NCBI GenBank assembly: GCA_002255955.1
Contig: NKIM01000003.1
Span: forward strand, 62,001-126,000
DNA from: Burkholderiales bacterium PBB2
GTDB taxonomy: Bacteria; Pseudomonadota; Gammaproteobacteria; Burkholderiales; Burkholderiaceae_C
Length of the DNA: 64,000 nt
Reading direction: 5' to 3'
A program made the position numbers and the translations under genes. Position 1 is the first letter of the stretch. Each line of letters starts with the position of its first letter. Under the pieces are notes generated by a model. The model was not told the DNA's origin. It saw only the letters and a program-made list of their open reading frames with translations, and searched no databases. Below, one piece after another: positions 1 through 64,000 of the stretch.

Positions 1-2
1 CC

Positions 3-215
3 GATGCCAAAGGCCTGGGCTACGAGGTGCAGGCCATCCTCAACGGCTTCAAGCCCGAGGAGCTGATGTTCGAGATCGGTGCCATGCCCCTGGCCTCGGC
101 GCCCGCCGCCTTTTCCTTCTCCGGCCCCGAAGACATGAACCAAGGCCGCTTTGCCCGCGGCCTGATCGATGCCATGCTGGACATGCCCATGGCCTCCGGC
201 CCCGCCAAGAAATGA
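3..215 (+). CDS. C-terminal end of an unidentified protein (5' end outside window)
   Basis: An open frame runs in from the window edge and gives about 70 C-terminal residues ending in ...GPAKK before TGA at 213-215. I see no signal peptide, membrane segment or catalytic motif in this piece and do not recognise the family. It is Ala/Met/Gly-rich. Its stop overlaps the start of the MORN-repeat gene by 4 bp (ATGA at 212-215), so the two are probably co-transcribed and translationally coupled. The reading frame is supported by the typical GC-rich third codon positions and by the tight junction with the next gene. Confidence 0.6.
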   Translation, partial: DAKGLGYEVQAILNGFKPEELMFEIGAMPLASAPAAFSFSGPEDMNQGRFARGLIDAMLDMPMASGPAKK

Positions 216-2149
216 TGCCGCTCCCGAAGAAATCGCCCTCCTCCCGCGCATGGGCACGGGCCCGCCCTCTGCGCCACCTGCTGTGCTTTTTGAGCCTGCT
301 GCCCGGGTTCAGCGCCCATTGCCTGGCGCAGGCGGCGGCGGTGCCACCGGCCGCGAACCTGGCCGCCTCGGCGCCTGCGCCGGCCCTGCCGGCGTCCAGC
401 GCCGTGCCGGTGTCGGCCTCAGCCTCGGCAGCCGCTGAGGGCCTGCCGCCCGCCCCGCCGCCGCCCAGCTGCTCGGCCCTGACCGCCAAGGCCATGAGCA
501 GCGACCTGCGCGCCGCCACCGCGCAGTCGCAGAACAAGCCGCTGGACGAGCTGGCCAAGGCCTATGAGGAAGCCGTGTCGCTGTGGACCCAGGCCGCCCT
601 GGGCTGCAACGGCCGGGCTCAGGAGCGCGCCCAGCGCGCCCTCAGCGACAACGAGCGCCAGCGCGCCGCGGTGGCCGAGCGCCTGGCGGCCGGATCGCAA
701 TGCGAGCTCTCGCACCGCGATGCCGCCTCGCTGCAGGAACTGGCGGCCAAGGCCTTTGGCGAACGCCGCTTTGCCGATGCCGCCTCGCTCTACAGCAAGG
801 CCGAGACCATGTGGGATCTGGCCGCCGAGCATTGCACCGGCAGCCAGCAGCAGATCGCCCAGCGCCGACGTGAGCAGACCGAGATCGACGCCCACAACGC
901 TGAGTACTGCGCACCCATCTTCGAGAAAGCGCGCGAGTTCACGCAGAAGTTCCGCACCGCTGCACCCGGCTTGCCAGTGGCCGAGCGCCAGGCTCAGTCC
1001 CTGATCGCGGAAACCGCCTGGCGGCGCGCCACCACGCTGTGCAAGGACGCGGCCCTGGACAACGCCAATGCCTTCATCCAGACCCTGGCGCGCGAACGCG
1101 GCACGCCCTGGACGGCCGTGGCCCTGCCGGACAGTTTCCAGTCCGTGCTGCCCAAGCTGCCTGCGCCGCGGCCCAGCGGCGTTGCGGCCGCCCCGGCCAC
1201 GCCCGCCCAGGGCGCCAGCAAGGTGGCGGGGGCTGCAGGCACCGCAGGTACAGCAGCCACCACGACAGCCGCAACGACGGCGGCCGCCAGCAGCGAGGCC
1301 AGCACAGGCGGCCTGGGGGCCGTCATCAGCGGCGCCCTCGGTGCGGTGAAGAACGCCGTCAGCAGCCCGAGTACCGAGGCTGCGCCAGGCCGCAATGCAC
1401 CCGAGGCAGCCAAGCCGGCGCCGCAGGAGATGGACATCCGCGCCGGTGACACCCGCTACAAGGGCCAGTTCGTGCGCGAAGAGGGCCAGGTGGTCAGCGG
1501 CAACGGCCGGGTCGAATGGTCCAACGGGGACGTCTACATCGGCAGCCTGGTGCGCAGCGTGCGCCAGGGCAAGGGTGAATTCATCTGGGCCAATGGCCAA
1601 CGCTATCTCGGCGACTGGGTGGCCGACAAGGCCACCGGCCAGGGCAAGCTCAGCTTTGCCAACGGCAATCAGTACGAGGGCAGCGTGGTCGACGGCAGCC
1701 CCGAGGGCGTGGGCCAGCTGAGCTTTGCCAGCGGCGATGTCTACAAGGGTCAGATCAGCCAGGGCCTGCCGCATGGCAAGGGCCTGTACCGCTGGGCCAA
1801 TGGCCAGCAGTACGAAGGCGACTATGTGCGCGCCGAACCGCAGGGCCGCGGCGTGCTGCGCTATGCCAACGGCAACCGCTACGAGGGCAGCATCCAGGCC
1901 GGCCAGCCCCATGGCCAGGGGCGCATGGAGCTGGCCTCGGGCGACCGCTACGAGGGCGAGTTCCACCTCGGCAAGCCGCAGGGCCAGGGCAGCTATTTCT
2001 GGAAGAGCGGCGAGCGCTACGTCGGCGCCTGGGTCGGCGGTGTCAAGCATGGCCAGGGCGTCTTCCACTGGCCCACGGGCGACCGCTGGGAAGGCCTGTT
2101 CCAGGCCGACGAACGGACCGAAGAGGGCACCTTGCACCGCAAGGAATGA
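212..2149 (+). CDS. Secreted protein with Cys-pair helical repeats and nine C-terminal MORN repeats
   Basis: The 645-residue product starts with a basic stretch and hydrophobic core (LLCFLSLLPGF) followed by an Ala/Pro-rich linker, consistent with export. Residues ~87-280 hold three helical repeats of ~70-75 residues, each with a cysteine pair about 44 apart (C87/C132, C164/C208, C233/C277). An Ala/Thr-rich linker (~315-405) leads to about nine 23-residue MORN repeats (417-640; pattern YxGxxxxGxxxGxGxxxxxNGxxY, for example YEGSIQAGQPHGQG). MORN repeats form elongated beta-hairpin arrays used for membrane or protein contact; bacterial roles are poorly defined, so no function is assigned. The start overlaps the upstream stop (ATGA), and the stop overlaps the next start in the same way. 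Function unknown; MORN assignment secure. Confidence 0.85.
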   Translation: MMPLPKKSPSSRAWARARPLRHLLCFLSLLPGFSAHCLAQAAAVPPAANLAASAPAPALPASSAVPVSASASAAAEGLPPAPPPPSCSALTAKAMSSDLRAATAQSQNKPLDELAKAYEEAVSLWTQAALGCNGRAQERAQRALSDNERQRAAVAERLAAGSQCELSHRDAASLQELAAKAFGERRFADAASLYSKAETMWDLAAEHCTGSQQQIAQRRREQTEIDAHNAEYCAPIFEKAREFTQKFRTAAPGLPVAERQAQSLIAETAWRRATTLCKDAALDNANAFIQTLARERGTPWTAVALPDSFQSVLPKLPAPRPSGVAAAPATPAQGASKVAGAAGTAGTAATTTAATTAAASSEASTGGLGAVISGALGAVKNAVSSPSTEAAPGRNAPEAAKPAPQEMDIRAGDTRYKGQFVREEGQVVSGNGRVEWSNGDVYIGSLVRSVRQGKGEFIWANGQRYLGDWVADKATGQGKLSFANGNQYEGSVVDGSPEGVGQLSFASGDVYKGQISQGLPHGKGLYRWANGQQYEGDYVRAEPQGRGVLRYANGNRYEGSIQAGQPHGQGRMELASGDRYEGEFHLGKPQGQGSYFWKSGERYVGAWVGGVKHGQGVFHWPTGDRWEGLFQADERTEEGTLHRKE

Positions 2150-3177
2150 GCATGGACAAGCACGGCATGAGCGCACCCACCGCAGCCACTCCCGCAGCCC
2201 CGGCCAGCGACACCCCGGTCGAGCTGAGCCCGCCCGACATCCGCCCCTACCGGCACGGCAGCGGCGCCAGCGGCGTCGACTACGTCCATGTGCTGGACTC
2301 CGGCCGCCCCGGCCCCACGGTCATGGTGCAAGCCCTGACCCATGGCAACGAGCTTTGCGGCGCCATTGCCCTGGACTGGCTGTTCCAGCAAGGCATGGGG
2401 CGCACGCTGCAGCCGCTGCAGGGGCGGCTGATCCTGAGCTTCGGCAATGTCGAGGCCTACGCCCGCTTCAGCCCGGCTGACCCGCATGCCGCACGCTGCG
2501 TGGACGAAGACCTGAACCGCGTCTGGAGCGACGAGCAGCTGTTCGGCCCGCGTGACACGCTGGAGCTGCGCCGCGCCCGCGCCCTGCGGCCCTTTGTCGA
2601 CAGCGCCGACTACCTGTTTGACATCCACTCCATGCAGGACGCCTGCCGGCCGCTGATGGTCTGCGGCCTGCTCGACAAGGGCGCGGCCTTCGCGCGCGAG
2701 CTGGGCATGCCCGGCGAGCTGCTGATCGACACCGGCCACCCCTCGGGCCTGCGCATGCGCGACCGCGGCGGCTTTGGCGACCCGGCCAGCCCGAAGAACG
2801 CCTTGCTGATCGAATGCGGCCAGCACTGGGAGCAGCGCTCGGCCGAGGTGGCCATCGATGGCCTGGTGCGCTTTCTGCGCCTGACCGGCATGGTCAGCGC
2901 CGACTGGGCTGAGCCGCGCCTGCGCCTGCCTCTGCCCGAGCGCCAGCGCACCATCCGGGTGGACGAGGCCATCACCGCCATCAGCCGCGACTTTCACTTC
3001 ACCCTGCCGGGCCCGGTACGCGGCCTCGACATCATCCCCGAGGCCGGCACCGCCTTCGCCCGCGACGGCGACACCGTCTTCCGTACGCGTTATGCCAACA
3101 CCGTGCTGGTGATGCCCAGCCTCAAGCATGGGCTGCCGGGCAATACGATGGCGAGGCTGGGGCGCATCGAGGACTAA
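2146..3177 (+). CDS. Succinylglutamate desuccinylase/aspartoacylase-family (M14-like) zinc hydrolase
   Basis: The 343-residue protein carries the zinc carboxypeptidase-like core of the AstE/AspA family, whose members hydrolyse N-acyl amino acids. Visible motifs are THGNE (H66, E69) and DIHSM (H161) as zinc ligands, DLNRVW (~122-127), and IECGQHWE with the likely catalytic glutamate E223. A ~25-residue Ala/Pro-rich N-terminus precedes the fold. The start ATG at 2146 overlaps the stop of the MORN gene by 4 bp; ATG at 2152 is an alternative. No arginine-succinyltransferase pathway genes are adjacent, so the true substrate is unclear and AstE should not be assumed. Family call firm, substrate unknown. 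Confidence 0.88.
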   Translation: MSMDKHGMSAPTAATPAAPASDTPVELSPPDIRPYRHGSGASGVDYVHVLDSGRPGPTVMVQALTHGNELCGAIALDWLFQQGMGRTLQPLQGRLILSFGNVEAYARFSPADPHAARCVDEDLNRVWSDEQLFGPRDTLELRRARALRPFVDSADYLFDIHSMQDACRPLMVCGLLDKGAAFARELGMPGELLIDTGHPSGLRMRDRGGFGDPASPKNALLIECGQHWEQRSAEVAIDGLVRFLRLTGMVSADWAEPRLRLPLPERQRTIRVDEAITAISRDFHFTLPGPVRGLDIIPEAGTAFARDGDTVFRTRYANTVLVMPSLKHGLPGNTMARLGRIED

Positions 3178-3354
3178 GGGCGCCAGCTGGCGCGCCCTCG
3201 TCCTGGCCACCGAAAGCCAGCGCCTTGGCATGCAGGGCGCGCACCTTCTCCTCGCTGTCCAAGGCCACGACGAACATCACGCTGTAGCCGGCCGTGGCGG
3301 GCTGCTCCTTGTGCGGCTTCATCACGCCGAAGCCCGGTTGATCGATGCCGACAC
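3176..3354 (-). pseudogene. Decayed VOC/glyoxalase-family gene fragment
   Basis: Read on the minus strand from about 3354, the frame gives WGVGIDQPGFGVMKPHKEQP, then ATAG, VMFVVALDS, EEKVRALHAKALAFGGQDEG. This closely resembles the middle of small VOC (glyoxalase-like) proteins, where such a stretch normally precedes a YFRDLDGNK metal-binding end. Here neither the N-terminal half nor the C-terminal metal-binding end is present. The fragment is squeezed between the hydrolase stop (3177) and the cyclase start. It has no credible start codon or ribosome site. I read it as a remnant left by a deletion. Confidence 0.6.
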
Positions 3355-3420
3355 CCCAGGCGCAGCCGCGCCCGACTGAAATTGTGCGATGCTGGGCCCA
3401 TTCGCCCCAATCGCAGCACC

Positions 3421-4602
3421 ATGGACGAACCCCATGCCCACAGCCTCTACAGCGAACAGCTGAAGCTGGGCCTGGGTCGCCTGAGCTTTCTGCCGCCGCT
3501 GGAGCAAGAGTACCGGCGCTACTGCACCCAGGGCATACGCTGGCGCTTCATCAGCACCACCTTGCTGGCCTTGCTGATCTGGTCGGTGTTCTGGCTCACC
3601 GATGGCTGGCGCCAGCAGTCGCTGCCCGATCCGGCGCCGTTCCAGGCCTTGATCGACCGGGTGCAGCAGCTGCGCGCCGGCGTGATGCTGGTGCTGCTGC
3701 TGGCCTTGGCGGTGCTGAGCCTGGCGCGCGACATTGAACGGGCGCTCTGGGCCGTGTTCCTGATGGGCCTGGCCATGGCCGACGGCGCCGCGCTGGCCCT
3801 GCTGTGCTACCAACGCATGGGCCTGCCCTCGGAAAGCAGCGTGCTGGTGCTGGCCATGGTGACGCAGTTCATGCCCGTCGGCGCGCGCTTTCGCTGGCAT
3901 CTGGCCCTGGCGCTGAGCTTTCTGGGTTCGGTGCTGCTCATGGCCGTGCTGACACCCGAACCACCGCTGCGTGATGCCCTGCTGCGCATCTGGCTGGTGC
4001 TGCTCTTGACCCTGCTGGCCTGCGCGTTCGGCGCCTACTGGCGCGAGTACCTGCGGCGCGAGCAGTTCCTGCACCGCGGCCTGGCGCAATGGCTGGCCTT
4101 GCACGACGAGCTGACGGGCCTGAGCAACCGCCGCCTGTTCAAGCAACACCTGCACAAGGTGATGGCGCAGGCCGCGCGCGACGAGCGGCCCCTGGCACTG
4201 CTGCTGATCGACGTTGACCATTTCAAGCGCTACAACGACTGCATGGGCCATGACGCCGGTGACCGCGCCCTGCAGCGGGTGGCCGCCGTGCTGGCACGCA
4301 TGGCCCAGCGCCCGCTGGATCTGGCCGCACGCATGGGCGGCGAGGAGATGGCCCTGCTGCTCTACGACATCCGGCCCGAGCAGCTGGACGAACACGCCCA
4401 GGCCGTGGTGGCCGCCATGGCCGCTGAAAGCTTGCCGCACCCCGACTCACCCACCGCGCCCGTGCTGACCCTCAGCCTGGGCGCTGCGCTGATGCGGCCG
4501 GGCGAAGGGCCGGAGCGCCTCTACCAGCGGGCCGATGCCCTGCTCTACCAGGCCAAGAACGCCGGGCGCAACCACGCCTGCCTGGACCTCCCGCCCAGTT
4601 GA
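3421..4602 (+). CDS. Membrane-anchored diguanylate cyclase (GGDEF domain)
   Basis: The 393-residue protein has about six hydrophobic segments (~43-60, 87-101, 108-128, 138-156, 159-177, 186-205), then a GGDEF domain from ~228 (DELTGLSNRR) to the end. The active-site signature is GGEEM at 306-310, a conservative variant of GGEEF. An RxxD inhibitory site (RPLD, 297-300) lies exactly five residues upstream, so c-di-GMP product inhibition is likely. Metal/substrate residues are visible in LIDVDHFKRYND. It should make c-di-GMP from GTP at the inner membrane; the membrane domain is a sensor of unknown ligand. ATG 3421 is chosen over an in-frame TTG at 3382, which would run into the VOC remnant. Confidence 0.9.
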   Translation: MDEPHAHSLYSEQLKLGLGRLSFLPPLEQEYRRYCTQGIRWRFISTTLLALLIWSVFWLTDGWRQQSLPDPAPFQALIDRVQQLRAGVMLVLLLALAVLSLARDIERALWAVFLMGLAMADGAALALLCYQRMGLPSESSVLVLAMVTQFMPVGARFRWHLALALSFLGSVLLMAVLTPEPPLRDALLRIWLVLLLTLLACAFGAYWREYLRREQFLHRGLAQWLALHDELTGLSNRRLFKQHLHKVMAQAARDERPLALLLIDVDHFKRYNDCMGHDAGDRALQRVAAVLARMAQRPLDLAARMGGEEMALLLYDIRPEQLDEHAQAVVAAMAAESLPHPDSPTAPVLTLSLGAALMRPGEGPERLYQRADALLYQAKNAGRNHACLDLPPS

Positions 4603-4752
4603 CCTCCGGCCCGGTGGGCGCCACGGACCAAGCTGCGCCCCTGTCGTTTCAGCGCGGCAGCTGTCGATCCATCGGCTTCGACAGGCGCGGCGGCGAGCCG
4701 CTTCAGACACTGGCGCCATCCCGGGCTTCAAGCCCGATCACTGGAGCACCTG

Positions 4753-6180
4753 ATGACCGCCAAGCCCACCCTGAACCGACCGATCCTGGCCCTGCTGCTC
4801 AGCCTAGGCCTCGCCACAAACGCCCTGGCCGCGCACGAGCTGCAGGTGGCGCCCGCGACCGAGGTGCTGCAGGGCGAGCAGCAAACCCTGAGCCTCAGCG
4901 GGGCGGCGCCGGGCGAACGCATCACCCTGCGTCTGAGCCGCAGTGCCGTCCTTCCGGGCACGGGCCCGGCGCTGCTGCGGGCCGAGGCGGTGTTCGAAGC
5001 CGATGCACAAGGGCGCATCGACCCCGAACGCCAGGCGCCGCTCGCGGGCAGCTACAGCGGGGTCGACGGCCGCGGCCTGTTCTGGTCGGCCCTGCCGGTG
5101 CGCGGAGAGGCCGGTTCTGCGGCCCCTGCCGCAGTGACCGACGCCGCACTGACAGACGGCCGCCTGCAGCTGCAGGCCTGGCGCCAGAACGCTGACGGCG
5201 CACCGCAGCTGCTGGCGGAGCAGACTCTGCGCTGGCTGCCCGCGCAGGCGCGCGTGCTGGCTCGCGCCGCCGCGCCCTTGCCGGGCGCGCAGCTGCTGCT
5301 GCCCAAGACAGGCGCGCCCGGCCATGGCCCGCTGCCGGTGGTGATCGTGCTGGGCGGCTCCGAGGGCGGCACGGGGATGGCGCGCCGCGTGGCCGAGGCG
5401 CTGGCCGCGCGGGGCTTGGCGGCCCTGGCCCTGCCCTACTACTCGCCGCCGCGCTGGGGCGCCCAAGGCCCGATGGCGCCCGAGCTGCCCGCCCTGCCAG
5501 CCAGCTTCGGGCGCATCGAACTGGCGCAGCTGGAAACCGCGCGCGACTGGCTGCGCCAACAGCCAGAGGTGGACGCCGGTCGCATCGCACTCTGGGGCGC
5601 GTCCAAGGGCGCCGAGTTCGTGCTGGCCGCGGCCAGCCGCATCCCCGGCTTCAAGGGCGTGGTGGCCGTGGTGCCCAGCGATGTGATCTGGGAAGGTTTT
5701 GACATGATGCAAGGCGCCCTGGCCCAGCCCTCGTTCAGCTGGCGTGGCGAGGCCCTGGCCTTCGTGCCCTACAAGGGCTATCAGGAAGAAGTGGCCGGTT
5801 TCATGAGCGGCCAGCCGGTGCGCCTGCGCCGCCCGCATGACGCTGGCCGTAGCGCCCAGCCTGAGCGGGCTGCCGCCGCGCGCATCGCGGTCGAGAAGAT
5901 TGCCGCACCGCTGCTGCTGATCGCCGGCAGCAACGACCAGGTCTGGGACTCGGGCGGCATGGCCCGCACCATCGCCGCTCGCCGCGCCGCTGCTCAGCTG
6001 CCGACCGAGCTACTGCTCTTCGAAGGCGCCGGCCATGGCATCACCGGCTTGGGCGAGCTGCCCACCACACTGAACAACGCAGGCCCGATGAAGATGGGTG
6101 GTGAGCCCGCCGCCGATGCCAAAGCCCAGCAGCAGGGCTGGCTGCGCAGCCTGAGCTTCCTGCGCGAAGTCTTGCAGTGA
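4753..6180 (+). CDS. Secreted acyl-CoA thioesterase/BAAT-C-like alpha/beta hydrolase
   Basis: The 475-residue product has a signal peptide (LALLLSLGLATNALA, cleavage near residue 27). An N-terminal beta-sandwich region (~30-165) resembles the BAAT/acyl-CoA thioester hydrolase N-domain. The C-terminal alpha/beta hydrolase has an oxyanion region VIVLGGSEGG (~197-206), nucleophile elbow WGASKG (S284), acid D395 in AGSNDQVWD and base H428 in GAGHG. The domain order matches BAAT/acyl-CoA thioesterase relatives and the Ser-Asp-His triad is complete. A signal peptide is unusual for an acyl-CoA enzyme, so the natural substrate in the envelope may be another ester or thioester. It stands alone, 150 bp after the cyclase gene. 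Confidence 0.82.
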   Translation: MTAKPTLNRPILALLLSLGLATNALAAHELQVAPATEVLQGEQQTLSLSGAAPGERITLRLSRSAVLPGTGPALLRAEAVFEADAQGRIDPERQAPLAGSYSGVDGRGLFWSALPVRGEAGSAAPAAVTDAALTDGRLQLQAWRQNADGAPQLLAEQTLRWLPAQARVLARAAAPLPGAQLLLPKTGAPGHGPLPVVIVLGGSEGGTGMARRVAEALAARGLAALALPYYSPPRWGAQGPMAPELPALPASFGRIELAQLETARDWLRQQPEVDAGRIALWGASKGAEFVLAAASRIPGFKGVVAVVPSDVIWEGFDMMQGALAQPSFSWRGEALAFVPYKGYQEEVAGFMSGQPVRLRRPHDAGRSAQPERAAAARIAVEKIAAPLLLIAGSNDQVWDSGGMARTIAARRAAAQLPTELLLFEGAGHGITGLGELPTTLNNAGPMKMGGEPAADAKAQQQGWLRSLSFLREVLQ

Positions 6181-6208
6181 GCCGGGACTACGGCCTGGTC
6201 ACGCCCGC

Positions 6209-6787
6209 TCAGCCGCGATCGAACTTAAACACCGCCATGCTCGCCAGCAGGTTCGGAAAAGTCCGCACAGTCTGGCCGTTCTGGATGCCAAAGCTGTCGA
6301 GCACGCGCAGGCGGTTCTTGCGCGCCAGCACCTCAAAGTCGGCGTAGGTACCGACGCGGATATTGGGCGTGTCGTACCACTCATAAGGCAGCACGCGCGT
6401 CACCGGCATGCGGCCCATCAGCACCTGGGCGCGGTTGGCCCAGTGGGCGAAGTTGGGGAAGCTGACGATGCCGATGCGGCCGACACGCGCGGTCTCGCGC
6501 AGCATGGCCTCGGTATTGCGCAGATGCTGCAAGGTTTCGAGTTGCAGCACCACGTCAAAGCTCTGGTCCTCGAAGATGGACAGGCCTTCTTCCAGATTGA
6601 GCTGGATGACGTTGACGCCGCGCTGGGCACAGGCCAGCAGATTGGCGTCGTCGAGCTCGACGCCATAACCGCTGCAGCCTTTGTGGCGGATCAGGTGGTC
6701 GAGCAGGGCGCCGGTGCCACAGCCGAGGTCCAGCACGCGCGAGCCTTCGGGCACCAAGGCGGCAATCTGTTGCAGGACCGAGCTCAT
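6209..6787 (-). CDS. metW: Methionine biosynthesis protein MetW
   Basis: The 192-residue protein is a class I SAM-methyltransferase fold with motif [17 protein letters not shown] near residues 18-33 and a second acidic strand YGVELDD. Length and sequence fit MetW, which in proteobacteria is encoded directly after metX and is needed for efficient homoserine acylation; reports show MetW associating with MetX. The start codon overlaps the metX stop (TGA/ATG, 6784-6787), so the two are translationally coupled. It will share the metX promoter and riboswitch control. No further gene follows in the operon. Confidence 0.93.
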
Positions 6788-7923
6788 TGCAGTTCTCCGG
6801 CGATGCGTTGGAAGTAGGCGCGCAGCACGCCGTGGTAGCGCGGGTCTTCGAGCAGAAAGGCGTCATGGCCATGCGGGGCGTCGATCTCCGCATACGAGAC
6901 ATCGCGCTTGTTGTCGAGCAAGGCCTTGACGATCTCGCGCGAGCGGGCCGGCGAGAAGCGCCAGTCGGTGGTGAAGCTGGCCAGCAGGTATTTGCAGCGG
7001 GCGCTGGCAAAGGCACGGCTGAGGTTGCCGCCATGCTCGCGTGCCGGGTCGAAGTAATCGAGCGCGCGCGTGATCAGCAAATAGGTGTTGGCGTCAAAGT
7101 AGTCGCTGAACTTGTCGCCCTGGTGGCGCAGATAGCTCTCGATCTGGAACTCGATGTCCTGGGTGCTGTAGCCGAGCTCGGAGGCGCGCAGCTCGCGGCC
7201 GAACTTCTGCTCCATCGCATCGTCGGACAGGTAGGTGATGTGGCCGATCATGCGCGCCACACGCAGGCCGCGCTTGGGCACCACGCCGTGCGCGTAGAAA
7301 TGGCCGCCGTGGAAATCGGGGTCGGTGATGATGGCGCGGCGCGCCACTTCGTTGAAGGCGATGTTCTGTGCCGACAGGGCCGGCGCCGTGGCAATGGCGA
7401 TGCAATGGCGCATGCGCTCGGGGTAGCGCAGCGACCAGTCCAGGGCCTGCATGCCGCCCAGCGAGCCGCCCAGCACCGCGGCCAGCTGCTGCACGCCCAG
7501 CGCATCGAGCACGCGCGCCTGGGCGTCAACCCAGTCTTGCACCGTCACCACCGGGAAGTCGGCACCGTAGACCTTGCCCGTGGCCGGGTTGACGTGCATG
7601 GGGCCGGTGGAGCCGAAGCAAGAGCCGAGGTTGTTGATGCCGATGACGAAGAACTTGTCGGTGTCCAGGGGCTTGCCAGGGCCGATCAGGTTGTCCCACC
7701 AGCCTTCGCTCTTGTCCTGGCCTGCGTAGGTGCCGGCCACGTGGTGGCTGGCGTTCAGGGCGTGGCAGACCAGCACGGCGTTGTTGCGCTCTGCATTGAG
7801 CGTGCCGTAGGTCTCGTAGACCATTTCGTAGTCGCGCAGCTCGGCGCCGCTGCGCAGGCGCAAGGGCTGGGCAAACGCCATGCGCTGGGGGGTGACATGG
7901 CCTAGCTGTCCTGCATGGGGCAT
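6784..7923 (-). CDS. metX: Homoserine O-acyltransferase MetX
   Basis: The 379-residue alpha/beta hydrolase-fold enzyme acylates homoserine in the first committed step of methionine synthesis. The triad is visible: S154 in [11 protein letters not shown]320 in FTTDWRF and H353 in HGHDAFL. The conserved [11 protein letters not shown] stretch is present. MetX enzymes in proteobacteria can use acetyl-CoA or succinyl-CoA, and I cannot decide which from sequence alone. The start at 7923 (MPHAGQ) is set by an AGGAG six bases upstream and by family length; the frame stays open further upstream but only through the leader RNA. The leader carries a SAM-II-type riboswitch and a terminator-like hairpin, implying repression by S-adenosylmethionine. 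Confidence 0.95.
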
Positions 7924-7935
7924 GGGGAACTCCTG

Positions 7936-7976
7936 AAAAAACAAAACCGGCGCCGCTGGGGGAAAGCGGACGCCGG
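7936..7976 (-). terminator. Terminator-like hairpin in the metX leader
   Basis: On the minus strand an 11-bp GC stem (CCGGCG-T-CCGCT paired with AGCGGCGCCGG, one bulged T) with a short pyrimidine loop is followed by TTTTGTTTTTT. It lies between the riboswitch aptamer (3' edge at 7986) and the metX ribosome site (7930-7934). This is the layout expected for transcriptional attenuation. Confidence 0.8.
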
Positions 7977-7985
7977 CTGTGCGGA

Positions 7986-8041
7986 GTCCCTCTTTAGCGG
8001 CATTTTTTGAGCGCCCGCAATTCGGAACAAATCGGCGCTGA
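7986..8041 (-). ncRNA. SAM-II-type riboswitch aptamer upstream of metX
   Basis: The minus-strand RNA matches the SAM-II (SAM_alpha) core as I recall it. It has a P1 stem AGCGCC (8039-8034) with GGCGCT (8015-8010), a loop containing GATTT and CCGAATTGC, an A-rich linker AAAAAATG, and the conserved tail GCTAAAGAGGGAC that forms the pseudoknot. It sits at the very 5' end of the predicted transcript, just after a TATAAT box. Position before metX, a methionine-pathway gene, fits the known SAM-II regulon. Unlike the usual arrangement, the start codon is ~62 nt downstream with a terminator hairpin between, so control may be transcriptional rather than by masking the ribosome site. Confidence 0.85.
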
Positions 8042-8047
8042 GTCGCA

Positions 8048-8053
8048 ATTATA
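8048..8053 (-). promoter_or_regulatory. Consensus -10 box for the metX-metW operon
   Basis: A perfect TATAAT lies on the minus strand about 7 bases before the riboswitch begins, giving a predicted transcript start near 8041. No good -35 hexamer is seen 16-18 bp upstream; that region is a GC palindrome (8067-8080). It places a promoter inside the sppA-metX gap, so metX need not depend on sppA transcription. Confidence 0.6.
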
Positions 8054-8083
8054 AGGAGCAAGCGCCGGGCGGCGCCGCCCCGA

Positions 8084-9955
8084 TCACGGGGGCGTGCACA
8101 GGCAGTGGACGAAGGTGTTGAAGGGTCGCCCCGCCTCGGCACGCTCGGTGACGAAGGCCAGATCGCGCTGCATCTCTTGCGCCGCCTTGGGCAGCACGGT
8201 CGCCGCCTCGCCCAGGCCCAGCTCGGTGCGCACGGCGGCGGCGATCGAGGGCGCGACGATCTGGTCCAGGCTGGACAGCAGGCGTTCGACGCGACCCATC
8301 TCGCGCTCGACATAGTTCAGCGGCGGCGTGCCCTCGATCTTGGCCAGCTTGGCGGCGGCGCGCACGGCGTCGTCGAAACTGCCCAGGCGATCGATCAGGC
8401 CACGCTCCTTGGCCTGCGCGCCGGTCCAGACCCGGCCCTGCGCCACCGCGTGGATCTCAGTCACGCTCTTCTTGCGCGCCGCCGCGGTCTTGCCGGTGAA
8501 CTCGTCGTAGATGTGGTTGATGCCTTGCTGCACCGTGGTGGCCAGGCGCGGGTCCAGCGGACGGCGCGGATCGAAGCCACCCGCCAGCCAGCTCGTCGTG
8601 TAGCCGCCGGTGTGGACCGAGAGCTTATCCAGCAGCTTGTCGCCCGTGGGCAGCATGCCGAAGACCCCGATGGATCCGGTGATGGTGGCCGGGTCGGCGA
8701 TCACCTGGTCCGAGGACATGGAGACCCAATAGCCGCCCGAGGCCGCCACATCGCCCATGGAGATGACGACCGGCTTGCCGGCCCTCTTCGTCAGCTCCAG
8801 CTCGCGGCGGATGACCTCGGAGGCGAACGCACTGCCGCCGGGCGAATTGACGCGCAGCACCACGGCCTTGACCTTGTCGTCCTCGCGCGCCTGGCGGATC
8901 AGGCGTGCGGTCGAGTCGCCACCGATGCGGCCGGGCGAGGCGTCGCCATCGACGATCTCGCCCTCGGCCACCACCACGCCGACGCTGTCACCCAGAGCGC
9001 TCTTGGGCTTGATATAGGCCTGGTAATCAGCCATGGTGACCTGACGGAAGCTCTTGCCCTTGTCGTCCTTGGCGCCGCGCGCCATCAGCAGCTCGCGCAT
9101 TTCGTCGCGGGTCTTGAGTCCGTCCACCAACTTGGCTTGCAAGGCCAGCTGAGCCGTGTCGCCCTTGAGCGCGGTCAGGGCCTCGGGCAGCGTGTCGATG
9201 CCCTTGGCGAGGCTGCCCTTGGGCAGCTTGCGCGCGGTCTCGACGGCCCCGGTATAGCGGTCCCAAAGGTCGTTGTAGAGGTAAGCCTCGGCCTCCAGCG
9301 CCTCCTTGGACGGGCTGTTGGCGAAGTAGGGCTCGGCCGCGTTCTTGAACGCGCCGACACGCAGCACATTGGCGCTCACGCCCAGGCGGTCCAGCGCATC
9401 CTTGTAGTAGGCGCGGTAGCGTCCAAAACCCTCGATCTGCACGGTGCCCATGGGGTGCAGATACACCTCATTGGCACGCGAAGCCAGGTAGTAGGCGCGC
9501 TGGCTGTAGCCATCGCCGTAGGCCAGCACCGGCTTGCCCTTGGCCTTGAAGCGGTCCAGGGCCGCGGCCACCTCGCCCAGGCCGGCCAGGCCGGCGCCGG
9601 AGAACTCATCGAGGCTCAGCAGCACGCTGCCGATCTGCGGGTCCTGGGCGGCCGCGTCCAGCGTGCTCAGCACATCGCGCAAGCGCGTCTGGCGCTGATG
9701 GCTGCCTTGCAGCTGGGCCATGGCCTGGTCGCGGGCCGAGCCTGAGAACTGCTCGACCAGCGGGCCTTGCAGGTTCAGCACCAAGGTGGTCTTGTCCTTG
9801 AGCGGGGTCGGGCCCTGCGAGAACAGGCTGACGCCAATCAGCACCAGAATCAGCAAGAGCAAGAGATTGAGCAGCGCGCGCCGACTGGCATCCAAGAGCC
9901 ACCAGACCTTGCCCACAGCCCACCACAGGCTCGAAAACACCTTCTTCACTGCCAT
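8084..9955 (-). CDS. sppA: Signal peptide peptidase SppA, 67K type
   Basis: The 623-residue inner-membrane serine protease degrades cleaved signal peptides. A single membrane segment (~28-47) is followed by two tandem ClpP-like domains, as in Escherichia coli SppA. The Ser/Lys dyad is visible: general base K204 in [11 protein letters not shown] and nucleophile S406 in [10 protein letters not shown]. The strand motif VNSPGGSA (~370-377) forms the oxyanion site. Length matches the 67K type. It lies upstream of metX on the same strand but is separated by 160 bp with its own promoter signals, so it is probably not in the metX operon. Confidence 0.93.
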
Positions 9956-10077
9956 GCCGGCTCCCGAATGAATGATGGACAGCCCGGCGGACGGCTCGCA
10001 TCAGCCGCCTTCAGCCCGGGCCCTGCGCCGATTGTGCAGCAGGGCAAGCGCAGGGGCCGAAAGCCAGGGAGCCCGGC

Positions 10078-10722
10078 TCACACGGGCTGCGCGCCCTCGC
10101 TCCACAGCGGCAGCTTCTCCATCACCGCCTCGAACAAGGGCTGGGCCAGCAAGCCCTTGAGCCAGGCCTGCAGCGCCGGCACCGGCGCGGCCGCAAAGGC
10201 CTCAGGATCCACCGCTGCGAACTGGCGCACAAAGGGCAGCAAGGCCATATCGGCCAGGCTGCAGCGCGGCCCGCACAAAAAGGCGTGGCGCTGCAGCACC
10301 GCTTCCATGGGCTGCAGCTGCAGGGCCAGTGCGGCTGCGAACATCGCCTCGGGTGCATCGGGTGGCTGCTGCCGCTGCGGGTATTTGTAGCGGTCGAGCA
10401 GGCGCTTGAAGGGGCCGTCGCTGCGCTCGATCCAGGCCAGTTGCTCGGCGAGCGGCGCCGCGCTGAGCCAGCCCGCCGGATCGTTCTGCGCCAAGGCCCA
10501 GCGCATGATGTCCAGGCTCTGATCCAGCACCTGGCCGTCGGGCAGCACCAGCACCGGCACCGTGCCCTTGGGCGAGGCCTGCAACAGAGCCGCCGGCTTG
10601 GCGCGCAGCTGGATCTCGCGGGCCTGCACCGCCACGCCCGCCTGCCGCAAGGCCAGACGTGCCCGCATGGCATAGGGGCAGCGCCGGAAGGTGTAAAGCA
10701 CAGGCAGCTCGGAAACGATCAC
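10078..10722 (-). CDS. Glutathione S-transferase family protein
   Basis: About 214 residues with an N-terminal thioredoxin-like domain (VLYTFRRCPYAMRARLAL near the start) and a helical C-terminal domain. The RCPYAMRARL stretch with a cysteine in the active-site position, then KGTVPVLVLPDG with the cis-proline, is typical of Cys-type GSTs of the omega/stringent-starvation class. Likely a glutathione-dependent reductase or transferase in the cytoplasm; substrate unknown. The start is uncertain: GTG 10722 is used here, TTG 10728 is possible, and neither has a clear ribosome site. It is divergent from the receiver-like gene. Confidence 0.85.
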   Translation of the reverse strand: MIVSELPVLYTFRRCPYAMRARLALRQAGVAVQAREIQLRAKPAALLQASPKGTVPVLVLPDGQVLDQSLDIMRWALAQNDPAGWLSAAPLAEQLAWIERSDGPFKRLLDRYKYPQRQQPPDAPEAMFAAALALQLQPMEAVLQRHAFLCGPRCSLADMALLPFVRQFAAVDPEAFAAAPVPALQAWLKGLLAQPLFEAVMEKLPLWSEGAQPV

Positions 10723-10857
10723 GGTCAATCAAGGAAGTGGAGGCGGACGATTGTGCGACACGCGCATCACCGGCCGCCGCCCACTGTGCGATGCGCCACC
10801 GGCGCGGCTTTCAACACCCCGGATCGCGGGGTTGTTGCCCCGGGTCAGGCCTGCACA

Positions 10858-11574
10858 ATGCAGCGCTTGCCCTTGCTGATGCCCATGTCTTCCGTTTTCC
10901 TGCTGCGCCGCGCGTCCAAATCGATCGAGTCCTCGTGCACAGCCCTGGCCGAAGATGGCCGCTGGCAGATCGCTGGCAGCAGCGAGCGCGCCACCGATTG
11001 CTTGCCCGCCCTGCGCGCCAGCCGCGCCCAGTTTCTGGCCTGCGATCTGCGCCTGGCCGACGGCCATGTGCGCCGCCTGCTGCAACAGCTGCGCCGCCTG
11101 CCCGAGGCGCCCAAGGTGCTGCTGCTCAGCTCCTGCGCCCACGACACCATGCTCTTCCACACCCTGGCCGATGGCGCCCATGGCTATATGGTCGAGTGCG
11201 AACGCGGCAGCAGCCTGCCGCACGCCCTGAGCCAGTTGCAAAACGGCCAGGCCCTGATGTCGCCCGAGCTGGCGCGCCAGACCCTGCAGAGCATGGGCCT
11301 GAGCCGCATCAGCCTGGAGCGCGCACAGGCCCTGTCCGCCGCGCAAGACCTGACCCCAGCCGTGGGCCCGGACTGCGAGCCCGATCAGGTGTTCAACGAA
11401 CTGACCCGCGCCGATCAGCACCTGCTCAGCCTGATCGCCCTCGGCCGCCTGCCGGCCGAGATCGCCCAGCTCTGGCGTCTGGCCAGCGAGGACGTCGGCC
11501 GCCGCCTCAGTGCCATCTACGGCAAGCTGCACCGCTGGCAAGCGGCCCGCAGCCTGGATCTGGCGCTGGCCTGA
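10858..11574 (+). CDS. Degenerate LuxR-family response-regulator-like protein
   Basis: About 238 residues. The N-terminal half follows a receiver fold: strand VFLLRR, a central ACDLRL with an aspartate in the phospho-acceptor position, VLLLSS, and HGYMVE. However, the acidic pair after the first strand is replaced by basic residues and the conserved lysine near the fifth strand is missing, so it looks like a pseudo-receiver. The C-terminus (LTRADQHLLSLIALG, then EIAQLWRLASEDVGRRLSAI) keeps the spacing of a LuxR-type helix-turn-helix but with weak identity. No histidine kinase is adjacent. Starts at 10858, 10879 and 10885 are all possible. Probably a phosphorylation-independent regulator; target unknown. 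Confidence 0.65.
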   Translation: MQRLPLLMPMSSVFLLRRASKSIESSCTALAEDGRWQIAGSSERATDCLPALRASRAQFLACDLRLADGHVRRLLQQLRRLPEAPKVLLLSSCAHDTMLFHTLADGAHGYMVECERGSSLPHALSQLQNGQALMSPELARQTLQSMGLSRISLERAQALSAAQDLTPAVGPDCEPDQVFNELTRADQHLLSLIALGRLPAEIAQLWRLASEDVGRRLSAIYGKLHRWQAARSLDLALA

Positions 11575-11604
11575 TCGCACGAGCAACAGTGCAGCCATGA
11601 AAAA

Positions 11605-11625
11605 GGCCTGCCATGCTGGCAGGCC
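11605..11625 (-). terminator. Intrinsic terminator after the first all3515-like gene
   Basis: A perfect 8-bp stem GGCCTGCC/GGCAGGCC with a 5-base loop is followed on the minus strand by TTTTT. It sits 30-50 bp past the stop of the minus-strand PEP-CTERM gene. On the plus strand it is followed by only a weak T run (TTGTT) and may also stop the gene ending at 11574. Confidence 0.8.
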
Positions 11626-11655
11626 TTGTTGCCGTTGCCCGGAAGCCCTCCGGGT

Positions 11656-12369
11656 TCAGACCACCGAACGACGGCGACGGGCCAGCAGACCAACCGCCCC
11701 CATGCCTGCCAGCATCAGGATGTAGCTGCTGGGCTCCGGCACCGGCACGGCCACCAGGGCGTCGACCGAGCTTTCAAAGGCTGCTTCGCTCAAGCCGCGG
11801 TTGAAGACGATGTAGAAGGAGTCGGAGGCCGCGTAGTCGTCCGACTTCAGCTTCAGCTCGATCAAGTAGGCGCCCACAGGTGCGTTGGGCGTCACCGACA
11901 TCTTCAGATGGTCATGGATGGTGCCGGCCGCGGAAACCTCGGAGACATACTGAGTCTCACCCTGGCTCACACCCCCGAGGGTCCAGGTGGTCGGCGCATC
12001 CTGGTAGACATCAGCGATGGTCACGCCAAGGCCGGCCGACGGGGTGCCCCAGTTCGCGCCATTCCAGAAACTCAGGGCACCCAGGCCCTCGAAGGAGATC
12101 AATGCGCCCGGCTTGAGCACGCTTCCGGCCTGGGTCTGAAAGCCGGGGTCCTTGGTGGCCCAGGGGCCGCTGGCGAGGTCACCGAAGTCGGCTTCGTAAA
12201 TGTTGAAGCCGGTCACCCCGTGGGTTTCAAAGTGCGAGCCACCAAGGACCAGCTTTCCGTTGAGGGCAGAGACGGCAATATCGCCCGCATGGTCTTCACC
12301 TGCTGCGGCCCAGACCGGCAGCACGGCAAGGGCCGCAAAGGCCAGCTTGATAGACAGTTTCTTCAGCAT
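11656..12369 (-). CDS. all3515-like PEP-CTERM surface protein, copy 1 (probable Zur regulon)
   Basis: The 237-residue product has a signal peptide (LAFAALAVLPVWAAAG), a ~175-residue beta-rich domain and a PEP-CTERM tail (PEP at 211-213, hydrophobic segment, RRRR). PEP-CTERM proteins are processed by exosortase. The domain has H27, H46 and H50 and a HDH motif (152-154) followed by PVGAYLIELKL and FYIVFNRGL. It resembles the all3515 family, described as Zur-repressed in cyanobacteria, and the actinobacterial zinc-transporter-associated HxH wall repeats. I infer extracellular zinc binding. The start ATG has an AGGGGA 7 bases upstream. A 17-bp dyad at 12441-12457 lies in its promoter region. It is paralogous to the next two minus-strand genes. 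Confidence 0.8.
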   Translation of the reverse strand: MLKKLSIKLAFAALAVLPVWAAAGEDHAGDIAVSALNGKLVLGGSHFETHGVTGFNIYEADFGDLASGPWATKDPGFQTQAGSVLKPGALISFEGLGALSFWNGANWGTPSAGLGVTIADVYQDAPTTWTLGGVSQGETQYVSEVSAAGTIHDHLKMSVTPNAPVGAYLIELKLKSDDYAASDSFYIVFNRGLSEAAFESSVDALVAVPVPEPSSYILMLAGMGAVGLLARRRRSVV

Positions 12370-12440
12370 GAACAATCCCCTAACAGTGATTTCAGATGGA
12401 AGGCATGGATCGATTTGAGGGTAAGAAAACCCCATTAATT

Positions 12441-12457
12441 ATGCAACTCACTTGCAT
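12441..12457. promoter_or_regulatory. Candidate Zur-type operator 1
   Basis: The dyad ATGCAA-CTCAC-TTGCAT lies 72-88 bp upstream of the first all3515-like start codon. Its reverse complement matches 16 of 17 bases of the dyad at 15492-15508. A Fur/Zur-family gene is encoded 8 kb away in the same cluster. The half-site differs from the enterobacterial Zur box, so the assignment to Zur is inference from context. Confidence 0.7.
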
Positions 12458-12469
12458 TTAAATGGTCGA

Positions 12470-13213
12470 TCACCCCCTAATTGAAGGGTCCGCTCTGCGC
12501 CCCGCCGAATGGCGCCGCAAGACGCCCCACAGCAGCAGCAAACCCAGGAGCCAGACGCCAGCCGAGGCCGGCTCGGGCACCGGCGATGCCTGGATGAAAG
12601 CTTCGCGCGCACGCAGGAAGGCTGCCTCATCCAGGCCGCGGTTCAGGATCATGTAGAACGGGTCAGAGCTCAGGTAGTCCGCTGAGTTCAGACGCAAAGT
12701 GATCTGGTAGGCACCGACCGCGGCACCTTCGGTGATCGAGAACACCAGGTGCTCATGCAGCTTGCCGGATGCGCTGGTTTCCCCCAGCAACTGGCTGGCC
12801 CCCGGGATCACCCCGACGGACGACCAGATACTGTCCGCCTCCAGGTAATCGGACACCTTCAGCTGCGTGCCGTCCGGAGCCAGGCTCCAGCCAGCACCGT
12901 CCCAGAAGCCGAGCGCGCCCAGGCCTTGGAAGCCGATCTCCACCCCAGGCTTGAGCCGCTCGCTGCCCTGAGTCTGGAAACCGGGGTTGCTGGTGGCCCA
13001 AGGGCCGTGAAAGAGATCGCCGAGATCGGCGCGGTAGATGTTGAAGCCCGTGGAGGCCTGAATCTCGACCCGCTGCCCGCCCAGCTTCAGCTGCCCCTCG
13101 CGGGCGAACACGGCCACATCGCCGGCGTGGTCAGCTGCCCAGGCCGATGCCGCCGCGCTTGCAACCAGCAGGCCTGCGCCTAAGCCTCGAAGCATCGTTC
13201 TTGTTTTCATCAT
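12470..13213 (-). CDS. all3515-like PEP-CTERM surface protein, copy 2
   Basis: About 247 residues and clearly paralogous to copy 1: shared DHAGD after the signal peptide, TGFNIYRADLGDL, GPWAT, NPGFQTQ, an HEH motif where copy 1 has HDH, then VGAYQITLRLNS and PFYMILNRGL. It ends in VPEPAS, a hydrophobic segment and arginines, a PEP-CTERM anchor. The start at 13213 follows AGGAAAGG; an upstream in-frame GTG (13225) is less likely. It lies 54 bp after the stop of the repeat protein on the same strand, so it is probably transcribed from the dyad-bearing promoter at 15.5 kb, while copy 1 has its own operator. Likely extracellular metal, probably zinc, binding. Confidence 0.78.
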   Translation of the reverse strand: MMKTRTMLRGLGAGLLVASAAASAWAADHAGDVAVFAREGQLKLGGQRVEIQASTGFNIYRADLGDLFHGPWATSNPGFQTQGSERLKPGVEIGFQGLGALGFWDGAGWSLAPDGTQLKVSDYLEADSIWSSVGVIPGASQLLGETSASGKLHEHLVFSITEGAAVGAYQITLRLNSADYLSSDPFYMILNRGLDEAAFLRAREAFIQASPVPEPASAGVWLLGLLLLWGVLRRHSAGRRADPSIRG

Positions 13214-13267
13214 TCCTTTCCTCACTCCTCACTCAGTCAAATCAAACACAAAACCAAACGCTCCGAC

Positions 13268-15478
13268 TCAGCGGCGCGGACGCTCCCAGGGCAGCTGAAC
13301 CGACGGGGTCCAGGGCGAAGTCGGCGCACGCGCCGGCGGCAAGGGTTTGACCGGTGGCGGTTGACACAGCGCCTCGGTCGCCTCGCTCCAGCGGCCATCG
13401 GTGCAACGGAAGCTGGCCGAACCGGTGTTGGGCGCCAGGCCATCCAGCAACTGAAGCTGGCTGCCCGAGGGACTGGCGGGCGCCGTCGCCTCGCAGCGCT
13501 CGCCCGCTTGCACCCAGCTCAAGGCCTGCGCCGCACAGGGCTTGGGCGCTGGCGCCTGGCAGCTGGCTTCGCTGGCGCCACCCCATTGCCCTTGCTGGCA
13601 GGCAAAGCGAGCAGAGCCGGTCAGCGGCTCCTGCGAATCCACCGCCCCACGGCTGCTGCCGGACGCCGTCTCGGGCAGGACGGCGCTGCAGACCAAGCCA
13701 CCGAGATCCCAGCTCAGCATGCGGCTGGGGCAGGCTGGCGGAAGTGCTTCGCTGCAACGGGGCGCAGTGCCGGAGGCGCTCCAACGCCCATCGCTGCAGA
13801 GGTAGCTGGCCTGACCCGTGGTCGGAGCCACGCTGTCCAGCACGGTTTGCGTCGCCCCCGAGGCGGCCGCGAGCAAGCGGGCCGAGCAACTGGCGCCGGT
13901 CTCACTCCAGCTGACGGCTTGCGCAGGGCAAGCGGCCAAGACCTGCGGCGCGCAACGGGCTCGCAAGGGCCCGCTCCAGCGGCCGTCCTGGCAGCTGAAG
14001 CTGGCATCGCCCACTGAAGGGCCCGTCTGATCAAACAGCTGCTGCTCTGCGCCCGAAGGTGCCGCCGCGGCGCTGGCACTGCAACTGTGGCCATCCACCG
14101 TCCAGCTCAAGCTCTGCGCCGTGCAGGCTGCCGGCGGCGGCAGGGCACAGCTGGCAGCCGATGGCGCGCTCCATTGGCCGCTGCGGCACTCGAAGCGAGC
14201 CGCACCGGTGGCGGGCGCCTGGCGGTCTTCGACCTGCACGCTCGAGCCCGAGTTCGTTGCGCCGGCGGCGCCCGAGCAGCTGACGCCACCCACGCTCCAG
14301 CTCAGCTGCTGCGCCGCGCAGACGGGAGGTGGCGGCACCGCACAGCGGCTTTGGCTGGGGGCACTCCATTGCCCCGCCAGGCAGCTGAAGCTGGCCTCAC
14401 CCACAGCGGGCGCGAGGCTGTCACTCAGCACCACGCTCTGCCCGGACTCGGTCCGCAGGGCGGCGGCACTGCAGCTCTGGCCCTCCACCGTCCAGCTCAG
14501 GGTTTGCGCCGAGCAAGCGGACGGAGGCGGCAGGCTGCAGCTGGCTTGGCTGGGCGCCCCCCAGCGGCCACTGCTGCAGCTGAAGCGCGCGCTGCCGGTG
14601 GCTGGGGCAATCGCGTCCTCGAGGGTGATCGTGGCACCCGAGGCCGCCTCCTCCGCGGTGGCCGAGCAGCTCGCCTCGCCCACCGACCAAGTCAAGGTCT
14701 GGCCGGCGCAGGGCGGATTGATGCGCGCCGCAAAGGCCTGCTGCATCTGCTGCGTGTTGATGCCGGCCTCGAAGATGACGTGGAAGGGCTGGGAGGCCAG
14801 GTACTTGGGCTGGCCCGCGACCAGAACCGGAGACCACAGCTCCAGGGTCACCAGATAGGCGCCCACCGGTGGTGTGCCACTGCTGGCCGAGATCTTCCAG
14901 TCGAGGTGGGAATGGAAGGTGCCGCCGGTCTTGGTTTCATCGATCAAGGCCGTCAGCGGGCCGGCAACGCCTTGCAAATCAAAACGCGTGCCCGCGGCAT
15001 AGTAGGCGTACTGGTCTGCCCAAAGCGTGGGATTGGTGCTGTAGCCCAGCACCACTTCGGGCGGGATGCCGCCGAACAAAGTGATCTTGACGCCCGTTGG
15101 TGCAGCACCCCATTTGCCGGTCGCGGGCGACCAGTACTGCAGGCGGCCGAGGGCCCGAAAGTGGATCTGCTCCCCCGACGTGAACCATCCGGTGAAGGCC
15201 TGAAAGCCAGGGTTGGCCGTGGCGTATTTGCCACCAGGAAAGTCACCGAAATAGGCTGGAAACAGGCGATAGCCCGTGAGCCCGTCGATGGGCAGCTGCC
15301 CCGCCAAGCCGAGGTCGCCGTAAAAGTCGGTCTCGATGCGACTGCCCGCCACCGGGCCTTTGTCGGTGCGCAGCTCGACGTCGAAATGCTGCGCCCAAGC
15401 ACTGCCCCCCAGACCGGCGAGCGCCAAGCCAAGAAACCCGGCCCGCAGCAGATGGGCAAGCACAGCGAAAGCGGACAT
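13268..15478 (-). CDS. Large all3515-like protein with seven four-cysteine tandem repeats
   Basis: The 736-residue exported protein (signal peptide ending GGSAWA) has an N-terminal domain (~30-250) paralogous to the two PEP-CTERM neighbours, with TGYRLFPAYFGDF, NPGFQ, an HSH motif (189-191), PPVGAYLVTLEL and PFHVIFEAGI. Residues ~255-707 are seven tandem repeats of ~64 residues, pattern C-AQ-LSW-...-SCS-...-SG-...-P-TG-A-F-C--G-W---...-C, with four cysteines each (28 in all). The C-terminus is Pro-rich and has no PEP-CTERM or membrane anchor. I do not recognise the repeat as a named domain; its spacing recalls disulfide-bonded sushi-like modules. Its promoter region holds two candidate Zur operators shared with the divergent TonB receptor gene. 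Confidence 0.8.
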   Translation of the reverse strand: MSAFAVLAHLLRAGFLGLALAGLGGSAWAQHFDVELRTDKGPVAGSRIETDFYGDLGLAGQLPIDGLTGYRLFPAYFGDFPGGKYATANPGFQAFTGWFTSGEQIHFRALGRLQYWSPATGKWGAAPTGVKITLFGGIPPEVVLGYSTNPTLWADQYAYYAAGTRFDLQGVAGPLTALIDETKTGGTFHSHLDWKISASSGTPPVGAYLVTLELWSPVLVAGQPKYLASQPFHVIFEAGINTQQMQQAFAARINPPCAGQTLTWSVGEASCSATAEEAASGATITLEDAIAPATGSARFSCSSGRWGAPSQASCSLPPPSACSAQTLSWTVEGQSCSAAALRTESGQSVVLSDSLAPAVGEASFSCLAGQWSAPSQSRCAVPPPPVCAAQQLSWSVGGVSCSGAAGATNSGSSVQVEDRQAPATGAARFECRSGQWSAPSAASCALPPPAACTAQSLSWTVDGHSCSASAAAAPSGAEQQLFDQTGPSVGDASFSCQDGRWSGPLRARCAPQVLAACPAQAVSWSETGASCSARLLAAASGATQTVLDSVAPTTGQASYLCSDGRWSASGTAPRCSEALPPACPSRMLSWDLGGLVCSAVLPETASGSSRGAVDSQEPLTGSARFACQQGQWGGASEASCQAPAPKPCAAQALSWVQAGERCEATAPASPSGSQLQLLDGLAPNTGSASFRCTDGRWSEATEALCQPPPVKPLPPARAPTSPWTPSVQLPWERPRR

Positions 15479-15491
15479 GAATCAATATTTA

Positions 15492-15508
15492 ATGCAAATG
15501 AGTTGCAT
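15492..15508. promoter_or_regulatory. Candidate Zur-type operator 2
   Basis: The dyad ATGCAA-ATGAG-TTGCAT is 14 bp upstream of the repeat-protein start codon, in the divergent promoter region shared with the TonB receptor. It is embedded in an AT-rich stretch (AATATTTA, ATATAATAAT) that can supply -10 elements for both directions, in contrast to the GC-rich surroundings. Confidence 0.7.
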
Positions 15509-15514
15509 ATAATA

Positions 15515-15531
15515 ATGCAAGTTGCTTGCAA
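15515..15531. promoter_or_regulatory. Candidate Zur-type operator 3
   Basis: A second dyad, ATGCAA-GTTGC-TTGCAA, lies 23 bp centre-to-centre from operator 2, about two helical turns, which would put both bound dimers on nearly the same face. One outer base departs from perfect symmetry. It is on the TonB-receptor side of the divergent region. Confidence 0.6.
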
Positions 15532-15612
15532 GTAACCAAACACCTCAACAGCACGCATTCCCGCAGAGGCGACCGCTCGTTGTGCAACCCGGGCCCGACG
15601 CCTTCAGACTCG

Positions 15613-17820
15613 ATGAACGCCAACCTCGCAAACCCGTGCCGGGCGCAGCAGCTGCTGCCTTTGGCCTTTCTCCTGCACGCCGCGGCCAGCTGGGCCCAGA
15701 ACACTCCCGCCGAGCCCAGCAAAACCGAGGCGCAAGCTCTGCCCACGGTCAAGCTGCAGGGGCGGCAGCAGCGCAGCTCGGAGCTGGCCGGACCCACCAC
15801 CCAGCTGAGCGGCGACGAGCTGCGCAACAAGGCCTCGGCCACCCTGGGCGCTACTTTGCAAGATGAACTGGGCGTGGCTAACTCCAGCTTCGGGCCCAAT
15901 GTTGGCCTGCCCATCATCCGCGGCCAAGGCGGTTCACGCGTCAAAGCCCTGGTGGGCGGCGGCGGCGCTCACGACGCCTCCACCCTCAGCGCCGACCACG
16001 GCGTGATGGTCGAAGCCGGTCTGGCGCAGAGCATCACCGTGCACCGTGGGCCCTCGGCGATCCGCCATGGCGGCGACGCTATCGGCGGCGCGGTTGAGAT
16101 CGAGTACGGCCGCATCCCGGAGCAGCGCCCAGTAGGCCTCAAGCTGCAAAGCGAAGGCCGCGCAGGGGGCGGCGGCACCCTGGGCTTGCTACGCGCCCAG
16201 GGCGGCTGGGTCGGGTCCGCAACGCCGGACGGCAACGAGGGTGCCAGGCCTCGCAATGGCTGGGCCTGGCATCTGGACGCCCATGGGCGGCGCAAGGATG
16301 AGGCCCGAATCCCGGGCTGGGCCATCGATGAAGAGGCGGTCAAACAACAGTTCTTCCTGGTCAGCGGCCGCAACACCTGGGGCCACATTCCCAACAGCGA
16401 CGCACGCAGCTCGGGCGGCGCCGCGGGTCTGAGCACCGTCTTTGATGCTGGTTATGCCGGCGTCTCGACAGCCACCATGCGCATCAACTACGGCCTGCCT
16501 CCGGGTGCCCATTCGCACAACCATGGCGGCGGCAGCTCGCCCCCGGGCGAACCGGCTGAGCCCGCCATCCGCATCCAAGCAGAGCAGCAGCGCCTGGACC
16601 TGAAATCAGGCATCAAGCTCGGCGGCGCTTGGGCCCGAGAGCTCAAGCTGCACCTGGCCGACACCCGCTACCGCCACGACGAGCTGAACCAAGGCGTCAG
16701 CGAGACCGAGTTCCGCAACGAGGTGCAGGAAGGCCGGCTGGAGCTCGAACACAGTCTGGCCCCTGCGCACTGGGGCAGCCTGGGGCTGCATCTGCAGAAT
16801 CGGCGGTTCTCGGCCCTCGGCCTGGAGGCTTTTGTGCCCCGGACCCGAATCGACGGCGCCGCCCTTTACGCCATTCAAGGCTTGAAACAGGAGAACTGGA
16901 CCCTGGAGCTGGGCCTGCGCGCCGACTGGCGCCGCAGCCGCCCCCAGCCTCAGGCTTCCAGCTTCGGCATCGAGGTGCAACTGCCCGAGCGGCGCTTCAC
17001 CTTCGGCAACCTCTCGCTGGCCCTGACTCGACAGCTCGGCGATGGCAGCGTGAGCCTGACGCACTGGCGCGCCAGTCGCGCACCCGATGTGCAAGAGCTG
17101 TACGCGCTGGGGCCTCACATCGCCACCCGCACCTATGACTTCGGCAACAGCGCGCTGCGGCTCGAGACCCTGCGCGGCTGGAACCTGGCGCTGCGCCAGC
17201 AATGGGGCAGTCTGGGTTTTCAGGCCAATGCCTTCCGCTACGACAGCGAGGACCACATCTACCAGCGCAGCATGGGCGTCTTCTACGCGGCCGAGAAGAA
17301 GCAGTTTCGCGCCCTGTGCGCACAGCTGGATCAATGCCTGCCAGTGACGCGCTACGAGCAAGAGCATGCCCGCTTTCACGGCTTTGAGGCCGAGCTCAAG
17401 CAAGAGCTGCTCGATCTGGGCGCAGAAGGCGCCGCCGGCGACAGCCTACAGCTCTCGCTGCTGGGTGACCGGCTGCGCGGCCGCCTGGACCGCCTGGGCC
17501 AGGACGTGCCGCGTCAACCCGCCCCGCGCTTGGGTGTACGCCTGGAGCTGCTGCGAGGCCCCTGGCAGGCCGAGCTGCGCCGCATGCACAGCCTGGCCCA
17601 GCGCCACCCGGGTGAGAACGAGACTGACACCGCGGCATCGACACAGTGGCACGCCTCGCTGCGCTGGAGCGGTCGCCTGGATACCGGCCTGCAGCTCAGC
17701 ACTTATGTGCTGGGCCGCAATCTGAGCAATCAGGAGGTGCGCAACAGCACTTCCTTCCTGCGCAACTACGCCCCCGAACCCGGCCGAAGCATTGAGCTGG
17801 GCGCCGAACTGAGGTACTGA
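15613..17820 (+). CDS. ZnuD-like TonB-dependent outer-membrane receptor (probable zinc uptake)
   Basis: About 735 residues: a signal peptide (LLPLAFLLHAAASWAQ), a plug domain (~40-170; PIIRGQGGSRVKAL, VHRGPSAIRHGGDAIGGAVE) and a 22-strand-type barrel ending in ELRY with the usual C-terminal aromatic. A histidine-rich extracellular-type loop, NYGLPPGAHSHNHGGG (H300, H302, H304), resembles the metal-capturing loop of zinc receptors such as neisserial ZnuD. Context agrees: divergent from HxH proteins, two shared dyads, and a Fur/Zur gene downstream. It would import zinc or a zinc complex using TonB/ExbBD energy; those genes are not in the window. The start at 15613 is set by the signal peptide. 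The lipoprotein gene follows after 3 bp. Confidence 0.85.
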   Translation: MNANLANPCRAQQLLPLAFLLHAAASWAQNTPAEPSKTEAQALPTVKLQGRQQRSSELAGPTTQLSGDELRNKASATLGATLQDELGVANSSFGPNVGLPIIRGQGGSRVKALVGGGGAHDASTLSADHGVMVEAGLAQSITVHRGPSAIRHGGDAIGGAVEIEYGRIPEQRPVGLKLQSEGRAGGGGTLGLLRAQGGWVGSATPDGNEGARPRNGWAWHLDAHGRRKDEARIPGWAIDEEAVKQQFFLVSGRNTWGHIPNSDARSSGGAAGLSTVFDAGYAGVSTATMRINYGLPPGAHSHNHGGGSSPPGEPAEPAIRIQAEQQRLDLKSGIKLGGAWARELKLHLADTRYRHDELNQGVSETEFRNEVQEGRLELEHSLAPAHWGSLGLHLQNRRFSALGLEAFVPRTRIDGAALYAIQGLKQENWTLELGLRADWRRSRPQPQASSFGIEVQLPERRFTFGNLSLALTRQLGDGSVSLTHWRASRAPDVQELYALGPHIATRTYDFGNSALRLETLRGWNLALRQQWGSLGFQANAFRYDSEDHIYQRSMGVFYAAEKKQFRALCAQLDQCLPVTRYEQEHARFHGFEAELKQELLDLGAEGAAGDSLQLSLLGDRLRGRLDRLGQDVPRQPAPRLGVRLELLRGPWQAELRRMHSLAQRHPGENETDTAASTQWHASLRWSGRLDTGLQLSTYVLGRNLSNQEVRNSTSFLRNYAPEPGRSIELGAELRY

Positions 17821-17823
17821 CCC

Positions 17824-20109
17824 ATGGCCCGCCACCGCGCACATCCACCGCTGACGCTGCACCAAGAGCGCCCCACCCTGCACCGCGCCTTGCACCGGAC
17901 TTTGCCACTTTGGCAGTTGCAGCCACAGCTGCGCCTGAGCGTTCTAGCGGGCGCCCTGTGCCTGGTCGCCTGCGGCGGAGGCAACACAGTGGACGAGCCT
18001 GCATCCTTCAAGCTGCTGCCCGACGACTTGGTGGGCGCGCCTTGCGCTGGCTGCCGCGAGGGCTTTCTGATCGGGCAGGCGCATGACGGCGTGGCCTTGG
18101 CCGATGCCGATGTGCTGCTGATTGACGCGCAAGGCCAAACCGCCCGAGGCCGCACCGATGCGCAAGGTCGTTATGCCATTGCCACCACCGGACTCAGCGG
18201 CGCCCTGCTGGTGCAGGTCAACGGCCTGAGCAGCGGCGAGCCGGTGCAGTTGCACTCGCTGGCCGTGGCCGTGGATGTGGGCAACCGCGCCGTCCATGTC
18301 TCTCCCCTGACCGAGCTGATGGCAGCCTTTGTGCTCGGCGGCGCACCGCAGGACCTGCTGCAACAGGGCCGAATCGACTTCATGCGCATCAACGCCACCA
18401 GCTTGCGCAGCGGCCAGGACCGGGTTCGCAATCTCGTCGATTCGTCCTGGGCGGTGATCGCCGGCGCCAGCGCTGCAGCGCCCGATCTGCGCAACGGCGA
18501 GCAAGGGCCGGCCCACCAAGGCATAGGAGCGCTGGCTTCTTTGATCGAGCTGCAGCGCGTGGCCTCTGCCTACCGCCTGAGCGGCGTAGCAGGCGATGCC
18601 GCTGCCCAGGCCGGCGTGCAGGTGGACCCGGTGGCCTCCAGCGTTGACGCGGTGCTGCCTGCGCCCAGCACAGCCCAAGCGACGGCACTGCAGGCAGGGT
18701 TGGCGGCTTTGCCGGACTTGGAGCAGTCGCTGGCGCGCTTCAGCCAGCTGTTTCAGAGCGACCAGGCGCCCAATGCCCCCGAGCTGCAGGCCTGGCTGGC
18801 ACCGGAGTTTCGCCACACCGGGCTGGACGCCGCAGCCTTCATCGACCAAGTTTTGCTGCAAACCGAGCCGGGCGAGGCGCCCGGCAGCAGCCTGCGCGGT
18901 GTGCGCTTTGAGCGGCCACGTCTGGTGCAGGTTGACAGTGCGGATCGACTGCGAGTGCGCGTGCAGCTGAGCCTGCCGGCCCCGGCCCTGCCGCGCAGCG
19001 AGACGATGTGGATGCGCAAGGTCGGCGACCGCTGGCTCTGGGAGGGCGATGGCCAGACAGGCCTGGTGCGTCTGCGCCATCTGTCCATCCTTGGGCCCAA
19101 GCCACGCGAGGCCGCCGATCTGCTGGCCTTGCCGGGCATGCGTTGCGCCGCCAGTGGGGCGGCAGACACACGCTGCGCCGTCGAAGGTGGCCAGGGCGAT
19201 GCGCCCAGCGGCGGCCAGCTGGACTACGGCAGCCCGCAAGGCGAGCAGTTCGGCCTGCTGGCCCATTACCGCTCCGAGGCCGGCAGCTGGCAAGAGCGCC
19301 TGCAGATGGCGCGCCAGCGCACGCGGCTCTTGGCCACGCCCAGCGCTCAGGTCAGCCAACATCTTGCGTTTGAGGTGGACGCCCGCCGCATCGACCCACG
19401 CGTCAGCCAGGTGCGGGTGCAGGGCACCGGCCTGCCCGAGCAGGGCCTGAGCCTGGTGCGCCCGGCCGAAGGGCAGGGGTTCGAACAGATGACCCTGGCC
19501 GACAGCCCGGAGCAGGACTCGCATGCCCTGCGCACCGACCGCTGCCCGGGCAGCGGCAGCAGCGCAGCCGAGCACACGGTCTGCCAGGCAAACTGGGCCA
19601 AGGCTCAGGTGGGCGAGGTCTACCGATTCAGTTTCTTCGATGCCCAGGGTCGCTTGCTGCAAACCCAAACAGCGCGTCTGCCCGCCCCACCCGCGCCGGC
19701 GGCGCAGTTGCAGGCCCAGGCTTCGCAGTGGTTCGCGCGTTTCGATTTGCAAGCGGAGCCGGCGCAGCAGCCGCTCTACGCCCGCGTGCTGGACCCGGAG
19801 CGCCGCCAGCAGGCGCTGGACTATCGCTGGGCCTGGCAAGCCCCCAAGGGCGCCTCACAGCAGCTGGTGGGCGCAAAGTTGGAGCTTCATTGGGGGCACC
19901 CCGAGACCGGGGCGCAAGGTCAGCTGCAACTGCCGCTGAGTGCCCGAAGCCTGCACGCAGCAGGAAGCCACTTGCTGCCAGCGCAGCTCTTGCCGACAGC
20001 GGCCCTGCCCACGGGCGCCCTGCCGGTATGGCTCAGCGCCCGCCTGAGCAGCCGCGACGCTCAGGGCAATCTCTATATGCACTACATCGCCCCGAACAAC
20101 CCCTTCTGA
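17824..20109 (+). CDS. Large lipoprotein co-transcribed with the TonB receptor
   Basis: 761 residues. A lipobox LVAC (C50) followed by GGG marks a lipoprotein. The ~35 residues before the hydrophobic core are long and basic, so the true start may be downstream of 17824. After the lipobox, a segment at ~75-130 (GQAHDGVALADADVLL, TDAQGRYAI) resembles a carboxypeptidase-regulatory-like beta-sandwich. The rest (~150-760) is Ala/Gln/Leu-rich with no recognised domain and a few cysteines. It begins 3 bp after the receptor stop, so it is almost certainly in the same operon and may be a surface or periplasmic partner of the receptor, in the manner of lipoproteins paired with TonB receptors. That role is inference. 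It converges on the zur-like gene. Confidence 0.72.
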   Translation: MARHRAHPPLTLHQERPTLHRALHRTLPLWQLQPQLRLSVLAGALCLVACGGGNTVDEPASFKLLPDDLVGAPCAGCREGFLIGQAHDGVALADADVLLIDAQGQTARGRTDAQGRYAIATTGLSGALLVQVNGLSSGEPVQLHSLAVAVDVGNRAVHVSPLTELMAAFVLGGAPQDLLQQGRIDFMRINATSLRSGQDRVRNLVDSSWAVIAGASAAAPDLRNGEQGPAHQGIGALASLIELQRVASAYRLSGVAGDAAAQAGVQVDPVASSVDAVLPAPSTAQATALQAGLAALPDLEQSLARFSQLFQSDQAPNAPELQAWLAPEFRHTGLDAAAFIDQVLLQTEPGEAPGSSLRGVRFERPRLVQVDSADRLRVRVQLSLPAPALPRSETMWMRKVGDRWLWEGDGQTGLVRLRHLSILGPKPREAADLLALPGMRCAASGAADTRCAVEGGQGDAPSGGQLDYGSPQGEQFGLLAHYRSEAGSWQERLQMARQRTRLLATPSAQVSQHLAFEVDARRIDPRVSQVRVQGTGLPEQGLSLVRPAEGQGFEQMTLADSPEQDSHALRTDRCPGSGSSAAEHTVCQANWAKAQVGEVYRFSFFDAQGRLLQTQTARLPAPPAPAAQLQAQASQWFARFDLQAEPAQQPLYARVLDPERRQQALDYRWAWQAPKGASQQLVGAKLELHWGHPETGAQGQLQLPLSARSLHAAGSHLLPAQLLPTAALPTGALPVWLSARLSSRDAQGNLYMHYIAPNNPF

Positions 20110-20118
20110 GGCGCTGGG

Positions 20119-20610
20119 TCAACGCAGCTTGGCCTGTGGCTGCGTGCCGCAGTCGGCACATTGGCCGTGCACGTTCAGATCAACCGCCGCCACGGCAAAG
20201 CCCTCGGGCACCGCCGGTTGGCGCGGCGGCTTGGCCGGCAGGCAATAAACCCGGCCGCAATCATCACAGTGGAAATGGGCATGGCCCTGGTGCTGAGCAG
20301 CCTGCTGCATCAAGGCGTAGCGGCTGACCCGGTCGTCACCAACGGCCTTGCTCAGAACTCCGGCCTCAGCGAGGGCGTCGAGGGTGCGGTAGAGAGTGAC
20401 CGCATCGATGGCCTGGGGCAACTCGGCTTCGATGTCTGCGTGGCTGAGCGCACGGGTGGCCTGCTCAAACACCGCCAGCACGGCCAAACGGTTGGGCGTG
20501 ACACGCAGGCCAAGGGTGGCCAGACGCTCCCGCCGCGCCTCCAGCAGCGCCTCTTCTTGTGGGGCACGGGCAGGGGCGGACGGGCTGGCACTGGGCTTGC
20601 GTGTCTTCAT
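20119..20610 (-). CDS. zur: Fur-family metalloregulator, probably Zur
   Basis: The 163-residue protein has a winged-helix domain (LGLRVTPNRLAVLAVFEQA through DAVTLYRTLDALAEAGVL) and a C-terminal dimerisation domain. Two CxxC pairs (C115/C118 in CDDC, C151/C154 in CADC) form the structural zinc site, and HGHAHFH (110, 112, 114) supplies regulatory-site histidines. Fur-family membership is certain. Zur rather than Fur or PerR is inferred from the neighbouring zinc-type receptor and HxH proteins and from the repeated dyads. It lies 46 bp after the S9 peptidase stop on the same strand, with a UUCG-capped hairpin (20630-20645) in that gap, and no dyad of the cluster type is seen before it. Confidence 0.85.
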   Translation of the reverse strand: MKTRKPSASPSAPARAPQEEALLEARRERLATLGLRVTPNRLAVLAVFEQATRALSHADIEAELPQAIDAVTLYRTLDALAEAGVLSKAVGDDRVSRYALMQQAAQHQGHAHFHCDDCGRVYCLPAKPPRQPAVPEGFAVAAVDLNVHGQCADCGTQPQAKLR

Positions 20611-20656
20611 GCCGCAATTCTAGGGGCGACCTGCCCGAAGGCAGGCCCCGGAGGCA

Positions 20657-23398
20657 TCAGGGCGTGACACGGCCCAGATGCTGCAGCCAGAAGGCTTCGT
20701 ACTTGCGGTGCCAGCCGACGGTCTTGACGGCGCCGCCCATGCCGTGCTCGCCCTCGGGATCGAGGAAGAGGTCGACCAGGCCTTCCTTGCCGGTTTCGAG
20801 CAGGGCGCGGTAGACGTTGACCGTGTCCTGGTAGAGCACGTTCGGGTCCATCATGCCGTGCACCAGCAGCAAGGGCTTGCGCAGGCCCTTGGCCATGGGG
20901 ATCAGCGAGTACTTGCGCAGCACGGGCTTGCTGCGGGCGACCTTGCCGATGGTACGGCCGCTGTACCAGCTGTTGTAGTTCTCCCATTCGGTCGGGCCGG
21001 CACCGGCGATGCCGGCGGCGAACAGATCGGGCTTGCTGTACATCGTGTACTGGGTCTGGAAGCCACCGAAGCTCCAGCCGTTCAGGCCCACCCGCGCAGG
21101 GTCGATGCCGAAGCCCTTGCTCATCAGCGTGTGCAGGTCTTCCAGGTCCTCGGTCTGCGGCAGGCCGGCCTGCTCCCAGTTGGCGTCCGAGAAGCGGCGG
21201 CCGTAGTTGCTGTGGCCGCGCGAGTCGATGGTCACCATCACATAGCCATGCTTGGCCGCCATATACATGGCGAAGACGTAGGCGCTGGGCTGGAAGCTGT
21301 CGCTCTCGACCGAGTGGCGGTCGTTCAGCGGGCCGCCGTAGATGTAAACCACAGCCGGGCGCTTGTCGCTGGCCTTCCAGCCCTGCGGCTTGAAGACGTA
21401 GGCCGGGATGCTGTCGCCATGGCGGTTCTTGAAGCTGAAGCGCTCGGGGCGCAGCACATCGACCTGGCTCCAGGCCTTGTCATGGCTGTCGGTCAGGGTC
21501 TTGAGCGTGGGCTTGGCGCTGGCCTCGATCAGCTTGAGCTCGGGGCGCGACACCCAGTTGCCGGCATTGGCCGCCAGCCACTGACCGTCGTGCGAGACCA
21601 CGGCATTGCGGTGGTACTCGCCCGGCGTGCCCAGGGCCTGCATGCTGCCATCCGCCATGCTGACGCGGAACAGGTTCATGCTGGCCAGATCGTCCTTGTT
21701 GGCCGCCACGAACATGCTCTTGCTGTCGGGCGTGAAGCCCAGCACCTGATGGGCCTCGAACTCACCCTGAACCAAGCGACGCAGCTTGCGGGTGCTCAGA
21801 TCCCAGGCATAGGGCTGGCGGAAGCCGGCCTCATCCAGCACCAGCACCAGCTGCTTGCCATCGGGCGTGAAGCGCGGGCGCACCACATTCACCACCTCAT
21901 GGCCGACATCGCCACGGCGCTCCAGCACCATCTCGGGCTTGGCGTTCTCATCGGCACTGCCCACATAGACACGCAGCAGTTCTTTCTCGCGCTCCCAGGT
22001 GCTGAAGGCATAGCGGCTGCCGTCACGCGCCCAGGCGATGGGGCTCATCTCGAACCAAACATCGCCACCGGCATGGGTGAACACGGGCGCCGATTGCTTG
22101 GCCGGCGCTTCGCCTGCGGCGGGCACCTTGCGGATGTAGAGCGCCAATGGCTTGATGACCAGCTTGTCGTCGGAGACTTCGCGGTCCACCTTCTTGGCTT
22201 TGGCGAAGCGCTCGTTGTAGCCCATGATCTCAACCTGGCGTCCGGTGGGATCGGGCACGGGCTTGCCGTCATCGCCGGCCGGCTTGCTGGGCGCGCGGCC
22301 GATCAAGGCCATCCAGCGGCTGTCTTCACTGAGCGTGGTCGATTCGATGGTGTACTTCTTGTCGGCGTCATCGGGGTGGATCAGCTCGCGGTTGAGCACC
22401 TGCACGCCGCCCTGGCTGAAGCGGGCACGAAGCACGCGCTTGTCGTCCATGAAGACGTAACCGGCGTCATCAGCGGTGTAGGCCACCAGGCGCAGATTGC
22501 GCTGCAAGTCCAGCAGGGGCTGCAGCTTGCTGTCACCGGCGACCCAGCGGAACAAAGCGCCGCGATACTGCAGGATCAGCTCATCGGCCTTGTGGGCCCA
22601 GACGATTTGCGTGACGCCGGGGTAGAGGTCGCTGGGTTTGAGCTTGTCGCGCAGCTGCTTTTTCTTCAGCTCGTCGCGCCATTCCCAGAGTTCCTTGTCC
22701 TTTTCAACCTTGGCTTCGGGTTTGGTCTCGGCCTTGGATGTGGCGCTGGGCGCCGAGGCCGCTGAAGCCGCGGCCTCTGCCGCGGCAGGCACCGGCTTGC
22801 CGCTGCGCTTGGCTTCCAGCGCGGCCGCGGCCTTCTTCTCGGCCTCGGCCTCGGCCTTGTCGGCCGCCTTCTGGGCCTCGTCCTTGGCCTTCTTGGCGGC
22901 GAATTCCTTCTTCACCAGCTCCAGCTGGGCGGCTTCCCACTGGCCCAGGTCCACGTTCTCGCCACGCAGATAGGCGGCTTGTGCCACCTCGCGGGCCTGG
23001 CGCTCGGCGGTCTCGCTGCGCTTTTGCTGCAGCTTCTTGTCAAAACGCTGCAGATCCTCAGGCGCGTCAAAGGCGGCCATGATGGCCGGCGAAGTCAGGC
23101 GCTGGGTCTTGCCGGTCTTGCTGTCGTGCACATAGAGGTCGGTGCCCGGCTCGCCAAACGGGTTCCAGAGATAGGCCAGATAGCGGCCGCTGCGGCTGAA
23201 CTTGGGCTCGCGCGCGTTCTCGCCCCGGTAGGGCTCGGCGCGGAACACCTGCTCCAGGCTCAGGGTCGAGCTCAGGGGCGCGGGCGTGGCCGCACCGGTA
23301 CTGGCCGCCGAGGCCGTGAAGGAAAAGCTCGCTGCGCTGAGCAGGGCCGCCAGCAGGCAGCTCGTGCCTGCCAGTCTTGAAGGTTGATTTTTGAACAA
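20657..23398 (-). CDS. Secreted S9-family (prolyl oligopeptidase/DPP-IV-like) peptidase
   Basis: 913 residues: a signal peptide (CLLAALLSAASFSFTASA), a beta-propeller region, and a C-terminal alpha/beta hydrolase. The catalytic triad is S776 in GWSFGGFQ, D851 in MMDPNVLY and H885 in EGEHGM. The conserved PAVVYIYGGP strand precedes it. An unusual Lys/Ala/Glu-rich insertion of ~60 residues (~165-240; ADKAEAEAEKKAAAA) lies near the start of the propeller, probably a charged helix or linker absent from shorter relatives. It should cleave peptides in the periplasm; the exact specificity (dipeptidyl versus oligo) is not decidable here. It starts divergently from the small membrane protein. Confidence 0.9.
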   Translation of the reverse strand: MFKNQPSRLAGTSCLLAALLSAASFSFTASAASTGAATPAPLSSTLSLEQVFRAEPYRGENAREPKFSRSGRYLAYLWNPFGEPGTDLYVHDSKTGKTQRLTSPAIMAAFDAPEDLQRFDKKLQQKRSETAERQAREVAQAAYLRGENVDLGQWEAAQLELVKKEFAAKKAKDEAQKAADKAEAEAEKKAAAALEAKRSGKPVPAAAEAAASAASAPSATSKAETKPEAKVEKDKELWEWRDELKKKQLRDKLKPSDLYPGVTQIVWAHKADELILQYRGALFRWVAGDSKLQPLLDLQRNLRLVAYTADDAGYVFMDDKRVLRARFSQGGVQVLNRELIHPDDADKKYTIESTTLSEDSRWMALIGRAPSKPAGDDGKPVPDPTGRQVEIMGYNERFAKAKKVDREVSDDKLVIKPLALYIRKVPAAGEAPAKQSAPVFTHAGGDVWFEMSPIAWARDGSRYAFSTWEREKELLRVYVGSADENAKPEMVLERRGDVGHEVVNVVRPRFTPDGKQLVLVLDEAGFRQPYAWDLSTRKLRRLVQGEFEAHQVLGFTPDSKSMFVAANKDDLASMNLFRVSMADGSMQALGTPGEYHRNAVVSHDGQWLAANAGNWVSRPELKLIEASAKPTLKTLTDSHDKAWSQVDVLRPERFSFKNRHGDSIPAYVFKPQGWKASDKRPAVVYIYGGPLNDRHSVESDSFQPSAYVFAMYMAAKHGYVMVTIDSRGHSNYGRRFSDANWEQAGLPQTEDLEDLHTLMSKGFGIDPARVGLNGWSFGGFQTQYTMYSKPDLFAAGIAGAGPTEWENYNSWYSGRTIGKVARSKPVLRKYSLIPMAKGLRKPLLLVHGMMDPNVLYQDTVNVYRALLETGKEGLVDLFLDPEGEHGMGGAVKTVGWHRKYEAFWLQHLGRVTP

Positions 23399-23499
23399 TC
23401 CAGTCTCCGCACACGCCCCGGTTCAGGGCAGCGGGCATTCTAGAAAGACTTGCAATTCGCATGTTCGCGTGGCGGCTCTTGCGCGAAACTCCAGCAATC

Positions 23500-23802
23500 A
23501 TGATCGCCAACGTCTTTGCCGCCCTCGGTCTGCTGACCTGCCTCTTGCTGGCCCTGCGCATGGCCCTGCCGGCTGCGCGCCAGCGCCAGGTGGACGCCGC
23601 CCTGCGCCGCGCTTGGCTGCGCCTGCGCGAGCTGGCCTCGCAACTGCGCCACTGGCGCCGCCACCGCCAGCACCGCAAGCAGGCCGCGGCGGAAGCGGCC
23701 GAGCTGATCCGGCGCGCCAAGGCCCGCGACGAGGTCGACCGTGACGGCAACGTCTACCGGCCCAAGCAGTTCGATCCCAAGAAGCGGCGCGATCTGCACT
23801 GA
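23500..23802 (+). CDS. Small single-pass membrane protein, conserved hypothetical
   Basis: About 100 residues: an N-terminal hydrophobic segment (VFAALGLLTCLLLAL), a strongly basic Arg/His-rich amphipathic helix (RRHRQHRK), and a conserved-looking end, DGNVYRPKQFDPKKRRDLH. I recall similar endings (NVYRPKxF) in small uncharacterised Burkholderiales proteins. The function is unknown; topology suggests a short membrane anchor with a cytoplasmic basic tail. ATG 23461 would add 13 residues; 23500 is preferred because it puts the membrane segment at the N-terminus. It is flanked by the divergent peptidase gene and the CPBP gene. Confidence 0.6.
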   Translation: MIANVFAALGLLTCLLLALRMALPAARQRQVDAALRRAWLRLRELASQLRHWRRHRQHRKQAAAEAAELIRRAKARDEVDRDGNVYRPKQFDPKKRRDLH

Positions 23803-23924
23803 GCGGAGTGACGCTTCAAAATTGCGGCTCATGACCGCAGCGCTTCGGTCTGTCGCGCGCCGCTCGCCGCCCTGAGCGTGGCTTGGCACAGTCCTCTCCA
23901 GACCCACAACGGAGGAGAGAGACG

Positions 23925-24818
23925 ATGAGCCACCGCACCACGACGCTCAAGAAACTGCACCAAGGCGCCACCGAAACTGCCTGCGCCCTGCTCTGCCTGG
24001 CCGGCCCATCCGTGATCGCCAATGGCTTGAGCCAGACCTTGCTGAGCGGCGAGGCCTGGATGGATGCCCGCAACGGCCTGCGCATCCTGGCTCTGCTGCT
24101 GGGCTATGTGCTCTGGGTGCGCTGGCGCGAGCGGCGGCCCGTGCATGAGCTGGGTCTGACAGGTGCCGCCCGCGAGACCGGCCTGGGTCTCCTGATCGGC
24201 GGTCTGATGGTGGCCTTGGGCGTGGGCGCCATGGCCTGGGGCGGCGCTTACCAGGTCCAGGCCATCAACGGCCCCGGCCACGCTGTGGCCCTGCTGCCCC
24301 TGGTGCTGAGCCTGGCGGCGCTGGAAGAGATCCTGTTCCGCCTGATCCTGCTGCGCCTGATGGAGCGCTGGCTGGGCACGGGCTGGGGCTTGTTCATCTC
24401 GTCCCTGCTCTTCGGCCTGGCCCATCTGGGCATGGGCCCGGCCACGGTGGCCAGCACCTTGCTGCTGGGCCTGGAAGGTGGCCTGCTGTTCGGCGCGGCC
24501 TATCTGCTGACGCGCCGTTTGTGGCTGTGCCTGGGCCTGCACATCGGCTGGAACTTTGTGCAGATGGGCATCTTCTCGGCCGACGCCACCCTGGCCTTGA
24601 AGCGCGTGGGCTGGCTGCAAGCCAGCATCGACGGCCCGGCCTGGCTGACCGGTGGGGTCCACGGCATGGAGGCCTCGGTGCCCGCCGCCCTGCTCTGCCT
24701 CTCGGTCGGCGCAGCCCTGCTGACCCTGGCCATCCGGCGCGGGCAATGGCAAGCGCGCACCGCGCGCCAGCTGGCCACCAGCTCGGGCCAGGCCTCACCG
24801 GCCCACGCCGCGGACTGA
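23925..24818 (+). CDS. CPBP-family intramembrane metalloprotease
   Basis: 297 residues with about eight hydrophobic segments. The Abi/CPBP motifs are complete: EEILFR (E134, E135, R139), FGLAHLG (H167) and HIGWNF (H206, N210). These residues coordinate the metal in the family, related to the eukaryotic CAAX protease Rce1. In bacteria the members serve varied roles such as bacteriocin immunity and processing of membrane peptides; the substrate here is unknown. The start at 23925 follows a strong GGAGGAGAG ribosome site. No bacteriocin-like small gene is seen nearby. Confidence 0.88.
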   Translation: MSHRTTTLKKLHQGATETACALLCLAGPSVIANGLSQTLLSGEAWMDARNGLRILALLLGYVLWVRWRERRPVHELGLTGAARETGLGLLIGGLMVALGVGAMAWGGAYQVQAINGPGHAVALLPLVLSLAALEEILFRLILLRLMERWLGTGWGLFISSLLFGLAHLGMGPATVASTLLLGLEGGLLFGAAYLLTRRLWLCLGLHIGWNFVQMGIFSADATLALKRVGWLQASIDGPAWLTGGVHGMEASVPAALLCLSVGAALLTLAIRRGQWQARTARQLATSSGQASPAHAAD

Positions 24819-24856
24819 CTGACTGCCCGGGCCCCGTGCCAACCCTGAACAAAAGA

Positions 24857-24891
24857 AAACGGGCTCTGGACGCCAAGTCCAGATCCCGTTT
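24857..24891. terminator. Bidirectional intrinsic terminator
   Basis: A long stem AAACGGG-C-TCTGGAC / GTCCAGA-T-CCCGTTT with a 5-base loop lies between the convergent CPBP and phytase-like genes. On the minus strand it is followed by a T-rich run (TTTTCTTTTG), a strong terminator for the PEP-CTERM gene; on the plus strand it ends in TTT only. Confidence 0.88.
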
Positions 24892-24936
24892 GCTGGGCGC
24901 TTTGCGCCGCTCCGCTCTCTCGCTCTCGCTCTTCGC

Positions 24937-26364
24937 TCAGACCTTGGCCTGGCCGCGGCGGCGCGCCAGGCCGCCCAGTGCCAGCAGGCCGCCGGCCATC
25001 AGGGCCCAGCTGCTCGGCTCGGGCACCGGGGCGGTGTAGTTGCCCAGCTCGCTCTCGCTGATGGAGTAAGCATGCAGCACGCCCGGCAGCAGGCGGTAGC
25101 TGCCGTCCTGCGGCACGCTGCTGGCCGCGCCCGTGCAGCCGATCACCGTGCCCAGAGGGCATTGAATGGAGCTGGCGTAGGGGTCGGCATCGCTGAAGCG
25201 GAAGTACACGTCCAACTGCTCGCCGCTGGCGTTTTGCGTAACGCTGTAGTCGTTGTCGGTGCCGGCCAGGATCAGGTACTTGCCATTGGCCAGCTTGGGG
25301 CCGATGGCCAGGCCTTCCCACTTCTCGGGCGACTTGCCGCCCAGGGCGGCCAGGGTGTTGGCGTCCAGGTCGAGGATCTGGCCGGACTTGCTGACCTTGG
25401 TGTAGCTGCCGGTGCTGAGGTTCAAACCGGAGACATCGGTGGCGCCCGTCAGGTCGATGCGGTAGACCTCTTTGTCGGCCGTGGCGAGCTCGGCGCCGAC
25501 GCCGACGCCGCGGTTGTTGCGCTCCAGCACATAGAACTCGTGGTCGTTGATGGCCACCAGGGCCGAGATGCCCTGGCCCTGGCCGCTGCGCTTCATCTGG
25601 TAGGCGTACTGGGCCACGGCATCGCCGGTGCTGATGTCGAACTTGACGATGCGGTTGACCGAGCCATTGCCGCCGCCTTCGTCCAGCATGGCGCTTTGCA
25701 GCATGGCGTAGGCGTACTTGCCATCGGGGCTGATGGCCAGGCCTTCAAAACCGCGGTTGGTGCGCTTGCCGGCGGTATTGCCCGTGTCGTCGGCATAGTT
25801 GGCCACGCCGCTGACGGCATTGCGCGGCACGAGGTTGGCCGGCGTGTTGAAGGTGCGGATCAGCTCGCCGCTGCGGCTGAACTCGCGCACCGAGGGGCCA
25901 TATTCATCGGACACCAGGAAGGTGCCGGTGCGCGGGTTGATGACCACGCCTTCCGGATCGAAAGCCAGGCCCAGCTGGTTCTTAGGGTTGGGCGCCAGGC
26001 CGTTCAGGCCTTGGCCAGCGCTCTGGAACACCACCGTCTCGGCAATCTTGAAGTTGCTGATCGCGCCGGTGTTGAAGTCCACATCGAGCGTGAAGCGCTG
26101 GACGCGGGTGTTGTAATTCAGCGTGCCGCCGCCCGGGCCGCGGTCCGACAGGCCCCACCACTCATTGCGGTTGCTGTCGTAGTAGATGTCGGAGAAATAG
26201 CCGAGGCGGCCGTTGTTGACGCTGCTGCCGCCGGACAGATCCAGGGCCGCGCCATCGAGGGCCAGGCCGTTGACGAAGCTCGGTGCGGCCTGGGCCGACA
26301 GCGAAGCAGCAGCCAGCAAGGCGGCCGCGGACAGAGTGCGCAGGGTGAGGATCGGAGTCGGCAT
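24937..26364 (-). CDS. PEP-CTERM protein with esterase-like activity of phytase domain
   Basis: 475 residues: a signal peptide (LSAAALLAAASLSAQAA), a ~400-residue beta-propeller-like domain with GYFSDIYYDSNRNEWWGLSD, DPEGVVINP, VSDEYGPSVREFS, NRGFEGLAISPDGKYAY and WEGLAIGP (the pattern of the esterase-like activity of phytase family), and a PEP-CTERM anchor (VPEPSS, hydrophobic helix, ARRRGQ). It is probably an exported hydrolase of phosphate esters or lipids attached or released through exosortase; the reaction is not established. Methionine at 26364 directly precedes the signal peptide; an upstream in-frame start (26421) would add 19 residues. No Shine-Dalgarno is evident. Confidence 0.85.
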   Translation of the reverse strand: MPTPILTLRTLSAAALLAAASLSAQAAPSFVNGLALDGAALDLSGGSSVNNGRLGYFSDIYYDSNRNEWWGLSDRGPGGGTLNYNTRVQRFTLDVDFNTGAISNFKIAETVVFQSAGQGLNGLAPNPKNQLGLAFDPEGVVINPRTGTFLVSDEYGPSVREFSRSGELIRTFNTPANLVPRNAVSGVANYADDTGNTAGKRTNRGFEGLAISPDGKYAYAMLQSAMLDEGGGNGSVNRIVKFDISTGDAVAQYAYQMKRSGQGQGISALVAINDHEFYVLERNNRGVGVGAELATADKEVYRIDLTGATDVSGLNLSTGSYTKVSKSGQILDLDANTLAALGGKSPEKWEGLAIGPKLANGKYLILAGTDNDYSVTQNASGEQLDVYFRFSDADPYASSIQCPLGTVIGCTGAASSVPQDGSYRLLPGVLHAYSISESELGNYTAPVPEPSSWALMAGGLLALGGLARRRGQAKV

Positions 26365-26562
26365 GGTGGGTGGGCGGCTCGGCGCGCAGGCAGACAGGCA
26401 CAAGCCGACCGCGCACAACAAGCATGCAATAAGTCACGAAGAAGCCCCGCAGACTAGGCGCGCTGCATGACGAAGGCGTGACAAACCACCGAGCTGAGGG
26501 GGCGAGGCGATGACGCCCACGCGCCGCGCCCCCGCCCCTCACGGCACTCTGAGGCGCTCAGC

Positions 26563-29500
26563 TCAAGCCGCCACGCGCCCCAACACCGGCCGCAGCGCCT
26601 GCCCCGTGTGCGAGCCCTTGGCCACCACCTGCTCCGGCGTGCCGGCCACCACCACCTCGCCGCCGGCCGTGCCGCCGTCCGGGCCCAGGTCGATGACCCA
26701 GTCGGCTTCGGCGATCACGTCCAGATCGTGTTCGATGACCACCACCGAGTGACCACCGGCCACCAGGCGGTGCAGCACGCGGATCAGGCGCTCGACGTCG
26801 GCCATGTGCAGGCCCACGGTGGGTTCGTCCAGCACATAAAGCGTGTGTGGGGCCTTTTGGCCGCGGCGGCCCACTTCATCGCGCACCTTGACCAGCTCGG
26901 ACACCAGCTTGATGCGCTGCGCCTCGCCGCCCGACAGGGTCGGTGAAGGCTGGCCCAGGGTCAGATAGCCCAGGCCCACATCCTGCAAAAGCTTGAGCGG
27001 GTGGCCGATGGCCGGCATGGCCGCGAAGAACTCCACCGCCTCGTCCACCTCCATGGCCAGCACATCGCCGATGCTCTTGCCGCGCCAGCTGACGCCCAGA
27101 GTCTCCGGGTTGAAGCGCTGGCCATGGCATTGGTCGCACAACACCTTCACATCGGGCAGGAAGCTCATCTCGATGGTGCGCATGCCCTGGCCTTCGCAGC
27201 CGGGGCAGCGGCCCTCGCCGGTGTTGAAGCTGAAGCGATTGGGCGCATAGCCACGCGCCTTGCTCTCCAGCGTCTCGGCAAAGAGCTTGCGGATCGCGTC
27301 CCAGAAGCCGATGTAAGTGGCCGGGCAGCTACGCGGGGTCTTGCCGATCGGGGTCTGGTCCACTTCCAGCACGCGGTCCACCTTCTCGTGGCCTTCGATG
27401 CCGGCGCAGCCGATCCAGTGAGCCGGCGCCTTGCGCAGCGGCACGGCGACGGCCATATTGGCCAGCAGCACATCGCGCGCCAGCGTGGACTTGCCCGAGC
27501 CCGACACACCGGTCACCGCCACCAGGCGGTGCAGCGGCACATCGATGTTCACCTTCTGCAGGTTGTGCAAGGTGGCATCAAGCACGCGCAGGCGCGGGGC
27601 GTCGTCCAGCATCTCGCGCCGTGCCTGCAGCGGGTGGATCAGCGGATGCGCCAGGAAGCGGCCGGTGACCGAATCGGCCTGCAAGGCCAGATCGGCTGCC
27701 GTGCCTTGGGCCACCACATGGCCACCGCGTTTGCCGGCGCCGGGGCCGATGTCGATGATGTGGTCAGCGCGGCGGATGGTGTCTTCGTCATGTTCCACCA
27801 CCACCAGGGTGTTGCCCAGATCGCTGAGCCGGCCCAGGGCCTTGAGCAGGATTTGGTTGTCGCGCGGATGCAGGCCGATGGTGGGCTCGTCCAGCACATA
27901 GCAAACGCCTTGCAAGTTCGAGCCTAACTGTGCGGCCAGGCGGATGCGCTGCGCCTCGCCGCCCGAGAGCGTGGGCGCCGCGCGGTCCAGGGTCAGATAG
28001 CCCAGGCCCACTTCTTCCAGAAACTCCAGGCGGCCTTGGATTTCGCTGACCACATCGCGGGCGATCTCGGCGTCACGGCCCAGCAGCTCCAGGCTGTCCA
28101 CCCAGGCGCGCGCCTGCTTGACGCTCCAGGACGCCACCATGCTGATGGCCTGCGACTCAAAGGTCACGGCGCGCGCCGAAGGGTTCAGGCGGGTGCCATG
28201 GCAATCGCCACAGGGCTGGTCGGCCAGGCCCTCGATGTCCACCTCCTGGCCGGCAAAGCTCTGCTCGCGGCCGCCTTTGTCATCGACGACCGAGTCGTCC
28301 AGCGCCTTGCGCTGTTCGCGCGTCAGGGCAAGACCTGTCCCCACGCAGCTGTTGCACCAGCCATGCTTGCTGTTGTAGCTGAACATGCGCGGGTCCAGCT
28401 CGCCATAGCTGGTGCCGCAGGTCGGGCAGGCGCGCTTGGTGCTGAACACCTTGACGGTGCCTAAGCCCACGGTCGAGCGGCCGGAAGCGATGGCTTCGTG
28501 CAGCCCATCCAGCGGGGTCAGCAGATGCAGCACGCCCTTGCCGAAGTCCAGGGCCTTGGCCAGCAGCTCGCGCAGCTCGGCCTCCTTGTCCACGCTGATG
28601 ATGAGGTCGCCGACCGGCAGCTCCAGCGTGTGTTCCTTGAAGCGGTCCAAGCGCGGCCAGGGCGCGGTGGGCGTGAACTCGCCGTCCACGCGCAGATGGG
28701 TGTAGCCGCGCGTTTTGGCCCATTTGGCCAGGTCGGTGTAGAGGCCTTTGCGGTTGACCACCAGGGGCGCCAGCAGGCCGACATGCTGGCCCTTGTGATC
28801 GCGCAGCAGCTGGGCGGCGATGGACTCGACACTCTGCGGCCGCACCGGCGTGCCGTCGTGCACGCAGTGCTGCACACCGAGCTTGACGTAGAGCAGGCGC
28901 AGGAAATGCCAGACCTCGGTGGTGGTGGCCACCGTGCTCTTGCGGCCGCCGCGGCTCAGGCGCTGCTCGATGGCCACTGTGGGCGGAATGCCCCAGACCG
29001 CATCGACCTCGGGCCGGCCCGCCGGCTGCACGATGGAGCGCGCGTAGGCATTGAGCGATTCGAGATAGCGGCGCTGGCCCTCGTTGAACAGGATGTCAAA
29101 GGCCAGCGTCGATTTGCCCGAGCCCGAGACGCCGGTGATCACATTGAACTTGCCGCGCGGGATGTTGACGTTGACCGACTTGAGGTTGTGTTCCTTGGCG
29201 TTGACGATCTGGATGTTGTTGTCCAGATGGGCCGACTGGCGGCGCGCGCGGATCAGGCTTTGCAGCGGCCGGCCCTCTTCCACCTTCATGGCGGGGCGGT
29301 CCATCTGCGCCGAGTACTCGCGCAGGGCCAGGGCGGTGTGCGAGGTCGGGTGCTCCTTGACCTCCTCGGGCGTCCCGACGCAGACCAGCTCGCCACCACC
29401 CTCGCCACCCTCGGGTCCAAGGTCGATCAGCCAGTCGGCCGCACGGATCACATCGAGGTTGTGCTCGATCAGGATCAGCGAATGGCCGATGGCCAGCAGC

Positions 29501-32220
29501 TTACGCAGCGCGCGCATCAGCTTGGCGATGTCGTCGAAATGCAGACCCGTGGTGGGCTCGTCGAACATGAAGAGCGTGCCCTTTTTGGCCACGGCCTGGC
29601 GCGGCTTGCTGGCGGCTTCAGCCAGAAAGCCGGCCAACTTGAGCCGCTGTGCCTCGCCGCCCGAGAGCGTGGGCACGGGTTGGCCCAGCTTCACATACTC
29701 CAGGCCCACATCGATGATGGGCTGCAGCTTGGCCAGCACCTCGCGGTCGTCCTTGAACAGGCGCACGGCTTCGCTGACCGTCAGCTCCAGCACGTCGGCC
29801 ACGCTCATTTCCCGCTCGGCACGCTGCAGCTTCACATCGAGCATCTCGGCGCGGTAGCGGCGGCCGTCGCAGTCCGGGCAGCGCAGGTACACGTCGGACA
29901 GGAACTGCATCTCCACATGCTCAAAGCCCGAGCCGCCGCAGGTCGGGCAGCGGCCGTCGCCTGCATTGAAGCTGAACATGCCGGCCGTGTAGCTGCGCTC
30001 GGCCGCCAGGGGCGTGGCGGCAAACAGCTTGCGCAGCTCGTCAAAGGCACCGACGTAGGAAGCTGGGTTGGAACGCGCGGTCTTGCCGATCGGCGATTGG
30101 TCCACAAAGACGGCGTCGGCCAGCCAGTCGGCGCCGAGCAGGCGATCGTGTTGGCCCGGCGTCTCGGTAGCCTGGCCGAAGTGGCGGGCCAGGGCTGGGT
30201 ACAGCACGTCCTGCATCAGCGTGCTCTTGCCCGAGCCCGACACGCCGGTCACCACCACCATGCGCTGCAGGGGGAACTCGACGCTGACGTTCCGGAGATT
30301 GTGCTCACGCACGCCTTCGAGAATCAGCTTGGGCGTGCTGGCCTCAACCGGGCGCTTCAGGCCCATGCCGACGAATTTGCGCGAGCCGAGGTAGGCGCCG
30401 GTCAGCGTGTCGGCCGCGCGGATGGCGTCCGGCGTGCCGTCAAAGACGATCTGCCCGCCCTTCTCGCCCGGGCCGGGGCCCATATCGATGAGCCGGTCGG
30501 CCGCCAACATCACGGCCGGGTCATGCTCGACCACCACCAGGGTGTTGCCGGCATCGCGCAGGCGGTGCATGGCCTGGACGATGCGGTTCATATCGCGCGG
30601 GTGCAGGCCGATGCTGGGCTCGTCCAGCACAAACAGCGTGTTCACCAGCGAGGTGCCCAGGGCCGTGGTCAGGTTGATGCGCTGCACCTCACCGCCGCTG
30701 AGCGTGCGGCTCTGGCGGTCCAGTGTCAGGTAACCAATGCCGACATCGCAGAGGTATTTGAGCCGGTTGCGAATCTCCTCCAGCAGCAGCTTGAGGGCAT
30801 CGTCGAGCAGGCTGCTGGGCAGCTGCAGCTGGTCGAGGAAGCTGCGCAGGCGGTGGATGGGCAGCTGCATCAAATCATGCAGGGCCAGGCCCGGCAGGGC
30901 TTCCAGCTGGGTGCGATTCCAGTCCACGCCTTTCGGCATCAAGCGCTGAGCCGGGGGCAACAGCGAATCGGCCAGTTCTTTAGAGCCGACGCGCCAGAGC
31001 AGGGCCTCGGTCTTGAGCCGGGCGCCATCGCAGGTGCCGCAGGTGGTGTAGCTGCGGTACTTGGACAGCAGCACCCGGATGTGCATCTTGTAGGCCTTGC
31101 TCTCCAGGTACTCGAAGAAGCGCATGACCCCGTACCACTGCTTGTTCCAGTTGCCGGTCCAGTTCGGCGAACCGTGGATCACCCAGTCGCGCTGCGCTTG
31201 CGAGAGCTGGCTCCAGGGTGTGTCGCGAGGGATGCCGGCGTCGCCGGCATAGCGCAGCAAATCATCCTGACTGTCCTTCCAGGCCGGGGTCGAGAGCGTC
31301 TTGATCGCGCCATTGCGCAGAGTCTTCTTCTCGTCCGGAATCACCAGACCCAGGTCCACGCCGATGACGCGGCCGAAGCCGCGGCAGGTCTCGCAGGCGC
31401 CCATGGCGGAATTGAAGGAGAACAGCGCCGGCTGGGGCTCCTGGTAGCGCAGATCGCTGTCGGGGCAATGCAGGCCGGTGGAGTAACGCCACAGGACGGC
31501 GTCACCCTCGTCGGCGGGCAAAACGTAGACATTCAAGCGACCCGATCCGCGCTTGAGACAGAGCTCGATCGCTTCCATCGCTCGTTGCTTGTCGGTGCCC
31601 TGCAAACGGAAACGGTCCGCCACCACGTCCAGCAGCTTGCGAGGGCCGGTCGGCGTGGCCACCTCACGCTCGGCCTGCACGCGCGTGAAACCGCTGGCCG
31701 ACAGCCACTGCGTCACTTCCTCGCTGCTGGTCGTGGCCGGCAGCTCGACCGGGAAGGTCAGCACGATGCGCGGGTCTTGCTCCTTGGTGCGCTCCAGCAG
31801 CTCCAGATAAATGGTCTGTGCCGTGTCGTGGCGCACCGCCTGCGCGGTCTTTTTGTCGAAGAGCTGGGCCGAGCGGGCGAACAAGAGCTTGAGGTGGTCG
31901 TTCAGCTCGGTCATGGTGCCGACCGTGGAGCGGCTGGTACGCACCGGGTTGGTCTGGTCGATGGCAATCGCCGGCGGCACGCCCTCGACCTTGTCCACCG
32001 CCGGGCGATCCATGCGGTCCAGGAACTGGCGGGCATAGGCCGAGAAGGTCTCGACATAGCGTCGCTGGCCTTCGGCGTACAGGGTGTCGAACACCAGGCT
32101 GGACTTGCCCGAGCCGCTGGGGCCGGTGACCACGGTCAGCTCACCCGTGTGCAGATCCAGATCAAGGTTCTTGAGATTGTGTTGACGGGCGCCGCGGATG
32201 CGGATGGTGCCTTCGGACAT
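26563..32220 (-). CDS. uvrA: Tandem (double-length) UvrA excinuclease ATPase
   Basis: 1,885 residues, twice the usual ~950. It contains four Walker A motifs (GPSGSGKS at 33-40; GVSGSGKST near 660, 1030 and 1570) and four LSGGE signatures, so it is two complete UvrA subunits joined head to tail. UvrA normally works as a dimer that finds DNA lesions and loads UvrB in nucleotide-excision repair; this chain could fold as an intramolecular dimer. Zinc modules are intact in the second half (CPTCGTSYG with [17 protein letters not shown] with CDQCHGQR). In the first half the first module is altered (CPDSD where CxxC is expected). The start at 32220 ([10 protein letters not shown]) fits the family. 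I recall similar ~1,900-residue proteins in Burkholderiales. No LexA box is seen upstream. Confidence 0.92.
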
Positions 32221-32603
32221 GGAGAGTGCCTGCTGCTGCGCTGGGAGCAGGCATTCTAGGGAGCGCGCCTGCCCAAAGCTGTCAGCAGGGTCGCCCGCAA
32301 TGGCCGACCTGCGAGCCAAGCGCGTCGAGCGCGCGCCGTCAAGTGGCCGTCAAGAGGCCATACGGCTCACCCCCGGGGAAACCCCAGGCGATCACGCAGC
32401 CTGCTGCGTTGCGCTCGCTCTGCGCACAGGCAACAATGGCGAACAGCGCACAGATCACCGAGCGAAGTCGAATTTCCCCGAGGATTGGCGAGCGCAGGCG
32501 CAGATCGAATAAATTGCGCGAGGGAGGGCTCTGAGCTGCCGCAAAAGCAGCCGTCAGCCCGGCAGTGCTGATGGTTGTTGACGCAGAGTTTTGGGGTCGG
32601 GGA
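32221..32603. other. 383-bp intergenic region between uvrA and the response regulator
   Basis: This divergent region has no credible gene. It contains a direct repeat of GCCGTCAAG (around 32336-32354) and a small hairpin CTGC-N7-GCAG (around 32536). A TTGACG near 32578 has no matching -10 before the ATG at 32604. No LexA-type CTG-N10-CAG operator with good symmetry is evident. Promoters for both flanking genes must lie here but I cannot place them. Confidence 0.5.
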
Positions 32604-33122
32604 ATGAACACACATGGTTTCGAGCGCGCCATCCAGGCCAACTGGATGCGTTTGGTCGCGCAAGGCCCCGCCCACCCGGCGGCGCCTGAGCGCGGCCCCG
32701 ACGCCGACTCCGAGCCCCAGCCGCAAGCCCGCCGCCCCCTGGTCCTGCTGGTGGAAGACAACCAGATCAACCAGGTCGTGGCCCTCGAATTCCTGGCCCT
32801 GATGGGCGTGGAATCCCTGCTGGCCAACAACGGCCAAGAAGCCCTGCAAGCCTGCACTCGCGCCACCCCGGACCTGGTGCTGATGGACATCCAGATGCCC
32901 GGCATGGACGGCCTGGAATGCACCCGTCGCCTGCGCAGCCTGCAAGAAGCCGGCAGCCTGGCGCGCTTCCCCATCCTGGCCCTGACAGCCCATGCGCTGG
33001 AAAGCGATATCGCCGCCAGCCTGGCCGCAGGCATGGACGAGCACCTGACCAAGCCCCTGGATTTCCGGGCCCTGCGCCAGCACCTGAGCCGCTGGCTGGT
33101 GCTGCCGGGCATGAGCAGCTGA
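32604..33122 (+). CDS. Single-domain response regulator (receiver)
   Basis: 172 residues: a ~42-residue Ala/Pro-rich leader, then one receiver domain. All key residues are present: the acidic pair E51/D52 (VEDNQIN), phospho-acceptor D95 in VLMDIQMPGMDG, T128 in ALTAHAL and K150 in TKPL. VEDNQIN and MDIQMPGMDG are typical of receivers attached to hybrid kinases. There is no output domain, so it probably works as a phosphorelay intermediate or acts through protein contact. No kinase gene is adjacent. ATG 32604 is chosen over an in-frame start at 32565. Confidence 0.88.
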   Translation: MNTHGFERAIQANWMRLVAQGPAHPAAPERGPDADSEPQPQARRPLVLLVEDNQINQVVALEFLALMGVESLLANNGQEALQACTRATPDLVLMDIQMPGMDGLECTRRLRSLQEAGSLARFPILALTAHALESDIAASLAAGMDEHLTKPLDFRALRQHLSRWLVLPGMSS

Positions 33123-33282
33123 GCCAACCTCGGGAGCGTTCGGCCTCGGGCTGCGTTCGCCGGGCGAAACCCGCCGAAATCGAGCGCCCGGTATTTTTCA
33201 CGAACGATCACGGTGCGCACACGCCCGCGCAGTCCTGCGCCCGCGCACGGCCTCAAGGGCGCCCTGCAGCAAAATGCGGGGC

Positions 33283-34866
33283 ATGAAGAGCCCCGCCCCC
33301 CTGCCGTCCGCAACCTCCTCCGCGCCCAACACAACCGCCACCGGCAATCTGTTCGCCGCCCTGCGCGCCGCCTTCCCTGAAGACCTGGACGCCTGCGCCA
33401 TCGAATGCGCCGATGGCGAAGGCCTGCGCTACAGCTGGCGCGATCTGGAGCGCGGCACGGCCATGCTGGCGAACCTGCTGCTGAGCCTGGACCTGCCCGA
33501 GGGCAGCCGCATCGCCGCCCATTGCGAGAAGAGCGTGGAAGCGCTGATGCTCTACCTGGCCGTGCTGCGCGCCGGCTTCGTCTACCTGCCGCTGAACCCG
33601 GCCTACCAGGCGGCCGAGCTGGGCTACTTCATCCAGGACGCCGAACCCGCCGTGCTGGTCTGCGCCGGCAAGAACTTCGGCTGGGCCAGCAAGCTGGCCT
33701 TCATGGCCGGGGTGCAAAACGTCTTCACCCTCAACGAAGACCGCAGCGGCACCCTGCTGGACCGGGCCGCCGCCATGCCCGACCAGCACTCGCCCGCCGT
33801 GCGCCGCAGCGAGGACCTGGCCGCCATCCTCTACACCAGCGGCACCACCGGGCGCAGCAAGGGCGCCATGCTCAGCCACGGCAACCTGCTCAGCAACGCG
33901 CTGACCCTGAAAGACCTGTGGGACTGGCAGCCCGGCGATGTGCTGATCCATGCCCTGCCCATCTTCCATGTGCACGGCCTCTTCGTCGCCTCGCATGGCG
34001 CCCTGCTCAACGGCAGCCGCATGATCTGGTTCAGCAAGTTCGAGCCGCGCGCCGTGCTGCGCCGCCTGCCCGAAGCCACGGTCTTCATGGGCGTGCCCAC
34101 GCTCTATGTGCGCCTGCTGGCTGAGCCTGGCCTGAACCTGGAAGCTTGCCGCAGCATGCGGCTTTTCATCAGCGGCTCGGCGCCGCTGCTGATCGAGACC
34201 TTCCGCGACTGGCAGGCCCGCAGCGGCCACACCATCCTGGAACGCTACGGCATGAGCGAAACCCTGATGCTCACGTCCAACCCCTGCCGCGCGGCAGACG
34301 GCGCGCGCATCGGCGGTACGGTCGGGCCGGCCCTGCCCGGCGTGAGCCTGCGCCTGCGCACGGCCGAGGGCGGTGACTGCGCCCCCGGCGAGATCGGCCA
34401 GATCGAGGTGCGCGGCCCCAATGTCTTCGGCGGCTACTGGCGCATACCCGAAAAGACCCGCGAGGAATTCACCGCCGACGGCTGGTTCAAGACCGGCGAT
34501 GTCGGATGCATGGATGAAAACGGTTATTTGAAGATCGTGGGCCGCAGCAAGGACCTGGTCATCAGCGGCGGTTTCAATGTCTACCCGGCCGAGATCGAGG
34601 GTTTTCTCAACGAGCTGCCGGGCGTGGCCGAGTCGGCGGTGATCGGCGTGCCCCACCCTGACTTTGGCGAAGCCGTGGTTGCCGTGCTGATCGCCAAGCC
34701 GGGCGCCAGCCTGGAGCCGGCCGCCATCAGCAGCACGCTCAAGTCGCGCATCGCCGGCTTCAAGGTGCCCAAACAGATCCTGCTGGCGCCCGAGCTGCCG
34801 CGCAATGCCATGGGCAAGGTGCAGAAAAACCTGCTGCGCCAGCAGCATGCCGGCCTGTTTGCATGA
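33283..34866 (+). CDS. matB: Malonyl-CoA synthetase (malonate-CoA ligase)
   Basis: About 527 residues of the ANL (AMP-binding) superfamily. Motifs include LYTSGTTGRSKGAMLSHGNL (P-loop, A3), ERYGMSET (A5), WFKTGDVG (A7), GRSKDLVISGGFNVYP (A8) and the lysine of MGKVQKNLLR (A10). The sequences ALPIFHVHGLFVA, MRLFISGSAPLL and TVGPALPGVSLR follow characterised MatB enzymes very closely. It should activate malonate with CoA and ATP to feed fatty-acid or polyketide synthesis or detoxify malonate. No malonate transporter or malonyl-CoA decarboxylase is adjacent. ATG 33274 is an alternative start. Its stop overlaps the CWC gene by 4 bp. Confidence 0.9.
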   Translation: MKSPAPLPSATSSAPNTTATGNLFAALRAAFPEDLDACAIECADGEGLRYSWRDLERGTAMLANLLLSLDLPEGSRIAAHCEKSVEALMLYLAVLRAGFVYLPLNPAYQAAELGYFIQDAEPAVLVCAGKNFGWASKLAFMAGVQNVFTLNEDRSGTLLDRAAAMPDQHSPAVRRSEDLAAILYTSGTTGRSKGAMLSHGNLLSNALTLKDLWDWQPGDVLIHALPIFHVHGLFVASHGALLNGSRMIWFSKFEPRAVLRRLPEATVFMGVPTLYVRLLAEPGLNLEACRSMRLFISGSAPLLIETFRDWQARSGHTILERYGMSETLMLTSNPCRAADGARIGGTVGPALPGVSLRLRTAEGGDCAPGEIGQIEVRGPNVFGGYWRIPEKTREEFTADGWFKTGDVGCMDENGYLKIVGRSKDLVISGGFNVYPAEIEGFLNELPGVAESAVIGVPHPDFGEAVVAVLIAKPGASLEPAAISSTLKSRIAGFKVPKQILLAPELPRNAMGKVQKNLLRQQHAGLFA

Positions 34867-35084
34867 GTGCCCCTGGCCCCGCCCCGGCGCTTTTGAACGA
34901 CCGCTGCCCGCGCTGCGGCGGTGGTTTTCATTGCGGTGCGCAGGAGGCGCACTGCGATTGCTTCGACCTGCGCCTGAGTCCGGCCTTGCGCGAGCGTTTG
35001 GCGGCGCAGTACAGCAGCTGCCTGTGCATCGCCTGCCTGAGGGCGCTCAGCGCCGAAGAGGCCAAGCCGCCCGTCAGCGGCTGA
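34863..35084 (+). CDS. Cysteine-rich CWC family protein
   Basis: 73 residues with seven cysteines: DRCPRCGGGFHCGA, CDCF and SSCLCIACLRAL. This is the pattern of the short cysteine-rich CWC proteins widespread in proteobacteria, presumed to bind zinc or another metal; the function is unknown. The start overlaps the matB stop (ATGA at 34863-34866), so it is translationally coupled to matB, though no functional link is known. Confidence 0.85.
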   Translation: MSAPGPAPALLNDRCPRCGGGFHCGAQEAHCDCFDLRLSPALRERLAAQYSSCLCIACLRALSAEEAKPPVSG

Positions 35085-35107
35085 GGCGACTCAAAACCGA
35101 AGCTCCA

Positions 35108-37369
35108 TCAAGCCAACCAGCGCGGATCGCGGGTCCAGGCCTCCACCCAATCCGGTAGCAGGGCCGCAGCCATGGGCCGGGCAATGCCATAGCCCTGCGC
35201 CAGCTCGCAGCCCAGGGCCAGCAGCTGCTGGGAATGGCGCTGGGTCTCCACGCCTTCGGCGATCACCTCGCAACGGAAGGCCCGGGCCATGCCGATCACG
35301 CCCTGCAAGATCGCCAGATCGACCGGGTTGTCCAACATATCGCGCACAAAGCTCTGGTCGATCTTGAGCTGGGCCACCGGCAGGCGCTTGAGGTAGGTCA
35401 GCGAGGAGTAGCCGGTGCCGAAATCGTCGAGGGCGAACTCGACGCCCATGCCCTTGCACGCCTCGATCACCTGCGAGACATGCTGGACATCTTCCAGCGC
35501 GCTGGTCTCCAGCACCTCGATGGTCAGCAGGCCCGGCGGCAGATCCGCCTGTTCGGCCAGCAAGGCGCGCAGCCGATCGACAAAGTCGGCCTGCTGCAAC
35601 TGGCGCGCCCCGACGTTGACGCTGACCGGCAGCACCAGGCCTTGTGAACGCCAGCGCATGATCTGGCGCAGGGCCTCGGCAATCACCCACTCGCCCAGTT
35701 CCACCGCCAGCACATGGTCTTCAATCATGGGCAGGAACACCAGCGGCGGCAGCAGCCCGCGCTCGGGATGCTGCCAGCGGATCAGGGCCTCGGCCCCCAC
35801 CACCCGGTTGACACGCATGTCCACCTTGGGTTGGTAGACCAGGAGAAACTCCTGCTGGCGCAGCGCGGCCCGGATGCGCTGCAGGCTCTCGTGCAGGCCG
35901 CGCACGCTGCGGTCATGCTCTGCATCGAAGATGTGATAACGGTTCTTGCCCGCCAGCTTAGCCTGGTACATGGCCTGGTCGGCCTGACGCAGCAGCTGAT
36001 CGGCATCGATGTCCTCGAGCTGGGGAAAGAAGGTGACGCCCAAGCTGGCCGAGAGCTGCAGCTGCAAGGCGCCGTGCGACCAGGGCTGGGCCGCGGCGGC
36101 CAGCAGGCGCGTCAGCACCGGCACGCAAGCCGACACGGTGCTCAGCTCGCTCAAGACGGCCACAAACTCATCGCCTCCCAGGCGCGCCAAGGTATCGCCG
36201 TCGCGCATGGCCTCTTGCATGCGATCCGCCAGCGCCACCAGCATTTGGTCACCGACACCATGACCATAGCGGTCGTTGACGGCCTTGAAACCATCCAGAT
36301 CGAGAAAGGCCACCGCCACCATCTGACCGCGGCGCTGAGCCTGGGACATGGCCTGATGCAGGCGGTCGGCCAGCAGGATGCGATTGGGCAAATGGGTCAG
36401 GGCATCGAAATGGGCGATGTGCTTGAGCTGGTCTTCATGTGCCTTGAGCACGGTGACATCGGAGAACAAGGACACAAAGTGCTCGATGCGGCCTTGGGCA
36501 TCGCGCACGGCGCTGATGGTCTGGGCGATGGCATAGACCTCGCCGTTCTTGCGCCGGTTCCAGATTTCCCGGTGGCAATGGCCTTGCTGCAGCAGCTCAG
36601 CCCACATGGCCTCGTAAAACGCCAGATCATGCAGATTCGATTTCAACAAACGCGGGTTGCGACCCAACACTTCGCTGGGTTCAAAGCCCGTGATGCGACA
36701 GAACGCCTCGTTGACGTTGACGATGGTGCCGTCCGGCTCGGTGATCATGATGCCCTCGCGGGCATGGGTGAAGACGCTGGCCGCCAGCTTGAGCGCCTCC
36801 TCGGTCTGGCGGCGCGCGCTGATGTCAGTGATCACCAGCAGCACGCTGCGCTGGAAGGAACCCGGCGTGCCAGTGAGCGGCGCCTCGGCTGCGCTCTGCG
36901 GCGGCATCGACATCTGGTGTTGGGCCCAGAATTGCCGGCCATCGGCGCGCTGCATGCGCATCTCGTGGGTCTGGACCCTGCCGTCGCGCAACAGCGCCCG
37001 CAGCTGGAGGTAGCAACGGTCCTGATCGACGGCCGCCACGAAACGGGTCAAATGCACGCCGCACAGCGCCGGGCGCGACATGCCCAACAGCTCGGCCGCA
37101 TGCAGATTGGCCTGCAGGATGCGGCCCTGCGCATCAAGACTGCAGTAGCCCACCGGCGCCTGGTCGTAAAGCTCGACATAGCGGGCGTGCGAGGCATCCA
37201 GCGCCAGCTGCGCACAGCGCAACTCCTCGTTTTGCATCTCCAGCTCGACCTGGTGCACCTGCAACTCATGCAGCAAAGCCTCCGCGCTCACAGCACCCTC
37301 AGCGATTGCAGCCGTCGCCCTTGCGCCGGCCAGGGCCGGGATCGAGCGGGGCGGGGTGGGAGCGCTCAT
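35108..37369 (-). CDS. PAS-PAS-GGDEF-EAL c-di-GMP signalling protein
   Basis: 753 residues, without membrane segments. An N-terminal coiled region (~25-50) precedes two PAS domains (~50-180 and ~195-315), then GGDEF (~325-480; RLGGDEFVAVL intact) and EAL (~500-745; EALIRWQHPE, DDFGTGYSS, KIDQSFV, AEGVET). Both catalytic motifs are intact, so it may make or break c-di-GMP depending on the PAS state; the complete EAL set makes phosphodiesterase activity likely. PAS2 reads GIMITEPDGTIVNVN, usual for oxygen/redox or ligand sensing, but I see no cofactor signature. It is on the same strand as, and 23 bp downstream of, the CheB/CheR fusion gene, so the two may be co-transcribed. Confidence 0.92.
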   Translation of the reverse strand: MSAPTPPRSIPALAGARATAAIAEGAVSAEALLHELQVHQVELEMQNEELRCAQLALDASHARYVELYDQAPVGYCSLDAQGRILQANLHAAELLGMSRPALCGVHLTRFVAAVDQDRCYLQLRALLRDGRVQTHEMRMQRADGRQFWAQHQMSMPPQSAAEAPLTGTPGSFQRSVLLVITDISARRQTEEALKLAASVFTHAREGIMITEPDGTIVNVNEAFCRITGFEPSEVLGRNPRLLKSNLHDLAFYEAMWAELLQQGHCHREIWNRRKNGEVYAIAQTISAVRDAQGRIEHFVSLFSDVTVLKAHEDQLKHIAHFDALTHLPNRILLADRLHQAMSQAQRRGQMVAVAFLDLDGFKAVNDRYGHGVGDQMLVALADRMQEAMRDGDTLARLGGDEFVAVLSELSTVSACVPVLTRLLAAAAQPWSHGALQLQLSASLGVTFFPQLEDIDADQLLRQADQAMYQAKLAGKNRYHIFDAEHDRSVRGLHESLQRIRAALRQQEFLLVYQPKVDMRVNRVVGAEALIRWQHPERGLLPPLVFLPMIEDHVLAVELGEWVIAEALRQIMRWRSQGLVLPVSVNVGARQLQQADFVDRLRALLAEQADLPPGLLTIEVLETSALEDVQHVSQVIEACKGMGVEFALDDFGTGYSSLTYLKRLPVAQLKIDQSFVRDMLDNPVDLAILQGVIGMARAFRCEVIAEGVETQRHSQQLLALGCELAQGYGIARPMAAALLPDWVEAWTRDPRWLA

Positions 37370-37392
37370 GGGTGTTTAGCTTCGCGGGTGAC

Positions 37393-40300
37393 TCAGGGGC
37401 TGGTTCGGGGTCGTTCGGTGGTGGCCAGGGCGTAGAGCTGGCCTGCCTCATTGAACAGCGGCGAGGTGATGATGTCCACCGCAATCCGCTCGCCGCTCTT
37501 GCACAAACGCTCGCCTTGCTGCGGCTGCAGGGGCCCCGGAGGGCTGTGCGCGGCCCAGGTCTGAGCCGGCTCCAGCGGTGGCTGCCCGGGGGGCAGGCGA
37601 TCTCGCGCATTCATGCGCAAGGCCTCGGCCTCGCTCCAGCCGTACAGGCGCTCGGCCCCAGGGTTCCAGGCCAGGATGCGGCCCTCCAGGTCTTGCACCG
37701 TGATGGCATCCGAAGCGTCACGCAACACCACGGCCAGGCGCAGCTGGTGCTGGGCCTGGTGCAGTTGCTCGCGGATGCGCACCATCTCGGTGATGTCGAC
37801 GAAGGAGATCACCGCGCCCTCGATCACGTTCTCCAGGGTCCGATAGGGCTGAATGCGCATCAGGCACCACTTGCCCTCGGTGGTCTGGACCTCGGTCTCC
37901 TGGCTGACCAGGCGATCCAGCACCGCCTGCACATCGCGCAGGAGGCCGTCGTAATCGCGCAGATTGCTGACGAGGTGACCCACCGGTCGGCCGATGTCGC
38001 CCGGGATCAGATTGATGAATTGAGTCGCGGCCGGCGTGAAGCGCAAGATGCGCAGCTGGTGATCCACGAACACCGTGCCGATGCCAGTACCGGCCAGCAG
38101 GTTGTTCATGTCGTTGTTGGCCCGGGACAGATCGGCCACCTTGGTGTGCAGCTCGGTGTTGACCGTGGCCAGCTCTTCGTTGACCGATTGCAGCTCTTCC
38201 TTGGAGGTCTCCAGCTCCTCATTGGCCGACTGCAGCTCTTCGTTGAGCGACTGCAGCTCTTCGTTGGCCGCCTTCAACTCTTCGTTGGAATGCTCCAGCT
38301 CCTCATGCGTGCTCTGCAGGAAATCGTCCTTGCTGCGCAGCTCCTGTTCGAGCGCGGCCATGCGCGCCAGCAAGTCTTGCGGAGGCAGCGTGGTGTCCCC
38401 CCGCTCGGGCGAGGCGGGGTCATTCGCTTCGACCATGCTGATGTCAAACACGACGAGGTACACCGGCACTTCAGCAGCACCGCCCGCCGCCGCATGGCGC
38501 GAGGCCGACACCGGCCGCACCGCCAGCTGCACCCGCCCGAGGCCGGCCGCTGCCGCACCCAAGCCGCCCACGCGCAGGCCCTGGGCCATGGCCGGCTGCT
38601 GGCTGGCCACGGCCTTGCGCAGGCATTGGCTGAGCTCATGGCGCAAGCCCTCCCGGGCCATCTTCAGCAGATTGGGCACGCCCACCTCGCCGGGGGCAGG
38701 CTCCAGGAACTGGCCGCTGCGGCCATGCAGATAGAGCAGATCACCGGAGGCCGTCACCAAAGCCGCCACCGTGGACAGCTGCTTCAGCAAGGCCTGTTCG
38801 GTCAACTCGCGCAGGGAAGTTTTCATGGGAGACACAAGACTGGAAACATCGGCCGCCGAAGCCGCAGGTCGCGGGGCATCTGCCAGCGTTGGGGCGCTGC
38901 GGTTCTGCGCCGCTCCCGCGCTTGGAAGCAGCGACCCACGAGATCCCAAGGTGGCGCTGGGCCCGGTGCCCGGAGCGAAGCCCGGGCCGTTGGAGGATAC
39001 ACGGGCTGCGGGGCTGAGGGTATCGCCACGCCTGAACAACTTGGCCTTGCGGTCGAGCACCTCGAAACCATGCGGGCCGTCACCCACGCCTTCGGAGCTG
39101 CCGAGAAAGAGCAGCCCGCCCGGATTCAGGGCCTGATGGAACAAGGGGATCAGTCGCCGCTGCAAGTCCAGGCCCATGTAGATCAGCAGGTTGCGGCAGC
39201 TCAGCACATCCAGGCGCGAGAACGGAGGGTCGCGGTTGATGTCGTGCTCGGAGAAGATCAGCAAATCACGCAAGGGCTTGCGCACGCGGTAGGCGCCGCC
39301 ATCGGCCTCGGGCATGAAGAAGCGCTCGCGCCGCTCGGGCGACATGTCGGCCAACGACGCGGCCGGATAGAGGCCGGCACGCGCCACCGCGATCGCGCGG
39401 CTGTCCAGGTCCGAGGCAAAGACCTGCAGGCCGAGCTCGCACCCGAGCGCCTGGCGGTGCTCAAGCAGCAGCATGGCCACCGAATAGGCCTCCTCGCCGC
39501 TGGAGCAGCCAGCCACCCAGACGCGAAACGGTGCGCCCTCGACACGGTGCGCCGCCAGCGCCCGCAGCAGCTGGGCGCTCAAGGCCTCAAACGCGGCCGG
39601 GTCGCGGAAAAAACTGGTCACACCGATCAGCAGGTCACGGAACAAGGCGTTCACCTCGGATGGGCTTTGCTGCAGCAAGCGCGCGTACGCCGCCAGAGAT
39701 TCGATCTGCTGCGCCGCCATGCGCCGCTCGATGCGGCGGTGCACGGTGCTGGGTTTGTAGTGAGCAAAATCATGGCCGGTGTGCTGGCGCAGCAGGCCAA
39801 AAATGCGCTGCAGCGTTTCGATCTCGCCCCGCCACGCAGGCAGGCTGGCCGGCGCACTCTGCGCCAGCAGCGCCAGCGCAGGCTCGGGCGCCACCGCGGG
39901 GGCCGAGTTGGGCTCCAGCAGCTGGCGCGCCAGTGCTTGCGGCGACCCCTGCAAGGCCCCGGGCACGGCCGCCAATGCGCTGCGCGGCATGCCGTCAAAG
40001 GCCGAGGACTCGGGGCTCTGAACCGCGCAACGCCCGCCGGCCTCATGCACGGCACGCAGGCCCGCGCTGCCGTCACCGCCGGTGCCGGACAAGACCACCG
40101 CCACCGCCTGCGTGCCCTGGTCGCGGGCCAGCGAGCTGAAAAACACATCGATGGGCATGCGGTGCCCGCGCGCCTGGGCGGGTTCGTGCAGACGCAGGTG
40201 CCCGCCTTCGCACACCATCTCGCGGTCCGGCGGCAACACATAGACCGCATCGGCTTGCAGCTGCATGCCGTCTTCCGCGGCCCGCACCGGCAACGAGGTG

Positions 40301-40542
40301 CGGCGCTGGACCAACTCGACCAAGAGGCTGTCATGGTCGGGCGCGAGGTGCTGCAACAGCACGAAGCAGGTGGGCGGCGCGGCATCGGCGGCCACATTCG
40401 GCGCTGCGGCGCGCAAGAGGCCCAGTTCGGCAAAAAAGGCTTCAAAAGCCGCCAGGCCACCGGCCGAAGCGCCCAGGGCGAGCACGGTCAGGTTCATATC
40501 GTCGGTGGAGAGATCAGAAGCGCGGCGAGAGCCGTCCGTCAT
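37393..40542 (-). CDS. CheB-CheR-PAS fusion chemotaxis-like protein
   Basis: 1,049 residues. The CheB methylesterase domain (~17-195) has S26 in GASAGG, H64 in QHLAPDH and D156 in GTGGDGS. The CheR methyltransferase (~225-480) has VTSFFRDPAAFEAL, the SAM-binding VAGCSSGEEAYS, and NRDPPFSRLDVLSCRNLLIY. A long Glu/Leu heptad coiled coil follows (~640-720; repeats of NEELQS), then two PAS-like domains (~725-840, ~855-1040). Such fusions lack a receiver on CheB and occur outside classical chemotaxis operons, probably controlling a chemosensory-like array. The C-terminus ends in a PAS with no kinase or cyclase, but the PAS-GGDEF-EAL gene follows 23 bp downstream and may be its output. Confidence 0.9.
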   Translation of the reverse strand: MTDGSRRASDLSTDDMNLTVLALGASAGGLAAFEAFFAELGLLRAAAPNVAADAAPPTCFVLLQHLAPDHDSLLVELVQRRTSLPVRAAEDGMQLQADAVYVLPPDREMVCEGGHLRLHEPAQARGHRMPIDVFFSSLARDQGTQAVAVVLSGTGGDGSAGLRAVHEAGGRCAVQSPESSAFDGMPRSALAAVPGALQGSPQALARQLLEPNSAPAVAPEPALALLAQSAPASLPAWRGEIETLQRIFGLLRQHTGHDFAHYKPSTVHRRIERRMAAQQIESLAAYARLLQQSPSEVNALFRDLLIGVTSFFRDPAAFEALSAQLLRALAAHRVEGAPFRVWVAGCSSGEEAYSVAMLLLEHRQALGCELGLQVFASDLDSRAIAVARAGLYPAASLADMSPERRERFFMPEADGGAYRVRKPLRDLLIFSEHDINRDPPFSRLDVLSCRNLLIYMGLDLQRRLIPLFHQALNPGGLLFLGSSEGVGDGPHGFEVLDRKAKLFRRGDTLSPAARVSSNGPGFAPGTGPSATLGSRGSLLPSAGAAQNRSAPTLADAPRPAASAADVSSLVSPMKTSLRELTEQALLKQLSTVAALVTASGDLLYLHGRSGQFLEPAPGEVGVPNLLKMAREGLRHELSQCLRKAVASQQPAMAQGLRVGGLGAAAAGLGRVQLAVRPVSASRHAAAGGAAEVPVYLVVFDISMVEANDPASPERGDTTLPPQDLLARMAALEQELRSKDDFLQSTHEELEHSNEELKAANEELQSLNEELQSANEELETSKEELQSVNEELATVNTELHTKVADLSRANNDMNNLLAGTGIGTVFVDHQLRILRFTPAATQFINLIPGDIGRPVGHLVSNLRDYDGLLRDVQAVLDRLVSQETEVQTTEGKWCLMRIQPYRTLENVIEGAVISFVDITEMVRIREQLHQAQHQLRLAVVLRDASDAITVQDLEGRILAWNPGAERLYGWSEAEALRMNARDRLPPGQPPLEPAQTWAAHSPPGPLQPQQGERLCKSGERIAVDIITSPLFNEAGQLYALATTERPRTSP

Positions 40543-40691
40543 GGCGAAGGGGTCCTGGGCGCGGCGTCGCCCATGGGGTACGCCATTGAAACAGAGATTG
40601 GCGGCCGGCCAACACAGGCCGAGGGACAATAGCGCGCTTGGCAACAGCCTCAGGCCTGTTGCAGGCACGAGCAGCGAAAGAACACACAAGC

Positions 40692-41699
40692 ATGGCGATC
40701 AACTGGTTCCCGGGGCATATGAACTCCACCCGCAATGCGATCAACGATCGCATGAAGGCGGGGCTCGATGTGGTGATCGAGCTGCTCGATGCGCGCCTGC
40801 CCGGCTCCAGCGCCAACCCGCTGCTGGCCCAGCTGACGGCTGGCAAGCCCACGCTCAAGCTGCTCAACAAACAGGACCTGGCGGACCCCGAGCGCACCGC
40901 CCTCTGGCTGGCACACTACAACAGCCTGCCCGACACCCGCGCCATCGGCCTGGATGCGAGCAACAAGGCGCCGGCCCAGGCCCTGATCAAGGCTTGCCGA
41001 GAGTTGGCGCCGCTGCGCGGCGGCATGGTCAAGCCGGTGCGGGTGCTGATCTGCGGCATCCCCAATGTCGGCAAGTCCACCCTGATCAACACCCTGGTCT
41101 CCAAGCGCAGCGCCAAGACCGGCGACGAGCCCGGCATCACCAAGATCGAACAGAAGATCGTGCTCGACCAGGACTTCTACCTCTTCGACACGCCCGGCAT
41201 GCTCTGGCCCAAGATCGCCATCGAGGAAAGCGGCTACAACCTGGCCGCCAGCGGCGCCATCGGCCGCAATGCCTTCGACGAGGAAGAGGTGGCCTTGGAA
41301 CTGCTGGCCTATCTGCGCCGCCACCCGGCTTACCTCGCCATGCTGAAGGCGCGCTACAAGCTCGGTGAGGTCGAGGGCCTGAACGATGAGCAGGTGCTGA
41401 CCGAGATCGGCCGCAAGCGGGGCGCCATGCTGGGCGGCGGCCGGGTCAATTTGCAGAAGGCCGCCGAGGTGCTGATGTACGAGTTCCGGCAAAAGGTGCT
41501 GGGCCCGATCTCGCTGGAAACGCCCGAGGAGTTCAAGGCCTGGGCCGCGGTGGCCGAAGAACGCGAGGCCGCCCGCCAGGCCAAGGCCGCGGCGCGCAAG
41601 AACAAGCGCCTCAAAGGCCCGGCCACCCGGGCGGAGCGCGATGCGGCACTGGCCGGCGCGGCCGACGACAGCGCAGCGGATGCCGAGAGCGAAGACTGA
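40692..41699 (+). CDS. ylqF: Ribosome biogenesis GTPase YlqF/RbgA
   Basis: 335 residues with circularly permuted GTPase motifs in the order G4 (LLNKQDL), G5-like (LDASN), G1 (GIPNVGKSTLIN), G2 (PGITK) and G3 (DTPGMLWP), typical of YlqF/RbgA. It starts with INWFPGHM, the conserved N-terminus of the family. RbgA acts in late 50S subunit assembly in Firmicutes; the betaproteobacterial form is presumed similar. The C-terminal ~50 residues are a charged Ala/Lys/Asp-rich tail. ATG 40692 is chosen because the conserved sequence begins there. Confidence 0.93.
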   Translation: MAINWFPGHMNSTRNAINDRMKAGLDVVIELLDARLPGSSANPLLAQLTAGKPTLKLLNKQDLADPERTALWLAHYNSLPDTRAIGLDASNKAPAQALIKACRELAPLRGGMVKPVRVLICGIPNVGKSTLINTLVSKRSAKTGDEPGITKIEQKIVLDQDFYLFDTPGMLWPKIAIEESGYNLAASGAIGRNAFDEEEVALELLAYLRRHPAYLAMLKARYKLGEVEGLNDEQVLTEIGRKRGAMLGGGRVNLQKAAEVLMYEFRQKVLGPISLETPEEFKAWAAVAEEREAARQAKAAARKNKRLKGPATRAERDAALAGAADDSAADAESED

Positions 41700-41716
41700 G
41701 GCTCTCAGCCCCACGC

Positions 41717-42742
41717 TCAGGGCAGCAGCGCCCTCAGCAGCTCGGCCAGGCGCGCCCCGGCCTTGATGATCTGGGCCCGCTGCAGCTCGCTGCGTTCGCG
41801 GCTGTAGCTGGGGCCATGGCTGGCAGGCCAGCGGCCATCGGGCGTTTGGGCTTTGAAGCTCAGCGCACTCAAGGCGGGCTTGCCCGCTTGCAAGGTGTCG
41901 CTGGCCCAGCTTTGCGCCCAGCCGTCCAGCGGGCCTGGGGTGGCCGGCAGCAGGCGCGCTGCGCTGGCGCCCTCACCCGCCAACAGCTTGACGGCCAGCG
42001 GCCCCGGGATGCTGTCCCACAGCCCGTGCAGCTTGCTGCTGCGATCGAGGATCAAATTGCCGCCCTTGGTGCTCGCCTTGGCGACACGCTTGGGGTCCAG
42101 GCCCGGCTGGTCGGGGTCGAAGGGCTGACCGGCGGGGTCGAGGTAGGCCGACACCACATGCAGGGGCTGGTGCAGATCGCCCAGGTAATGCGCGAGCAGG
42201 CGCAGGGCTTCTTTCTTGCTGCGGATGTTGAAGGGCGCTGGCGCGTCCTGCCCTTGCAGCACGCGGATGCAGGCGTTCACCGCATGGACGATGTCATGGT
42301 CGCTGCTGCCCGCCAGGCCGGGCGCATAGGCCTCGCGCAGCGGTGAGATGTCGGTGTAGTGGTAGGACTTGTGGCGGCAGCTCTCGTCGCTGGAGTTGCT
42401 GTAGCAACTCTTGGCATTGCGCTTGACGAAGGCCTCCATCGCCGCCTGGCTGGCCGGGTTCTCGTAGTAATCGCACTCGGGGTAGGGGCCGCTGCCATCG
42501 TAGGCAAGCGGTGCGCCGGCCTTGACCTGGCCCACGCCCTTTGCGCAATCGGCCCAGACGGCCGCCAGCTGCAAGTTGGAGCCGAGCAAGGACCGAACCG
42601 ACTTGGCTGTGGGGCTGCCAGCCAGCAGCTGGTCGGCGATGCCGCCCACGGTCTGATGCCCATGCGGCCCGAAGGCCTGAGCAGACGCACTGAACAGCAA
42701 GGTGCAGGCGGCCAAGAGCCGCAATATGGGATGAACTCGCAT
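41717..42742 (-). CDS. Secreted S1/P1-type nuclease
   Basis: 341 residues with a signal peptide ending at AQA; the mature protein begins FGPHGH. In the S1/P1 family the mature N-terminal residue (usually Trp) is a zinc ligand through its backbone; here it is Phe, a conservative change. Other expected tri-zinc ligands are visible: H29, D65 (WADC), H128 (YHYTD), H153 (VHAV), and H185, D189 and H195 of AHYLGDLHQPLHV. It should cleave single-stranded DNA and RNA outside the cytoplasm, for nutrient or phosphate scavenging. It converges on ylqF with a 17-bp gap. Confidence 0.92.
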   Translation of the reverse strand: MRVHPILRLLAACTLLFSASAQAFGPHGHQTVGGIADQLLAGSPTAKSVRSLLGSNLQLAAVWADCAKGVGQVKAGAPLAYDGSGPYPECDYYENPASQAAMEAFVKRNAKSCYSNSSDESCRHKSYHYTDISPLREAYAPGLAGSSDHDIVHAVNACIRVLQGQDAPAPFNIRSKKEALRLLAHYLGDLHQPLHVVSAYLDPAGQPFDPDQPGLDPKRVAKASTKGGNLILDRSSKLHGLWDSIPGPLAVKLLAGEGASAARLLPATPGPLDGWAQSWASDTLQAGKPALSALSFKAQTPDGRWPASHGPSYSRERSELQRAQIIKAGARLAELLRALLP

Positions 42743-42850
42743 GGCCCGCGTCCTTCCTCGTTCTTCGTCGCCGAGGTGGCCGCAGCATAGGCCGAAGCCA
42801 GCGCGACGCCACCCCTAGCTACGTAGCGACGGAAGTGACGAAAGCGAAGA

Positions 42851-42878
42851 AAGCGAAAAAGCCCCGGGCCGCCGGGCT
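42851..42878 (-). terminator. Intrinsic terminator after the PBP-like gene
   Basis: On the minus strand AGCCCGG-CGG-CCCGGGGCT (one bulged G) is followed by TTTTTCGCTTTCTT. The stem starts inside the stop codon region of the PBP-like gene and ends the porin/PBP operon. Confidence 0.75.
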
Positions 42879-43324
42879 CAGTTCACCGAGAGCACGACCT
42901 TGACGCTGGCATCGGCGGCGGACTTTTCGATGTAGCCGATGGCGTCGACATTGCCCGCCACGAACTTGCGGATCTCGACCGAGCTGGCCAGGGCGCGCGG
43001 CGGCGTGCCCTTGCCCGAGAAGGTCAGGCGCGACCACGCGGCCTTGACCTGCGAGCTCGATTTGCCGGCCACCTTGGCGTAGAACTCTTCGTAGAGCGGG
43101 CCGGCTTCCAGCTGGTCCACCGGCGCGGCCGTGCCGCCCGAGGGCATGACGTTCGATTTGCCCAGGAACAGGGCGCTGACCTGCTCGGCACTCATATTGG
43201 CAACCGGGTTCTTCGGGTTGACGATGATGACCATCTCGGCCCAGGCGCTGCCCAGGCTGAGGCTGAGCAGCAGGCCGGCCAGAACGCGGGCGGGGTGATG
43301 ACGATGCATGAGGGTGGCTTTCAT
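42878..43324 (-). CDS. Small periplasmic PBP-like (phosphate-binding-type) protein
   Basis: 148 residues: a signal peptide (VLAGLLLSLSLGSAWA) and a single PBP-like lobe beginning EMVIIVNPKNPVANMSAEQVSALFLGK, as in short PstS-like proteins. The family includes phosphate-binding proteins, but this form is half the length of PstS and lacks an ABC transporter next to it. The ribosome site AGGAG precedes ATG 43324. It is 32 bp downstream of the porin-like gene on the same strand, a pairing that suggests a two-part envelope uptake or sensing unit. Ligand unknown. Confidence 0.8.
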   Translation of the reverse strand: MKATLMHRHHPARVLAGLLLSLSLGSAWAEMVIIVNPKNPVANMSAEQVSALFLGKSNVMPSGGTAAPVDQLEAGPLYEEFYAKVAGKSSSQVKAAWSRLTFSGKGTPPRALASSVEIRKFVAGNVDAIGYIEKSAADASVKVVLSVN

Positions 43325-43356
43325 GAGGGGCTCCTGCAAGAAGGGTCGGTGCGGGC

Positions 43357-44583
43357 TCAGAACACGGTGTCCAGCGAAAGGGACAGCAGCTTGGAATGGC
43401 CGACGAAATCGAGCGCCGGGCCGGATTTGTCCTTGAAGCGGTCCCACTGCAGCTTGAGCGACGTGGCGCGGCCCAGCTCGTAGCGCAGCGACAGGCTCAG
43501 CGTGTCGTCGCGCTGCACGGTGTCGGGCGCCCAGCGGTTGGTTTCGCGATAGCGCCCGAATGTCAGCATGGGCGTGAACTTGCCGATGCGCCGCCCCACC
43601 GCCACGGCCACACCATTGGCCTTGTAGGAGAAATCGGAGCGGTCGAAGATGCTGTACTCCGAGCGCAGCAGCCAGTCTTCCCAGTCGATGTTGGCGGCCA
43701 CGCCGTAGATCAGCTGCGACTGGCCTTGCGTCACCTGGGTGCGCGTGCCATCGCTGTAGTCCCACTGGTCGACCTTGTTCTTGATGAGGTTGAAGCGCAG
43801 GGTCAGCCAGTCATTGGCCAGCTCGAGATCGGCGCCGACGATGCGCTTCCAGGTGATGTCCTGGCGGGCCTCGTAGTAGATCTTGGCGGCGTCGTTGTCC
43901 TTGGTCGCCTCGCGGCCGGCAAAGGCGCTGCCGCGCAGCGACCAGTCACCGAGCTGGGTGCTGTAGGCGGCGGTGAGGCCATTGAAGTTGATCGCCTCCC
44001 AGCCGTAGACATCTTGCGGCGGGCGGATCCAGTTGTAGGCATAGCCCACATCCTGGAAGTCCGAGTAGTAGAACAGCGGCAGGCGCTTGCGCCCGGCCTG
44101 CAGGGTCCAGTGGCTGTCAGGGGTGTAGCTCAGGTAGGCCCATTCCAGGCCCGCCTTGAGGCCGTCGACATCGCGCACCACCACCTGACCGGTGGCCGAC
44201 CATTGGCCGCCGAACTTGACCGTGCTCTGCAAGCCCAGCTTGGACTCGGGCGAAGCGCTCCAGGACTTGCTGTACAACCCGCCATGGCCGTAGTCGGCGA
44301 TGGTGCAAGGGCAGTCATAACGGCCAAGCAAGGGGGTGTCGCGCGAGCCGCTCAGCACTTGGCCCACGGCCAGGGTGCCGAAGCCTTTGAAATCAAATTC
44401 TTGTGCCTGAGCGGGCCGGGACAAGCCCAAGGTCAAGGCCAGCACGCCGAGGCCCAACAAGCCCGGCAAGGCCAGGCGCCAGAGGGTCTGCGGGTCCGCG
44501 GCGACGGCGGGCGTGGCCGTGTGTGACTCCGGGGCATCGAAGGCCGACGCCGATCCATCGCGAGAAGCAGGGGTCCAAGCCAT
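43357..44583 (-). CDS. Outer-membrane porin-like beta-barrel protein
   Basis: 408 residues with an unusually long (~60-residue) leader: a polar N-terminus, then LPGLLGLGVLALTLGLSRPAQAQ. After cleavage, alternating amphipathic strands run to the end (GQVVVRDVDGLKAGLEWAYL, SLSLRYELG, LLSLSLDTVF), with the C-terminal phenylalanine required for BAM insertion. A CDCP-like segment, YDCPCTIADYGHGG, near the mature N-terminus is odd for a porin. The start at 44583 is supported by an AAGGAC ribosome site. It forms an operon with the PBP-like gene. Substrate not predictable; no named porin family assigned. Confidence 0.78.
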   Translation of the reverse strand: MAWTPASRDGSASAFDAPESHTATPAVAADPQTLWRLALPGLLGLGVLALTLGLSRPAQAQEFDFKGFGTLAVGQVLSGSRDTPLLGRYDCPCTIADYGHGGLYSKSWSASPESKLGLQSTVKFGGQWSATGQVVVRDVDGLKAGLEWAYLSYTPDSHWTLQAGRKRLPLFYYSDFQDVGYAYNWIRPPQDVYGWEAINFNGLTAAYSTQLGDWSLRGSAFAGREATKDNDAAKIYYEARQDITWKRIVGADLELANDWLTLRFNLIKNKVDQWDYSDGTRTQVTQGQSQLIYGVAANIDWEDWLLRSEYSIFDRSDFSYKANGVAVAVGRRIGKFTPMLTFGRYRETNRWAPDTVQRDDTLSLSLRYELGRATSLKLQWDRFKDKSGPALDFVGHSKLLSLSLDTVF

Positions 44584-44824
44584 GACAGTCCTTGTTCAGA
44601 CAGCCTGAGCGCGCGAACATCACGCGCCCACCCTCCACTCCCGCCGCCAGGCCAGGCTCGATGTCTGCGCATCGTCCCCACCTCGCGGTCTGGGGCCAGT
44701 ATTGCAAACCATTGCAAACGTGAAACTGACGCGCGGCATCGGCGCCACACAGTCCGCGGCCCGAGCGCCAATTCATGCACACAAGTGCCGCGAAAAACAG
44801 CGGCGGGCGGCAGCGCTTCTTTTT

Positions 44825-45220
44825 TCAGTAGCGCTCGACGGCGGCAATCACGCGCTGCGGCGGTTCGTACTCGCTGGGCCAGAAGTCGCGGATCTCGGTG
44901 ATCTGCCCGTCCCTCAGTTCGAAGAAGGAGATGCCGGTTTCGCAGCCGCGCGCGGTCAGGAAATCGATCACCGTCACCGCGCCGCGCTCATCGACGATGC
45001 AGCGCGTCAGCTCGGCCCGCCAGACCTCGGGCCAGCTGCGAAAGAATTCGACGAAATGCTCGCGCCCGCGGATGCGCTCGCGCGTCTGCGGCACCAGGTA
45101 GACGACCTCGGGGCTGAGCAAGGCCTCGAAGGCCGGCCAATCGCCGGCATTGGCCGTGCGCCAAAACTGTTCGATCAGGTCCTGGTGGGCGGCGCGCAGC
45201 GTGGCATCCATGGCGGGCAT
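44825..45220 (-). CDS. SnoaL-like / NTF2-superfamily protein
   Basis: 131 residues with the cone-shaped NTF2/SnoaL pattern: an N-terminal helix pair (LIEQFWRTANAGDWPAFEALL), PEVVYLVPQTRERIRGREHFVEFF, then strands SFFELRDGQITEIRDFW. Members include ketosteroid isomerases and polyketide cyclases but many are uncharacterised; the residues here do not settle the activity. The 241 bp between it and the porin gene contain a direct repeat of ATTGCAAAC (around 44700-44718) and no other gene. Confidence 0.8.
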   Translation of the reverse strand: MPAMDATLRAAHQDLIEQFWRTANAGDWPAFEALLSPEVVYLVPQTRERIRGREHFVEFFRSWPEVWRAELTRCIVDERGAVTVIDFLTARGCETGISFFELRDGQITEIRDFWPSEYEPPQRVIAAVERY

Positions 45221-45257
45221 CTCGGTGCTGAAGATGGCGGCATATTACTGGATGCAA

Positions 45258-46445
45258 TCACAGGTTTCGTTCCAAGCGGATCAAGGCCAGCAAGAAGCCC
45301 ATGCCCACCAACAGCACCGCGGCGGTCAGCCACAAGGCGCCGTGAAAGGACCCGCTGGCCTGCACCCACAGGCCGCTGAGCGCCGGTGCGCCCACCTGCG
45401 CCAGGCCATAACCCAGGGTCAGGCGCGCCATGGCCTTGCCCGGGTTGGCCGGCGAGCGACGCCCCACCAGGGCCAGGGTCAGGCTGACGATGCCGATGAA
45501 GGTGGCGCCATAGAGCAAGGCGCCGCCCAGGGCCGCCCACAAGCCACCGTGCAAAGCCGGCAGCAGCACGCCGATGACCTGCAGGCCAAAAGCCAGCAGC
45601 AAGGCCTTGAGCTCGCCCAGGCGACGTGCCACCCGGTCCCAGGCGAACACCGCCGGCACAGCGGCCAGGCCCACCAGCAGCCAGGCCCAGGGCCCTTGGC
45701 CGGCCAGCAAAGGCTGGCGCTCGACGATGGCCACGGTGAAGGTGGCGTTGATGACAAAGCCCCAGCCGGCGCAGAAGTACATCAGCCCCATCAGCCAGAG
45801 CCAGCGCCGAGCAGGCAGCTCGGCCAGCACGGCCGCCGCCACCGGCGCGGGCGGCAACGGCGGCCGCCAGGCCCAGGCGGGCGCCAGCGCCAGCAGGCCG
45901 GCAAAGGCAAAGCCCTGCCACTGCAAGGCCCAGTCCAGCGGCGCCATGGCCATGGCCCCCAGGGCCGAGACCACGATGCCCAGGCCCAGGCCCATGAAAT
46001 GCAAGCCCAGTTCGGGCCGCCGGCCCTGGCGCATCAGCCAGCCCAGCACCAGGCCCGATCCCAGCAACATGCCAGCCGCACCGCACAAGCCGCCCAGATA
46101 GCGCGAGGCCGCCCACAGCCAGACATTGGGCGCCAGGCCCATGGCCAGGGTCACCAGCAAGCTCAGGCACAGGCCGATGCTGTAGAGCCGATGGCGCAGA
46201 CGCCCATCCTCCAGGCGCGCCGCCAGCAAGGCACCGCTCATATAGCCCAGGTAATTGATGGCGGCCAGCCAGCCGGCCGCGGCATCGCTAAGCCCCGCCT
46301 GCGCCTGCATCAGCGGCAGTAAGGGCGTGTAGGCAAAACGGGCCAGGCCCACAGTCAGCACCAGGCCGCAGATGCCGCCGATGATGACCTGGGCCGGCCG
46401 CAGCTCCGCCCTGACGGGCGGCTGGGTCGGAGGGGCGGCAGTCAT
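45258..46445 (-). CDS. YbfB/YjiJ-family MFS transporter
   Basis: 395 residues with about 12 hydrophobic segments. The N-terminus (IIGGICGLVLTVGLARFAYTPLLPLM) and the phrase AGWLAAINYLGYMSGALLAA are hallmarks of YbfB/YjiJ-type major facilitator proteins, probably drug or metabolite exporters; substrate unknown. The start at 46445 is chosen by family alignment; an in-frame start 27 codons upstream would overlap the divergent promoter region. It is divergent from mtfA. Confidence 0.88.
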   Translation of the reverse strand: MTAAPPTQPPVRAELRPAQVIIGGICGLVLTVGLARFAYTPLLPLMQAQAGLSDAAAGWLAAINYLGYMSGALLAARLEDGRLRHRLYSIGLCLSLLVTLAMGLAPNVWLWAASRYLGGLCGAAGMLLGSGLVLGWLMRQGRRPELGLHFMGLGLGIVVSALGAMAMAPLDWALQWQGFAFAGLLALAPAWAWRPPLPPAPVAAAVLAELPARRWLWLMGLMYFCAGWGFVINATFTVAIVERQPLLAGQGPWAWLLVGLAAVPAVFAWDRVARRLGELKALLLAFGLQVIGVLLPALHGGLWAALGGALLYGATFIGIVSLTLALVGRRSPANPGKAMARLTLGYGLAQVGAPALSGLWVQASGSFHGALWLTAAVLLVGMGFLLALIRLERNL

Positions 46446-46540
46446 GGCCGAAGGGTAAACGAGATGCAGCGTCGTTCTCGTGCGCTCTTGTGTTTTGCGG
46501 CGGCGGGCGCATGTGCAGAGCCACACTGCTTCCCGTCGCC

Positions 46541-47392
46541 ATGCCCAGTTCCACCTCCGCCCTGACCCTGCTGCTCACCCTGGCCGCCGCACTGGGCCTG
46601 ATGGTCTGGCTGATCGCCGCGCCCTGGCTGCAGCGCCGCCGCCGCGCGCGCCTGCGGGCGCAGGCGTTCCCACAAGCCTGGCGCCGCATCCTGCGCCGGC
46701 GCTTTCCGCTGCTGCAGCGCCTGCCGGCCGATCTGCAGCTGCGGCTCAAGCAGGAGATGCAGGTCTTTCTGGCCGAGAAACCCATCATCGGCTGCGGCGG
46801 CCTCACGGTCACGGACGAGATGCGCGTGACCATTGCCGCCCAGGCCTGCCTGCCCCTGCTGGGCGCGCGCCGCGGCTACTACCCCCAGCTCAAGCAGATC
46901 CTGCTCTACCCGGGCGCCTTTGTGGTCGACCGCCTGCACCAGGCGCCGGGCCTGGCCGAGGTGCAGATGGAGCAGCGCCGGGCCCTGGCGGGCGAGAGCT
47001 GGGTGCAGGGTCAGGTCTTGCTGTCCTGGCAGGACGTGCTGGCCGGCGCCATGGACCCGAGCGATGGCCGCAATGTGGTGATCCACGAGTTTGCCCACCA
47101 GCTGGATCAGGCCAAGGGCTATGCCAACGGCGCGCCCCTGCTGGGCAGCACCGCGGCCTACCGCCGCTGGTCACGGGTGATGCAGAACGAATTTGATGCG
47201 CTGCGCCAGCGCCTGGCCAGGGGCGAGCAGGACGGCCTGATCGACGCCTACGGCGCCACCGATCCGGCCGAATTCTTTGCCGTCACCAGCGAGCTGTTCT
47301 TCGAGCGGCCGGGCGAGCTGGCCCAGGCGCACCCGGCGCTGTACGGACAGCTGAGCAGCTTCTACAAGCTCAACCCGCTGAGCTGGCACTGA
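46541..47392 (+). CDS. mtfA: MtfA-type (M90) zinc peptidase
   Basis: 283 residues: an N-terminal membrane segment (~8-28), then the MtfA domain with HEFAHQLD (H182, E183, H186) and a downstream acidic ligand in DPAEFFAVTSELFFE. In E. coli, MtfA (YeeI) binds the repressor Mlc and thereby influences glucose PTS expression, and is a zinc peptidase. Many proteobacterial homologues share the membrane anchor seen here. ATG 46511 would add ten residues. It converges on cheZ with a 15-bp gap. Confidence 0.9.
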   Translation: MPSSTSALTLLLTLAAALGLMVWLIAAPWLQRRRRARLRAQAFPQAWRRILRRRFPLLQRLPADLQLRLKQEMQVFLAEKPIIGCGGLTVTDEMRVTIAAQACLPLLGARRGYYPQLKQILLYPGAFVVDRLHQAPGLAEVQMEQRRALAGESWVQGQVLLSWQDVLAGAMDPSDGRNVVIHEFAHQLDQAKGYANGAPLLGSTAAYRRWSRVMQNEFDALRQRLARGEQDGLIDAYGATDPAEFFAVTSELFFERPGELAQAHPALYGQLSSFYKLNPLSWH

Positions 47393-47407
47393 GCCTGCAA
47401 GCCGGGC

Positions 47408-47998
47408 TCAGAAGCCCAGCGAAGCGAGGAGGTCGTCCACATCATCCTGCTGCAAGGCCTTGTCGGGCGTTTGCACGCCGGCCAGGGTTTGGGCGTCGGC
47501 CGGGGCGTCGCTGGCGGGCGGGTCGAAATCGGCCAGCAGATGTTCGAGCGGCTTCTCGGCCCGCTCCAGCATACCGATCACCTTGTTGATGACCTGGCCG
47601 GACAAATCCTGGAAGCCCTGGGCCATCATGATTTCGGTGTGCAGGGATTTTTCGCGCTCGGCAAAACCTGCGGCGGTAGCGGCATAGGCCGCGCAGAGCT
47701 TGAGCATGGCGCGGGCGCGCTCGACGCTGAGCTCGGGGGCGGCGGCCATGCGGCTCAGAGAGTCGGACAGGTCATTGCCCTGGCGGCGCACCTGCTCGGC
47801 GTTCTCCTGGGCGGTGTCGACCAGGCCCAGCACCGTGGTGGCGGCCTGTTCGGTCATCTGTCGCACATAGGCCAGGCGCTCGCAGGCGTCGGGCAGCTCC
47901 TGCACCACCTTCTGCAGCACCACAGCGGGATGCTCCGCGCCGTGGTAGCCCGGCTGCTGATGCGTGGAGGTCTGCGCCTCCGAACCTACAACTGACAT
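47408..47998 (-). CDS. cheZ: Protein phosphatase CheZ
   Basis: 196 residues, mostly long helices. The catalytic region reads MMAQGFQDLSGQVINKVI, with the conserved glutamine that attacks CheY-phosphate. The C-terminal VDDLLASLGF is the CheY-binding peptide of CheZ. It should end chemotactic signalling by dephosphorylating CheY. No cheY, cheA or flagellar gene is in the window, although beta- and gammaproteobacterial cheZ usually sits next to cheY. The start at 47998 gives the usual length; the frame stays open for 33 codons upstream. Confidence 0.88.
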   Translation of the reverse strand: MSVVGSEAQTSTHQQPGYHGAEHPAVVLQKVVQELPDACERLAYVRQMTEQAATTVLGLVDTAQENAEQVRRQGNDLSDSLSRMAAAPELSVERARAMLKLCAAYAATAAGFAEREKSLHTEIMMAQGFQDLSGQVINKVIGMLERAEKPLEHLLADFDPPASDAPADAQTLAGVQTPDKALQQDDVDDLLASLGF

Positions 47999-48178
47999 GC
48001 AGCGACTCCCTAGACCCTTGAATGCCGCCGATGGGCGACGTGCGCACATCACCTTTTCGGCAGCGCGGTCGGAAATATTAGCCCCAAGCCTTGCCAACGC
48101 CCAGCGCTTCGCGCAATTCCGGGCTGCGGCGGCAAAAAGATGCCGAAATCTGCAAATTTGACGGGTGCGGCTGCCGCA

Positions 48179-48859
48179 TCAACCCCACAAATCCAGAGGC
48201 GGCTCCCGGCTCAGGCCGCGCAAGATGTCGCTGCGCGAGATGAAGCCGACCAGCTCACCGGCCTCGTCCAGCACTGGCAAGCCTGGCAGGCGCAGATCGA
48301 GCAAAGCCTGCGCCACCTCACGGATGGGCGTGTCGGGCCGGGCCGCGGGCACCGGGCTCCACATCACCTCGCCCACCGGCCGGCTGAACCAGCGCGCCCA
48401 AGCGGCGGCATCCTGAATATCCCGTGGCACCGGCAGCAAATCGGCGCGCAGCAGCAGGCCGACCAGGCGCTGCTGCGGGTTCAGCACCGGCGCCTGGCCG
48501 ACCCGGGCCTCGGCCAGCAGGTCCAGGCCCTGGGCCACGGTGGCCATCACCGGCACGGTGATCAGCTTGCGGCTCATCAGCTGCTCGGCCAGGGTCAGCG
48601 GCTGGCGGCCGCCCGCACCGGTGGCCCCGGTTTGAGCCTGCTGCTGGGCTTGGGAGTAGGCCGCCAGAGCGCCCTGCCGGCCGGGCTTGCCACCCGGCGC
48701 ACCGGGGCTGGGCAGGCCGCGCTGCAGGCTGGGCTCCTGATCGCGGTGCACCGGCTCGACCGCGCGCAAGCGCGCCACTGCCTGCACCGGGCCCAGCTCA
48801 CGCAGGCCTTCGAGCGAGCCGCTGAAGATGCGTCCGTTGAGGCCGTAGACGGTGAGCAT
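48179..48859 (-). CDS. Two-CBS-domain protein
   Basis: 226 residues. An N-terminal ~45-residue segment (MLTVYGLNGRIFSGSLEGL) and a Gly/Gln-rich linker precede two CBS domains (~94-145 LMSRKLITVPVMATV...; ~162-217 VGEVMWSPVPAAR...GFISRSDILRG). Paired CBS domains bind adenosyl nucleotides and act as energy sensors; no catalytic domain is attached. The N-terminal segment recurs, as I recall, in Burkholderiales CBS proteins of unknown role. The 180 bp upstream of it (to cheZ) contain no gene. Confidence 0.85.
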   Translation of the reverse strand: MLTVYGLNGRIFSGSLEGLRELGPVQAVARLRAVEPVHRDQEPSLQRGLPSPGAPGGKPGRQGALAAYSQAQQQAQTGATGAGGRQPLTLAEQLMSRKLITVPVMATVAQGLDLLAEARVGQAPVLNPQQRLVGLLLRADLLPVPRDIQDAAAWARWFSRPVGEVMWSPVPAARPDTPIREVAQALLDLRLPGLPVLDEAGELVGFISRSDILRGLSREPPLDLWG

Positions 48860-48882
48860 GGTGGCGGCCCGCGGATGTGTGT

Positions 48883-50112
48883 TCAGTCGCGCGGCACGGC
48901 CGGCGGCAGCGCGGCTTGGGCGCCGGGCAGCAGGCTGCTCATATCGGCCCGCTCCACCCGGTTGCGACCGCCTTGCTTGGCGCGGTACATGGCGGCATCG
49001 GCCGCAGCGACCAGGCCGTCCACCGTGTGCGCACCGCTGATCACGCCGCCGGCCACGCCGATGCTGATGGTGACGGCAATGCTGTGCGCCCCCCATTGCG
49101 TGGGCGCGGCCTCCACCGCCTGGCGCAGCGCCTCGGCCAGGGTGGTGGCGCCCTCCAGATGGGTGTCAGGCAGCATGAGCAAGAACTCCTCACCGCCGAA
49201 ACGGCCGATCTGGTCCTGCGCACGCAGCCGGCTTTGCAAGGTGCGGGCCACGCCGCGCAGCACGGCATCGCCAGCCTGGTGGCCATAGCTGTCGTTGACG
49301 CGCTTGAAGTGATCGATGTCCAGCATCAGCACGCTCAGGTACTGGCCCTGGCGCTGGGCCCGCGAGACCGCCATGTGCAGCTGATCGCTGATGGCGCGGC
49401 GGTTGGACAGGCCGGTCAGCATGTCCTTCATCGCCAGCTCGAAATTGCGCTGCTCGGCCCGCTCCATGGTCATGTAGACGAAACCGAGTGAGATGCTGAT
49501 CACCGCGCACAGGGCCACCACGAAGACCATGGTCAGCCAGAGCCGGCCGGCATCGTCGGTGTTGCTGTTCATCCAACCCATGGCCGCGGCCAGCGCGCGC
49601 AGCAGCAGCGAGGTCAGCAGGGCGAAGAAGGCCGTCAGCAGGATGTAGCGGCCGCGGCCCGGGCGGGGCAGGCGCGGGTCCAGCAAGGCGCGCAGGATGA
49701 AACCGATCTGCAGCGAGAACACCAAGGAGCCCGCCACCACGCGCGCGGCGTACTGCTCCATCAAGACGGTGTAGAGCAAGATGATGGCCAGCACCGGCAA
49801 GACCAGCTGCAGTTGCACCCAGACGGGCGGGCTTGCATTGGCATCCAGGCCATCGAAACGGCGCATGGCCAAGAGCATCAGCGAGAGCGCTACGCCGTAG
49901 GCCACATTGCCGGCCACCACCAAACTCGGCGAAGGCACGGCACTGAGCACGGCAAAGATCACATGACTGGCCGCGTAGGACACCAGGGCCAGGCCCCAGG
50001 CCCAGAGCGCATCACGCGCGGGCTTGCCCCAGGCCATGAAGCTGACCCAGCCGGCCATCAACAAGGCCACCAGGGTCACCACGGCAAACAGGGTAGGCAC
50101 ATCCAAACGCAT
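48883..50112 (-). CDS. Membrane diguanylate cyclase (GGDEF), second copy
   Basis: 409 residues with about seven membrane segments (~5-25, 36-56, 64-82, 100-117, 124-142, 155-176, 192-212) and a C-terminal GGDEF domain. GGEEF is at 306-310, and the RxxD inhibitory site RAQD (297-300) is five residues before it. MLDIDHFKRVNDSYGH carries the metal and substrate residues. Compared with the cyclase at 3.4 kb it has the standard GGEEF rather than GGEEM. It should produce c-di-GMP in response to an unknown membrane signal. The CBS gene follows 23 bp downstream and may be co-transcribed. Confidence 0.92.
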   Translation of the reverse strand: MRLDVPTLFAVVTLVALLMAGWVSFMAWGKPARDALWAWGLALVSYAASHVIFAVLSAVPSPSLVVAGNVAYGVALSLMLLAMRRFDGLDANASPPVWVQLQLVLPVLAIILLYTVLMEQYAARVVAGSLVFSLQIGFILRALLDPRLPRPGRGRYILLTAFFALLTSLLLRALAAAMGWMNSNTDDAGRLWLTMVFVVALCAVISISLGFVYMTMERAEQRNFELAMKDMLTGLSNRRAISDQLHMAVSRAQRQGQYLSVLMLDIDHFKRVNDSYGHQAGDAVLRGVARTLQSRLRAQDQIGRFGGEEFLLMLPDTHLEGATTLAEALRQAVEAAPTQWGAHSIAVTISIGVAGGVISGAHTVDGLVAAADAAMYRAKQGGRNRVERADMSSLLPGAQAALPPAVPRD

Positions 50113-50185
50113 GCCGGATTCTAGGCACGGGCTTGAGCGGAGCCGCCGCAGAGTGTGGCGGCCACGCGCCGCGCAAGACCGGGGA

Positions 50186-51055
50186 TCAGCCCGCCTGTTC
50201 GCTCAAACGCGCACGCAGCTGCGCCAGCACCGACTCGGGCTGACGGCCCGCCTCAGCGGCCAGGTCCAGCTGGCGGCTCAGCAGGCCGCGGTAAAACGCC
50301 GCATGCTCAGCGCCCAGGCCCTCGAGTGCCTGCAAATGGGCGGCCAGCACGCCGGCATCGCCGCGCGCCACCGGGCCGGAGAGCGCGCCGGCCAGACCGC
50401 GCGATTCGGCCGCGTCCAGCGTGCCGCGCGCCAAGGGCAGCAGGGCGGCCAAGGCGGCCTCCGGCGGCAAGCCAATGGCGGCCCAGACCTGGCGCGCTTC
50501 GGACAGCACCGCCAGCAGGCTGCTGGCCGCCAGATTGGCCGCCGCGTGATAGGCCGCTCGGGTGCCGGGGCGCAGCGACAGCGGCTTCATGCCCAGGGCT
50601 GCAGCCAGTGAATGCAGGCGCGCGCTCAGGGCCGCATCGGCGGCCTCGATGCCCACCGTGCTGCCTGCCAGCAGGCGCGCTGCACGTGAGGGGTCGGAAA
50701 AAATTTGCAGGGGATGGAAGCCGCCGACCAGCGCACCGGCTGCTTCAGCCGGCGCCAGAGCCGCCAGCTCGGTGGCGCCGCTGCAGTGCAGCACCGCCTG
50801 AGCTGGGCGCCAGGGCAGGCTGGCGGCGACCGAGGCGATGGCGTCGTCGGCCACGGTCAGCAGCACCAGATCGGCCGCCTGCACCGCCGCCTCAGGCGCC
50901 AGCGCCTGACAACCCGGCAGGTGCAGGGCCAGGTCTTGCGCGGCGCTGGGCTGGCGGCTGGCCACGGCCACCACCCGCTGGCCGGCCGCCGCCCAGGCCG
51001 GGGCCAGGGTGCGCGCCAAGCGGCCGGCGCCGATGAAGGCGATGCGCTCGAACAT
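50186..51055 (-). CDS. Rossmann-like / DUF2520 domain protein
   Basis: 289 residues. The N-terminal NAD(P)-binding fold has IAFIGAGRLARTLAPAW and VVAVASR; DLVLLTVADDAI and VLHCSGA continue it, resembling F420-dependent NADP reductases and ProC-like enzymes. The C-terminal helical DUF2520 part includes GFHPLQIFSD and AAYHAAANLAASSLLAVL. The activity of this family is not established; it is often called a predicted oxidoreductase. It follows the methyltransferase-like gene by 41 bp on the same strand. Confidence 0.85.
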   Translation of the reverse strand: MFERIAFIGAGRLARTLAPAWAAAGQRVVAVASRQPSAAQDLALHLPGCQALAPEAAVQAADLVLLTVADDAIASVAASLPWRPAQAVLHCSGATELAALAPAEAAGALVGGFHPLQIFSDPSRAARLLAGSTVGIEAADAALSARLHSLAAALGMKPLSLRPGTRAAYHAAANLAASSLLAVLSEARQVWAAIGLPPEAALAALLPLARGTLDAAESRGLAGALSGPVARGDAGVLAAHLQALEGLGAEHAAFYRGLLSRQLDLAAEAGRQPESVLAQLRARLSEQAG

Positions 51056-51096
51056 GAGGGCGTTCAGCGGCGCGGTGGCAAGCAGCTCAGGCCGGC

Positions 51097-51954
<858 letters not shown>

Positions 51955-52299
51955 GGCAAGGTTTCCAGGTCAGCGGTGAACACAGAGAGAAAAGACAGCG
52001 CTCGGGTCCATCAAACGCGGTCCGTCGTTCTTCCAGCTGCCGCAGCACGAGGCAGGGTTGGGTCGCGAGGGATCACCCCGTGTACCGCCCCGCGCCCATG
52101 TTTGTCTGTCCGCGCAGCCGCCGAGAGTATGGCCGCAAGCGCAAAGGCGTGCCGGAAGCCATGCGCAAAGCAAAGCCTCGTGCGCGGCCACCCCCCCCCT
52201 GACTGAGGCATGCGCGACAGCGCTTTCAGGCCCGCATGCGCTGAAGCACTCGGTTACAGTGTCGCGCCCATCGCAACAAGCACCTGAGCCGAGATCGCC
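51955..52299. other. 345-bp intergenic region
   Basis: This divergent gap between the methyltransferase-like gene and the zinc-ribbon gene holds no credible coding frame. It has a C9 run (around 52191-52199) and ordinary GC-rich sequence. I could not place a promoter with confidence. Confidence 0.5.
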
Positions 52300-52641
52300 A
52301 TGTCCACCCCGCCCGCCTGTCCCCAATGCACGCTCGAAAACACCTACGCCGACGGCGCGCAGTTCATCTGCCCCGACTGCGGTTTTGAATGGGCGGCCGA
52401 GGTGGCCAGCGACGAGGGCGGCGAGCCCGCCAAGGTGGTGCGCGACGCCAACGGCCAGCCCCTGGTCGATGGCGACAGCGTCATCCTGATCAAAGACCTG
52501 AAGGTCAAGGGCTCGTCCATCACTCTGAAAAAAGGCAGCAAGGCCAAGGGCATCCGCCTGGTCGATGGCGACCACGATGTCGATTGCAAGATCGACGGGG
52601 TGAGCCTGATGCTCAAGTCCGAATTCTTGAAAAAGGCCTGA
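52300..52641 (+). CDS. yjdM: YjdM/PhnA-family zinc-ribbon protein
   Basis: 113 residues. The N-terminal zinc ribbon is formed by CPQC and CPDCGFEW; the C-terminal SH3-like barrel contains DGDSVILIKDLKVKGSS and LKKGSKAKGIRLVDGDHDVDCKI. This is the PhnA/YjdM family. The name PhnA comes from proximity to the E. coli phosphonate operon; it is not a phosphonoacetate hydrolase, and its true role is unclear. No phosphonate genes are nearby. Confidence 0.92.
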   Translation: MSTPPACPQCTLENTYADGAQFICPDCGFEWAAEVASDEGGEPAKVVRDANGQPLVDGDSVILIKDLKVKGSSITLKKGSKAKGIRLVDGDHDVDCKIDGVSLMLKSEFLKKA

Positions 52642-52794
52642 ATCACCAAGACCCCTGCCAGCCCCGACCGGCGAGGAGCGCTGAACCCCGCAGTTTGTAG
52701 TCAGTCCCCCCTCCACCACCACTCCACCGACACGAACAGACGGGCGCCCTGTGGCCAGCCCGCTTTCGCAGAAGAATTCGTAGAGAAGAAGTCG

Positions 52795-53685
52795 ATGATG
52801 AAGATGAAGACGATGTACACACTGAAGCAGCGCCAACCCCAGAACACCCAGGCTGGCATCGCCGCGTCGCTGCTCGCGCGCCTGAGCTTGCTCCTGTCCC
52901 TGACGCTGCTGACTGCAGCGCCGGCTGCAGCCCAAAGCTCTTCGGGCTCAGCGCCCCACCCCTGGCTGGCCTCCGCGCCACGGCTGGCACAACAGACCCA
53001 TTTCACCAATCTGCAAGACGGCGCCAAGATCGAGACGCCGTTCCTGCTGACCTTCGGCCTGACCGGCATGGGCATTGCGCCCATCACCAAGCCGCAGGGC
53101 AAGACCGGCCACCACCACCTCCTGATCAACCGCGACCTGCCGCTGGATTTCAACCAGCCCCTGCCCTTCAACGAGCAGTACATCCACTTTGGCAAGGGCC
53201 AGATGGAAACCGTGCTGACGCTGAAACCCGGCGACTACACCCTGCGCCTGGTCCTGGCCGACCACCGCCATGTGCCCAATTTCGTCTACAGCAAGCCGCT
53301 GAAGATCACGGTCACGAAGTTCAATGAGAACGTCAAACCTGACACCCTGAGCCAGCCCGGCATCAGCCTGCGCGTGGCGGGCAGCGGCGATAAGAGCAAC
53401 GAAGCCCGCGAAGGCAGCCCCGTGCAGGTGCTGTTCCACGCCTCCAAGCTGAACGTCTCTCACCAGGCACTGCAAGAACCCGGCACCGGCCACTTCAGGC
53501 TGAGCATCGCGCCCGAGGGTGGCGGCAAGGCCGAGGTCCTCAGCTTCCCCGGCGGCGAAACCGAAGCCTGGCTCAAGCCGCCCAAGGGCAAATACCAGCT
53601 CAAGCTCGATTTCGTCGACAACGTGCAGGCCGGCAAGGTGCTGTTCAGTGCGGGGGCGCAGGGGCTGCAGGTGGTGGGGCGCTAA
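52795..53685 (+). CDS. Exported DUF4399 protein (two copies of the domain)
   Basis: 296 residues with a signal peptide (LLARLSLLLSLTLLTAAPAAAQ). The first DUF4399 module (~70-180) has TGHHHLLIN, YIHFGKGQ and LKPGDYTLRLVLADHRHVP. A second, weaker copy (~205-295) has VLFHASKLNVS, GHFRLSI and LKPPKGKYQLKLDFVDN but lacks the HHH cluster. The histidine cluster suggests metal binding in copy 1. Function unknown. ATG 52795 follows AGAAGAAG; two further Met codons lie within the next five. Confidence 0.82.
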   Translation: MMKMKTMYTLKQRQPQNTQAGIAASLLARLSLLLSLTLLTAAPAAAQSSSGSAPHPWLASAPRLAQQTHFTNLQDGAKIETPFLLTFGLTGMGIAPITKPQGKTGHHHLLINRDLPLDFNQPLPFNEQYIHFGKGQMETVLTLKPGDYTLRLVLADHRHVPNFVYSKPLKITVTKFNENVKPDTLSQPGISLRVAGSGDKSNEAREGSPVQVLFHASKLNVSHQALQEPGTGHFRLSIAPEGGGKAEVLSFPGGETEAWLKPPKGKYQLKLDFVDNVQAGKVLFSAGAQGLQVVGR

Positions 53686-53843
53686 GGCAAGCCCCCGACC
53701 GGCCTAACTTCGAGCGCATCGAAGCGAGCAGCGGCAGGAACATGGCCGCCCCTCCTAGCTGCGCGCAGAACAGCGAGGGCCAGTGGATGCATCGATCCGC
53801 ATGCGGCGGCGTCATGCGCCGCTCAGACCGACAGCAGCAGTCC

Positions 53844-54314
53844 TCAGCCCACCGGCAGCGCCGTCTCGTACTTCACCTCCCGCAGCACCACATTGCTGCG
53901 CACGCTGGCCACGCCGGGCACTTTGAAGATCTGGCTTTGCAGAAAGGCGTCATACGCCTTCATATCGGGCACGACCACCTTGATCACGTAATCGGCCTCG
54001 CCGGTGATGCCGTGGCATTCGATGATTTCGCGGCTGGCCAGGACCAGGCGCTCGAATTGCTCGACCGCGCCCTCGCTGTGCCGCACCAGCGAAACATTGG
54101 CCAGCACGCAGATATTGAGGCCCAGCTTTTCGCGGTCCACCAGGGCCACATGGCGGCGGATCACGCCGCTGTCTTCCAGCTCCTTGATGCGGCGCCAGAC
54201 CGGCGTGGCCGAGAGGCCCACCTGGTCGGCCAGGGCCTGGGTGCTCTGGCGGCAGTCGGCCTGCAGGGCTTCGAGAATCTGGCGCGTGGCCCGATCGAAA
54301 CGATCCATCTCCAT
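53844..54314 (-). CDS. Lrp/AsnC-family transcriptional regulator
   Basis: 156 residues: an N-terminal helix-turn-helix (ILEALQADCRQSTQALADQV, GLSATPVWRRIKELEDSGVI) and a C-terminal RAM ligand-binding domain (GEADYVIKVVVPDMKAYDAF). Lrp-type proteins sense amino acids. It is divergent from the indolepyruvate oxidoreductase gene, so it probably controls aromatic amino-acid breakdown. The start at 54314 follows AAAGGAG at 6 bases; in-frame ATG 54308 is the next option. A perfect dyad at 54327-54343, just before its start, is a candidate autoregulatory operator. Confidence 0.9.
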   Translation of the reverse strand: MEMDRFDRATRQILEALQADCRQSTQALADQVGLSATPVWRRIKELEDSGVIRRHVALVDREKLGLNICVLANVSLVRHSEGAVEQFERLVLASREIIECHGITGEADYVIKVVVPDMKAYDAFLQSQIFKVPGVASVRSNVVLREVKYETALPVG

Positions 54315-54326
54315 TCGAGACTCCTT

Positions 54327-54343
54327 TGAGAGGAATTCTCTCA
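54327..54343. promoter_or_regulatory. Perfect 17-bp dyad, candidate Lrp operator
   Basis: TGAGAG-GAATT-CTCTCA lies 13-29 bp before the Lrp start codon in the divergent region with the oxidoreductase gene. Length and symmetry fit Lrp/AsnC binding sites. A TTGACA at 54353-54358 next to it could be the -35 of the oxidoreductase promoter, though its -10 is weak. Confidence 0.55.
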
Positions 54344-54441
54344 TTCACTGGCTTGACAGCGGCAAACAGAGCAACAAACACTTGGCTCTCTGACGAAAAA
54401 TCTCCAGCAGCCGTCGTTCGTTCGTCCCGCGAGGAAAGCCC

Positions 54442-57400
54442 ATGTCCAGCTCAGAAATCAAGCCCACCAGCACCGCTCCCCAGGAGCCCGCGCTGCGGGA
54501 CTACAAGCTCTCGGACAACCTCGCAGCGAGCAGCGGCGCGGTCTTCCTGACCGGCACCCAGGCCCTGGTGCGCCTGTTGCTGGCGCAGAAAGCGCAGGAC
54601 GAAAGCAAGGGCCTGAACACCGCCGGCTTTGTCTCCGGCTACCGTGGCAGCCCGCTGGGCATGGTGGACCAGCAGCTCTGGAAGGCCAAGAAGTTCCTCG
54701 ACGGTTCACGAGTCAACTTCCTGCCCGCCATCAACGAAGACCTGGCCGCCACCGCCTGCCTCGGCGTGCAGCGCGTAGCGCTGGACCCCAAGCGCACGGC
54801 CGACGGCGTGTTCGCCATGTGGTACGGCAAGGGCCCGGGCGTGGACCGCTCGGGCGATGCGCTCAAGCATGGCAATGTCTACGGCACCTCAAAGTTAGGC
54901 GGCGTGCTGGTGGTCTGCGGCGATGACCATGGCTGTGTCTCGTCGAGTACCCCGCACCAGAGCGATCTGGCCCTGCAGGCCTGGCACATGCCCATCGTCC
55001 ACCCGGGCAATGTGGCGGAGTATCTGGAGTTCGGCCTCTACGGCTGGGCGCTGAGCCGTTTTTCGTCCACCTGGGTCGGCTTCAAGGCGATCTCCGAGGT
55101 GGTGGAGTCGGGCATGACGGTGGACCTGGACAGCGTGCCGCTGGACTTTGAGCTGCCGGTGGACCACAAGCCGCCGGTGGACCTGCACATCCGCGCGGTG
55201 GACCTACCCTCGCTGGAGCTGGAAACGCGCCTTGAGCACAAGCTGAACGCCGTCAAGGCTTTTGCCAAGCTCAACAGCATCGACAAGCACATCGTCGTGA
55301 GCCCCCGCGCCACCCTGGGCATCGTCACCGTGGGCAAGGCGCACTACGACTTCATGGAAGTGCTGCGCCGCCTGGACCTGGACCCGAATGCCCTGGCCGC
55401 CGCCGGCGTGCGGGTCTACAAGGTGGGCCTGGTGTTCCCGCTGGAGAGCTCGCGCATGAGCGAGTTCGCCCAGGGCTTGACCGATATGCTGGTGATCGAG
55501 GAGAAAGCCCCGGTCGTCGAGCGCCAGATCAAAGAACTGCTTTACCACCTGCCCGATGCGCAGCGCCCGCGTGTGGTGGGCAAGACCGATGAGCATGGCC
55601 AGGCCGTGCTGAGCGCTTTAGGCGAGCTGCGCCCCTCGCGCATCATGAACACGGTGGCCGACTGGCTGGCCCGCCTCAACCCCGCCTTGGACCGCCGCCA
55701 TCTGGTGGTGGACTTCCTCACCCCCTGCCTGCTGTCCAACGCGGCCGATGGCGTGCGCCGCCAGCCCTACTTCTGCTCGGGCTGCCCGCACAACACCAGC
55801 ACCAAGCTGCCCGAAGGCTCGCGGGCCCTGGCCGGCATCGGCTGCCACTTCATGGCCAGCTGGATGGAGCGCGGCACCTCAGGCCTGATTCAGATGGGCG
55901 CCGAGGGCGTGGACTGGGCGGCGCACAGCCGCTTCACCACAGAGAAGCATGTGTTCCAAAACCTCGGCGACGGCACCTACTACCACTCGGGCTACTTGGC
56001 CATCCGCCAGGCCATCGCCGCCAAGACCAACATCACCTACAAAATCCTCTACAACGACGCGGTCGCCATGACCGGCGGCCAGCCGGTAGATGGCACCACC
56101 AGCGTGCCCCAGATCGCCCGCCAGGTAGAGGCCGAAGGTGTGAAGCGCCTGGTGGTGGTCAGCGACGAGCCGCAGAAGTACCAGGGCCACGAGAACCTCT
56201 TCCCGCCGGGCACCACCTTCCACGACCGCAGCGAGCTGGACGCGGTGCAGCGCGAGCTGCGTGAGATCGAGGGCGTGACGGTGCTGATCTACGACCAGAC
56301 CTGTGCCGCCGAAAAGCGCCGCCGTCGCAAGAAGAAAGAGTTCTACGACCCGCCGAAGCGCATCTTCATCAACGAGCAGGTCTGCGAGGGCTGCGGAGAC
56401 TGCGGCCAGGCCAGCAACTGCCTGTCGGTCGTGCCGGTGGAGACCGATTTCGGCCGCAAGCGCGTGATCGAGCAAAGCAGCTGCAACAAGGATTTCTCCT
56501 GCGTCAACGGCTTCTGCCCGAGCTTCGTCTCGGTGCACGGCGCGCAGTTGAAAAAGCGCGCCGGCGCTGGCTACACGCCCGCCGATCTGGCGCGCGAGCT
56601 GGCCGCGATTGGCGCGCCCAAACCCTGGAACTGGACGGGCCCCTTCGACCTGCTGGTCACCGGCGTTGGCGGTACCGGCGTGGTGACGGTGGGCGCCCTG
56701 ATCAGCATGGCCGCGCATCTGGAGCGCAAGCAAGCCTCGGTGCTGGACTTCATGGGCTTCGCCCAGAAGGGCGGCTCGGTGCTGAGCTTTGTGCGCGTGG
56801 CGCCGACGCAAGACCTGCTCAACCAGGTGCGCATCGACACGCAACAGGCCGATGTGCTGCTGGCCTGCGACATGGTGGTGGGCGCCAGCCCGGATGCGCT
56901 GGGCACGGTCAAGCCGGGCCGCACCGTCATCCTGGCCAACACCCATGAGCTGCCCACGGCGGCCTTTGTGCGCAACCCCGATGCCAGCCTGCAGGCCGAC
57001 TCGCTGCTGGCCAAGATGCAGCATGCCGTCGGCGGCGACGCCGGCCTCATGAGCACCATCGATGCGCAAGCGATTGCCCAGGAACTGATGGGCGACACCA
57101 TGCCCAGCAACATCATCATGCTGGGTGCCTGCTGGCAGCGCGGCCTGGTGCCGCTGTCCGAAGCCTCGCTGATGCGGGCCATGGAACTGAACGGCGTGGC
57201 CGTGGAAGGCAACAAGACCGCCTTCGCCCTGGGCCGCCTCGCGATCGCCGCGCCCGAGGCCCTGCGCCGCCTGGCCGGCCGCAATGCGCAGTCGGTCGTG
57301 CAGGTGCTGAACTTCGACAAGCTCGACGGCCCGGACGGCCTGCTGGCCCGCCGCAGCGCCCACCTGACGGCCTACCAGAACAGCGCCTATGCCCAGCGCT

Positions 57401-58029
57401 ACCTGGCCCTGGTGCAGCGCGTGCGCAGCGCCGAAGGCCAGCTGGGCGAGGCTGGCAAGACCGAGCGCCTCACCAAGGCCGTGGCCCGCTACTACGCGAA
57501 GCTGCTGGCCATCAAGGACGAGTACGAAGTCGCGCGGCTCTACACCGACGGCCAGTTCGAGCGCGCGATGAAGGAGCAGTTCGAGAACTGGGAGCGCCTG
57601 AGCTTCCATCTGGCCCCGCCGCTGATCTCCAAGCCCGGTGCCGATGGCCGGGCCAAGAAGATCGAGATGGGCAGCTGGACCTTCCAGGCCTTCAAGCTGC
57701 TGGCCAAGCTCAAGGGCTTGCGCGGCAGCGCGCTCGATGTCTTCGGCAAGACCGAAGAGCGCCGCATGGAGCGCCAGCTGATCCAGGACTACGAAGCCCT
57801 GGTGGACGAGCTGCTGGCCGGCCTGACGGCCGACAAGCTTGAAGTCGCCCTGCAACTGGCCCGCCTGCCCGAACAGATCCGCGGCTACGGCCACGTCAAG
57901 CATGCCAATGTGGTGACGGCCCGGGCCAAGCAGAAGGCGCTGCTGGACCGCTTCCATGGCCGCGTGCAAGAGGCCGCGGTGGCCATGCCGGTGCCGGCCG
58001 CGCGGGTCAAGGGCGTGGCTGAGCTGTAA
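54442..58029 (+). CDS. Indolepyruvate ferredoxin oxidoreductase, fused IorA-IorB type
   Basis: 1,195 residues. The N-terminal two thirds hold the IorA-like region with the thiamine-pyrophosphate parts (NTAGFVSGYRGSPLG, CSGCPHNTSTK, ILYNDAVAMTGGQ). A cysteine-rich iron-sulfur segment follows (VCEGCGDCGQASNC, CNKDFSCVNGFCPSF, ~645-695). The C-terminal part from ~735 (LLVTGVGGTGVVTVG) is the gamma/IorB domain. Aerobic proteobacteria use this fused enzyme to oxidatively decarboxylate aryl pyruvates from aromatic amino acids to aryl-acetyl-CoA. The start follows GAGGAAAG. It is divergent from an Lrp regulator, consistent with amino-acid induction. Confidence 0.95.
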   Translation: MSSSEIKPTSTAPQEPALRDYKLSDNLAASSGAVFLTGTQALVRLLLAQKAQDESKGLNTAGFVSGYRGSPLGMVDQQLWKAKKFLDGSRVNFLPAINEDLAATACLGVQRVALDPKRTADGVFAMWYGKGPGVDRSGDALKHGNVYGTSKLGGVLVVCGDDHGCVSSSTPHQSDLALQAWHMPIVHPGNVAEYLEFGLYGWALSRFSSTWVGFKAISEVVESGMTVDLDSVPLDFELPVDHKPPVDLHIRAVDLPSLELETRLEHKLNAVKAFAKLNSIDKHIVVSPRATLGIVTVGKAHYDFMEVLRRLDLDPNALAAAGVRVYKVGLVFPLESSRMSEFAQGLTDMLVIEEKAPVVERQIKELLYHLPDAQRPRVVGKTDEHGQAVLSALGELRPSRIMNTVADWLARLNPALDRRHLVVDFLTPCLLSNAADGVRRQPYFCSGCPHNTSTKLPEGSRALAGIGCHFMASWMERGTSGLIQMGAEGVDWAAHSRFTTEKHVFQNLGDGTYYHSGYLAIRQAIAAKTNITYKILYNDAVAMTGGQPVDGTTSVPQIARQVEAEGVKRLVVVSDEPQKYQGHENLFPPGTTFHDRSELDAVQRELREIEGVTVLIYDQTCAAEKRRRRKKKEFYDPPKRIFINEQVCEGCGDCGQASNCLSVVPVETDFGRKRVIEQSSCNKDFSCVNGFCPSFVSVHGAQLKKRAGAGYTPADLARELAAIGAPKPWNWTGPFDLLVTGVGGTGVVTVGALISMAAHLERKQASVLDFMGFAQKGGSVLSFVRVAPTQDLLNQVRIDTQQADVLLACDMVVGASPDALGTVKPGRTVILANTHELPTAAFVRNPDASLQADSLLAKMQHAVGGDAGLMSTIDAQAIAQELMGDTMPSNIIMLGACWQRGLVPLSEASLMRAMELNGVAVEGNKTAFALGRLAIAAPEALRRLAGRNAQSVVQVLNFDKLDGPDGLLARRSAHLTAYQNSAYAQRYLALVQRVRSAEGQLGEAGKTERLTKAVARYYAKLLAIKDEYEVARLYTDGQFERAMKEQFENWERLSFHLAPPLISKPGADGRAKKIEMGSWTFQAFKLLAKLKGLRGSALDVFGKTEERRMERQLIQDYEALVDELLAGLTADKLEVALQLARLPEQIRGYGHVKHANVVTARAKQKALLDRFHGRVQEAAVAMPVPAARVKGVAEL

Positions 58030-58093
58030 GACTTCACAGCCCCGGGGCAAGTCCGCTTGAGGCGGGCCGCGTTTGGGCTTAGGGTGGGCGCAG

Positions 58094-58924
58094 ATGTTGA
58101 CGATACGGTCTCGCCCCCCTGCCCCGATCCTCCACGCTGACGCGCCGGCCTGGGGCGCGCGCCTGCTGGCCATCTGGCTGCTGGCCGTGAATGGCGCCGC
58201 GTTCGCGCAAGGCAGCACGCCACCCGCAACACATTCGACTGCCACGCGCCCCACCGTGCGCGTCTGCGTCGGCGATTTCCCGCCCTACAACAGCCCACGC
58301 CTGCCACGCATGGGCCCGGTGCTGGATCTCGCGCAGCAGGCCTTCCAGCGCGCGGGCTACGCCATGCAGACCGAGTTCATGCCCTGGGCACGCATCTTGA
58401 AAGAGGGCGAAGAAGGCCGCTGCCTGATTCTGGGCATCTGGCGCAATGCCGCACGCGACCAGCTGTTCAGCTACAGCGCCCCGCTGCTGGAACAGGAGCT
58501 GGGCTTTTTTGTCCGCCGCGGGGAGGCGCCCGCGGTTGGCAGCCCCGAGGCGCTGCAACGCATGCGCATCGGCGTCGAGCGCGGCAGCTACCTGCCCGAG
58601 GCGCTGCGCCAGCCCGGTCTCAAACTCGATCCGGCCAGCGCCTTGAACACCAACCTTCACAAGCTGGCCAAGGAGCGCATCGACCTGGCCTTCGGCGAAC
58701 GCGCCGCCGGCCTCTACCAGCTGACCCGCGAGCCCGAGCTGCGAGCCAAGGTCCTGTGGCTGGAGCCGGGCCTGGAGCGCAAGCCCACCTATCTGGCTTT
58801 CAGCCACCGCCACCCGGAGGGTGAAGCGCTGCGCCTGGCCTTCGATCAGGCCTTCCAGGCCATGAAGCAGGACGGCAGCTACCGGCGCCTGCTGCGCGCC
58901 GCACGGCTGACGCCCCTGCCCTGA
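58094..58924 (+). CDS. Family-3-like periplasmic solute-binding protein
   Basis: 276 residues with a signal peptide (LLAIWLLAVNGAAFAQ), a ~15-residue Thr/Pro linker, then VRVCVGDFPPYNSP, DLAQQAFQRAGYAMQTEFMPWARIL, a family-3 amino-acid-binding-protein-like fold in which the usual binding strand is seen as KLAKERIDLAFGER. No ABC transporter genes adjoin it; many such orphan proteins act as sensors or have lost transport roles. ATG 58094 is preferred over 58073. It lies 64 bp after the oxidoreductase stop, so read-through expression is possible. Confidence 0.8.
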   Translation: MLTIRSRPPAPILHADAPAWGARLLAIWLLAVNGAAFAQGSTPPATHSTATRPTVRVCVGDFPPYNSPRLPRMGPVLDLAQQAFQRAGYAMQTEFMPWARILKEGEEGRCLILGIWRNAARDQLFSYSAPLLEQELGFFVRRGEAPAVGSPEALQRMRIGVERGSYLPEALRQPGLKLDPASALNTNLHKLAKERIDLAFGERAAGLYQLTREPELRAKVLWLEPGLERKPTYLAFSHRHPEGEALRLAFDQAFQAMKQDGSYRRLLRAARLTPLP

Positions 58925-58936
58925 TTCAGGTGCGCT

Positions 58937-59581
58937 TCACACCAGGCCCTTGAAGGGACCGGTGGCCAGCCAACGCTCGATCTGCGCCTGGCGGTCATTG
59001 CCCCAGAAGGCTTCACCGTCGATCAGGAAGTAAGGTGCGCCGAACACGCCAGCGGCAATCGCAGCGCTGTTGACGGTCTTGAGCTTGTCCTTCCAGACCG
59101 GGTCGCTCCAGGCCTGCTCGGCCGCGTCGGCATCGAGGCCGCTCTCGGCCGCCAGGGCCTTGAGCTGGGCCGGGTCGTCCAGCGACACACCGCGGGTGAA
59201 ATAGGCCCGCAGCCCGGCGCGGGCCCAGGCCACCGCGGCCGCAGCGCCCTGCGTCTCATGAAGCCACCAGAACACACGGGCGGCGTTCTGCGTGGCAATT
59301 GGGAAGCGCGCGGGCTGCTGATACGGCAAGCCGGCAAAGGCAGCCGAGCGGGCGAAATCTCGGAACGCGTAATCGCGTTTGAGCGGGTGTTCGATCTGCG
59401 GCTTGAGTTCGGCCGCCTGGAAGGTCACGCCCAACAAGATGGCATGCCACTGCACGCGCCGGCCATGGCGCGCCGCGACGGCATCTACCCACTCCGAGGC
59501 GATGTAGCTGTAGGGCGAGGAAAAGTCGAAATAGAAATGCAGCGGGCCTTTTTGCATGGCTTGCGCTGAACGTTCGGGCAT
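58937..59581 (-). CDS. 2-hydroxychromene-2-carboxylate isomerase-like (DsbA-family) protein
   Basis: About 214 residues. It begins HFYFDFSSPYSYIASEWVD, the glutathione-site signature of HCCA isomerase/kappa-class GST proteins, and ends with a thioredoxin-like FGAPYFLIDGEAFWGNDR. The CxxC of DsbA is replaced by SSPYS, as expected in the isomerase branch. HCCA isomerase acts in naphthalene breakdown, but most homologues lie outside such pathways and this one has no degradation genes nearby. Start uncertain: 59614, 59596, 59581 and 59557 are all in frame without a clear ribosome site; 59557 puts the conserved motif nearest the N-terminus. Confidence 0.85.
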   Translation of the reverse strand: MPERSAQAMQKGPLHFYFDFSSPYSYIASEWVDAVAARHGRRVQWHAILLGVTFQAAELKPQIEHPLKRDYAFRDFARSAAFAGLPYQQPARFPIATQNAARVFWWLHETQGAAAAVAWARAGLRAYFTRGVSLDDPAQLKALAAESGLDADAAEQAWSDPVWKDKLKTVNSAAIAAGVFGAPYFLIDGEAFWGNDRQAQIERWLATGPFKGLV

Positions 59582-59698
59582 GGTGGTTTCAAGCATCTTG
59601 GAACCATAGACCATTCGGGCCCGTTCTTGCAGCCAGACTTACCAGCAGGCGCGGCACCCGGTGCGGCTGGCGCCCGGGCTCAGCGCCCCGTACCGGCT

Positions 59699-62600
59699 TC
59701 AGCGCTGCGTAGCCGCGCGCGCCAGATAGAACGCGCCCCAGTAGAAAGGATGCGATTGCCCGCCCGCAGACCGCGCCAGAAACTCGCGCTGGGCCGACTG
59801 CAAGGCGCGCGCGCTGTCGCCATGGCGGCGCAGGGCGGCATAGAAGGCTCGCATCCAACGCCGGGTGGCGGCGTCGTCCACGCTCCAGAGGCTGGACAAG
59901 ACTTCGCTGGCGCCGGCCTGCAAAAGGCTGGCATTGAGCCCAGCCACCTCGGCGCCGGAACCATCGTCGCCACCGCCCAGACCCGTGGAGCAGGCCGACA
60001 GCGTCACCAGCTGGGTGTGCGTGAAGGGCATGCGCGCCAGTTCGGCCAGGTGCAGGCGCTGGCCATCCCCCAGGCGCAGCCAGGAGCGCGACATCACGCC
60101 CGGCCGCAAGGTGAAATGCGTGCCCAGGTGCAGCAGCCCAGCAGTCCGGGCGCGGGCGGCGGTTTGCAGCTCGTCCTGCAGGGTGCGTTGAGTGAAGCTG
60201 GCGTCCAGCCAGCCCTGGCCGCGCCACAGGCCCGGGCCGCTCGGGCAGGCACTTTGGCCCAGCCCCTCGATCGGGCCGGCCACCAACTCACAGATCTCCT
60301 GCACCACCGCCGGCAAGGCCGGCAGGCCGGCCACCGCCTGACTGCTGCCGAAGGCACGCAAGCGCGCGCCCGACAAAGCCGACAGGGAATCCGCGCCGCC
60401 CGCAGACTCGCGCGTGTCTCCCTCGGGCAAACGCTGCACCAGACGCAGGCTCTGGCCCAGATAGCCGTCCGGCCCTCGAAGCAGCCCCAAGGGCAGGTAA
60501 CGCAGCGCGCCATCGAGATACACCTCCACCTGTCTGGCCTTGGCCTGGCGGGCTGCGCGCAGCAGCGGCTCGCCCAGGCGATTGAACCAGTGGCGAAGTT
60601 CGGCATCGACCGGCTCGCGGGCCTCGATCTTGCGCAAGAGCTCGGCCAGCTCTTGGCCCAGCTGGCGGGCCGGCCAGGCCAGCTCGATCTGCGACTGGCC
60701 GCCAGCATGAACCATCAGCAGGCTGAGCCGCTCCTGGCCCAAGATGCTCCAGACCTCCAGCACACCGGAGGCTGGACGCTGCAGGGCCAAGGGCTTGCGG
60801 CGCAAGGACGACGCGGCTGCCGGTTGCGGTGCCGCGGCCTGCAAGGCCTGCTGCATCCATTGCTGCCACTGCTGCAGCTTCAGGGCTTCGCCCTCACGCT
60901 GGGCCCGCCAATGCTGCTGCGCTTGAGCCAGACGACGCGAACTCCAGACCTCACCACCGACCGGCGCCACGGGCGCGGGCTCCACCCCGCCCCGCTCCGG
61001 ACCGGCGGCGCTGGGATTCGCGGTCAGCAAGGCTTCGGGCGTGCGCCAACGGGCCGAGCGACGCACCCGCAGCTGCCCATCGCTGAACTCATCCAGCTCC
61101 AGGGCCGACCAATCACGCAAGACCTCCTGCGCCTCGGCGATGCGTCCCGAGCGTGCCAGCCAGGCGGCCTGATCGCGATACACCGACGACAGCTCCTGCA
61201 CAAACCCGCGCTCCTGGCCCGGCCGCTTGCCACGCAGGTCCTGGCGCATGAACTCGATCTGATCCAGGCTCTGGCGGCCCAGTTGCAGGGCCAGGTCTTC
61301 GCGGCCTCTCCGCGCCCAGTGGCGCGCCAGGCCGTGGAGGTTGTCCCACAGCGGCGCGGGCGCGGCGTGGCTTTCGGCGGCGGCCAGGCCACGCAGATGG
61401 TGCGCCAAGCCGGCGGGCCAATCGGCGCGGCTGTCCTGCCACTGCGCGAGCACCTGGTGCGCACGGGCTCGGTCGGCCGGCGGGAGGCCGTCGTAATCCG
61501 GGTGTTGATCCAGGAATTGCTGCAGTTCGCCACAGGCCGCCTGCCCGGCCTGCTGTGCCACGGCGGCACGGCAGCGCCCCCCGTAGGCCTCCAGCAAGAG
61601 CGAGGGTGTGTCACCGACGATTGGGCGCAGGACCTGCAGCGCCGTGTCGTAGTCGCGGTAAGCCCGGGCCGGCTGACCCAGCTGCATTTGCACCGCTGCA
61701 TGACTGAGCAGCAGGCGCGAGCGCCAGTAGCCGAGGTCGTTGCGCGCTTCACTCTGGGCCATCAACGGCGCCAGCAGCTCGGCAGCGCGTCGGGGCTGGC
61801 CCAGCCGCAGCCAGAGCACCGACTGCAGGTACCGTGCGCGCATGACTCGCGCCAGGCCCACCGAACTCGCACTGTTCGGGCCCAGCATCGCGTCAATGGC
61901 TTCGCTGACGGCCAGGGCTTCGCCCAACTGACCTTGGGTTAAACGCAAGTTCAGAAGACTTAAACGGTAGGGCAGCAGGCGCGGACTGGTGGCGCCGAAG
62001 GTCGCCTCGGCCAAAGACACGGCACGCAGCGCCAGCGCCAGCGCCTCATCGACACGGGCATGGTGCAGGTAATTGGAGGCCAGGTTGTGGAACACGCCCA
62101 ACTGCGCCGAGGGGTTGGCCGCGGGGTGACGCTCGATGATGCGCAAGGCGTCTTCCAAGGCCTGCTGCGAGCGGTCCATCTGCTCCATCTGCCCATAGAT
62201 GGCGGCCAACGAAGCCAAGGCATCCAGCATATCGGGCGTCTCTCCTCGGCCCATCCGGCGCAGCAGTTCAGCCTCTTGCTCGGCATAGCTGGCCGCCAGC
62301 GCCAGCTGATCCTGGGCATGGCTGACGACGGTGCGCAGGTTCAAAACTTCGCCCATCAAGGCGCTGAGCGCCAAACCATGGCCTTGCAGCAAGGCCGAGG
62401 CCTCGCTCAAGCTGGCCTCACTGCGCTCGACCCAGCCCGGCGCCTGACGGCGCCAGCTGGCGGCGATCTCCAGCACTCGCAGCTGGGCCAGCATCACATC
62501 GCGCTCAGCGCCACCGACCTGCTGTGCCAGCAACAGGGACAGGGCCTCGCTCACCAGAGGCACGGCCTCGTCGCGCGCGGCACGATCCAGCGCGGCGCGG

Positions 62601-63004
62601 GCAGCCAGCATCAAGGACCAGACCCGCGCTTCTTCGTCAACCCGGGCGCCCGCGACAGGCTCCAGCCCGGCCAGCGCCTCATTCAGCTCGGCGCTGAACG
62701 GTCGCTCGAGCAGCTGCCACGCCATGCGCCCCTGCTGCAAGGCCACGGCCAGAGCAGCCGATGTTGACGGCGGCCGCGCGCAGATCCGGGCCAAGGCGGC
62801 CGCCGGCTCGCGCAAAAGCTGTTCAAGCAGGGGCAGGCTTGCGTCGATGGCAGCGGTCGCAGGCGCGGCATCGCACAGCACCGCCATGGCCCGGCGCGCC
62901 GCATGGGCACCGGCGTGGTCGTCGACCTGTGGCGCACTCCACGCGGGAACCGCAGCCAGGCCTGCCACCAGCCAGCACATGCCGGACCACAGTGGCCGCC
63001 TCAT
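59699..63004 (-). CDS. Exported TPR-CHAT (caspase-like) protein
   Basis: 1,101 residues: a signal peptide (MCWLVAGLAAVPAWSA), a long helical array (~60-650) with several TPR units (for example ALASLAAIYGQMEQMDRSQQ and HHARVDEALALALRAV), a coiled linker, and a C-terminal CHAT domain (~800-1095). The caspase-type dyad is present: H963 in LHLGTHF and C1005 in SACSTG, with LWSVDD and HPFYWGAF after it. CHAT peptidases include separase relatives and the gasdermin- and Csx29-associated proteases. Its start overlaps the membrane-protein stop (ATGA, 63001-63004), so it is coupled to a sigma-factor operon. I infer a periplasmic peptidase in an envelope-response pathway; target unknown. Confidence 0.88.
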   Translation of the reverse strand: MRRPLWSGMCWLVAGLAAVPAWSAPQVDDHAGAHAARRAMAVLCDAAPATAAIDASLPLLEQLLREPAAALARICARPPSTSAALAVALQQGRMAWQLLERPFSAELNEALAGLEPVAGARVDEEARVWSLMLAARAALDRAARDEAVPLVSEALSLLLAQQVGGAERDVMLAQLRVLEIAASWRRQAPGWVERSEASLSEASALLQGHGLALSALMGEVLNLRTVVSHAQDQLALAASYAEQEAELLRRMGRGETPDMLDALASLAAIYGQMEQMDRSQQALEDALRIIERHPAANPSAQLGVFHNLASNYLHHARVDEALALALRAVSLAEATFGATSPRLLPYRLSLLNLRLTQGQLGEALAVSEAIDAMLGPNSASSVGLARVMRARYLQSVLWLRLGQPRRAAELLAPLMAQSEARNDLGYWRSRLLLSHAAVQMQLGQPARAYRDYDTALQVLRPIVGDTPSLLLEAYGGRCRAAVAQQAGQAACGELQQFLDQHPDYDGLPPADRARAHQVLAQWQDSRADWPAGLAHHLRGLAAAESHAAPAPLWDNLHGLARHWARRGREDLALQLGRQSLDQIEFMRQDLRGKRPGQERGFVQELSSVYRDQAAWLARSGRIAEAQEVLRDWSALELDEFSDGQLRVRRSARWRTPEALLTANPSAAGPERGGVEPAPVAPVGGEVWSSRRLAQAQQHWRAQREGEALKLQQWQQWMQQALQAAAPQPAAASSLRRKPLALQRPASGVLEVWSILGQERLSLLMVHAGGQSQIELAWPARQLGQELAELLRKIEAREPVDAELRHWFNRLGEPLLRAARQAKARQVEVYLDGALRYLPLGLLRGPDGYLGQSLRLVQRLPEGDTRESAGGADSLSALSGARLRAFGSSQAVAGLPALPAVVQEICELVAGPIEGLGQSACPSGPGLWRGQGWLDASFTQRTLQDELQTAARARTAGLLHLGTHFTLRPGVMSRSWLRLGDGQRLHLAELARMPFTHTQLVTLSACSTGLGGGDDGSGAEVAGLNASLLQAGASEVLSSLWSVDDAATRRWMRAFYAALRRHGDSARALQSAQREFLARSAGGQSHPFYWGAFYLARAATQR

Positions 63005-63699
63005 GGTTGTGCTTGCGCGGGGCCCGCGCTCAATTCCAGCATCAGCACGCCATCGCCCGGCCAGGGGAGGCCGCGGCGCTTCAAGATCGCATGCACAGGC
63101 GCCTGGCGCTCGGCGGGCAGGCCGTTCAACTCCACATCCAGGCCCAATCGACCGAGGCGTTCATAACGCCGAACCTCCAGACCCTTGGCCTGCAGATCAC
63201 TGGCCAGTGCCTCACGCCAGGCCAGCGGGTTGGGCACGCGCAGTTGCAACACGCCGTCGCTGCCGCGGGTCACCCCGCCATCGCCGGAGGTGCTGGCAGA
63301 AGCCGGCGCCCCGTCATCGACCGGCCAGGGCTGCTGCTGCGGCAAGCCCAGCCAGACCATCAGACTCAAGGCCAGAGCCCCTGAGAAGGCGCCGCCCCAG
63401 CGCCAAGCAGGCGCCCGCCAGACATCGCGCAAGGCCTCGCGCCAGACCCGGCAGCGCTGGCAGCCTGTGGCGCGGAACAAGCCCTCTCGCTCGGCACGTT
63501 CCAGCATCAGCTCAAGCTCATGCGGCGACACAGCCGGCGGCTCGACCGGTGTGGCCGAAAGCGCGCGTTGCAGGCATTGGCCCTCGGCATGGGATCGCAG
63601 GTCTGCGTCAGACGGCGGGGTCTGGCCGCGCAGGCCACGAAGCCAGGCCTCCAGCTCGGCCTCTTGGCCGCGAGTCAAGGGATCATGTTCAGCCATCAT
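63001..63699 (-). CDS. Single-pass membrane protein in the anti-sigma position
   Basis: 232 residues. The cytoplasmic part (~1-95) is charged and helical with a CQRC pair (C80, C83); one membrane segment (~101-119, GGAFSGALALSLMVWLGL) leads to an Ala/Ser/Gly linker and a ~80-residue outer domain (LQLRVPNPLAWREALA, VLMLELSAG). It lacks the HxxxCxxC zinc anti-sigma motif but has the topology and gene position of an anti-sigma factor: 4-bp overlaps join it to the sigma gene upstream (63696-63699) and the CHAT gene downstream. The start MM at 63699 follows GGAG. Anti-sigma role is inference from context. Confidence 0.72.
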   Translation of the reverse strand: MMAEHDPLTRGQEAELEAWLRGLRGQTPPSDADLRSHAEGQCLQRALSATPVEPPAVSPHELELMLERAEREGLFRATGCQRCRVWREALRDVWRAPAWRWGGAFSGALALSLMVWLGLPQQQPWPVDDGAPASASTSGDGGVTRGSDGVLQLRVPNPLAWREALASDLQAKGLEVRRYERLGRLGLDVELNGLPAERQAPVHAILKRRGLPWPGDGVLMLELSAGPAQAQP

Positions 63700-64000
63700 C
63701 CTTCTCCTCCGGCCACCTCGGCATACCAGGGGGCCAGATAGTGCCGCGCCTTGCGGCGGCATTGATACAGGTACTGCCGGGTGGCCTGTGGCGTGCGATT
63801 GAGCAGACGGGCCACGTCCTCGATGCTCAGCTCGTCTTCGGCAATCCATCGGATCACGGCAGCCGCCTCGGGATCGGCCGCTTGGAATCGGGCCTCGCAC
63901 TCGCGGTAGCGTTCCAAGGCCAGGCGCGTGGCGGTCAAAGCCTCGGGGCCTGGCAGACCATCGGGCAGCGCTGGGTCGAGCTCTTGCTCCCCGCCAGCCA
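63696..64000 (-). CDS. ECF-type RNA polymerase sigma factor, C-terminal part (cut by window edge)
   Basis: About 101 residues are visible and the frame continues beyond 64000. The segment AAAVIRWIAEDELSIEDVA, then RLLNRTPQATRQYLYQCRRK, matches sigma region 4: a helix-turn-helix that reads the -35 element. Region 2 would lie outside the window. The TTG at 63938 is not taken as the start because the frame stays open upstream. Its stop overlaps the next gene by 4 bp. It probably drives its own operon (sigma, membrane protein, CHAT) but no promoter can be seen here. Confidence 0.75.
   Translation of the reverse strand, partial: AGGEQELDPALPDGLPGPEALTATRLALERYRECEARFQAADPEAAAVIRWIAEDELSIEDVARLLNRTPQATRQYLYQCRRKARHYLAPWYAEVAGGEG

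Follow-up and report, generated by a model that had tools for sequence, protein, structure and literature searches.

Does the gene island between positions 11,656 and 20,610 of the window (the whole stretch of 64,000 nucleotides that was analysed) serve zinc binding outside the cell and zinc import across the outer membrane, as a preliminary description of the sequence had proposed? Homologies, an operator match, residue conservation, gene linkage and a fused gene were tested computationally, and on this basis we hold it probable (roughly four chances in five) that the island acts in zinc starvation, as a module of the cell exterior and the outer membrane.

Exported proteins with HxH motifs

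The three exported HxH paralogues named in that description were recovered on the minus strand (P1, 11,656-12,435; P2, 12,470-13,225; P3, 13,268-15,478), with the motifs IHDH, LHEH and FHSH, and with identities to P1 of 49% (P2) and 33% (P3). The reading frame of P1 is open from 12,435 and, judged by eye, the ATG at 12,369 suits a signal-peptide start, giving a gene at 11,656-12,369. P1 and P2 are of the type we call ZP1 and P3 of the type ZP3; in P3 an exported HxH domain is followed by a C-terminal part of seven repeats (about 65 amino acids and four cysteines each); the alignment profiles of the two types match at E 3.4e-51. Anchoring by PEP-CTERM, for which the genome holds two exosortase matches, is clear in P1 (PF07589, 35.8 bits against a cut-off of 20.7); P2 lies just under the cut-off (18.6 bits) and the Pfam scan found no such domain in P3, so that its presence on all three proteins is rejected. 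Where scanned, ZP1 and ZP3 yielded no Pfam or NCBIfam model, and no relatives of P2 were found in viral contigs. The suggested kinship with the actinobacterial HxH wall proteins (anchored-repeat proteins that we take to be of the TIGR03769 type) was not borne out, as the NCBIfam matches obtained for 40 ZP1 members at E 0.01 include no such family.

A matrix role is frequent among PEP-CTERM proteins, and P1-P3 might accordingly be structural surface or biofilm proteins that are made at low zinc and bind none of it, the receptor alone importing the metal. The modelled fold of P1 is predicted to be mostly strand, with pilins among its weak nearest matches, the cysteine-rich repeats end P3, and the first His is absent from two of the ten ZP3 sequences (L063 and L066), all of which would suit such a role. 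Set against this are the residues themselves: every sequence of the three ZP alignments (13, 10 and 40) has HxH, H49, D52, H174 and H176 (numbered from 12,435) are invariant among 13 sequences, and the near-invariant His and Asp of ZP1 resemble a ligand set. Together with the linkage and the gene fusion described below, this makes the structural explanation unlikely in our judgement, at perhaps the level of a serious minority view. The fold search of the P1 model against the PDB recovered no close solved fold (one match at E 0.001 or better, TM of at most 0.39 among the matches listed), and its weak neighbours include the copper proteins 7mek and 9c14 (E about 0.08-0.1).

In the part of PMC10957091 available to us, ZepA (All3515) is an exported PEP-CTERM protein for which Zur control was shown in Anabaena and is otherwise predicted, as it is predicted here, and the preliminary description had counted the exported proteins of the island among its kin. 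That they are diverged All3515/ZepA proteins, and the island another ZepA system, could be argued from the shared kind of protein (exported, PEP-CTERM), from the shared kind of neighbourhood (other PEP-CTERM proteins, TonB receptors, and COG0523 and Fur-family genes), from the 13 receptor loci, among 80, that include ZepA (ZP1 and ZP3 both accompany it in 12), and from a faint likeness within a short C-terminal stretch. However, the ZepA site (H-X2-9-H-F/Y-H) occurs in 15 of 15 ZepA sequences and in none of the 13, 10 and 40 ZP sequences, and once PEP-CTERM is removed the profiles match ZepA with probabilities of only 2.8% (ZP1, 48 columns) and 6.2% (ZP3, 31 columns), the mature regions not being alignable as profiles; the criterion for ZepA (PMC10957091, in the part available) asks for 35% identity or more across 75% of the length or more, and no more than these 48 and 31 columns align. 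Moreover, one cluster (L063) contains both families. We therefore reject All3515/ZepA membership and regard a diverged ZepA system as very improbable; ZP1 and ZP3 seem, from their sequences, to form a separate family with other conserved histidines, represented here by three paralogues (one of them without PEP-CTERM) that adjoin a ZnuD-like receptor. A search of the open-licence literature for ZepA from 2024 on returned only the original paper, and one for PEP-CTERM with TonB-dependent receptors, zinc and HxH returned nothing relevant.

The receptor and its linkage to the exported proteins

The TonB-dependent receptor (15,613-17,820, plus strand; frame listed from 15,526, likely ATG placed by eye) carries the His-rich loop that had been described, GAHSHNHGG, with HSHNH at its core. 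It matches the ZnuD model NF038289 at E 2.7e-64 with 218 bits, far below the cut-off of 950, and ZnuD (4RDR) was its only PDB match at E 1e-10 and again the sole one at E 1e-20 (5.7e-108). The high-affinity site of ZnuD, given in the accessible part of PMC4557270 as D99 (printed D90), H100, E340 and H499, corresponds to D128, H129, E357 and H502 of the receptor, as read off the alignment by hand, HSHEY setting an offset of 14, and these four ligands are kept in 11, 10, 11 and 11 of 11 sequences. The retained zinc ligands, and the extracellular His-containing loop common to both proteins, support the assignment as a ZnuD-like zinc receptor; relative to ZnuD, it represents a subfamily frequently accompanied by ZP1/ZP3 proteins. 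The lipoprotein gene (17,824-20,109, plus strand; lipobox-like LVAC by eye) does begin 3 bp behind the receptor stop at 17,820. It matched no NCBIfam family, and among the loci compared its homologues stand behind the receptor in L139, L140, L141 and partly in L215.

Loci of relatives fetched by similarity to P1 contained a receptor in 11 of 12 cases, and those fetched by the receptor contained ZP1 or ZP3 in 55 of 80 (both in 48), a count that leans upward because the receptors used to draw these loci had themselves been selected through P1. Methylobacillus caricis (L146) and Aquabacterium soli (L140) are cultivable relatives that carry the module. Nor are the loci independent, since the sets L058-L069 and L139-L218 overlap, with several contigs evidently present in both; their genes come from a crude ORF caller rather than from annotation, and some names were given by eye. 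In one relative (L060), ZP3, an autotransporter and the receptor are joined in a single frame of 2,134 codons. This close linkage with a ZnuD-like receptor, and the ZP3-receptor fusion, argue against a merely structural role for P1-P3.

Dyads and the Fur-family regulator

All three 17-bp dyads of the preliminary description were confirmed: dyad 1 (ATGCAACTCACTTGCAT, 12,441-12,457) lies before P1, dyad 2 (ATGCAAATGAGTTGCAT, 15,492-15,508) in the gap between P3 and the receptor, and dyad 3 (ATGCAAGTTGCTTGCAA, 15,515-15,531) has its start 23 bp beyond that of dyad 2, with a TATAAT seen by eye between the two (15,508-15,513). The promoter scan gave one promoter-like site against 0.4 expected, and the terminator scan six terminator-like sites, dyad 3 among them, where 5.9 were expected. 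Dyads 1 and 2 are the only perfect occurrences of ATGCAA-N5-TTGCAT in the 5.48-Mb genome and cannot be ascribed to chance, as base composition predicts 0.03 exact sites. Dyad 3 has one mismatch to this pattern, and with 1.6 one-mismatch sites expected the two found genome-wide are at chance level (the four sites with at most one mismatch being the three dyads and C64:13261), so that dyad 3 convinces only by its place next to an exact dyad and by the recurrence of all three in a Rubrivivax MAG (L139), where the surroundings of the P1 site have changed. At up to two mismatches the pattern occurs at 89 sites in the genome and its reversed control at 4, and many of the two-mismatch sites among those listed are a single repeat, CTGCAGGGCGCTTGCAT. 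The site C64:13261 is found at the start of a gene that appears, by eye, to be MBL-fold-like, and within the narrow spacer that separates this gene from the next.

A 17-bp Zur box, ATGCAACNNNGTTGCAT, is predicted upstream of znuABC-zur in Desulfovibrio (PMC545781, in the part available), and against this box, itself a prediction, dyads 1 and 2 differ at one position each and dyad 3 at three. The palindrome present at related genes in relatives matches it letter for letter and adjoins DksA, COG0523, ZIP-ZrgA, ZepA and receptor genes. Across eleven genomes, the pattern with up to two mismatches gave 110 forward sites against 16 for its reverse. Fifteen sites with at most one mismatch were listed for these genomes (a list that leaves out G005 and G274), twelve of which fall in the island or beside a clade-mate regulator, DksA, COG0523, ZIP-ZrgA, ZepA or a TonB receptor, and three of which have no such neighbour. 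True ZepA genes of these genomes carry the dyad (up to two mismatches) 55-156 bp upstream in five of seven cases and lack it in two; at loci with ZP1, ZP3 or ZepA it is present in 12 of 56 and absent from 44, compared with 0, 1, 0 and 0 for four control palindromes. Clade-specific palindromes carry no such control.

Within this genome, no dyad stands at a znuABC, where the preliminary description had expected one: ZnuA and ZrgA have no match, ZepA has no convincing one (at best 26.4 bits, for positions 153-274 of 275), and the stretches read around the ZIP gene, the second ZnuD-like receptor and the two strong COG0523 matches contain no dyad. A dyad regulon beyond the island is thus rejected as far as the zinc genes read. 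The arrangement differs from the Desulfovibrio regulon, where, in the available part of PMC545781, the predicted 17-bp palindrome precedes znuABC-zur, whereas here the dyads stand at surface proteins and a receptor in a genome with no ZnuA match. In the beta-proteobacterium Cupriavidus metallidurans the Zur targets listed in the accessible part of PMC6103462 are zupT, a TonB receptor, cobW1-3 and dksA1; ZIP and COG0523 genes are common to that regulon and to this genome, while surface zinc proteins, absent from those listed targets, are proposed for the island.

The Fur-family gene (20,119-20,610, minus strand), which we propose as a Zur of beta-proteobacterial subtype, has the described cysteine pairs CDDC and CADC, the former within HGHAHFHCDDC, and matches PF01475 with 52.1 bits (Pfam cut-off 23.1). 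It stays below the cut-off of the NCBIfam Zur model NF008646 (38.6 bits against 167), its top NCBIfam score is for a ferric uptake model (48.2 bits, cut-off 220), and its best PDB match is the ferric uptake regulator 9IRE (E 3.2e-10), followed by E. coli Zur 4MTD (2.3e-7). In the tree it belongs to a 12-row clade with support of 100/98, where it forms with the L139 regulator an outer branch on a long stem; of the ten remaining rows, eight have a dyad or a COG0523 or ZrgA gene close by, and the 1.5-kb neighbourhood read for L134 and L136 contains no dyad and no COG0523 gene. A Fur-family ORF occurs in 33 of the 80 receptor loci, and in G175 and G052 the one closest to the module is of another subtype.

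The ferric uptake matches, the likeness of the receptor to the haem receptor model TIGR01785 (71.5 bits, cut-off 316.85) and the copper proteins among the weak fold neighbours of P1 would be accommodated if the module served another metal (manganese, iron, cobalt, copper or nickel) under a Mur-, PerR- or Irr-like regulator, with a receptor for a metallophore or haem. We consider this improbable, for the sites in relatives share their letters with the published predicted Zur box and stand at ZIP-ZrgA, COG0523, DksA and ZepA genes, the receptor keeps the ZnuD ligand set, and the regulator beside a Nitrosomonas module locus (L201) scores best on the Zur model NF008646 (91.6 bits, cut-off 167). 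Control of the Zur type is instead supported, by dyads 1 and 2 at one mismatch from the predicted box and by the related regulators and dyads beside zinc genes in relatives.

A proposed route for zinc at the cell surface

Taking the island as a zinc-starvation module, we infer zinc as the metal of P1-P3, repression and a response to zinc, hand-over to the receptor and a role for the lipoprotein. With zinc sufficient, the 20.1-kb Fur-family protein (Zur) would occupy the three dyads (these overlap AT-rich sequence resembling promoters) and would block both P3-P2-P1 and the receptor-lipoprotein genes; as zinc falls, it would be released from them. P1, P2 and P3 would then be exported to the cell surface, where they may bind zinc through the N-terminal H-x-x-D and the later HxH and thereby raise its concentration beside the ZnuD-like receptor, which would move it inward via the conserved D-H-E-H site.

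A broader proposal, on which we see the odds as even, is that, besides ZepA and independently of it, ZP1/ZP3 form another and so far undescribed class of surface proteins that capture zinc and feed it directly to a ZnuD-type receptor. The pairing would be old, its partners having stayed together through two or more exchanges of regulator subtype and operator between bacterial groups, and one lineage would have united surface protein, autotransporter barrel and receptor barrel in one polypeptide.

For the delivery of zinc by ZepA, whose route its authors describe as unknown, they propose an outer-membrane receptor (PMC10957091, in the part available). Since the exoprotein and receptor genes are physically tied, and fused in one relative, they offer a concrete pair for testing such a hand-over. 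Furthermore, a protein family that returned no Pfam or NCBIfam model is given a likely function, and the Zur box predicted for Desulfovibrio is carried into the beta-proteobacteria.

Island architecture and predicted operator sites in the genome

Within contig C83 of the 5.48-Mb genome, the island (11656-20610), which had been put forward as a Zur-controlled zinc-capture island, is probably (at about four chances in five) a Zur-controlled surface zinc module: Zur-type control appears likely from the operator and its context, and kinship of the exported proteins with All3515 did not stand. The genes of the exported HxH proteins lie on the minus strand in the order P3, P2, P1; divergently from P3 run the ZnuD-like TonB receptor gene and then the lipoprotein gene, and a Fur-family gene on the minus strand (20119-20610) closes the island. 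P1 and P2 are 49% identical, the likeness of P3 to them being confined to its first 260 residues (34% identity to P1). The closest named relative found, a Rubrivivax MAG (locus L139, receptor identity 90%), has the same island gene content.

The palindrome ATGCAA-N5-TTGCAT is found in front of P1 (dyad 1, 12441-12457) and twice between P3 and the receptor (dyad 2, 15492-15508; dyad 3, 15515-15531). These copies, already described as a repeated 17-bp dyad, are real: both exact sites of the whole genome, and three of its four sites with zero or one mismatch, fall in the island. With 0.03 exact and 1.6 one-mismatch sites expected from base composition, it is the exact pair that exceeds chance. 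The three sites recur at equivalent places in L139 (two exact, one with one mismatch), where the sequence around the P1 site is altered relative to the window. As a TATAAT (by eye) sits between dyads 2 and 3, a repressor bound there would cover a putative promoter. Many of the two-mismatch matches listed for this genome belong to an interspersed repeat with CTGCAGGGCGCTTGCAT, present on many contigs.

The expectation of a further dyad at znuABC was not borne out, as no ZnuA match was found in the genome and the other zinc genes read carry no dyad. No dyad was present within the stretches read at the two strong COG0523 matches (of five), the one ZIP gene and the second ZnuD-like receptor; the genome also has two exosortases, and it gave no ZrgA match and no convincing ZepA (best of seven weak matches 26.4 bits, positions 153-274 of 275). 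The second ZnuD-like receptor (L070:7822-13295, contig C42) lies beside DUF3299, FtsX-like permease and ABC ATPase genes, a set without a ZrgA match whose permease and ATPase are of the types adjoining ZrgA in a relative (L099). Zinc imported by the island would cross the inner membrane via the ZIP protein or this ABC system.

Predicted operator and regulator among relatives

In PMC545781, ATGCAACNNNGTTGCAT is the Zur box predicted in 2004 before znuABC-zur of two Desulfovibrio species, from which dyads 1 and 2 differ by one position and dyad 3 by three. Across eleven genomes (including that of the window) picked for having P1 relatives, the palindrome, with up to two mismatches allowed, was matched 110 times in the forward form and 16 times as the reversed control. 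Among the zero- or one-mismatch sites listed (G005 and G274 aside), 12 of 15 are in the island or zinc-linked; of the other three, one lies within a gene that by eye resembles gyrB, one past a gene that by eye resembles lactate racemase, and one in an unclear setting. Seven true ZepA genes occur in these genomes; at five of them a dyad with at most two mismatches stands 55-156 bp upstream, and the remaining two lack one. Two dyads accompany a Fur-family gene followed by DksA and COG0523 genes (L102, by Pfam; L098 resembles it by eye), and others stand at a ZIP-ZrgA-ABC ATPase-FtsX run (L099), at MerC (L101, two mismatches) and at TonB receptors (L104, L107). A 7.3-kb contig (L103:440-7296) holds a tandem Fur-family pair preceded by dyad-like sites, together with two COG0523-like genes and ZepA.

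In a tree of 65 Fur-family rows the window regulator falls in a clade of 12 (support 100/98), and 8 of the 10 rows other than the window and L139 have a dyad, a COG0523 gene or ZrgA nearby; within 1.5 kb to either side, L134 and L136 show neither dyad nor COG0523, and L133 shows only a two-mismatch dyad. The window and L139 regulators form the outer branch of the clade on a long stem, which calls for caution. Because single-sequence scores put the window regulator closer to ferric uptake regulators, it is the operator and the context that carry the Zur reading. Regulators of this clade occur in 10 of the 11 genomes searched, the eleventh (G274) having one that groups with E. coli Zur; a third subtype supplies the Fur-family gene closest to the module in G175 and G052. 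The window's own genome also has a Fur-family gene of the MERxxRQR subtype (L071:8936-9355, contig C65), whose neighbours are, by eye, a TonB receptor and an ABC system; in Methyloversatilis and Aquabacterium this subtype adjoins the ZP1/ZP3 module. A further Fur-like copy, its match interrupted by a stop codon (L002, L072:3126-3470, contig C34), lies about 1 kb from a TonB receptor-like ORF (by eye).

Exported proteins and receptor

The candidate metal-holding residues of P1 (H49, D52, H174, H176) are invariant in 13 sequences; over 40 sequences of its family (ZP1, which includes P2) HxH is invariant and the first His and the Asp are kept in at least 90%, and in the P3 family (ZP3) HxH is invariant in 10/10, the first His being absent in two. 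We rejected P1-P3 as members of ZepA, the All3515 zinc exoprotein family: its signature is present in 15/15 ZepA but absent from every ZP sequence in three alignments, the mature regions could not be aligned as profiles (2.8% and 6.2% probability), and 12 of 80 loci carry ZepA alongside both ZP1 and ZP3. The 40 ZP1 members matched no Pfam or NCBIfam family except PEP-CTERM-type and a few weak matches; the ZP3 part matched no Pfam family (window, L139 and L060 proteins) and no NCBIfam family (window protein). The AlphaFold2 model of P1 is confident and mostly strand (pLDDT 93.7, pTM 0.89), with nothing close in the PDB (best E 7.6e-4, TM 0.31-0.35). Within the libraries and profiles used, the exported proteins form, judged by sequence, a family of their own. 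PEP-CTERM anchoring, proposed for all three, holds clearly for P1 only, and no PEP-CTERM was found in P3, which has in that place seven four-cysteine repeats of about 65 aa (13268-14713; complement-control-like by eye) that gave no Pfam match and were seen, among the loci examined, besides the window only in L139. That ZP1 and ZP3 would bind zinc and feed the receptor directly is a plausible reading to which we give about even odds.

An alignment of eleven receptors had a single match among PDB sequences at E 1e-20, namely ZnuD (5.7e-108). The high-affinity site of ZnuD is printed in a passage of PMC4557270 as D90/H100/E340/H499, whereas the alignment fits D99 as first ligand. The corresponding window residues (hand count along the alignment) are D128, H129, E357 and H502, kept in 11, 10, 11 and 11 of the eleven receptors; the ZnuD cluster HSHEY has its counterpart in the loop HSHNH, partly kept (position 302 H in 10/11, position 304 in 6/11). 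As it scores 218 bits on the NCBIfam ZnuD model (cut-off 950), the receptor is by that model a relative of ZnuD rather than ZnuD itself.

Linkage and spread of the module

Of 300 genomes from the order, 56 gave a P1 match (E 0.001), mostly in the PEP-CTERM tail only. Twelve loci were fetched by matches extending past that tail, of which 11 have the receptor (L059 lacks it) and seven a dyad (up to two mismatches) at the module; L069 has ZP3 and no ZP1. A receptor-based search found 95 relatives (80 kept), with ZP1 in 50 loci, ZP3 in 53, both in 48, either in 55 and a Fur-family ORF in 33 (26/55 with ZP1 or ZP3, 7/25 without), counts that lean upward because the query receptors were picked through P1, and some contigs end within the stretch read. 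Among 56 loci holding ZP1, ZP3 or ZepA, 12 have a dyad of this type (up to two mismatches); four control palindromes gave 0, 1, 0 and 0.

One relative carries a fused minus-strand frame (L060:3226-9627; 2,134 codons without a stop) in which a ZP3 domain is followed by passenger repeats, an autotransporter barrel and the plug and barrel of a TonB receptor. The frame lies on a contig of 877,947 bases, with third-position G+C of 0.72-0.81 throughout and zero N; no obvious signal peptide was seen (by eye) ahead of the plug, and an unfused set occurs in the same genome (L061). It may be an assembly error; if the fusion is real, one chain would carry two outer-membrane barrels.

Module loci include Methylobacillus, Methyloversatilis, Nitrosomonas, Methylobacter, Aquabacterium and Rubrivivax, and the operator type differs by group. 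In figures taken without a control palindrome, Nitrosomonas and others have TGATAT-N3-ATATCA (9/34 loci) and TGCGAC-N5-GTCGCA (7/34), and two Methylobacter MAGs TGTTATA-N-TATAACA, which resembles the enterobacterial Zur box. Next to the module stands a regulator of the window clade here; Methyloversatilis and Aquabacterium have the MERxxRQR subtype in that position, and Nitrosomonas has a member of the E. coli-Zur group (L201, 91.6 bits on NF008646, cut-off 167); at a Methylobacter receptor locus without ZP1/ZP3 (L163) the neighbouring regulator scores 141.7 bits on that model. Given these group-specific operators and neighbouring regulators, the module therefore seems to persist while both regulator subtype and operator change.
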